Positions 1 through 28,508 of a DNA stretch of 28,508 nt are shown piece after piece. The stretch's first letter is position 1. Each line of letters opens with the position of its first letter. This DNA is from a virus. The notes under the pieces were generated by a model. It saw nothing but the letters and a program-made list of their open reading frames with translations. It searched no databases and was not told where the DNA came from. The stretch covers positions 1 to 28,508 of the IMG/VR virus record IMGVR_UViG_3300030329_001425, one strand, 5' to 3'. A program made the position numbers and the translations under genes.

Positions 1-998
1 GAATCCAAATTGGAAACTGGAACATTCATGTAAAAGTAATCTCTACCAGTATCATCATTTAAATCTTCTTTATTCTGTTCCCAGCTCAAAACTGTTTCAG
101 CTTGAAGTGGATTAGTCATGTCTCCAAGACCACCAGTTCCCGCAGTATTTGTATTTCCACCTTTTGTTTCCTCACCTTCTTCACTACCACTTTCATTTTT
201 ATCAGAAGATTCATTTCCATCTTCACCACTTTCGCCATCTTCACAAGAGTCAACTGGTGAATCACATTCATCTTTTTCACCATCTTCACCTTCAGAACCT
301 TCGCCTTCAGAACCTTCAGATTCCCTTGACTCATATGAACCAGAGTTTTCAGAATTTTCATAATCTTCTGATTCTTCCCACTCTTGACCCATCATATCAT
401 GGTCATCAGACATACAATCTGTATCTTCGTTATGTTCCTTACAGTACTCATAAAGAACTTTTGCAGCTTCAACTGCATCTTTAAAAGTTACTGCTTTCTT
501 ACATAAGTCATATATTGCAGTTTCTTCTTCATTAAAAGTAATACCAGTAAGAGTACCAACCTTCGCATGAAGATTAATTTTGTCTGCAAGGTTCATAGTT
601 TCATAATCCATGTTTGCAGTACCAAAAAAGTCATCTTTGTAGAGTTTTGCATAACCTCTCAAAAATGACTTAACACCGCCAGGATATTTGTCCTTAATTT
701 TTCTCTCAATTCTCACATCTTCAGTAACATTAATAAATGACTTAGGAACATCATCATCAGTTTTCTTTTTGACAATATCCATCCACTCATCATTATCAGT
801 CCAAAGAGCATGACCAACCTCATGTAAACACATTAAATCGTAAATGTCTCCATTCATCTCTTTCAAGATTGGGAGGCCCAATTCACGATTTTTTGTATCA
901 AAATATGCCGTAGGCATTCTCTTGTGTACTACATGAATGTTCTCAGTCGCAAGCATTTTTGCAAGCAGAGATTTTGCATCCTTGTTTACTGTTTCCAT
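1..998 (-). CDS. CobT-like zinc metallopeptidase-type protein, partial (C-terminus beyond left edge)
   Basis: The frame is open from an ATG at 998 to the left edge, about 332 codons, and is incomplete. An HEVGH motif (H59, E60, H63) is followed 30 residues later by a TEDVRIE segment, which could supply the third zinc ligand. This HExxH plus EDxRIE pairing is typical of CobT/VWA-associated metallopeptidase-like proteins. Residues of roughly 200-290 form a low-complexity Glu/Ser/Gly/Asp linker, as in CobT, which carries a VWA domain after such a linker. The VWA domain here is a prediction, because it would lie outside the window. Marine T4-like phages commonly carry a CobS-type AAA+ ATPase gene, the natural partner. 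No clear Shine-Dalgarno is seen. A sigma70-type promoter lies at 1060-1088. Function in the phage is unknown; protein remodelling by a MoxR/VWA-like pair is an inference. Confidence 0.7.
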   Translation of the reverse strand, partial: METVNKDAKSLLAKMLATENIHVVHKRMPTAYFDTKNRELGLPILKEMNGDIYDLMCLHEVGHALWTDNDEWMDIVKKKTDDDVPKSFINVTEDVRIERKIKDKYPGGVKSFLRGYAKLYKDDFFGTANMDYETMNLADKINLHAKVGTLTGITFNEEETAIYDLCKKAVTFKDAVEAAKVLYEYCKEHNEDTDCMSDDHDMMGQEWEESEDYENSENSGSYESRESEGSEGEGSEGEDGEKDECDSPVDSCEDGESGEDGNESSDKNESGSEEGEETKGGNTNTAGTGGLGDMTNPLQAETVLSWEQNKEDLNDDTGRDYFYMNVPVSNLD

Positions 999-1027
999 TT
1001 TAAATTTTCTAGGGAAGTTATAGGATT

Positions 1028-1049
1028 AATGAGAAGTTTTTCTCTCATT
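1028..1049 (-). promoter_or_regulatory. 5'-UTR hairpin of the metallopeptidase transcript
   Basis: Arms 1028-1034 and 1043-1049 are perfectly complementary (7 bp, AATGAGA/TCTCATT on the minus strand) around an 8-nt loop. The hairpin begins a few bases after the expected transcription start of the promoter at 1060-1088. A similar hairpin sits at the same place after the promoter at 2070-2098. Confidence 0.55.
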
Positions 1050-1059
1050 GTTTAAGTAC

Positions 1060-1088
1060 ATTATCTCACATCCAGAAAAAGATGTCAA
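1060..1088 (-). promoter_or_regulatory. Early sigma70-type promoter for the metallopeptidase gene
   Basis: On the minus strand a perfect -35 TTGACA (1088-1083) is separated by exactly 17 bp from a -10 GATAAT (1065-1060). The expected start is near 1053, about 55 nt ahead of the ATG at 998. It matches two other promoters in the window, including the C before TTGACA. Confidence 0.85.
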
Positions 1089-1106
1089 GACAAAAATGGC
1101 ATTTTT

Positions 1107-1295
1107 TTAAAGAAGATCTCCGTATTCGGCCTCAAGTTCCTCATCGAACTCTCCCAAATCCATAGACATTACAAAATCTTTGTCTAAATTATATTCCAAA
1201 TCTTCCATTCGTTTACTTTCCAGTTCTGCAAGACCTTCTTCATCTCCAGCCCTTTCCAGTTGTTCTACTTTTCGTAAATATTGTTTATGTGTCAT
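1107..1295 (-). CDS. Small acidic protein of unknown function (62 aa)
   Basis: This is a 62-residue, Glu/Asp-rich protein with predicted helical character and no recognisable domain. It is the last gene of a four-gene cluster (2057 down to 1107), starting six bases after the stop of the HTH protein gene. Like many T4-like early small proteins it may be a host-directed effector, but nothing in the sequence shows this. Its stop is followed by an A/T-only palindrome and then the next early promoter. Confidence 0.6.
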   Translation of the reverse strand: MTHKQYLRKVEQLERAGDEEGLAELESKRMEDLEYNLDKDFVMSMDLGEFDEELEAEYGDLL

Positions 1296-1301
1296 AATAT
1301 T

Positions 1302-1571
1302 TTAATTGATTAAAAATTTCAAATTTTTCCTGAGTCGCACTTCTATCCAATTTATCATTGTTGAAATATATGACGCAGTAACATTATACATTTCAGCAAT
1401 TTCTCCATTGGAATATCCACACAATTTCAATTCATAAATCTCATAATGATTATAATTGGTAAACAATCGACTTTCAGAACTTAAAGCCTTTTCAATATAT
1501 CCTAATATAAGACTATTGTCAAAATTATCTTCTGGAGAAATAGTTTCCGTATCTTCAATATGTATAGTCAT
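1302..1571 (-). CDS. Small helix-turn-helix DNA-binding protein
   Basis: This 89-residue protein has an acidic N-terminal third. Residues of about 45-80 form a helix-turn-helix: a YEIYELKLCGYSNGEIAEMY segment followed by an NVTASYISTMINWIE recognition-helix-like segment. The pattern (GYSNxEIAxxxNVTxSYIS) resembles sigma70 region 4 and LuxR-type HTHs. It lacks any other sigma-factor region, so it is not a complete sigma factor. It is the third gene in the early cluster, with 1 nt between it and the preceding gene. A role as a phage transcription regulator is inferred from the HTH; its target is unknown. Confidence 0.7.
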   Translation of the reverse strand: MTIHIEDTETISPEDNFDNSLILGYIEKALSSESRLFTNYNHYEIYELKLCGYSNGEIAEMYNVTASYISTMINWIEVRLRKNLKFLIN

Positions 1572-1572
1572 A

Positions 1573-1815
1573 TTAACAAACTCCTACTAAATCACCAGTT
1601 TCATCAGACATCCATTCATATCCACGAAACTTGTGATGGTTGATAGAGCCGTGATTTACAACTCCAAGATACCTATCATTCATACGATTACGAACCAAAG
1701 ACCACCTTTTGCCTTTCTTGTTTCGTATTTCGTAACCAATGTATTTTGATTTTTCATTTTCAAATTTAAGAACTTCTACGTTCTTGATTTCTTTTCCGTT
1801 CAATATCAGTCTCAT
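1573..1815 (-). CDS. Small basic protein of unknown function (80 aa)
   Basis: The protein has 80 residues, basic and aromatic-rich, with a likely beta-strand N-terminal half (MRLILNGKEIKNVEVLKF) and a C-terminus ending in GDLVGVC. No family is recognised. Its ATG overlaps the stop of the upstream gene by one base (TAATG), so the two are probably translationally coupled. It belongs to the cluster driven by the early promoter at 2070-2098. Confidence 0.6.
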   Translation of the reverse strand: MRLILNGKEIKNVEVLKFENEKSKYIGYEIRNKKGKRWSLVRNRMNDRYLGVVNHGSINHHKFRGYEWMSDETGDLVGVC

Positions 1816-2057
1816 TACGCCCCCTCTACAACGTGTGGGATTACTTCGATTTCATCTGAAAACAGATTCATCTGTCCAGAACAACGAACCTCAACCCACT
1901 CACCAGTATGGTCTTTGAAGGATTTTTTACCCCACATGGATAACCACCTGAGGCCTTCCTTAACTTCATCGACACCAATTTCTTCTTCAATTAACTTTTC
2001 TTTCATCATTCCCATAACAAATCTCATTTGGGTTAATAGTGAGAACCCATTCCTCAC
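1815..2057 (-). CDS. Small protein of unknown function, start uncertain (up to 80 aa)
   Basis: This is the first gene after the early promoter at 2070-2098. The longest reading starts at a GTG at 2057, only a few bases after the predicted transcription start and inside a 5'-UTR hairpin, so it is a doubtful start. In-frame ATGs at 2027, 2015, 2009 and 2006 are alternatives; none has a good Shine-Dalgarno. The C-terminal half (WLSMWGKKSFKDHTGEWVEV) is the most protein-like part and does not depend on start choice. No family is recognised. Confidence 0.5.
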   Translation of the reverse strand: MRNGFSLLTQMRFVMGMMKEKLIEEEIGVDEVKEGLRWLSMWGKKSFKDHTGEWVEVRCSGQMNLFSDEIEVIPHVVEGA

Positions 2058-2058
2058 T
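2038..2058 (-). promoter_or_regulatory. 5'-UTR hairpin of the small early gene cluster
   Basis: A 6-bp perfect stem (AGTGAG 2058-2053 with CTCACT 2043-2038) has a 9-nt loop, starting about 6 nt after the expected transcription start. It corresponds in place and sequence to the hairpin at 1028-1049. Confidence 0.5.
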
Positions 2059-2069
2059 TTTCATGTACT

Positions 2070-2098
2070 ATTATACAGAAACCCCATATCATTGTCAA
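2070..2098 (-). promoter_or_regulatory. Early sigma70-type promoter for the small gene cluster
   Basis: On the minus strand TTGACA (2098-2093), a 17-bp spacer and TATAAT (2075-2070) form a perfect consensus promoter. It sits just after the def stop codon at 2107 and is followed by the 5'-UTR hairpin at 2038-2058. Confidence 0.9.
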
Positions 2099-2106
2099 GT
2101 TTTTTT

Positions 2107-2622
2107 TTATTTTTCTTGTATTTTTTTCAATTTTCTTACTCCACGTTGTCTTTTCCTCTTTGCAATATTCAATGCTAAGTGACCAGCTCTGGTTTGGAAG
2201 TCAATTCCATCCATATGATCCATTTCATGCAAAAACACCCTTGCCATCAATCCTGTAAAAGTCTCTTTGTGTAGCTCTCTGTTTTCATCTTCAAATGTTG
2301 CAGTAACTTCATCTGGTCTGAATATCTTTACAAAGAGGCCAGGATATGTCAAACACCCTTCTTCGATTGGAATCTTTTTTTCAGATACCTCTATAATTCT
2401 TGGATTGAAACAGGGAACATAATTTTCATTGTCACCAAATACAAACATACGAATTGGAATCCCACATTGATTTGCAGACAATCCAATCCCCCCATAATGT
2501 TTCATAGTTTCAACCATATTGTCTAGTAACTCTTGTCTACTCTCTGGTTCAGTTTCCGCTGTTATTTCTGGAAGTGCAGTTAATAATAGTGGATGGTCTG
2601 GTTCTAATAATGTGTATATCAT
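2107..2622 (-). CDS. def: Peptide deformylase
   Basis: The enzyme removes the formyl group from N-terminal formyl-methionine of new proteins in the host cytoplasm. All three family motifs are present: motif 1 GGIGLSANQ (residues 44-52), motif 2 EEGCLTYPG with the metal-ligand Cys90, and motif 3 HEMDH (H132, E133, H136). Motif 2 has Thr where most bacterial enzymes have Ser (EGCLS). At 171 residues it is close to bacterial length, with a basic Lys/Arg-rich tail. Its ATG overlaps the gp46 stop as ATGA, so it is the translationally coupled last gene of the recombination operon. Deformylases are a known auxiliary gene of marine T4-like phages, where faster maturation of viral or photosystem proteins has been proposed. 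Confidence 0.95.
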   Translation of the reverse strand: MIYTLLEPDHPLLLTALPEITAETEPESRQELLDNMVETMKHYGGIGLSANQCGIPIRMFVFGDNENYVPCFNPRIIEVSEKKIPIEEGCLTYPGLFVKIFRPDEVTATFEDENRELHKETFTGLMARVFLHEMDHMDGIDFQTRAGHLALNIAKRKRQRGVRKLKKIQEK

Positions 2623-4292
2623 GATTCTACCATTTTACTAAAGTTTTTCTGTTTCTCAAATCGAATAATCGAATTGAATTTATCAAATAATACATCACCC
2701 TTATGACTAATCACAAAGATGTTTTGACTCTCAAGGCTATTGAGAATCTTCAAGAAGTCATCAGTTCCAGTAGCATCTAAACTGGAATCAAAAACCTCAT
2801 CCATAATCAAGAGATTGGTATTAGTTGAATTCTTCAATCTTGCAATCTCTCTCCAAGTGAACATCAGAGCCAAATCAATTCTCATCTTCTCACCTTCTGA
2901 AAATGATGCATAGGAAAAATCATCTCTGTATCTTGATTTAATTGTTTCCTCAAATTGCTCGTTAAGAGTAAAGTTCACATAAAAGTCTAGAATCCCCAAA
3001 TATCTCTGTATGGTTTGATTCATTACAGGAAGATATTGTTTTATGATTTTTGACTTTATCCCTGTATCATGCAACAAATTCTTGCAAATGTCAAGATAAA
3101 AATTTTCCTGCTTCAATTCCTTGATTTTATCATCAGTTTCTTTTATCTTAGTTTCAAGTTCTGCAATTTCTTGTTTTATTTTATCAGTCTTATCCTTTTC
3201 TTCGTTTAAAATATTTAAATCGTTCTGGCATCGTTCTAAGAGCCCTGTGATACTCTTTATTTCAGTATTTAATCCATCAATGGTTCTAGAATGTCCACTC
3301 ATTTCTTGAATATTAGAATGTAAACTATCCAACTCTTTTTTCATTTCATCAAGACCACCATCAAACTCAACTACCTTTTCCTGCAAATCTTGTACTCTGG
3401 TTTGTTTAAATGATGATTCTATAGGTTGCTCACATACATCACAGTTGTCTTTCTCATTAAAGAATTTTATCTTCTTTTCAGTATTAGTTTTCCTAGATTC
3501 TAACATGATTTTCAAAGACGACAATTTATCATGATCAGCCTCTGCCTGGATAAGGTTTTGTATTTTTTCTTGTAAATTATCTACTTCTAGCTGTTTTTTA
3601 GCCAAATCATTTTGATAACCTTCTTTTTCTTTCCATAAAGCCTTAATTCTTTTACTAGACGATTCCTCAATACTTCCCAAATGTTTTTCTTGAAGTTGTT
3701 TATTACTTTCATTGAGTCTAGTTTGTGTAGATAATTCAACCATTTCCGTATTTACCATTTTGTAATGTTGTTTTAACAGTAAATTCATAATTGAAAATAT
3801 TTTAATGTCTAGTATATCCTCAACGACTTCCCTTCGATGACTTGTGGGGAGCTGCATAAATGGGATAAAACAACTACTTCCAAGTATTACTACCTGAGTA
3901 AATGACCGATAGTTCAACTTTAGTATCTGTTCTTCTAGGATTTTCTGGAAATCTTTGGAGTGTGCTTCTTGGTCTAATTCCTTACCATTCCTCCAAATCT
4001 GGAATATGTTAGGTTTTATACCACGAATAACTTTGAATTGGTTTTTACCGATTTGAAATTCTATCTCAACTTCACAGTCTCTTTGATTGATAGAGTTTAC
4101 CAGTTGGGCTTTCTTAATAGGTCTATATGCTTTTCCAAATAGGACAAAACATAGTGCATCCAATACTGTTGATTTTCCTGCACCATTATCACCTATTATT
4201 AGAGTTGTTACTGATTTATCAAGTCTCACAGTTGAGGGAAGATTTCCTGTAGCAAGGAAATTCTTCCACTTCACATATTTAAAATGTATCAT
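2619..4292 (-). CDS. 46: Recombination endonuclease subunit gp46 (Rad50-like SMC ATPase)
   Basis: This is the ATPase subunit of the gp46/gp47 complex, which resects DNA ends for recombination-dependent replication and takes part in host DNA breakdown. Visible parts are Walker A GDNGAGKST (residues 34-42), a long coiled coil, a zinc hook CDVC (C284, C287) at its tip, a second coiled coil, the ABC signature SFSEGEKMR (463-471), Walker B LLIMDEVFD (494-502) and a D-loop SSLDATG. At 557 residues it matches T4 gp46 (about 560). It overlaps gp47 by 4 nt (ATGA) upstream and def by 4 nt downstream. Confidence 0.97.
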   Translation of the reverse strand: MIHFKYVKWKNFLATGNLPSTVRLDKSVTTLIIGDNGAGKSTVLDALCFVLFGKAYRPIKKAQLVNSINQRDCEVEIEFQIGKNQFKVIRGIKPNIFQIWRNGKELDQEAHSKDFQKILEEQILKLNYRSFTQVVILGSSCFIPFMQLPTSHRREVVEDILDIKIFSIMNLLLKQHYKMVNTEMVELSTQTRLNESNKQLQEKHLGSIEESSSKRIKALWKEKEGYQNDLAKKQLEVDNLQEKIQNLIQAEADHDKLSSLKIMLESRKTNTEKKIKFFNEKDNCDVCEQPIESSFKQTRVQDLQEKVVEFDGGLDEMKKELDSLHSNIQEMSGHSRTIDGLNTEIKSITGLLERCQNDLNILNEEKDKTDKIKQEIAELETKIKETDDKIKELKQENFYLDICKNLLHDTGIKSKIIKQYLPVMNQTIQRYLGILDFYVNFTLNEQFEETIKSRYRDDFSYASFSEGEKMRIDLALMFTWREIARLKNSTNTNLLIMDEVFDSSLDATGTDDFLKILNSLESQNIFVISHKGDVLFDKFNSIIRFEKQKNFSKMVES

Positions 4293-5353
4293 ATATCTAT
4301 ATCGCCTGCTTCAATGTATAATGATTTTAATTTAGTTTTTATTCTTCCTTTATCAAGGTTTGTGTCAATATCTTCTACATACTTGTCTAGTAAAGATAAG
4401 GTATCTTGAGCTTCTGATACTATATCATCCGATACAAAATCTACACTCAAATCTGAAAAATCTTCCACAACCTTGAGGTCATGTACCGATATGTCATTAT
4501 AGAGTCTATCTAGGAATTTATCAAACTCATAATAGTCATCACGATTCTCTACGAACAACTTTACAAACTTTTGGTCATACTGTGATACATCCTCATCCTT
4601 GTAAACTGTTTTCTTATCATTGTAATGAATTTTAGCAAAGATGGTTCTTTCGTTTGGTACAAATTCCAACTCTCTAGTTTTTGTATCGAATACATGAAAC
4701 CCTTTTATATCATTTGCATCAGCCCACGACATCTGATAAGGACAACCAAGATAGTATATGTGTCCATCAGTAGACCTTTTATGAAAATGTCCAGACATTA
4801 CCATATCAAACTTATTGAAAATAGATTTACTAATTCCTGTTTGACTCATAACCCCTGAGTGCATTTCAAATCCAGATATTTCCAAATGTCCAAATGCAAC
4901 TTGTACTCCAGGCTCTTTTGTAAGACTATAAACTTGATCTTCATTATCTGTAGTGAGCCATGGAATAACTGCCATATCGTAATCATTTATGGTAATCACA
5001 GTAGGTTCATCATATACATAACATTGTTCTGGAAGTGTCAACTCTTTATAACAGTTCACTTCAAGAGTATTCTTATAGTATATGTCATGGTTGCCTACTA
5101 TAAAATGACAAGGGATATTCAGTTCATCCAATCCTCTTATGAATCGTTCTCTAAAATCCTTTGCAATCTTATAATTAATATATTTTCTACGATCTAGACA
5201 ATCTCCTAAATGTAGAAAAGCTGTAATTTCTGGATTTTCCTTAACATATGGGAAGAATTGATTTTCGTAGAAGTCATAAAAGAATTCATTGAAAATCAAA
5301 CTATCTGACCTCGCACCGAAATGTGTATCGGTTAATATTGCAATTTTACTCAC
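4289..5353 (-). CDS. 47: Recombination endonuclease subunit gp47 (Mre11-like nuclease)
   Basis: This is the nuclease subunit of the gp46/gp47 end-resection complex, a calcineurin-like metallophosphoesterase. Motifs with the chosen start are LTDTHFG (D9, H11), LHLGDCLDRR (D51), VGNHD (88-90), AFGH (H156) and SGHFH (H189, H191), the full set of metal ligands. I prefer the GTG at 5353: it gives MSKIAILTDTHFGAR, the usual N-terminus, lies 10 nt after AAGG (5364-5367), and overlaps the upstream stop by only 8 nt. An ATG at 5389 would add 12 unusual residues and lengthen the overlap to 44 nt. The length becomes 354 residues, near T4's 339. Confidence 0.95.
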   Translation of the reverse strand: MSKIAILTDTHFGARSDSLIFNEFFYDFYENQFFPYVKENPEITAFLHLGDCLDRRKYINYKIAKDFRERFIRGLDELNIPCHFIVGNHDIYYKNTLEVNCYKELTLPEQCYVYDEPTVITINDYDMAVIPWLTTDNEDQVYSLTKEPGVQVAFGHLEISGFEMHSGVMSQTGISKSIFNKFDMVMSGHFHKRSTDGHIYYLGCPYQMSWADANDIKGFHVFDTKTRELEFVPNERTIFAKIHYNDKKTVYKDEDVSQYDQKFVKLFVENRDDYYEFDKFLDRLYNDISVHDLKVVEDFSDLSVDFVSDDIVSEAQDTLSLLDKYVEDIDTNLDKGRIKTKLKSLYIEAGDIDI

Positions 5354-5543
5354 TAGGCGTTTTCCTTGAAACAAGTTCATTATCAACAATATCTTCCAAC
5401 CAGAAATCCATCTTACCAGTTCCAGCTGGGGAATCTTCTATAGATTCACATATTTTGTCTAATTCAGCAATATGAATCTTTTTAGTATAATCCCTAATAA
5501 GTTTATCAACATTGTCAACATATTCTTCAAACTTAGTTTTCAT
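5346..5543 (-). CDS. Small conserved-position protein between gp55 and gp47 (65 aa)
   Basis: This is a 65-residue mixed-charge protein with a helical N-terminal half (MKTKFEEYVDNVDKLIRDYT) and an acidic, Trp-containing C-terminal half (GKMDFWLEDIVDNELV). No family is recognised. It overlaps the gp55 stop by 11 nt and its own stop overlaps the preferred gp47 start, so it is coupled to both. Position between the late sigma factor and the recombination nuclease suggests a partner of one of them, but this is only contextual. Confidence 0.65.
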   Translation of the reverse strand: MKTKFEEYVDNVDKLIRDYTKKIHIAELDKICESIEDSPAGTGKMDFWLEDIVDNELVSRKTPSE

Positions 5544-6072
5544 TTTCGAGCTCCTCTAAAAAATGTTCAATCCCTTTTTTGGATTTTTTACGTTTTGGTT
5601 TAGGTATGTCCTTCTCATCAAGATTATCTCGCAAGAATTCCATATAAGTGTTTTCATACACATCATCATCACCTTCCATAATATCATATGTCTTGGTTGA
5701 TGTGTTATCAATAATTTTTTGCTTAATTGCAGTTTGTTTTTTCTCCTTCGTAATTCTACGAATGAAAGCATAGTATATAATTTGTGTAAAATATGCAAAT
5801 GGATTTTTAGATTTCTCTGGATTAAAATTCTTTGCATATCTAATACAATTTTCAATACCATCACCTATCATCTCCTCACGATAGGTATAATTGATAAAGT
5901 TGGGCCTGTACGATAGATGAGTGGCAATTTTATAAAAACATTCACCCATATATTCTGTGACCATTGGTGGTAAGTCATCCACCTCATCAGATTCATCAAT
6001 CTCTGCTTTCCACTTTTGCATTTCAGCAAAAAATAATTTATTATCAACATAGTGTTGTTTTTCCTGTTTCAT
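5533..6072 (-). CDS. 55: Late-transcription sigma factor gp55
   Basis: This minimal sigma factor directs host RNA polymerase to TATAAATA late promoters. At 179 residues it is close to T4 gp55 (185). The region around residues 70-120 (REEMIGDGIENCIRYAKNFN, then NPFAYFTQIIYYAFIRRI) is the sigma region-2-like core that binds the polymerase clamp and recognises the -10 element. The C-terminus is highly basic then acidic (KPKRKKSKK...LEELENEN); the end is where T4 gp55 carries its sliding-clamp contact. It starts 3 nt after the uvsW stop. Its predicted targets occur repeatedly in this window. Confidence 0.93.
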   Translation of the reverse strand: MKQEKQHYVDNKLFFAEMQKWKAEIDESDEVDDLPPMVTEYMGECFYKIATHLSYRPNFINYTYREEMIGDGIENCIRYAKNFNPEKSKNPFAYFTQIIYYAFIRRITKEKKQTAIKQKIIDNTSTKTYDIMEGDDDVYENTYMEFLRDNLDEKDIPKPKRKKSKKGIEHFLEELENEN

Positions 6073-6075
6073 GTT

Positions 6076-7545
6076 TCATTTTAAATTAACTTTTACAATC
6101 TCATAATCAAATTCTTCTTGATTATAGATACCAATACGTTTAACAAAATGTTTTATCGTATGGTTATTATTCTTAAAGTCATCTGCAATATCATATATCT
6201 TAGCTCCATCCTTATTTTCATGTGTCCGTAACCCTCTACCTATTGACTGAAGGTTTCTGATACGACTTTTATAAGGACTAGCGAAGATAATGTTATGAAG
6301 ATTCCTAATATTGATACCAGTACTAAATACACCGAAACTGGCGACAACAATCGAATCTCGTTCTGATTCAACGATTCCTCGAATTTTTTCTCTTGTCTCT
6401 GAGTCTGTTCCCCCATAGACATAAAAAGTTTTTCTTTTAACATCAGCCTTCTCCTTTATGAGTTCGTGTAATAACTCTCCATGTTTAATTAACGAAAAAA
6501 GGACTAAAGTATTTCCCTTTAAGTCAATGCACAAATTCCTAATCAGATTATTCCTTTGAGGATGCTCTGTTATAAATTTGATTTCTTCATTATAGTCTCT
6601 TATTATACACTCCTTTTCTGAATAAGTCAAGACAATTCCCATAATTTTTAAATCAGAGATTTGTTTAGCATCAATAAGTTTTTTTGTAGTAGTCACTTTC
6701 TTGACTGACCCAAACAAACCCTCAAGAACTAAATGGTGACTCTCTGCATCATCAAGTGTTCCTGTCAATCCAAACTTATAAGGACAATCTGTGGTTTTCT
6801 GCATTATGGTTTTCAGAGATTTAGCTGTAAATGTATGTACCTCATCTCCTAATATAACCTTATACTTCTCAAAATGTTTCTTTGGTAATTGATATATGGA
6901 TTGCCATGTAGATATGTGTACAAGTTTTGGTGAAGTCTTTTCTTTTCCTGCATAAATTCTGTGACAGTACTTCTCAGAATCCCAGCCGTAGTCTTGGAAA
7001 TCTGTATACATTTGTTCAACTAATGATGAACGTGGCACTAACAACAAAATATGTGAGTTATCAATGATTTGTTGGTAGTAACGTATCAATGTGTATATTA
7101 TAAAACTCTTACCACTTGCTGTGGGGCTCACCAAGATACATCTTCCATGTCTAATGGAATGTTGTACTGCATCAAACTGGTAGTCTCTAATCTTGACTGT
7201 ACTCTTTAATCCTTCTATGAAAGATTCAACACTATCAACATCGATGTCTAATTGGGTTTTGACCCCACCACTTATAGTATATTTTTTTGCTGTTGCAAAT
7301 TTGTAGATATAATCGGACAATCCAACGTAAATTTGATTGTTCCGTGTATCGAATAATCGAATTTTTCCATCCCAAAGTCTGTTCTTATATGAAGGCATAA
7401 ACTTTGCCCCAGGCACATCGAAACTGAAATATTCGTTTAATTCTTTTGCAATACTTCTTTCACATTCAATCTGAAAATAAACATCATCTTTCTTGTGAAT
7501 TATAATATCATATTCCAGCCTCGAATTTTCGCCACTCAATCGCAT
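6076..7545 (-). CDS. uvsW: UvsW DNA/RNA-DNA helicase
   Basis: This SF2 helicase regresses forks, branch-migrates recombination intermediates and removes R-loops at origins, switching T4 from origin- to recombination-dependent replication. It has the UvsW N-terminal domain (FSFDVPG...LWDGKIRLFD, residues 40-66), Walker A SPTASGKS (140-147), the Walker B/DExH box GDEVH (233-237), and motif VI QSIGRGLR near the C-terminus. It has 489 residues against about 502 in T4. The ATG at 7545 lies inside the uvsY end (38-nt overlap) and lacks a good Shine-Dalgarno; T4's protein aligns from about residue 12, so a later non-ATG start is possible. Confidence 0.95.
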   Translation of the reverse strand: MRLSGENSRLEYDIIIHKKDDVYFQIECERSIAKELNEYFSFDVPGAKFMPSYKNRLWDGKIRLFDTRNNQIYVGLSDYIYKFATAKKYTISGGVKTQLDIDVDSVESFIEGLKSTVKIRDYQFDAVQHSIRHGRCILVSPTASGKSFIIYTLIRYYQQIIDNSHILLLVPRSSLVEQMYTDFQDYGWDSEKYCHRIYAGKEKTSPKLVHISTWQSIYQLPKKHFEKYKVILGDEVHTFTAKSLKTIMQKTTDCPYKFGLTGTLDDAESHHLVLEGLFGSVKKVTTTKKLIDAKQISDLKIMGIVLTYSEKECIIRDYNEEIKFITEHPQRNNLIRNLCIDLKGNTLVLFSLIKHGELLHELIKEKADVKRKTFYVYGGTDSETREKIRGIVESERDSIVVASFGVFSTGINIRNLHNIIFASPYKSRIRNLQSIGRGLRTHENKDGAKIYDIADDFKNNNHTIKHFVKRIGIYNQEEFDYEIVKVNLK

Positions 7546-7939
7546 TTTTTATTTGAAAAGATCGATTACTAACTGATCTTACTATCTCCTGTAGATATTC
7601 CACTACTGATTCATAGTATTCAACTTTACCTTTTAGTTCCCGATATTCCTTATCGGCCTCTATAAAGGTTTTTTGGTCATCCTTTGTATGTAACTTTACA
7701 TCAAAAGAACCCTTTTCCTTGTAAATTTCTTCTGTTGCTTTCCCTGTGTAAAACACCCATTTATCCCTTTTGAGAACATTAAGTTCTCCCTGTGTCTTTT
7801 TTAGAAGAAGGGAATGCTCTGTTAAGAGCTGTAAATATTTGGAATGTAAAGAAGGGATTCGTAAAGATTCTATGTCTAATTCAAGGTCATTGATTTTTAG
7901 GTCTTTTCTGACCATTTCTTGTATTTCTGATAAAGTCAT
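7508..7939 (-). CDS. uvsY: UvsY recombination mediator
   Basis: UvsY loads the UvsX recombinase onto gp32-coated single-stranded DNA. The 143-residue product is all-alpha and charged and matches T4 UvsY in length (137). Family features are the N-terminal helices, a central KWVFYTGKA-like segment, and a C-terminal helix ending SVSNRSFQIKNAIEWRKFEAG, typical of UvsY. It is the first gene of the recombination operon, about 45 nt downstream of a consensus early promoter (7985-8013). It overlaps uvsW by 38 nt. Confidence 0.92.
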   Translation of the reverse strand: MTLSEIQEMVRKDLKINDLELDIESLRIPSLHSKYLQLLTEHSLLLKKTQGELNVLKRDKWVFYTGKATEEIYKEKGSFDVKLHTKDDQKTFIEADKEYRELKGKVEYYESVVEYLQEIVRSVSNRSFQIKNAIEWRKFEAGI

Positions 7940-7984
7940 TGTTACTTATTCTATAGATTCAGTTATTAGAAACTCGACATACTC

Positions 7985-8013
7985 ATAATAACATATAAAA
8001 ACGGAAATGTCAA
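7985..8013 (-). promoter_or_regulatory. Early sigma70-type promoter for the uvsY operon
   Basis: On the minus strand TTGACA (8013-8008), a 17-bp spacer and TATTAT (7990-7985) are present, with a TG one base before the -10 box (extended -10). The next gene is uvsY at 7939. It should drive uvsY-uvsW-55-ORF65-47-46-def. No T4 MotA box was looked for beyond eye inspection, and none was evident. Confidence 0.88.
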
Positions 8014-8024
8014 GTTTTTTCCCC

Positions 8025-8115
8025 CTACGAAAGACGTAGCCTAAACATGATAGCTATATTGTCACACAGCCTAATCAAGTGGACTCACTTAAATTAATTT
8101 TTATGTTTAGGCTAC
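8025..8115 (-). other. Structured intergenic element: 13-bp inverted repeat with nested and competing stems
   Basis: Arms 8036-8048 and 8103-8115 are perfect 13-bp inverted repeats (GTAGCCTAAACAT/ATGTTTAGGCTAC) around 54 nt. Inside is a 5-bp hairpin (8077-8081/8086-8090, 4-nt loop) and an 8-bp palindrome ATAGCTAT (8050-8057). A second copy of the arm core, AGCCTAA (8068-8074), can replace the distal arm as pairing partner. A further 5-bp hairpin CTACG/CGTAG (8025-8029/8035-8039) shares four bases with the 13-bp stem. No U-tract follows, so it is not a simple terminator. It lies between the late structural module and the uvsY promoter. Confidence 0.75.
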
Positions 8116-8128
8116 TTGTGAGTATTTA

Positions 8129-8731
8129 TTACGATGAAGTCTCAAACTCATAATAAAGATACCTAAAACTTGCTGTTGCTTTAAAATATTCAACATCTGT
8201 TAATTCTTGTGAATATTCTAATCCAGACAATGTTGTAGGAAACATATCTTTAAATTTAACTTCTACTTTTGGTACATTCTTAGAATTATATATTATTAAT
8301 GCACCATCTGAATATAAATTTCCTTCTGTAGATGTTCCTTTTTGCATCACAGAAGCTGTTCTAGGGTCAATTTCATCATCAGAACCTACTGAACTAAAAT
8401 TTAAAGTTGTTCCATCACCTTTAGTTAATGCTGTAGACCATTGTGAATGTTGTTTGGGAGCCCCCATTCCTACTAACCAATCCCATAATTCTCTATAATT
8501 TTGAAGTTCTTCATCTACCAAAAAAGTTATATTTAAGGTTTCAAATGTAAGTTTGTCTCCTGCAACAAATGTATCTGTCATAGGTGTGGGAAATGTTGCT
8601 TCTCCTAAAGTAATGCCAGGTAAATTTGCAGCTGTACAAAACCAAGTTGTTTTGGGTAGACGATTAAACGCAAGTCTCCATTGAGTTCCAGTTGCGTAAT
8701 CAAATACTGTAGGTTGACTAGTGTCTGCCAT
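8129..8731 (-). CDS. Tail-tube-fold virion protein (gp19-family paralogue)
   Basis: This 200-residue protein shares a pattern with the gp19 tail tube protein at 14715-15242: a Cys-x-Ala-x-x-LPG-x-T segment (CTAANLPGITLGE), then F-x-x-G-x-x-LTFE, a D-x-x-x-x-x-R...W helix (NYRELWDWLVGMG), and a C-terminal F-x-x-MFP...EYFKATASFRYLYYE strand pair. These are tube-domain features found in T4 gp19 and gp54. In marine T4-like phages this spot before uvsY is often assigned to gp3, the tail completion protein, so that is an alternative name. It has its own late promoter (8760-8767), placed right after the terminator of the preceding gene. Probably a tail tube tip, initiator or terminator component. 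Confidence 0.75.
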   Translation of the reverse strand: MADTSQPTVFDYATGTQWRLAFNRLPKTTWFCTAANLPGITLGEATFPTPMTDTFVAGDKLTFETLNITFLVDEELQNYRELWDWLVGMGAPKQHSQWSTALTKGDGTTLNFSSVGSDDEIDPRTASVMQKGTSTEGNLYSDGALIIYNSKNVPKVEVKFKDMFPTTLSGLEYSQELTDVEYFKATASFRYLYYEFETSS

Positions 8732-8759
8732 TGTTTTTATATTAAAATTGTTACACTAG

Positions 8760-8767
8760 TATTTATA
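8760..8767 (-). promoter_or_regulatory. Late promoter box for the tail-tube-like gene
   Basis: An exact TATAAATA lies on the minus strand, 29 nt ahead of the ATG at 8731. It immediately follows the terminator hairpin at 8777-8802. Confidence 0.85.
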
Positions 8768-8776
8768 AGGAAGGAA

Positions 8777-8802
8777 ATAGGGGAGAATCCATCCCCCCCT
8801 AT
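8777..8802 (-). terminator. Intrinsic terminator after the small membrane protein gene
   Basis: Minus-strand arms ATAGGGGGGGAT and ATTCTCCCCTAT pair over about 10-12 positions with two G-U pairs, beginning with seven perfect base pairs. A pyrimidine tract TTCCTTCCTT follows. It lies 15 nt below the stop at 8818. Confidence 0.75.
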
Positions 8803-8817
8803 ATTAATGAATTAGGG

Positions 8818-9036
8818 TTATTTAGAATAAATTCCCCAAAGCACCCATATGGCGACTAAACCAACTAGTCCTTCAGATCCTAGTGCCTTTACAAGCGCAA
8901 CGACTGAACCAACTACATCCAAACCTAAGAATGGAACTGCAGCCCCAAATAAAATTTGGAGTACAACACCTAGAGCAATAAGCCCTAATCCTATGTTTGT
9001 TACTTGTTTAATCCACCCTGAGATTTGGTCTAACAT
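8818..9036 (-). CDS. Small hydrophobic membrane-type protein (72 aa)
   Basis: This 72-residue protein has two strongly hydrophobic segments, about 15-40 (IGLGLIALGVVLQILFGAAV) and about 45-70 (ending EGLVGLVAIWVLWGIYSK), separated by a short polar turn. No signal-peptidase site is evident. It sits between the major capsid gene and the tail-tube-like gene and has a good Shine-Dalgarno (AGGAG). It is isolated by terminators on both sides, so it is its own transcription unit, possibly from a TATAAACA late-box variant at 9059-9066. No family is recognised; candidates are a small virion membrane-interacting protein or a holin-like protein. Confidence 0.75.
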   Translation of the reverse strand: MLDQISGWIKQVTNIGLGLIALGVVLQILFGAAVPFLGLDVVGSVVALVKALGSEGLVGLVAIWVLWGIYSK

Positions 9037-9058
9037 GAATTTTTCTCCTATTAGGGTT

Positions 9059-9066
9059 TGTTTATA
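9059..9066 (-). promoter_or_regulatory. Possible variant late promoter for the small membrane protein
   Basis: TATAAACA on the minus strand differs at one position from the TATAAATA late box. It lies between the gp23 terminator and the ATG at 9036. The context, terminator then promoter then gene, matches the neighbouring unit, but the mismatch keeps confidence low. Confidence 0.4.
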
Positions 9067-9075
9067 ATAAAGGGG

Positions 9076-9105
9076 TTAGAGGGAGAATAACGATTCCCCC
9101 TCTAA
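9076..9105 (-). terminator. Strong intrinsic terminator after the major capsid gene
   Basis: A 13-bp stem (TTAGAGGGGGAAT/ATTCTCCCTCTAA on the minus strand, one G-U pair) is closed by a CGTT tetraloop and followed by CCCCTTTATT. It lies 9 nt below the gp23 stop. The U-tract is weak but the stem is very stable. Confidence 0.85.
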
Positions 9106-9114
9106 GATGTGTGA

Positions 9115-10494
9115 TTACATCAAGTTACTTACACGAACTCTGCGATAGTAAGTGTTACTATCTGGTGAGAAAGGTATTGAATTTGCAGAAATCGCAGCTG
9201 ATGTCTCTGACATCGGATTAACTGCCATTCCGTAACGTGTCTTGAATGCAATTCGTGGTTGGAAAGTTTCTTCGGATACCGCACGAACCATTTGCAATGG
9301 AACGTATGGGCAATAGAACAAACCTGCATCGTAAGCATTAGAACCACGATAACCAGCAACATACCAGTTATTAGCAGCACTTGCACTTACAACGGAGTTA
9401 TAAGGATCAACAAAGACCTTAATTCTTCCACCAAGTGTTCCTGCGAAAGTACTTCCTTCTGGACTTGGGTCAACATTTAAGTTTCCAGAACCATTGGCTC
9501 CACCACCAATGTCAAGAACACCAGCCATTGAAAGGGCAGATGCAACATCAGCGGAACAAACTAGAATGTTTCCTTTTCCTCTACGAGTCAGAATTCCAAT
9601 ATCGTTACAATCACGCTCAATTTGGAATAACAGACCTTTAAACTTCTCAACTGACCAACGACCATTAGAGTCTGTGTCTAAGTTGAAGATACCAGCAGAA
9701 GCAGATGTTTGACATCCTTTTTTTGCTGTAATGTAGATAGTACGAACTACCTCACGATTGATCTCAGCAAGAATCTCTGTGCTAAGAATGTTTGACAATT
9801 CGGATTCTGCATCAAGACCATGAATTGCTTTCAAGTCTTGTGCAAGTTCCATTGTGTAAGCAGCACGCAGGGCACGTGTCCTTGCGGTAACTGTTGCTTT
9901 CTCAATGGTGAATCCCATGTCTTGGAATACTGGAGCACCTGAAGTGTCATAAGTCTCACCTGAAGCTGTAGTATCAGCAGGTTTTACGTTATAATCACCA
10001 GCTGTGTTTATACCCCAAATGTCAGGATCGCCTGCTTGAGTTGTAACAGCTGCTGTTGCTCCTGCATCGTTAAGAACACCAGGCTCAGCACCAGCGTGTG
10101 AATCTCCTGCAGCGAATGCACTAGAATCAGCAGTATCTGCTTCATCAAAAAGTGCTTCGTCTGAACTAGTTGCACCTTCACCTACTCTTGCTTTCATTGC
10201 AAAAATAAGTCCTGTGGGGCCACTCATTGGTTGCACACCACAAATATCATATGCCATTAAGTTAGGCATAGACCTACGAACCAAAGAAATCAAAACTGGA
10301 TCCCAGTTTGCGACTGCATCGGCTGTGGACATTTCTGCCTCAGACAAAAACTGTCGTGACTCTTTGAGTTCTTTTTCTTGGTTTTCCAAGACAACAGCGG
10401 TAACCGCACGTTTGTATGCATCTGAGATCTGTGGTAGATCGGGATGATTCAATACTGGTTGCCACTTCTCTTGGAGTTGCTCTGAATTATACAT
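9115..10494 (-). CDS. 23: Major capsid protein gp23
   Basis: Gp23 builds the hexamer lattice of the head (HK97 fold). The block WDPVLISLVRRSMPNLMAYD followed by CGVQPMSGPTGLIFAM (from residue 64) is the hallmark of T4-like gp23. A prohead-protease site of the L-x-E type is visible as FLSE/AEM after residue 52 (T4 cleaves after residue 65). It has 459 residues against 521 in T4, with a shorter insertion domain. A strong Shine-Dalgarno (AAAGGAG) precedes the ATG. No exact late box lies just upstream, so it is probably read from the gp22 promoter. No gp24 paralogue is present here; marine T4-like phages generally lack it. Confidence 0.97.
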   Translation of the reverse strand: MYNSEQLQEKWQPVLNHPDLPQISDAYKRAVTAVVLENQEKELKESRQFLSEAEMSTADAVANWDPVLISLVRRSMPNLMAYDICGVQPMSGPTGLIFAMKARVGEGATSSDEALFDEADTADSSAFAAGDSHAGAEPGVLNDAGATAAVTTQAGDPDIWGINTAGDYNVKPADTTASGETYDTSGAPVFQDMGFTIEKATVTARTRALRAAYTMELAQDLKAIHGLDAESELSNILSTEILAEINREVVRTIYITAKKGCQTSASAGIFNLDTDSNGRWSVEKFKGLLFQIERDCNDIGILTRRGKGNILVCSADVASALSMAGVLDIGGGANGSGNLNVDPSPEGSTFAGTLGGRIKVFVDPYNSVVSASAANNWYVAGYRGSNAYDAGLFYCPYVPLQMVRAVSEETFQPRIAFKTRYGMAVNPMSETSAAISANSIPFSPDSNTYYRRVRVSNLM

Positions 10495-10522
10495 GAATTT
10501 CTCCTTTAAAGTTTTTCAGATA

Positions 10523-11722
10523 TTATTTTTGAGCTCTTGAATGATCTTTCTTTATGGCTTTCATATACTGTGCCATCTGTCCAGATACTTCTTGAACTTC
10601 TTGTGAACCTTCTTCAGTAATAACCTCAGTTTCCTCAGATTCTACTTTTCCAGTTCCAAAATAGCTTTCTTTAATCGTTTGAAGTTTCTCTTTGTAAGAT
10701 ACTTCATCAGAAAACTCAACATCATCAACCAGACTTTGGAACTTCTCAGTTTCAGTATCAGTCATCCCATCAGCAACATCGGCAATCATGGACTCTTTTA
10801 CAAGTTCACCTTTTGCCTTTTTCAACTGGACATTTTCTTCCATCTGCTTGTTTAATTTTTCTTCCAATTCTTCTATCTTAGTCAAATTGGCTTCCAGAAT
10901 GTCATACTTCTCATCTGGAACATCGATATAGTGATCTTCAAATAATCCTTTTAGACCACTAATGAAATCTTCTGCAATCTCACCTTTGAGTCCACGCTCA
11001 ATAGCAAGTTCGTTTTCAGACATCCATTGTTCAACAACATAGTTAAGATAGTCATCAACTTTCTCAACCATACTTGTCATTGAAGTTTCTGCAAGTTCTT
11101 CCATCTGCTTGTCGTTTTCCTCCTGAATTTTTTCTAATTCAGAACGAACTTTTGACTTAATTGCAGTTTCAAAAATAGTTGCAGCTTTTGTCTTAAATTC
11201 TTCCGAAAGTTCTTCTCCATCAACCAATGCTTCAACATCTTGTGAAACATCTAAATCTTCGATTTTTTGGTCAATAGATTCTTTAACCTTCTTAGATTCT
11301 TCAGCTTCTTCCTCATCATCTTCTTCTTCCTCATCATCATCACCTTCTTCTTCACCTATGACTTGTGAACCATAGATTTTAGAAAGATCTTCTTTTTTAA
11401 GACCTTTTAAGTGATCAACTAGACCAGCAAGAATTTCTGATTTTAGTTTAGGAATTTCTCGAGCTTCTTTCTGCTCTTCTTCAGATTCTTTGGAATCTTC
11501 TTCTTCATCTTCTTCTTTAGCTTCAACTGCCGATACTGGTTTAACTGTACCTTTAGTAGCTGAAGGAGCAGATGCTTTGCCGGAAGTTTTTGGTTTTATC
11601 ATATCATCATCTTCCTGCTTTAATTTAACGGAACTTGGGTTTGAGGCTTTAGGAGCCGAAGCTTCTTCTACCTTTTCTTCCTCAACCACTTCTTCCATTT
11701 CTTTATTGAGTTCTTCAGACAT
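10523..11722 (-). CDS. 22: Prohead core scaffold gp22
   Basis: Gp22 is the main internal scaffold on which gp23 assembles; the gp21 protease later degrades it. The start at 11722 (MSEELNKEMEEV) is fixed by AAGGAG at 11730-11735 and by the late box upstream; the open frame continues to 11953, but only through the gp21 gene. The C-terminal half is coiled-coil and matches gp22 (NELAIERGLKGEIAEDFISG near residues 240-260). The N-terminal half is low complexity, with an Ala/Pro/Lys stretch and an extremely acidic run rich in Asp-Glu. At 399 residues it is far longer than T4 gp22 (269). Confidence 0.9.
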   Translation of the reverse strand: MSEELNKEMEEVVEEEKVEEASAPKASNPSSVKLKQEDDDMIKPKTSGKASAPSATKGTVKPVSAVEAKEEDEEEDSKESEEEQKEAREIPKLKSEILAGLVDHLKGLKKEDLSKIYGSQVIGEEEGDDDEEEEDDEEEAEESKKVKESIDQKIEDLDVSQDVEALVDGEELSEEFKTKAATIFETAIKSKVRSELEKIQEENDKQMEELAETSMTSMVEKVDDYLNYVVEQWMSENELAIERGLKGEIAEDFISGLKGLFEDHYIDVPDEKYDILEANLTKIEELEEKLNKQMEENVQLKKAKGELVKESMIADVADGMTDTETEKFQSLVDDVEFSDEVSYKEKLQTIKESYFGTGKVESEETEVITEEGSQEVQEVSGQMAQYMKAIKKDHSRAQK

Positions 11723-11729
11723 TTTAAGT

Positions 11730-11735
11730 CTCCTT
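11730..11735 (-). promoter_or_regulatory. Shine-Dalgarno deciding the gp22 start
   Basis: AAGGAG on the minus strand lies 7 nt before the ATG at 11722. It supports this start over the 231-nt-longer reading. Confidence 0.85.
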
Positions 11736-11754
11736 GTAAAGTTTTGATTAATTA

Positions 11755-11762
11755 TATTTATA
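11755..11762 (-). promoter_or_regulatory. Late promoter box for gp22-gp23
   Basis: An exact TATAAATA lies on the minus strand, just after the gp21 stop (11766), with 32 nt to the gp22 ATG. It is the nearest exact late box upstream of the major capsid gene. Confidence 0.88.
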
Positions 11763-11765
11763 AAA

Positions 11766-12386
11766 TTAGAGTTTTGAAAGAAACATTTCAAAAGCTTCAA
11801 GCTTTTTATTTTCGGAAGCAACTCTTTGAATTCGGGCAACTTCGGATTCTCTAAGAATTCCATTATCCCAAATCCATTCTTTTCCTTCCATAATTCCTTC
11901 CACAAACGCTTCTGGTGCAGACGGATCAGCAACGATGTCTCCTGCTGTTGCAAGATAAAAATCGTCTTTAACTACATTAGTTTGACCCCTCTTTTCAAGT
12001 GTTCCCATTCCTCTACTAGAGACTCCAAGTTTTGCACCCGCATTTAAGAGTTCCTTGACAATTTTACCATTTGGTGTGTCAAGAATCTTAGCTTTCCCAA
12101 TGATATTATTACCTTCGGGATAAAGTTCTTCGATTAAATGAGAAACCCTGTCCAAATTGACTGTTGGGCCGTCAGGATGTCCTAACTCCCCAAAAGCACG
12201 TTTTGGTTCTACAAGTTCCTTATTATATCGTTTAACTTCTTTCATTAAAGTATCAAGTGGGTACATTCGACCATTCCTATTCTTAGTCTCGGCCTGCATG
12301 AAAACCCCTTTGATTTTTAGATCTTTTCCATCCTTACCTTCAGTAAGAAGTTCAAAATCATCATACATTTCTGTGATTAATTTCAT
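11766..12386 (-). CDS. 21: Prohead core protease gp21
   Basis: This serine protease matures the prohead by cutting gp23 and core proteins at (L/I)-x-E sites. The herpesvirus-assemblin-like fold shows the catalytic His in FGELGHP (H70) and catalytic Ser in GVSSRG (S123/S124), with the DFYLATAGDIVADPSAPEAF block following. It has 206 residues, like T4 gp21 (212). The C-terminal tail (ESEVARIQRVASENKKLEAF) resembles the autocleaved tail in T4. The neighbours are the gp67-like core protein upstream and gp22 downstream, the usual head-assembly order. Confidence 0.95.
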   Translation of the reverse strand: MKLITEMYDDFELLTEGKDGKDLKIKGVFMQAETKNRNGRMYPLDTLMKEVKRYNKELVEPKRAFGELGHPDGPTVNLDRVSHLIEELYPEGNNIIGKAKILDTPNGKIVKELLNAGAKLGVSSRGMGTLEKRGQTNVVKDDFYLATAGDIVADPSAPEAFVEGIMEGKEWIWDNGILRESEVARIQRVASENKKLEAFEMFLSKL

Positions 12387-12395
12387 GTGTACCCC

Positions 12396-12722
12396 TTATA
12401 CTGTTTCGTATGATTTATGTACAACAATAACTGCATAAGAATCACCAGCTACTGTAATACCAATATCTGCTGTTTGTGATCCTGCCAATTCAGCACCAGC
12501 TGCACCTAAATTCCAATGTCCTGTTCCTGTAAAGGCATGAACATCTGTACCACCCCTATCTATGGTAATTGAAGTTGCAGTTTGCCAGAATATTTCGACA
12601 ATATGTGCTTTAGTTGGGGTAGCCTCATTAGCACCTTTAAGTTCTGCTAATGTTATTGCGCCATCAGTAGAGTCTATATGTAATACACTCCTCTGATTTG
12701 AATTTCTAATTGAATTTGCCAT
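12396..12722 (-). CDS. Virion-type protein of unknown function between portal and protease (108 aa)
   Basis: The protein has 108 residues, rich in Thr/Ala/Gly with alternating hydrophobics, suggesting a beta-sandwich (for example IVEIFWQTATSITIDRGGTD and DIGITVAGDSYAVIVVHKS). There is no signal peptide or membrane segment. It has a Shine-Dalgarno (AGGATAAACTATG). It lies in the head-assembly block between the core-protein genes and gp21, so a capsid-decoration or head-assembly role is plausible, but no family was recognised. It is co-transcribed from the gp20 late promoter. Confidence 0.7.
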   Translation of the reverse strand: MANSIRNSNQRSVLHIDSTDGAITLAELKGANEATPTKAHIVEIFWQTATSITIDRGGTDVHAFTGTGHWNLGAAGAELAGSQTADIGITVAGDSYAVIVVHKSYETV

Positions 12723-12730
12723 AGTTTATC

Positions 12731-12976
12731 CTAAATTGTTAGCATTTCTTTGTCAAAATAATCCATAATATCTTTAACTTTTACACCATGTTTCTTTGCA
12801 ACTTTCTCTACATTCTTATCAAATGTACTTAAAAAATCACCTGGCTTCTTCTCCAATGATGCGAAGGTATCATCGACTGCCTTCTTCATTTTAGGTGTAA
12901 GTTTCTTGTAAGTGGATGATTTCTTATGTTCATCCTTTTCTACAACCCATGTATTAAATTCCTTAAACTTTTTCAT
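12731..12976 (-). CDS. Probable prohead core/internal head protein with capsid-targeting-like leader (81 aa)
   Basis: The protein is 81 residues, Lys-rich and helical. Its N-terminus MKKFKEFNTWVVE resembles the T4 capsid-targeting sequence of internal proteins (MKTYQEFIAE), ending in a V-V-E where T4 has a protease-cleaved (L/I)-x-E. The rest (SSTYKKLTPKMKKAVDDTFA, then GVKVKDIMDYFDKEML) looks like a small basic DNA-associated helical protein. It overlaps the gp67-like gene by 14 nt and lies just upstream of the protease region, where T4 has gp68. Assignment as a core or internal protein is inferred from leader and context. Confidence 0.65.
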   Translation of the reverse strand: MKKFKEFNTWVVEKDEHKKSSTYKKLTPKMKKAVDDTFASLEKKPGDFLSTFDKNVEKVAKKHGVKVKDIMDYFDKEMLTI

Positions 12977-13163
12977 CGGCAGTATTTTCTGCTGGTTTTG
13001 GTTCTGGTTCTGGTTGTCCTTGTACTAAGGAATTTGCAACTTCTACTCTTTTTAAATCTAATGCACTTCCAATTTTTTGTGCCATTGTATTTTTAAAGTG
13101 TGATTCTGCATCAACTTTATTATCAGCAATTACTGCTGAGATCATATCTGGTACTTCACTCAT
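12963..13163 (-). CDS. Prohead core protein, gp67-like (66 aa)
   Basis: The 66-residue product follows the pattern of the T4 gp67 N-terminal half: M-I-x-A-V/I then A-x-x-x-F then a charged helix (DAESHFKNTMAQKIGSALDL, then KRVEVANSLVQG), followed by a Pro/Glu tail. T4 gp67 continues into a long acidic tail, which is missing here. It has a good Shine-Dalgarno (GGAG). Its place directly after gp20 is the gp67 position. Role: a minor prohead core component that shapes the scaffold and is removed by gp21. Confidence 0.65.
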   Translation of the reverse strand: MSEVPDMISAVIADNKVDAESHFKNTMAQKIGSALDLKRVEVANSLVQGQPEPEPKPAENTADEKV

Positions 13164-13184
13164 AATTTATCTCCATTGTTTTAA

Positions 13185-14669
13185 TTATTGGTCATCCATA
13201 TCTAAATCAGGCTCAGGTTCAGATTCCATTTCTTTATCCATAGATTCAATTTCTTGATCTGACATTCTGAATACCTGCTTTTGAACATATTTTTTAGAAA
13301 AATATTGTCCAATATAAGGTTCTATTGTATTTAGGACATCTAATCTGTCACGCAATAGATCCATATCTCGCATTTCTGCATAATGTCCATCCTTCATATA
13401 TTGATATGAAAGATTATCCTTAATGCTTAACCAATCTTCTTCTGCAACAACACCTTTAAGTAATAATTGTGTTTTAAGAATATTGTTAAAAAGAGCATTA
13501 AATTTTCTTCGTAGTTTCTGAACAAACTTAGTGAATTTAACTTCATCTCTTGTTATCTCAGCACCACGACCTAAATTAAACCCACTCTCCGTTTCTAAAC
13601 GACTAATAGGTATATTTAGGGATCTGTATAATTTCTTTTGAAAATAAAGTATGTCATCAATCTCACCTAGATTTGAACCGCCAGGTAATGTAGTAATTTC
13701 TGTACCTCTACCACCTTCTCTACGAGGCAGCCAGAAATCTTCCAACATACTCATCTGTTGTCTGTCATCACGAATCTCACCAGTAGATGCATTATACACC
13801 AACTTGTTTCGGTAACGATTCATGACATCTTTTAGATATTGTTCTGCCTTTACTTTAGGTAGATTACCAACATCTATGTAAAAAATTCTTCGTTCTGGTG
13901 CCCTTGCAATACGATAAATTACTACCGCATCCTCAATCATTCTTAACTGATTGACAGGCTTGATTGCTTTATGCAAGTAAGAAAGAACCATGTTTTTAGA
14001 AGGGTCATATAATCCAGAAGGACATTGTGCAACAGCATCAGCAGTAATCTTAATTGTACCACTAGCTGCAGATGCACCAGTTTTTCCTCCTAAACCACCT
14101 TCATTATATACATAATAATCTTCCAGTACACTAACAGTAGGTGATCCTTTTTTAGTTACTTCTCGTTGTACTTTTCTTACTCTTTTAATTTTTAAAGCAT
14201 CAACAAATCTTAATTCTTGTATTCCTTTCTGTGGGTCAGTTTCATCTATAATTTTATGAAAATGAATCCTTCCATCAATATACCATCTTCTAAAAAGATC
14301 ATGTGCTTTATTATTAAAATCTAATAAGTTTAAAACTTGTTCAAATTCTTCTCTAACTCTCTGCTTGATTTTTGATGAATAGGGGAGATTGTCAGTATTA
14401 AGAGATACAGGGGCTTTTAATTCCTCTGTATTCACAGATTCATTGACAATATCTTCGATTGCGAGGTCGCATTCTGGATGCTCTGCTGTAGACCTATATC
14501 GTCTAATAAGGTCAGCTTCATTTTTAGTCTGACCTTCAATATCTAAAAATTCACTATAAAAACCAGCGGATGTCGTTGCTCCATCTTCAGGATCGGGGAG
14601 AACAAAAGTAGGTTGCTCTCCCTTTTCCTTAGAAGCTCTAGTAATTTGAAACCCAAATAATTGTGCCAT
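13185..14669 (-). CDS. 20: Portal vertex protein gp20
   Basis: Gp20 is the dodecameric portal, head-assembly initiator and DNA channel. The 494-residue product carries the family's conserved stretches: HPECDLAIEDIVNESV, the wing/stem segment RIARAPERRIFYIDVGNLPK, the YRNKLVYNASTGEIRDD block, and DFWLPRREGGRGTEITTLPG, which is a gp20 signature used as a marine phage marker. The C-terminus is acidic (EPDLDMDDQ). It is slightly shorter than T4 gp20 (524). It has its own late box (14700-14707). Confidence 0.97.
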   Translation of the reverse strand: MAQLFGFQITRASKEKGEQPTFVLPDPEDGATTSAGFYSEFLDIEGQTKNEADLIRRYRSTAEHPECDLAIEDIVNESVNTEELKAPVSLNTDNLPYSSKIKQRVREEFEQVLNLLDFNNKAHDLFRRWYIDGRIHFHKIIDETDPQKGIQELRFVDALKIKRVRKVQREVTKKGSPTVSVLEDYYVYNEGGLGGKTGASAASGTIKITADAVAQCPSGLYDPSKNMVLSYLHKAIKPVNQLRMIEDAVVIYRIARAPERRIFYIDVGNLPKVKAEQYLKDVMNRYRNKLVYNASTGEIRDDRQQMSMLEDFWLPRREGGRGTEITTLPGGSNLGEIDDILYFQKKLYRSLNIPISRLETESGFNLGRGAEITRDEVKFTKFVQKLRRKFNALFNNILKTQLLLKGVVAEEDWLSIKDNLSYQYMKDGHYAEMRDMDLLRDRLDVLNTIEPYIGQYFSKKYVQKQVFRMSDQEIESMDKEMESEPEPDLDMDDQ

Positions 14670-14699
14670 AACACTCCGTATTCAATTTATCAATGTAAA

Positions 14700-14707
14700 T
14701 ATTTATA
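14700..14707 (-). promoter_or_regulatory. Late promoter box for gp20 and the head-assembly genes
   Basis: An exact TATAAATA lies on the minus strand in the 45-nt gap between gp19 and gp20. It probably reads gp20, the core proteins and gp21. Confidence 0.88.
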
Positions 14708-14714
14708 CGAAATG

Positions 14715-15242
14715 TTAAGTTGTAGTATTTGTTTCAAAAAATTGGTAACGATATGTTGCTTCAAATTCCTCTACTACATCATTAGAGTCGTAGGCCAAAT
14801 CTATTTGTCCTACTGTTAATGGAAATAATCCTCTAAAAGTATAGGATTTGATTACTTGTCCAGCACGATCTAGCTGGTCAACAAATGCATCAACCATATA
14901 ATCAGATGGATTTGTCAATCCACTATTATCAGATAATGAATTAATTTCATTCATCCATCTTTCTAATGCATTACGGATTGCAAAATCGGTATCATTCATA
15001 ATAGTTGTAGTCCAAGGCTCGAAAGTACGTTCCCCTGCAATAAATAGAGTTCTACCTCTAAATGGTACAGGAGTTTCAGCTATAGTCATGCCAGGCAAAT
15101 GTGTCGCTTTACATAAAAAGGACATTTGTCGTGTTTCTCCACCCTCAGCTGCAAAGCCAGGAAATGGCATAGTTACTGAGAATTGATTAGCTCTAGCTCC
15201 ACCACCTTTTAGTACTGCTTTAAAGTCGTTTATGTTTGCCAT
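14715..15242 (-). CDS. 19: Tail tube protein gp19
   Basis: Gp19 polymerises into the inner tail tube through which DNA passes. The 175-residue product (T4 163) shows the tube-fold pattern: N-terminal NQFSVTMPFPG, then CKATHLPGMTIAE, FRGRTLFIAGERTFEPW, a helix with RWMNEI, and the C-terminal FRGLFPLTVG...EFEATYRYQFFE. It follows the sheath gene gp18 with only 9 nt between them, as in other T4-like phages, and is likely read from the gp18 late promoters. Confidence 0.95.
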   Translation of the reverse strand: MANINDFKAVLKGGGARANQFSVTMPFPGFAAEGGETRQMSFLCKATHLPGMTIAETPVPFRGRTLFIAGERTFEPWTTTIMNDTDFAIRNALERWMNEINSLSDNSGLTNPSDYMVDAFVDQLDRAGQVIKSYTFRGLFPLTVGQIDLAYDSNDVVEEFEATYRYQFFETNTTT

Positions 15243-15251
15243 TTATACCTC

Positions 15252-17246
15252 CTATGCCCCAACTACTTCACTAAACGCAACACCAGTTTTCGTGGCGATA
15301 AAGTTTAGAGAAATAAAGTTAATAGACCGAGCAGGCTTAACAAAAATGTCAGCAATAAACTCGTTACGATCAATAACACTTCCTGTGTTATTTGACTCGT
15401 CACATACTACGAGGAAATCTGTAATTCCCCTTCGACCCTGTACATCTCTCAAGAAAGGTTCAACCATATTTCTAAATCCTGCTCTTGTGAATTCATCGTT
15501 AAATTCAAACAACTGGAATTTAGCTGCGGTTGAGATTGCTTTCTCTATTGTAATGAACAATCGTCTTACGTTGATACGATCAAACGCACTTGGTTTTGCT
15601 TGTGCAGTTTTATCCCCATACAAGACTGTGCCTTGGCCTGGGAATGAACAAACTGGATTTATCCTTGCACGATACAAAATGTCTCTGTTGGCTTTCTGTG
15701 GATTATAAGCAAGTTTTACAACTCCTCTTATTTGTCCACGATTAAAACCGCCTGGACTGAACCACGCATCTGCAATAATATCTGTTCTTGCACATAATCC
15801 TGCCATATCTCCGTTTAGTGGAATCCACCGATAAGTGTCATTGTACTTATCATAAGTGTATTTGTAACCACTATCGAACATACCATAGGATGTTGATGTT
15901 AGTCCGTCAAAGAATGCTTTGACATTTGATGTTTGTGTTACTTCATTTGCAACATTCACCACATCTGAAAGTTCTGGTGAAACGAATGCAACTGCATCTT
16001 TTCTATCAGTACACATATCCATTGCATTTCCTGCTTTGGTTGCATCTGCTTTACCACAAATGAAAAGGTTTAAATCGACTGTTTCTGAATCTTTGAATCG
16101 GTCAATTCCATCCTTAATTTCTCCTGCGGTAAGTGCATAATCATCTACACCACTAGCAAGTGAAATTGAAGTAATAACTTCTGATTGTGCAGTAAACAAT
16201 GTAGTACCTTGTGTAGCTGCAGTATTACCATATCCTGTCGATGCTGAAGCAGGATGATCCATCCAATAAATGTAAGATGAACTATTGAATATTACATCAT
16301 TGTAATAATTAGATGCACCTTCTGCTGTTCTTGCATCTGAAATTTTAGATACAGCTTCATATTTTTCTAAAATCTCGCCGGGAATTCCAGTAATACCACC
16401 ATCTTCATCTATTATAATGATATGCATCTCATCAGCTGTGGAAACACCAGTTCGGTCATTGACCCATGTTGATGTGCCTGGAGCTGCAGAGAATTGATCG
16501 TAATATTCCCATCTCCTACGAACATCTGTATCAGCTGCAATCTCAGTCCTTAGTCCTCCAGCAGTATTTGCAGTACCATATCTTTCAATGGTTAAATTAT
16601 CATTACTGATTGCTGTTATTTTATATTCAGAACCATCGGCTTCTTGAAAGTGAACAATATCTCCAACATTGTATTTTGCACCACCAGCACCAGCAGAACC
16701 TCCAGCTTTATCGATTACTACTGTAGTTGCACCAACTGCTGCTGTTGTATCTACAACACCAAGTGTTCCTGAACCTCCTGAGAATGTTTGTTCAAACTCA
16801 GCTGCACTTGGACACATAGCAACCTTTAAATTGTTACCCCAAGCACCGGCAGTCCTAGCTGCCCATTGTCCTACGGAAGCTGACCCTGTATTATAAGGGC
16901 CTGTAGAACCATCACCATCTTTATAGTGATCGTTATTCTTAATCAAAAACGCAGTACCAGTACTGACAGCATTTACAGCTCCACTTGCGGGTCTTACGAC
17001 TCTCAATGCGTTACCATATCCTAGAAAAGCAGCTGCAGCCATCCAATCCTCAAATTGATTACTGGTTGACTTAGGTTCTCCAAAAATTTGAACTAGCTCT
17101 TCTTCAGATGCGATTGCAGTTACAGAATCAGTTGGCCCCTTTTCTGCGGCCATAACTATACCAGCAATCGATGTTGCGACAGCGGGAACTACGTTTGTTA
17201 AGTCTTTTTCTGTTACCTGTACGCCAGGTGAAACTTGAAACGCCAT
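15252..17246 (-). CDS. 18: Tail sheath protein gp18
   Basis: This is the contractile sheath subunit. The 664-residue product matches T4 gp18 (659). The N-terminus MAFQVSPGVQVTEKDLTNVV is the sheath signature that forms inter-subunit strand exchange. The conserved C-terminal domain has WIPLNGDMAGLCARTD, WFSPGGFNRGQIRGVVKLAY and the ARINPVCSFPGQGTVLYGDK block, ending in the beta-strand arm RSINFISLNFIATKTG. Two exact late boxes lie upstream (17279-17286 and 17310-17317). Confidence 0.97.
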   Translation of the reverse strand: MAFQVSPGVQVTEKDLTNVVPAVATSIAGIVMAAEKGPTDSVTAIASEEELVQIFGEPKSTSNQFEDWMAAAAFLGYGNALRVVRPASGAVNAVSTGTAFLIKNNDHYKDGDGSTGPYNTGSASVGQWAARTAGAWGNNLKVAMCPSAAEFEQTFSGGSGTLGVVDTTAAVGATTVVIDKAGGSAGAGGAKYNVGDIVHFQEADGSEYKITAISNDNLTIERYGTANTAGGLRTEIAADTDVRRRWEYYDQFSAAPGTSTWVNDRTGVSTADEMHIIIIDEDGGITGIPGEILEKYEAVSKISDARTAEGASNYYNDVIFNSSSYIYWMDHPASASTGYGNTAATQGTTLFTAQSEVITSISLASGVDDYALTAGEIKDGIDRFKDSETVDLNLFICGKADATKAGNAMDMCTDRKDAVAFVSPELSDVVNVANEVTQTSNVKAFFDGLTSTSYGMFDSGYKYTYDKYNDTYRWIPLNGDMAGLCARTDIIADAWFSPGGFNRGQIRGVVKLAYNPQKANRDILYRARINPVCSFPGQGTVLYGDKTAQAKPSAFDRINVRRLFITIEKAISTAAKFQLFEFNDEFTRAGFRNMVEPFLRDVQGRRGITDFLVVCDESNNTGSVIDRNEFIADIFVKPARSINFISLNFIATKTGVAFSEVVGA

Positions 17247-17278
17247 TCCAATCTCCTTAATAGAAATGTTATTGAAAG

Positions 17279-17286
17279 TATTTATA
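17279..17286 (-). promoter_or_regulatory. Proximal late promoter box for gp18
   Basis: An exact TATAAATA lies on the minus strand, 32 nt before the gp18 ATG. It is the nearer of two tandem late boxes. Confidence 0.85.
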
Positions 17287-17309
17287 CTTTTATGTTTTTT
17301 CAGAGAGGG

Positions 17310-17317
17310 TATTTATA
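17310..17317 (-). promoter_or_regulatory. Distal late promoter box for gp18 (half of a divergent pair)
   Basis: A second exact minus-strand TATAAATA lies 31 bp upstream of the first. It forms one arm of the palindrome 17310-17337 whose other arm is a plus-strand late box. Confidence 0.8.
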
Positions 17318-17329
17318 ACATTTTTGAGT

Positions 17330-17337
17330 TATAAATA
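17330..17337 (+). promoter_or_regulatory. Late promoter box for the plus-strand HNH-like gene
   Basis: An exact TATAAATA lies on the plus strand. The ATG of the plus-strand gene begins at 17343, 6 nt from the end of the box, about where T4 late transcripts start. The mRNA may therefore be leaderless. Confidence 0.75.
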
Positions 17338-17342
17338 ATTCT

Positions 17343-17645
17343 ATGGAACACTACCAGAAATACAAGAAAACAATCAAAGAAGGAGTTAGAAAGGCTCGTA
17401 GAAAACGTGATATATGGATTAACGAATTACTTGCAGATAAATCGTGTATATACTGTGGGGAAACAGAAACGTGTACGTTGGCATTCTACCCTGACAACAA
17501 AGAAATCCGAATCATTTCAAGACAGAAAGGACTCAGAGAAAGACTCAGGATACCAATTTTGGAACGGATACAAAAGAATAAGATTGTATGTTTAAATTGT
17601 GAGGCTAAATTAAATAATGAGATTGAATTATCACCAATCTTCTAG
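17343..17645 (+). CDS. Degenerate HNH-type zinc-binding protein (100 aa), only plus-strand gene
   Basis: This basic 100-residue protein has two zinc knuckles, CIYC (C35, C38) and CLNC (C83, C86). Spacing and flanking residues follow a known phage HNH family (CxxCG...LxFHH...I...L...CxNCH), aligning CGETETCTLAFYPDNKE and ILERIQKNKIVCLNCEAK. The two catalytic His of the FHH position are replaced by Tyr-Pro and the His after CxNC by Glu, so nuclease activity is unlikely. The N-terminal 30 residues are rich in Lys/Arg. It lies between gp17 and gp18 on the opposite strand and its last 15 nt overlap the gp17 3' end. It looks like an inserted homing-nuclease-type gene that has decayed or been repurposed as a DNA-binding protein. 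Confidence 0.75.
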   Translation: MEHYQKYKKTIKEGVRKARRKRDIWINELLADKSCIYCGETETCTLAFYPDNKEIRIISRQKGLRERLRIPILERIQKNKIVCLNCEAKLNNEIELSPIF

Positions 17646-19289
17646 ATATTCCCTATTAGAAGATACTACTGGATTCCAGACTGAACCATATTCATCTATA
17701 GTCTCTCCAATCTTTTCCCCATGTTCATCTCTAACACCATTTAAAACAAATCCAAATGGAGCCATATCTTGTTCCACTAAATCTATTTTATCTCTCCAAA
17801 GTTGTTTACGAATATCAAGATTGACTAATTCTTTGAAATAAGTTTGGTCTGTCAACCATGCAAAGAGTACTAAACACATCACTAGATCATCAGTATTACC
17901 ATCAGAACCTTCATATGATTGACCTTTTACTACAAAAGAAGATAATTCTACAATAGTATCAAAATCACATATTACCATTTTATCATCTTCCATAAGGGTT
18001 TTTAGATTAGAACATCCCACCTTTTTAAGTGCTTTTGTTGTCCTTACACCTAATTGTGCTTTCTTTCCAGAAAAACCACCTCCTGCAATTTGTCCACTTC
18101 GACCATGTTGTGTAGTCATAATAAGATTATCATATTCCATATCAAACTGCATTGCATCTGCAATCTGGGCTCCTATATCATTAACCTCAATCATCACATA
18201 TGCATGATTATATGCTTTTGCGACTCTATGTATGATTAAAGGAAATTCCATTGGTTTAATTTCATTATCTCTATATACTGCAACTTGTCTGTAAGGTATT
18301 TCTGATACATCCATTACCACAAATGCAGAATAATCACTATTAATACCTCTAGAAACATCAACAGTTATTACATATGCACATTCAGGATTTGGTTTTTCAT
18401 ATACCCTTAATCCTGCATTATTAGTAATAGGTGTAGAATGTGACATTGCAGCCAGTTTTTGTGCATGAATTAGGGTATTTGAAGAACCTAAGAAAGAACA
18501 ATCAAATTCTGTTTGAAACTGTTCTTCTCCAATATTCTTAACAGTTTCTTCCTGCCATTTCTTATCACGGCCTGGAACTTCGCTCCAATGTACTTCTATT
18601 GGTACATAAGTATTGTTTCCATTCTCTGCATCGTTCCAAATCTTGTAAAACATATTCATTCCATTTGGTGTACTCACCATCATCACCTTAGACTCTTTAC
18701 CAGAAGAAATTGTAGGATATACAGAACTTAGGAATTGTGATGCTATATTATTAGGAACGTATGCAAACTCATCCAAGAAAATAATGTTGTATGATCCACC
18801 ACGCACCGCAGAGGCAGATGTAGAAGATGCCAAAATTTTTGACCCATTTTCTAGTTCTAGACTTCCTTTGTTCCATGTCATTACTCCTTGTTGTAACCAA
18901 TCTGGAAGATGTTCATATGCTAGTTGAAGTCTACTGAGTAAGTCTCTTGCAGTAACAGCTTTGTTTGCGAGGATTGCAACACTTACTGTAGAATTGAATA
19001 AACAATAGTGTAGTAAATATGCAATAATTGTAGTGGATTTTCCAGACTGTCTAGGGAGTTTGCAGATGGTAAATCTTTCTGTGTGGAATGTCCACATCAT
19101 CTGCCTTTGAAATTCATAGAGTTTAAAAGGTATTAAACCCTCATCTAAACTTACTATTTTGATATAATTTTCCGTGAAGTATACAGGATCTTCCATGCAT
19201 TTTTGGTACTCCTGTACTTGTTCTTTAGTATATTGAATTTGAACATTTGCCCGTTTGAGATTCGGGTTATCACGATATACATCTGGCAT
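17631..19289 (-). CDS. 17: Terminase large subunit gp17
   Basis: Gp17 is the packaging motor ATPase and headful nuclease. N-terminal ATPase: Walker A PRQSGKST (residues 79-86), Walker B IIFLDE (169-174, catalytic E174), and coupling motif STPNG (206-210). C-terminal RNase H-like nuclease: VDVSRG with D311, the MIEVNDIG segment, and a late acidic cluster NTDDLVM. It has 552 residues against 610 in T4; no intein or intron is seen. Its ATG overlaps the upstream stop by one base (TAATG), so it is coupled to the ORF98 and gp16 genes. Confidence 0.97.
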   Translation of the reverse strand: MPDVYRDNPNLKRANVQIQYTKEQVQEYQKCMEDPVYFTENYIKIVSLDEGLIPFKLYEFQRQMMWTFHTERFTICKLPRQSGKSTTIIAYLLHYCLFNSTVSVAILANKAVTARDLLSRLQLAYEHLPDWLQQGVMTWNKGSLELENGSKILASSTSASAVRGGSYNIIFLDEFAYVPNNIASQFLSSVYPTISSGKESKVMMVSTPNGMNMFYKIWNDAENGNNTYVPIEVHWSEVPGRDKKWQEETVKNIGEEQFQTEFDCSFLGSSNTLIHAQKLAAMSHSTPITNNAGLRVYEKPNPECAYVITVDVSRGINSDYSAFVVMDVSEIPYRQVAVYRDNEIKPMEFPLIIHRVAKAYNHAYVMIEVNDIGAQIADAMQFDMEYDNLIMTTQHGRSGQIAGGGFSGKKAQLGVRTTKALKKVGCSNLKTLMEDDKMVICDFDTIVELSSFVVKGQSYEGSDGNTDDLVMCLVLFAWLTDQTYFKELVNLDIRKQLWRDKIDLVEQDMAPFGFVLNGVRDEHGEKIGETIDEYGSVWNPVVSSNREYLEDW

Positions 19290-19585
19290 TATTTAGTACT
19301 CTTTCGCCATTTTCTAATTTCAGCAAATTTTAGTGCATCATCAAGTGTAGGTTTATCACCAAAATGAAAAAGTACTTCACCACTTTTATCACTTATTGCA
19401 TACATACTAAATTTTCCCTTTTCTTTTACTATTATCATTCTTGTATTATCACTTCGTACTTCAGAATCCCAACGATGAACTTGAGATCTCCAAACAATAT
19501 CTTTTGGTTTAATCTTAGGTATTTCATCATCATCAAGCCATCCCTTGCCTGGATAAGATTTGTATAGTTCTTTAAATGTTTTCAT
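19289..19585 (-). CDS. Unknown protein between the terminase subunits (98 aa)
   Basis: This is a 98-residue basic protein with no recognised family. The N-terminus MKTFKELYKSYPGKGWLDDD recalls the T4 capsid-targeting leader (MKTYQEF). A central beta-rich portion (SDNTRMIIVKEKGKFSMYAI) and a helical C-terminus (LDDALKFAEIRKWRKSTK) follow. Its start overlaps the gp16 stop (ATGA, 4 nt) and its stop overlaps the gp17 start (TAATG, 1 nt), so it is coupled to both terminase genes. A packaging accessory or internal head protein is the best contextual guess. Confidence 0.7.
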   Translation of the reverse strand: MKTFKELYKSYPGKGWLDDDEIPKIKPKDIVWRSQVHRWDSEVRSDNTRMIIVKEKGKFSMYAISDKSGEVLFHFGDKPTLDDALKFAEIRKWRKSTK

Positions 19586-19977
19586 TTTTTGTTTTTTATC
19601 ATTTGTTGTAATTCTTTTGTAGAACCAACGAATAAAGAATTGTTATTAGTAACTCGTTGAGGTTGGTCAACTTCTCTAAGTTTCTTTTTGGTAGTTTGAA
19701 GATTGACTAATTTTTCTACATTGTCTGCATTAGTCTTTAGGAGTTGTCCTGCAACTTCGTAGGCTCTTGGATGTTCAGTTTCTTGGGCAACTTGCATAAT
19801 ACCCTCAAGTGCATCTTGACCACGTTCCACTATGTGGTAAAGATTTTCTCGACTGTATTTAAAATCATCCTCCTCAACATCATTTGTTTGAGGTCTAGGA
19901 ATCACAGTAGCAGTTTGGGTTTTAGTGGAGGCTACTGCTTTATCCGCAATCCCTAGAATCTCATTTATTTTTTCCAT
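19582..19977 (-). CDS. 16: Terminase small subunit gp16
   Basis: Gp16 regulates gp17 and recognises DNA for packaging. The 131-residue product is shorter than T4 gp16 (164). The conserved core is the helical ENLYHIVERGQDALEGIMQV plus HPRAYEVAGQLLKT, followed by a coiled segment and the LFVGSTKELQQMI tail. It starts by a one-base overlap with the gp15 stop (TAATG), in the gp13-17 order standard for T4-like phages. Confidence 0.92.
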   Translation of the reverse strand: MEKINEILGIADKAVASTKTQTATVIPRPQTNDVEEDDFKYSRENLYHIVERGQDALEGIMQVAQETEHPRAYEVAGQLLKTNADNVEKLVNLQTTKKKLREVDQPQRVTNNNSLFVGSTKELQQMIKNKK

Positions 19978-20774
19978 TACTCATCCTGTCCTGTCTCTGG
20001 ATTAAACTCTTTTGCATCTTGGAAGAATGAAGATGCTTCATTAAATCCAAAATCATCATCAAGTCCAGCTGTTGCAGGAGTAGGTGTAACTGTTAATCTT
20101 TGTTCTCGTTTCGGTGCAGCTGATGCTGAATCTGTATATTGGTCTACTTGTACCTTCGTAGTAACTCCACCAGAAATAACAGGGCCGTATAGATACATCT
20201 TTGCAGTAAAAGAAAATGTATAGATAAGAGCTCGTCTATCTCCAAAGTCTCCTTCGTAATTATCCTCATAAGATACTCCTGTTAATATGATAGGAACATC
20301 TCTCTTACTACTCATTTGAACAATATCGTTGATAGTGATTGTGTAATCTGGTTGAAAATATGGTAGAATCTGTTCTACTATTTGCAACGCATCATCACTA
20401 TTTTTTGACATACAGAATAATTCAAAATCCATATTATAAGGAACGGGCATATATTGGGTATCTACTTTATTATTAGCAGAACCAGCCTTTTTTACTTTCT
20501 GGATTTTATTTAATTTGCGAGATGCATCATAGGAAATCTGTCCAATCTCAAAACCTATTCTTGGTAATGTGATTGCAACCGATTTATTTAAATTAGGATC
20601 TTCAGTTAATCTTGCAAGAAACTTCTGTTTTGCTCCGTATGCAAGAGGAACTTTCATAGATTGTATTACATTACCAGAACTATCTTTTCTAGTAATATGA
20701 ATGTCGTTAAAAAGTGTGCCAAATCCTATAACACACTTTCTCATAGTTTCGTGATAAAAAGTATTTCCAAGCAT
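19977..20774 (-). CDS. 15: Tail completion and sheath stabiliser gp15
   Basis: Gp15 caps the tail sheath and joins it to the neck. The 265-residue product (T4 272) opens with MLGNTFYHETMRKCVIGFGT and keeps the family segments SVAITLPRIGFEIGQISYD and PYNMDFELFCMSKNSDDALQ, then IVEQILPYFQPDYTITIND. A Glu/Asp and Pro-rich C-terminal tail follows. It overlaps gp14 by one base at its start and gp16 by one base at its end. Confidence 0.94.
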   Translation of the reverse strand: MLGNTFYHETMRKCVIGFGTLFNDIHITRKDSSGNVIQSMKVPLAYGAKQKFLARLTEDPNLNKSVAITLPRIGFEIGQISYDASRKLNKIQKVKKAGSANNKVDTQYMPVPYNMDFELFCMSKNSDDALQIVEQILPYFQPDYTITINDIVQMSSKRDVPIILTGVSYEDNYEGDFGDRRALIYTFSFTAKMYLYGPVISGGVTTKVQVDQYTDSASAAPKREQRLTVTPTPATAGLDDDFGFNEASSFFQDAKEFNPETGQDE

Positions 20775-21514
20775 TATGTTACCTCACCAAATGGGTTTCT
20801 TTCCGAAAAATCAAGTATCGAATCACCTTGAGTTTCAAAGAAGTCAGTATCAGATCCTTCGTCTACAGAATCTATATTGTAGGCTTCACTTACGATCCAA
20901 TCACCATCTTCTGTTATTAAATAATTAGTGCCTGAATCAGTTCCAGACTCCAATATAATTTGATATTCAAGTGCATCTAGTGACTCTGCTGTTTCTATAT
21001 CATCAATAGCAGTTACACCAGTTGCCATATCTTCATGACTGTATTCAAAAGTACGACATCGCATTTTGTATACTGGTAAGTTCTGTAGTTGATAAAAAGG
21101 GTCATCATGGTCTACAAAACTTATTTCAAATAATTTCTTTCCGTCAGGAAAGTAAATCAAATCACCCTCATTAGGGCGACTACTTACAATTAAATTTTGA
21201 TCTGTTGATATTAATTCTTCAAATCTTCTCTTAGAAACTACCCATGTAGCTTCATCCTGCATATCAATACCAAACCTAGTCATCATTTCTTTTTGACCTT
21301 CGTAACCTTCTATGTTATCTAGGTACATCTCTATTATATATGCGTCATTAAAAGAACTAGATGTGTCCTCACCAAACAAAGTATCTTTATTGACCAACTT
21401 TCTAGGAAGATAATATACATCTTGTCCAAATACCGAAAGTTGTTCGATAATTAGATTCTCATATAATCTCTGTTCGGCGGTTGAGCCTGTATTAAAATAT
21501 ACATTTGTTGGCAT
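20774..21514 (-). CDS. 14: Neck protein gp14
   Basis: Gp14 completes the head-tail connector with gp13. The 246-residue product (T4 256) has the family N-terminus (YFNTGSTAEQRLYENLIIEQ, then GQDVYYLPRKLVNKDTLFGE), the EMYLDNIEGYEGQ segment, and the KLFEISFVDHDDPFYQL block typical of gp14. The C-terminus ends in an acidic FLDFSERNPFG-like tail. It begins one base after the gp13 stop and shares one base with gp15. Confidence 0.94.
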   Translation of the reverse strand: MPTNVYFNTGSTAEQRLYENLIIEQLSVFGQDVYYLPRKLVNKDTLFGEDTSSSFNDAYIIEMYLDNIEGYEGQKEMMTRFGIDMQDEATWVVSKRRFEELISTDQNLIVSSRPNEGDLIYFPDGKKLFEISFVDHDDPFYQLQNLPVYKMRCRTFEYSHEDMATGVTAIDDIETAESLDALEYQIILESGTDSGTNYLITEDGDWIVSEAYNIDSVDEGSDTDFFETQGDSILDFSERNPFGEVT

Positions 21515-21515
21515 T

Positions 21516-22334
21516 TTATCCTATCATCATGTCTGCTGGTAATCCGTAACCATTAAGTAGTTGTTCTTCTAATAATTTTATTTCTTCATCAGCTTGTGTA
21601 TAAATGGTTTCTCCATTCATTTGAACACCACCTAACATAGTTACACCATTAAACTTTATTAAATTTGCACCCCATTGTTTCTTGATAAGTGCAGTTGCAT
21701 ATTTTTTAAGAAATAGGTCATTATAAACATCTGTATAAACTGTAGGGTCTAATTTCCTATAACATTCTATTATAAAATATTGGTCAGCCTTAACTTCATT
21801 TTCCCAATCCATATCCAAATAGAGTCTATTTTGATGTTGATTAAATCGAATTGGAACTTCTCCTGTAAGTAAATGGTCTATTAAATCTAATTGGTCTTGC
21901 AACATCTGGTAATTTATCATAGATGTTGATGTAAAATCCCATAAGTCATTTAATCTCATTTGATATTTCATATCAAACATAGGTACAGTTGAATGATCTG
22001 TTATTGGAAATATTCTTAATACTGATATTACTGGAGCTGGGAGTGGTAGCCATACTTTCTGTTCTAACCATGCATATGCACCACCAGAATTATCTATTGA
22101 ATCTGTAACAGAAGTAGTTGCATCTGTTTGACCTCTTGTAATTTGTGAATCGGTCATTTTGTATTTAAGATACATTCTTTCAACACCATCCATATGATAC
22201 TCTGCAAAATATTGAAGTGCATCATCAATGCGGTCATCACATTGATCTGGATCAACATTTACATCAATAACTGGTTTACCTAATGCTCTCAAACAATGTT
22301 CTTTTAATGTACTTTTTGATGTTGGTACTGCCAT
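21516..22334 (-). CDS. 13: Neck protein gp13
   Basis: Gp13 binds the portal as the first head-tail connector ring. The 272-residue product (T4 309) opens with STLKEHCLRALGKPVIDVNV and contains the QCDDRIDDALQYFAEYHMDG helix, typical of gp13. The segment DLWDFTSTSMINYQMLQDQL and the C-terminal KQWGANLIKFNGVTMLGGVQ also fit. It follows the fibre-type genes and starts the coupled neck-packaging operon. Confidence 0.94.
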   Translation of the reverse strand: MAVPTSKSTLKEHCLRALGKPVIDVNVDPDQCDDRIDDALQYFAEYHMDGVERMYLKYKMTDSQITRGQTDATTSVTDSIDNSGGAYAWLEQKVWLPLPAPVISVLRIFPITDHSTVPMFDMKYQMRLNDLWDFTSTSMINYQMLQDQLDLIDHLLTGEVPIRFNQHQNRLYLDMDWENEVKADQYFIIECYRKLDPTVYTDVYNDLFLKKYATALIKKQWGANLIKFNGVTMLGGVQMNGETIYTQADEEIKLLEEQLLNGYGLPADMMIG

Positions 22335-22341
22335 ATTATCC

Positions 22342-22542
22342 TTATCCTAAAGCAACTGTCATTGCTAATACTGTTCCTAGATTCTCACCTTTATTTGCGA
22401 CTGTAACAATATTGTTACTAGAATCTCTTACATAAATTTTTTGGTCTGCTGTATTAACTGCAACTTCTCCAACCTCAAGATTAGATGTGGTTGGTACAGA
22501 ATCAGCAGTTTCCGATTTTTTTAATTTAATTACTGTAGCCAT
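22342..22542 (-). CDS. Small fibre-module protein (66 aa)
   Basis: This 66-residue protein matches the first about 45 residues of the adjacent 535-residue fibre: M-x-T-x-IK-x-K, then a Pro/Thr spacer, then LEVGEVAVNTADQKIYVRD, the GELAVNxxDxxLYI motif of many phage fibre N-termini. It looks like a stand-alone copy of that module. The ATG overlaps the upstream stop (TAATG) and uses GGAGG at 22552-22556, which lies within the last codons of the upstream gene. Confidence 0.75.
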   Translation of the reverse strand: MATVIKLKKSETADSVPTTSNLEVGEVAVNTADQKIYVRDSSNNIVTVANKGENLGTVLAMTVALG

Positions 22543-24149
22543 TAGAATGTACCTCCGTCAATATCTCCAAACGCTGGATTAGAACCAGAACCACCACTTA
22601 ATAATGCTTGTCCAGAAGTTCCAATCGCAATAGTGTTAAATGCACTTGTTCCATTTCCTACCATTAACAAGTGTGCAGTAACAGAATTTTTCCCTGTTCC
22701 ACCATTTGCAACAGAAGTAATTCCTGTGACTGCATCTGAGTTTGCAAGGTCTAACTGACCATAAACTGCAGCCTGTCCTGTGTTTCCTGTGGAACGTAAA
22801 ACTTGTCCAGCAGTACCAGAACTTTGTACACTCAAAGAATCTGATAGAGTAAACATTGTAGTTCCATCAGTTGCAACATTAAGAGTGTTTCCTGTTTTTG
22901 TTAAGGAAGTTCCTGCAATGATTTGTCCTGCACCTGAGAATTGTGAAACTGTTAATGCAGTTGTACCGAATGTTGCATCACCATTATGAGTGAATACATA
23001 ACCATTCTCAGCTGCAACTGTTCCTTGTTCCACGAAAACGAATGTTCCACCAGAAAGTTCTGCACCAGTATTTGCATCTGTTGCTCTTGTGAGAACTAAT
23101 GTTGCACTTCCTGTACCTACAGTAGATACATAATAGATTCCGTTTTCTGTTGCAGGGTCTTGGTTTTTAACAAGTACTCTCATATTTGCAGTAAGTGCTA
23201 CTCCATCAAGTGATACTGCACCATTTCCAGAAGCTGTTAATGTTCCATTACCATTATTGTATGTCCAAGAACTAACATCAGCAGTAGTTGCACAAGCAAC
23301 TGAGTCTTTTACATCAAGTCCTTGTTTGACTGCATCAACATATGCTTTAGAAGCTGCATCTTGAGCACTTGTGGGGTCTGCAATATTTGTGACCCTATTT
23401 GCACCCATATCAATAGTCTTACTTGCAGAAACAGTTAAGTTGTCATCAATCGTTACTGTTCCACCAGCAGAATCTATTGTCAGGTTTCCAGAACTAGTGT
23501 CTATTTCGTTGTCTGCTGTGATACCGACTTGTACATTTCCAGCAGTATTTCCTGTAGAAGTTACGTTACCTGAGAATGTACCAGTTGTTGCATTGACTGC
23601 AGCTGCCCATGACATTACACCACTTCCATTTGTAATCAACATATTATTTGAATCACCATCATTTACTGGTAATGTCAAGGTATGTGAAGTTAAATCAGCA
23701 TTTGCAGGGGCCTTAATTGTAACCGACTTTGCATTTGTTTCACTAAAGATTTTTATTGTTCCTACAGTACTAGAACCATCACCCTTAAAATTTACTACAC
23801 CAGTTCCATGTGGTGTTATGTCTAAATCACCATTTGTATTTGTTGTGGTAATTGCACTACCATTAAGGTCTATATTATCTACCTTGAGGTTGTCCAGTTT
23901 ACTATTTGAATCTGCAAGTAATGCAGAACTTGCTGTAAGTGTTCCTTGAGCATGGTCTAACATATCCATGAAATACTTACCACCTATAACTAGGTCTGCA
24001 TTTGCAGGAGAGTTTCCTATATATAATCTATCACCACCATTACTAGCAGTACCAGTTCCATAAGTAACTGCAAGTTCCCCTGCTCCTAATCCACTTGGTG
24101 CGGTATTTGATGAAGCTCCACCTCTTTTTATTTTAATCGTTGTTGGCAT
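22542..24149 (-). CDS. Tail fibre/collar-type structural protein (535 aa)
   Basis: The 535-residue protein is rich in Gly/Thr/Ser/Asn with repeated short beta units (GNVTSTGNTAGNVQVG, then SGNLTIDSAGGTVTIDD), as in trimeric beta-helical fibres. The N-terminus has the attachment-type module MPTTIKIKRGG...AGELAVTYG. The middle has ANRVTNIADPTSAQDAASKA, a motif (NxxdPxxaqDAAtKaYVD) very common in phage fibres, followed by the ENGIYYVST...ATDANTG segment of receptor-binding proteins. It ends DGGTF. Host-surface binding or whisker role is inferred; its receptor is unknown. Confidence 0.85.
   Translation of the reverse strand: MPTTIKIKRGGASSNTAPSGLGAGELAVTYGTGTASNGGDRLYIGNSPANADLVIGGKYFMDMLDHAQGTLTASSALLADSNSKLDNLKVDNIDLNGSAITTTNTNGDLDITPHGTGVVNFKGDGSSTVGTIKIFSETNAKSVTIKAPANADLTSHTLTLPVNDGDSNNMLITNGSGVMSWAAAVNATTGTFSGNVTSTGNTAGNVQVGITADNEIDTSSGNLTIDSAGGTVTIDDNLTVSASKTIDMGANRVTNIADPTSAQDAASKAYVDAVKQGLDVKDSVACATTADVSSWTYNNGNGTLTASGNGAVSLDGVALTANMRVLVKNQDPATENGIYYVSTVGTGSATLVLTRATDANTGAELSGGTFVFVEQGTVAAENGYVFTHNGDATFGTTALTVSQFSGAGQIIAGTSLTKTGNTLNVATDGTTMFTLSDSLSVQSSGTAGQVLRSTGNTGQAAVYGQLDLANSDAVTGITSVANGGTGKNSVTAHLLMVGNGTSAFNTIAIGTSGQALLSGGSGSNPAFGDIDGGTF
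22552..22556 (-). promoter_or_regulatory. Shine-Dalgarno embedded in fibre C-terminal codons
   Basis: GGAGG on the minus strand encodes part of the Gly-Gly of the DGGTF C-terminus and lies 9 nt before the ATG at 22542, so one stretch serves as coding sequence and ribosome binding site. Confidence 0.8.
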
Positions 24150-24158
24150 TTTTTACCT

Positions 24159-25085
24159 TTAGAATGTTCCTCCGTCTAGTTGTAATGCATTTCTATTACT
24201 ACCAAACACATTATTATCTTCCCATTTATCGTTAGAGTCATTAAACATTATAATAGCTGCATCAGTAGGATTAATAGAAATATTTGTATCTTCCATAGAT
24301 GCAATGGCACCACCTTCTGCACCAGCAGATGACATCTTATCCCAATATGTAGTATTTGTGGGTACATTTCCTATAGTACCTTGAATGCATACATAAGAAG
24401 ATCCGTTATAATATGATACATCATTTACACCATAAGTAAAAGAATTGTTGTATGCACCTTTCCATCTGAATGTTCCTTGAGCCCCTGTTTGACCCATAGG
24501 AATTCCAAAATTAAAAACTGCATTAGTTGCAGATCCTATATTTGTAACTGTAGCACTTGAACCTTCTGCTAAAGTACTTACAGAACCTATACCTACAGTT
24601 GCTCCTGCACCAGTTGCTCCAGTATCACCTTTTGCACCAGCGGCTCCTGTTGTTCCTTGTTGTCCTTGTGAACCTTTAGGAAGATTAAAATTTAGGACTG
24701 CCTCACTAGATGTACCACTATTAGTTACAGCTGCACTACTACCAGCAGAACCAGTAGTTACTGTTCCAATAGTGATTGTTCCTGCGCTTCCAACTGCACC
24801 AGCAGGCCCTGTATCTCCCTTAGATGTCATTAGTGACCATGCACTAGTATTGTTTGGGGGAATTAAATTAGAATTTCCCTGTAAACAAACATATGCACTA
24901 CCATTATACTGTACGGCTTCATTTTGAGTGTATGTAGTACTAGAACTCCATTCACCCTCCCATGTAATATCTCCATCTGCACCCTTGATGCCCGGCACAA
25001 CCATTCTAGTTACTTTTGCTTGTTCACCAGTTGTTGTTGAACCAGAAATAACTGCTGGGGCTTTTACTGTTGCATTTAATCCCAT
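24159..25085 (-). CDS. Collagen-like adhesin/fibre with duplicated binding modules (308 aa)
   Basis: Order of modules: N-terminal lead, a CBM5/12-like module (WEGEWSSSTTYTQNEAV...YNGSAYVCLQG, residues about 40-85), collagen-like Gly-x-y triplets (GDTGPAGAVGSAG), a beta unit (GSSAAVTNSGT...AVLNFNLP), more Gly-x-y (GSQGQQGTTGAAGAKGDTG), a second beta unit (GSSATVTNIGS...AVFNFGIP), and a second CBM5/12-like module (WKGAYNNSFTYGVNDVSYYN). Such modules usually bind polysaccharide, and collagen-like repeats trimerise fibres. The C-terminus ends LDGGTF, as in the neighbouring fibre. It follows the 112-residue protein with 1 nt between them. Confidence 0.85.
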   Translation of the reverse strand: MGLNATVKAPAVISGSTTTGEQAKVTRMVVPGIKGADGDITWEGEWSSSTTYTQNEAVQYNGSAYVCLQGNSNLIPPNNTSAWSLMTSKGDTGPAGAVGSAGTITIGTVTTGSAGSSAAVTNSGTSSEAVLNFNLPKGSQGQQGTTGAAGAKGDTGATGAGATVGIGSVSTLAEGSSATVTNIGSATNAVFNFGIPMGQTGAQGTFRWKGAYNNSFTYGVNDVSYYNGSSYVCIQGTIGNVPTNTTYWDKMSSAGAEGGAIASMEDTNISINPTDAAIIMFNDSNDKWEDNNVFGSNRNALQLDGGTF

Positions 25086-25086
25086 A

Positions 25087-25425
25087 CTATTGTGTCACTC
25101 TAGGGTTAAAGGTTGCAAGTCCTTCAACTACTCTCGTTTTTCCTCCTGAACCTGAAGTTATTAAAACATCATAAACATATCTACCATGAGATATAGCAGC
25201 TGTTTGAGCTCCAGTAAGGGATATGTCTAATTTTCCTGTGGTTCTGTCTGAATTGAATGCAACAGTAAATGCAACTGTTGCAGATGAGGACTCGTATGTT
25301 TTACGGATTTGTGCGGCTGCGGTGTAGTTAGTTAGGTCTAAAGCAGACCCCGAACTGTCTGTAACTGATACAGTTGTGGTAAAATCTGCACCACAATCTA
25401 TGAAGATATTTGAAATAGTTGCCAT
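25087..25425 (-). CDS. Small beta-sandwich fibre-associated protein (112 aa)
   Basis: The 112-residue protein opens with FIDCGADFTTTVSVTDSSGS, then LDLTNYTAAAQIRKTYESSS and DISLTGAQTAAISHGRYVYD, and ends VVEGLATFNPRVT. This layout (D-x-x-x-Y-x-x-x-xQIR, then L-T-x-x-x-T-x-x-x-x-x-G-x-Y-x-Y-D) is that of small BppU-N-like beta-sandwich proteins in phage baseplate and fibre clusters. A late box and terminator hairpin lie directly upstream, so it begins a transcription unit that continues into the collagen-like gene. Confidence 0.75.
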   Translation of the reverse strand: MATISNIFIDCGADFTTTVSVTDSSGSALDLTNYTAAAQIRKTYESSSATVAFTVAFNSDRTTGKLDISLTGAQTAAISHGRYVYDVLITSGSGGKTRVVEGLATFNPRVTQ

Positions 25426-25430
25426 AAAAA

Positions 25431-25465
25431 AACCCTTATAAATGTTGTAAGTATTTATAAGGGTT
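25431..25465 (-). terminator. Intrinsic terminator with a late promoter in its 5' arm
   Basis: Minus-strand arms AACCCTTATAAAT and ATTTATAAGGGTT form a perfect 13-bp stem with a 9-nt loop, followed at once by TTTTTTT and then the ATG at 25425. It ends transcription from the XkdW-like gene (stop 25493). The 5' arm plus first loop base contains TATAAATA (25452-25459). Confidence 0.85.
25452..25459 (-). promoter_or_regulatory. Late promoter box embedded in the terminator
   Basis: An exact TATAAATA lies on the minus strand. The expected start falls in the hairpin loop, so RNAs made here lack the 5' arm and cannot form the terminator. Confidence 0.8.
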
Positions 25466-25492
25466 AATTATTTAAGTAAATTGTAAAAAGAA

Positions 25493-25813
25493 TTATCCTT
25501 TAGGATTATCGTCTTTTACCTTTTTAATCTTTGCAGCCATAGCTGAAGAAAATGCACCTTGTTTATAAAGGTCATCTAATTGATCTCCAATATCGGGATA
25601 AAGAGGTTTCCTTGCACGAGCATAGGCTTGGGCATCAAAGTCAGTCTGTAATTCAGCAACCTTAGTATTTATTTCTGATTCTGTTGGTTGAGTAATATCT
25701 GGTGTAAGCCATTCTAATATATTACCATCAGCATCAGCATGATAAACACCATTAGGAACAAGACTATGAATTGCCTTTGTTTTAAATTGTTTTTCTATTG
25801 CAGAATTTCCCAT
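25493..25813 (-). CDS. XkdW-like tail-fibre/assembly protein (106 aa)
   Basis: The 106-residue protein has an N-terminal sheet with NGVYHADADGNILEW, a Pro/Glu linker, a helix (VAELQTDFDAQAYARARKPL) and the C-terminal YPDIGDQLDDLYKQGAFSS...AKIKKVKDDNPKG. The YPxIGDQLDxLY...K-x-x-x-PK ending is the hallmark of the XkdW family, small proteins beside tail-fibre genes, thought to be assembly chaperones or fibre parts. Its stop is followed by a terminator. A short remnant with the same ending occurs at 26507-26551. Confidence 0.75.
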   Translation of the reverse strand: MGNSAIEKQFKTKAIHSLVPNGVYHADADGNILEWLTPDITQPTESEINTKVAELQTDFDAQAYARARKPLYPDIGDQLDDLYKQGAFSSAMAAKIKKVKDDNPKG

Positions 25814-25814
25814 T

Positions 25815-26474
25815 TTATCTCTTTACCTCCATAAATTGTATTGACCAGATAGAACTATATGCTCCACCTATAACGCAAGCCTCAGTATTATATGTTCCAT
25901 ATTGTAATGTATAAGTAATAGCACTTGTTGTAGCTGGACTATCCATAACAGTAAGTTGTCTCATCTCAAAGAAAGTAGTAGTTGCACTATTGGCATTACG
26001 ATAGCCAGTAGAATGGTGATTTGGTGAACCAGATTGAGTCAGAGTTGACAGAGATTGAGGATAAGTTGTTGCACCACCTGAGATTACTCTTTTAAATCTT
26101 GTTGCGACACCTGCATCACCAGAACTATTTTCTAGAGTATTTCCATACCAACAAATTATAAATACATCACTTGTGTTATATACTGGTGTATATGCACCTG
26201 TAACGACTGTATCTGTCCAAGTATTATGAACATTACCACTTGTTGATGTTGTTCCTGTTGTTTGGTCTGATACTCTAATAATACTTCCTGCAGGCATTAC
26301 AGCAGTACTCCCAATAGTCGCATTATATGTTCCACTAGTTACAGTACCAATATTATTTGTAGTACCAGATAATGTGTGATTTCCTGAAGCATCAATAGTA
26401 TGTGCAGCGGTTCCACCTTCATCCTGAAGGATTAAACTTCCACCACTTGTAGGTTTTATTATTAAATTTGCCAT
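25815..26474 (-). CDS. Tail fibre-type protein (219 aa)
   Basis: The 219-residue protein opens with ANLIIKPTSGGSLILQDEGG, a common fibre N-terminus, then TYNATIGSTAVMPAGSIIRV, then a C-terminal beta-rich domain (for example SITYTLQYGTYN) with Gly/Thr/Ser/Asn richness. The middle and end align loosely with the next fibre protein (26552-27322), suggesting a common receptor-facing domain. An exact late box lies 19 nt upstream of its ATG. It is followed 1 nt later by the XkdW-like gene. Confidence 0.75.
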   Translation of the reverse strand: MANLIIKPTSGGSLILQDEGGTAAHTIDASGNHTLSGTTNNIGTVTSGTYNATIGSTAVMPAGSIIRVSDQTTGTTSTSGNVHNTWTDTVVTGAYTPVYNTSDVFIICWYGNTLENSSGDAGVATRFKRVISGGATTYPQSLSTLTQSGSPNHHSTGYRNANSATTTFFEMRQLTVMDSPATTSAITYTLQYGTYNTEACVIGGAYSSIWSIQFMEVKR

Positions 26475-26493
26475 TTTATTTCCTTGTTAATTC

Positions 26494-26501
26494 TATTTAT
26501 A
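26494..26501 (-). promoter_or_regulatory. Late promoter box for the 219-residue fibre gene
   Basis: An exact TATAAATA lies on the minus strand, 19 nt before the ATG at 26474. The box lies 5 nt after the stop of the XkdW-like remnant. Confidence 0.85.
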
Positions 26502-26506
26502 ATAGT

Positions 26507-26551
26507 TTATCCTTTAGGATATTTATTTTTGATTTCTGCACGTTGATGTTT
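26507..26551 (-). pseudogene. Remnant of an XkdW-like C-terminus in frame behind a fibre stop codon
   Basis: Directly after the TGA at 26552-26554 the same frame runs 14 codons, KHQRAEIKNKYPKG, then TAA at 26507. The ending matches the XkdW-like protein at 25493 (AKIKKVKDDNPKG), and 14 nt (ATCCTAAAGGATAA) are identical. It could be a deletion scar of a lost paralogue or a readthrough extension of the fibre. Confidence 0.5.
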
Positions 26552-27322
26552 TCATGCTACAACAATCTCCATTACCATTATTGCCGCACCTCTTGTACTA
26601 CAAGTTGCGGAGGTATTACTAAAAAAAGTACCAAAATACATACTATCTCCAGCACTACCAGTAGTTTCATCTTTATAGGTTATTGAGACATTGTGCCAAT
26701 TACTTCCATCTTCTTCTCCTGTATTGTCAGCTTGTCCTAAATAAGAAGTGCTTAAACTTCCGACTCCTCTTGTATAACCTATTCTTAATCTGCCTGATGA
26801 TGACCCTCTATATCTATTACACATAACAGTAACAATAAAATTAGAATTACTTAATACTCTATTAAAATTTACTGTCTTAGAATTTACAACATCTCCTGCA
26901 TTGTTAACATTGGCATTATTTAATCCACTATGATGTACTCCGACTATATGCCCTGCTGGAAAAGTTGCACTTTCAAGAGTTACTCCACTCCCAATCGTGC
27001 CTGTCATTCCTGTCAAATCTGTATTTGCTTTTGCTACCACAGAACCACCAGAAAGTACCCCTGTACCAGTAATTGTATATGCACCACCAGCAGTTAATAC
27101 AACATCACCAGAACTTTTTACAGTACTTAAAGTAAGATTACTATTTACTGTTGCATTTCCTGACAACGTATATGCATCAGAGGTATACAGTCTATTCTCA
27201 GAATAAGTTCCAGAGATATTCTGAGATGCAGTATTTGCTAGATATGCACTTGCTCCGAGCATATCCCCTGTTATAGCATCATCTGCGATTACGTTACTGT
27301 TTATTTTAGTTAGTACTGGCAT
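26552..27322 (-). CDS. Tail fibre-type protein (256 aa)
   Basis: The 256-residue protein begins MPVLTKINSNVIADDAITGD, a very common fibre N-terminal motif, and has a Gly/Ser/Thr-rich beta-helix-like middle (TLSGNATVNSNLTLSTVKSS), a SGVTLESATFPAGHIVGVHH motif shared in pattern with the 219-residue fibre, and a C-terminal domain ending RGAAIMVMEIVVA. It is probably a host-recognition fibre. Its TGA stop is followed in frame by 14 more codons (see 26507-26551). Confidence 0.78.
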   Translation of the reverse strand: MPVLTKINSNVIADDAITGDMLGASAYLANTASQNISGTYSENRLYTSDAYTLSGNATVNSNLTLSTVKSSGDVVLTAGGAYTITGTGVLSGGSVVAKANTDLTGMTGTIGSGVTLESATFPAGHIVGVHHSGLNNANVNNAGDVVNSKTVNFNRVLSNSNFIVTVMCNRYRGSSSGRLRIGYTRGVGSLSTSYLGQADNTGEEDGSNWHNVSITYKDETTGSAGDSMYFGTFFSNTSATCSTRGAAIMVMEIVVA

Positions 27323-27328
27323 TTTTCC

Positions 27329-27901
27329 TTATGGTTTCGTTGGCCATGTTATGTCTGAATATTTAGTCTTACTTGATTGGTCACTAGGTAAATCTCTTAG
27401 TGATGTTCTGTATGTTTTCCACTTTGCAACATCTGCATCTGATAGTGGAGTATCATTTCCTTGTGTCCAATCTGATTCTGTTAAAAGTCTGTCTCTTTCT
27501 GTTCTTATATCTGTCCATTCATCTGCAAGGATTCTTGCATCTTTAGCAGAGTCATCTCCTATAAAATGTGACTGAACATATACTTTGGGGTCATGACTTT
27601 TTCCGTCTATGTCTAGTATTTCTTCTGCATCTCTTTTGGAAGCATAGTATTTGATGTTATAAACTAATGGTCTACCACCAATATATTCACTTAACTGTAC
27701 AAGTCTTGCTTGAACATCTTCATCTGTGCATTCAACTATTGTGTATCCAGTTTCACCAGAATAGTCAGGTACACCATCAGTAGTAACTGATTCTAACCAA
27801 GCCCAATATTCAGGCTTAGTCATGTCTTTAGTCTTTCTGCGACAATTCCAATCAGTTTCTTCAATATGTTGAATTACATTTGATTTATGTGATATAAACA
27901 T
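27329..27901 (-). CDS. Tail assembly chaperone-like protein (190 aa)
   Basis: The C-terminal about 60 residues (TERDRLLTESDWTQGNDTPL, then SDADVAKWKTYRTSLRDLPS) match the phage tail-assembly-chaperone domain that ends many fibre-associated proteins (RDxLLxxSDWTQxxDxPL...W..YRxxLRDLP). The N-terminal part is mixed alpha/beta with no known domain. It lies between two fibre genes, 3 nt from the upstream stop, so a fibre-folding role is the contextual expectation; the domain name rests on the C-terminal motif. Confidence 0.78.
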   Translation of the reverse strand: MFISHKSNVIQHIEETDWNCRRKTKDMTKPEYWAWLESVTTDGVPDYSGETGYTIVECTDEDVQARLVQLSEYIGGRPLVYNIKYYASKRDAEEILDIDGKSHDPKVYVQSHFIGDDSAKDARILADEWTDIRTERDRLLTESDWTQGNDTPLSDADVAKWKTYRTSLRDLPSDQSSKTKYSDITWPTKP

Positions 27902-27904
27902 TTT

Positions 27905-28508
27905 TTATCCTATTTTTTCTGCATAAAAATGTTGGAAGTTTAATGTCCAGTTTGCATTTGAACTCCATTTAATTTGTATATAATCACCTCGTTTTAAATC
28001 CCAATAAAAACTACCTCTACCAATACTATAGTAAGCACCATGACAATAAATTCTTGCTCCTTCTGTTTCACTACCATTTTTATACATATAACAATCATGA
28101 CCTCCTGAAGCCGCTTTATGAACAGACATCATTATTTTATAATATCCATCAACAAGACAAATCATTCGGTCATATGCCCAAACTAGATTTTTTTGAGCTG
28201 TGGTTGTTTTAAATCTGTTCATTCCTCCACCCCTATGTATAGTATTAATTACATAGGTAGCATTAGAACCAGCATCAACATCATCTGCAAAACAATGAAG
28301 TACAGTTGATGGCCCAAGATAACTCGTATCTCTAGTAACCTCATCCCAGCTCTTTCCGTCTGGTGTAACCACAAGATTAGTCTGTTCCATGTTCCTGTCG
28401 CCACCTACCAGCTCCTTTAGGTAGGGCGTTTCAAAGGTCTGATAGTGTGAAGATGTGTGGATTGGAGTTGCTATTTTAAATCCTAATCCACTTATATATG
28501 GAGAATAA
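27905..28508 (-). CDS. Tail fibre protein, partial (N-terminus beyond right edge)
   Basis: The frame is open from the right edge through 39 codons (including SPYISGLGFKIATPIHTSSH, then ELVGGDRN) into an in-frame ATG at 28390, and on to the stop. The ELVGGDRNMEQTNLVVTPDG junction is a single continuous fibre motif, so the ATG at 28390 is internal and the gene is larger than the 161 residues after it. The visible C-terminal domain is beta-rich (TVLHCFADDVDAGSNATYVI, then YKIMMSVHKAASGGHDCYMY) and resembles a receptor-binding head. It is at least 200 residues long. Confidence 0.75.
   Translation of the reverse strand, partial: YSPYISGLGFKIATPIHTSSHYQTFETPYLKELVGGDRNMEQTNLVVTPDGKSWDEVTRDTSYLGPSTVLHCFADDVDAGSNATYVINTIHRGGGMNRFKTTTAQKNLVWAYDRMICLVDGYYKIMMSVHKAASGGHDCYMYKNGSETEGARIYCHGAYYSIGRGSFYWDLKRGDYIQIKWSSNANWTLNFQHFYAEKIG

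Follow-up and report, generated by a model that had tools for sequence, protein, structure and literature searches.

A conserved stem-closed RNA, probably late-transcribed, upstream of uvsY in uncultivated marine T4-like phages

By 2010, T4 had yielded no functionally characterised riboswitch or trans-acting regulatory RNA, and the T4-related genomes were suggested as a place to look for such RNAs (PMC3014915). T4 encodes the small RNAs RNAC and RNAD, whose roles are unknown (PMC3014915). In the case of gp32 and gp43, the operators are structured leader RNAs before replication or recombination genes and consist of a single hairpin or pseudoknot together with the RBS (PMC3014915). The e, soc and I-TevI leaders combine a late promoter with a leader structure to separate early from late expression; there, the late promoter sits within the sequence for the 5' strand of the helix that masks the RBS (PMC3014915), and the late mRNA is therefore without the structure. 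In marine phages, the cyanophage motifs manA, wcaG and PhotoRC-II are structured RNAs that were found via comparative genomics and form families at metabolic or photosynthesis genes (PMC2864571). Furthermore, the lytic T4-like marine cyanophage S-PM2 has the small noncoding RNA CfrI, an antisense RNA of ~225 nt at psbA (PMC2984593).

The locus described here lies in a 28.5-kb fragment (28,508 nucleotides, hereafter the window) of an uncultivated T4-like virus, in which the minus strand carries nearly all the genes. A structured element occupies part of the 189-nt gap from a second tail-tube gene to uvsY. The relevant features are as follows, where P1 is the stem that closes the element.

Various positions in the window, minus strand: terminase, tail tube, major capsid and uvsW genes
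5533-6072, minus strand: gene of the late sigma factor gp55, encoded in the window
7508-7939, minus strand: uvsY (recombination mediator), downstream of the RNA; PHROG 231, E 2e-46
7985-8013, minus strand: putative early sigma70-type promoter for uvsY, TTGACA-17-TATTAT with an extended -10, 11/12 consensus positions, downstream of the RNA
8025-8039, no strand assigned: CTACG/CGTAG hairpin overlapping the base of P1
8036-8117, minus strand: conserved structured RNA from the predicted +1 to the end of P1, ~82 nt in the window
8036-8048, minus strand: 3' arm of P1, AUGUUUAGGCUAC, from covariation and the uvsY tree
8055-8067, minus strand: core block 2, GUGNGACAAYAUA, near-invariant
8068-8078, minus strand: variable loop UUGAUUAGGCU between the core blocks, containing the second arm copy (AGCCTAA)
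8079-8085, minus strand: core block 1, AGUCCAC
8103-8115, minus strand: 5' arm of P1, GUAGCCUAAACAU, from covariation and the uvsY tree
8123-8129, minus strand: predicted T4-type gp55-dependent late promoter ATAAATA, predicted start 8117
8129-8731, minus strand: second tail-tube-like gene, upstream of the RNA; PHROG 45, E 4e-32

Compared with the systems above, the element appears alike in kind to known phage RNAs and a member of none of the families tested. Like RNAC and RNAD, it would be a small RNA of a T4-type phage, but no homology to either is shown. It shares with the e, soc and I-TevI leaders the pairing of a late promoter with a structure, but here the structure lies wholly downstream of the predicted late promoter, so that a late RNA would carry the structure and an early uvsY RNA would not. 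The gp32 and gp43 operators have neither a late promoter at the stem base nor a long closed stem around a core of 7 + 13 nt. The Rfam models of manA, wcaG and PhotoRC-II do not match the element, and in contrast to CfrI the present RNA is intergenic and co-directional with its neighbours. No match at the gathering score was obtained from Rfam 15 for the window and ten relatives, and the permissive mode returned chance matches only. T4-like phages occur in the ocean in great numbers, and with its strong covariation and predicted ends the element offers a testable RNA and a candidate of the kind that T4-related genomes were suggested to hold.

An initial annotation of the window had proposed a structured, switch-like element at the late/early boundary before uvsY on the strength of a perfect 13-bp inverted repeat. 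The repeat is present (8036-8048/8103-8115), and taken alone it is only mildly unusual: the window has two perfect 13-bp inverted repeats whose arms are no more than 100 nt apart, and 10 of 100 dinucleotide shuffles of the window contain at least one. The fold of the element is far stabler than that of its shuffles (z -4.9 on the minus strand, z -3.6 on the plus strand). What places the element beyond chance is its conservation in relatives, with 53 distinct versions and very strong covariation of the stem. The structured element at this boundary is thus real, and P1 is conserved where the absence of the stem from relatives had been named among the findings that would speak against it.

RNAalifold and direct counting of pairs give the same result for a structure alignment of 34 non-redundant versions. 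P1 is paired in 34/34 at seven successive columns, with two-sided compensatory changes in each, and the signal is lost when the partner is slid by 1-3 columns. On the uvsY gene tree, the eight P1 pairs underwent 22 changes, comprising 11 two-sided changes that kept the pair, 9 one-sided changes that kept it and 2 that broke it. P1 clearly shows the compensatory changes expected of structured noncoding RNA. Read as minus-strand RNA, G-U pairs outnumber A-C mismatches 15:3; this makes the minus strand, in which the genes also read, the functional single strand. The covariance model scores 86.4 bits on the minus strand of the window versus 20 bits on the plus strand. The inverted repeat is best described as the closing stem P1 of a conserved minus-strand RNA, ~80-90 nt across the family, and not as a plus-strand switch.

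The strand preference also bears on a role in DNA, which the initial annotation had held equally possible. T4 has a replication origin named for uvsY, and this origin, together with the neighbouring uvsY and uvsW genes, would suit an ori(uvsY)-like origin, a UvsW-sensitive R-loop site or a cruciform. However, a cruciform would be strand-symmetric, yet the G-U pairs favour one strand by the 15:3 given above; the upstream signal is that of a late promoter, and the window sequence has no GC-skew turn at the element. The origin idea finds no positive support, and a DNA element is regarded as most improbable, though an RNA-primed origin would keep a small probability.

The proposed switch rested on a second AGCCTAA at 8068-8074 that would compete for the 8103-8115 arm. 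This copy is present and able to pair with the arm, and the pairing reaches up to 9 bp in 21/53 versions, all of the GTAGCC type. It is found in most GTAGCC-type members only: three members of this type (L002, L005 and L082) have it disrupted, and the GTAACCC, GAGCAG and L109 lineages do not have it; in the GAGTC lineage there is an unrelated 6-bp pairing possibility, of a size expected by chance by our own estimate. Because P1 survives in all lineages and the alternative pairing does not, a switch with two exclusive partners is not the conserved feature. The broader suggestion of a structured RNA fares better, as this is the best reading of the locus once the two-partner mechanism is set aside. 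The additional CTACG/CGTAG hairpin (8025-8029/8035-8039) does have bases in common with P1; it occurs in 2/53 versions (the window and L093 only), where it occupies the place of the U-run found in most close relatives.

Inside P1, core block 1 is invariant in 34/34 aligned sequences and core block 2 nearly so, the N being among its few variable positions, although this invariance partly reflects the way members were found, since the relaxed core scan would miss members changed at several core positions. That scan yielded no true core variants, only chance matches besides the known members. In the junction set collected through uvsY without use of the core, this core is present in 39/39. The loop between the core blocks measures 9-12 nt in relatives. 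Only one interior pairing, GUCCAC:GUGNGAC with the N bulged, is possible in all aligned sequences (100%); as its pairs never vary, covariation is uninformative and the hairpin is put forward as a proposed structure. In ten members, imposing it raises the energy by 0 to 11 kcal/mol over the MFE. Folded singly, members give MFE structures with three-way junctions whose form changes from lineage to lineage, and a three-way junction was rejected as the family fold, being supported within lineages only. Peptide coding was judged unlikely, as the spacing between the blocks varies by single nucleotides.

Upstream of P1, the cyanophage late motif NATAAATA (PMC2984593) is present in 49/53 versions and TAAATA in 53/53. 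The first invariantly paired base of P1 lies 7 nt past TAAATA, or in the equivalent GAGTC/GAGCAG register, in 51/53, and this spacing is near-fixed although the spacer sequence varies. The sigma factor gp55 contacts A-12, A-9 and A-8 (PMC7892883), from which we deduce that TATAAATA would occupy -13 to -6. Together, the near-fixed spacing and this contact-based placing predict that transcription starts at the P1 base (8117 in the window). The site has the hallmarks of a putative T4-type late promoter, namely NATAAATA and a start ~6 nt past the last A, the start being placed via PMC7892883. Within the window, TATAAATA also precedes several structural genes, lying 20-33 nt ahead of the start codons at 26474, 25425, 17246, 14669 and 8731, and ~25 nt before an ATG inside the gp22 reading frame.

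On the other side of P1, a U-run of at least four directly follows the stem in 28/53 versions. A U-run is missing from the window and from its close relatives L093 and L006, and in most GAGTC/GAGCAG members no more than 2-3 U come after P1; termination is uncertain in all of these because the run is absent or short. The U-run and the position of the element at the end of the structural-gene run would fit a mere terminator or insulator, in which P1 halts late structural transcripts before they reach uvsY. However, a terminator has no need for a near-invariant internal core or for a late promoter at fixed spacing before the stem, and many members, the window included, are without a good U-run. 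This function by itself is considered unlikely, and a late RNA accounts for more than termination by itself or a DNA origin would.

To obtain the relatives, IMG/VR was searched by protein with uvsY, the tail-tube protein and uvsW as guides; the gap was then extracted and the conserved core scanned for, the scans covering viral and genome contigs. All 53 versions come from uncultivated contigs, their carriers are uncultivated marine T4-like phages, and the element sits at the tail-tube/uvsY junction wherever the neighbouring genes are visible. Among 104 distinct junctions or upstream stretches compared by uvsY identity, the element is present in 39/39 with a uvsY at least 60% identical and in 0/65 below 60%, which fits one gain in one clade. 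A sigma70-type early uvsY promoter lies past the RNA in 25/39 of the distinct element-bearing junctions and was not found there in the other 14/39. The core is kept in both groups, and its function therefore does not need the early uvsY mRNA.

The locus probably represents, on present sequence comparisons, a new late-transcribed family of structured phage RNA, more likely than not an autonomous small RNA; the main rival is a late uvsY leader acting in cis. In the proposed mechanism, the host core polymerase with the phage sigma factor gp55 would recognise NATAAATA at 8129-8123, and the late transcript would start at about 8117, at the base of P1. P1 would seal the 5' and 3' sides of an RNA of 80-90 nt and present the AGUCCAC...GUGNGACAAYAUA core. 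In about half of the family, the U-run directly past P1 would complete a compact promoter-RNA-terminator unit, after which most junctions have an early promoter belonging to uvsY itself. The core would most likely bind a specific partner late in infection. We infer the expression of the RNA, its exact ends, its autonomy from uvsY and the binding of a partner. A small structured late-phase phage RNA with its own gp55 promoter, closed by P1 and binding a specific partner through its core, has in our judgement close to an even chance of being correct. The further step, a new class of late-phase trans-acting sRNA of T4-like phages that would have its gp55 promoter at the stem base, the 7 + 13 nt core for recognition and a terminator behind it, and would act on a host or phage factor, is put forward more tentatively.

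With a cis-acting leader, the late promoter would instead yield a uvsY mRNA with the RNA at its 5' end. UvsY, gp32, another protein or a condition acting on the core would then alter termination at P1 and the U-run, translation or stability, and the early uvsY mRNA, where present, would start downstream and escape the control. The hypothesis stays strong because the element strictly accompanies uvsY, an association that is exclusive and complete in the 39/39 distinct junctions. In the 14/39 junctions without a downstream sigma70 promoter, uvsY starts a short distance past P1, and T4 gp32 and gp43 offer precedents of autoregulation via leader RNA (PMC3014915). Against it, uvsY's own early promoter lies past the RNA in 25/39, often directly after the U-run; T4-type gene order is conserved anyway, so that a fixed position is weak evidence; and no sequestration of a Shine-Dalgarno is visible. 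A leader is held to be a serious but doubtful reading, and autonomous function is slightly favoured over it because the core is kept with or without the early uvsY promoter. An autonomous late RNA, if true, points to late RNA-based control; a uvsY leader, if true, points to the timing of recombination between early and late infection.

Searches for copies, hosts and targets were made as well. The window contains no copy of the element elsewhere, and the element region has no blastn match in isolated phages. Weak isolate matches of two relatives were set aside, as they are located in the uvsY coding sequence and not in the element, and the HTVC008M and Mosig loci gave no match to the covariance model. 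An exact scan of genome contigs for the core pattern returned four matches, and host mimicry of the core was rejected: 3/4 have no flanking structure, and the fourth, located in a MAG, matches a phage version exactly. Among the translation starts of the window, no convincing target of the core was found, 15 of 50 shuffled cores being equally good. The isolate capsids nearest to that of the window are ~60% identical and belong to Pelagibacter, Prochlorococcus, Synechococcus and Methylophilales phages, so that they point to no single host. No tRNA was found in the window.

Several minor observations concern the surrounding genes. Two genes of the tail-tube family (PHROG 45) occur in this one phage, at 8129-8731 and 14715-15242 on the minus strand, and the one adjacent to uvsY is the more diverged. 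No Shine-Dalgarno is visible at the starts 7939 (uvsY) and 8731 (second tail-tube gene), both on the minus strand; one is visible for other late genes (sheath, portal and the gp22 region). The 5' arm of the window's other perfect 13-bp inverted repeat (25431-25465, minus strand) contains the late promoter TATAAATA; after the repeat come seven T in a row and then the ATG at 25425, an arrangement that looks like a terminator fused with a late promoter. On the plus strand, at 17331-17645, the end of TATAAATA lies 5 nt ahead of the ATG of an ORF at 17343-17645 (100 aa), which sits between the terminase and tail-sheath regions and has no Pfam match. The predicted late start would fall on the ATG itself, which suggests a leaderless late mRNA.

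Further uvsY searches from L019 and L037 gave no new element type except in L037/L383 and L178. Upstream of uvsY, at the same junction, L037, L383 and L178 have TATAAATA, a 5-nt spacer, a long stem (GTGCAGAT or GAGCAGA) and a CCTTTTTGA-like tail; their interior is different and the core is absent, and the covariance model of the element matches neither L037/L383 nor L178. L037 and L383 have in common AGTCTCGTATCGAGATAA and a GAGCAAGTTGCTC hairpin. By this layout, the three may possibly be a distant version of the same RNA.
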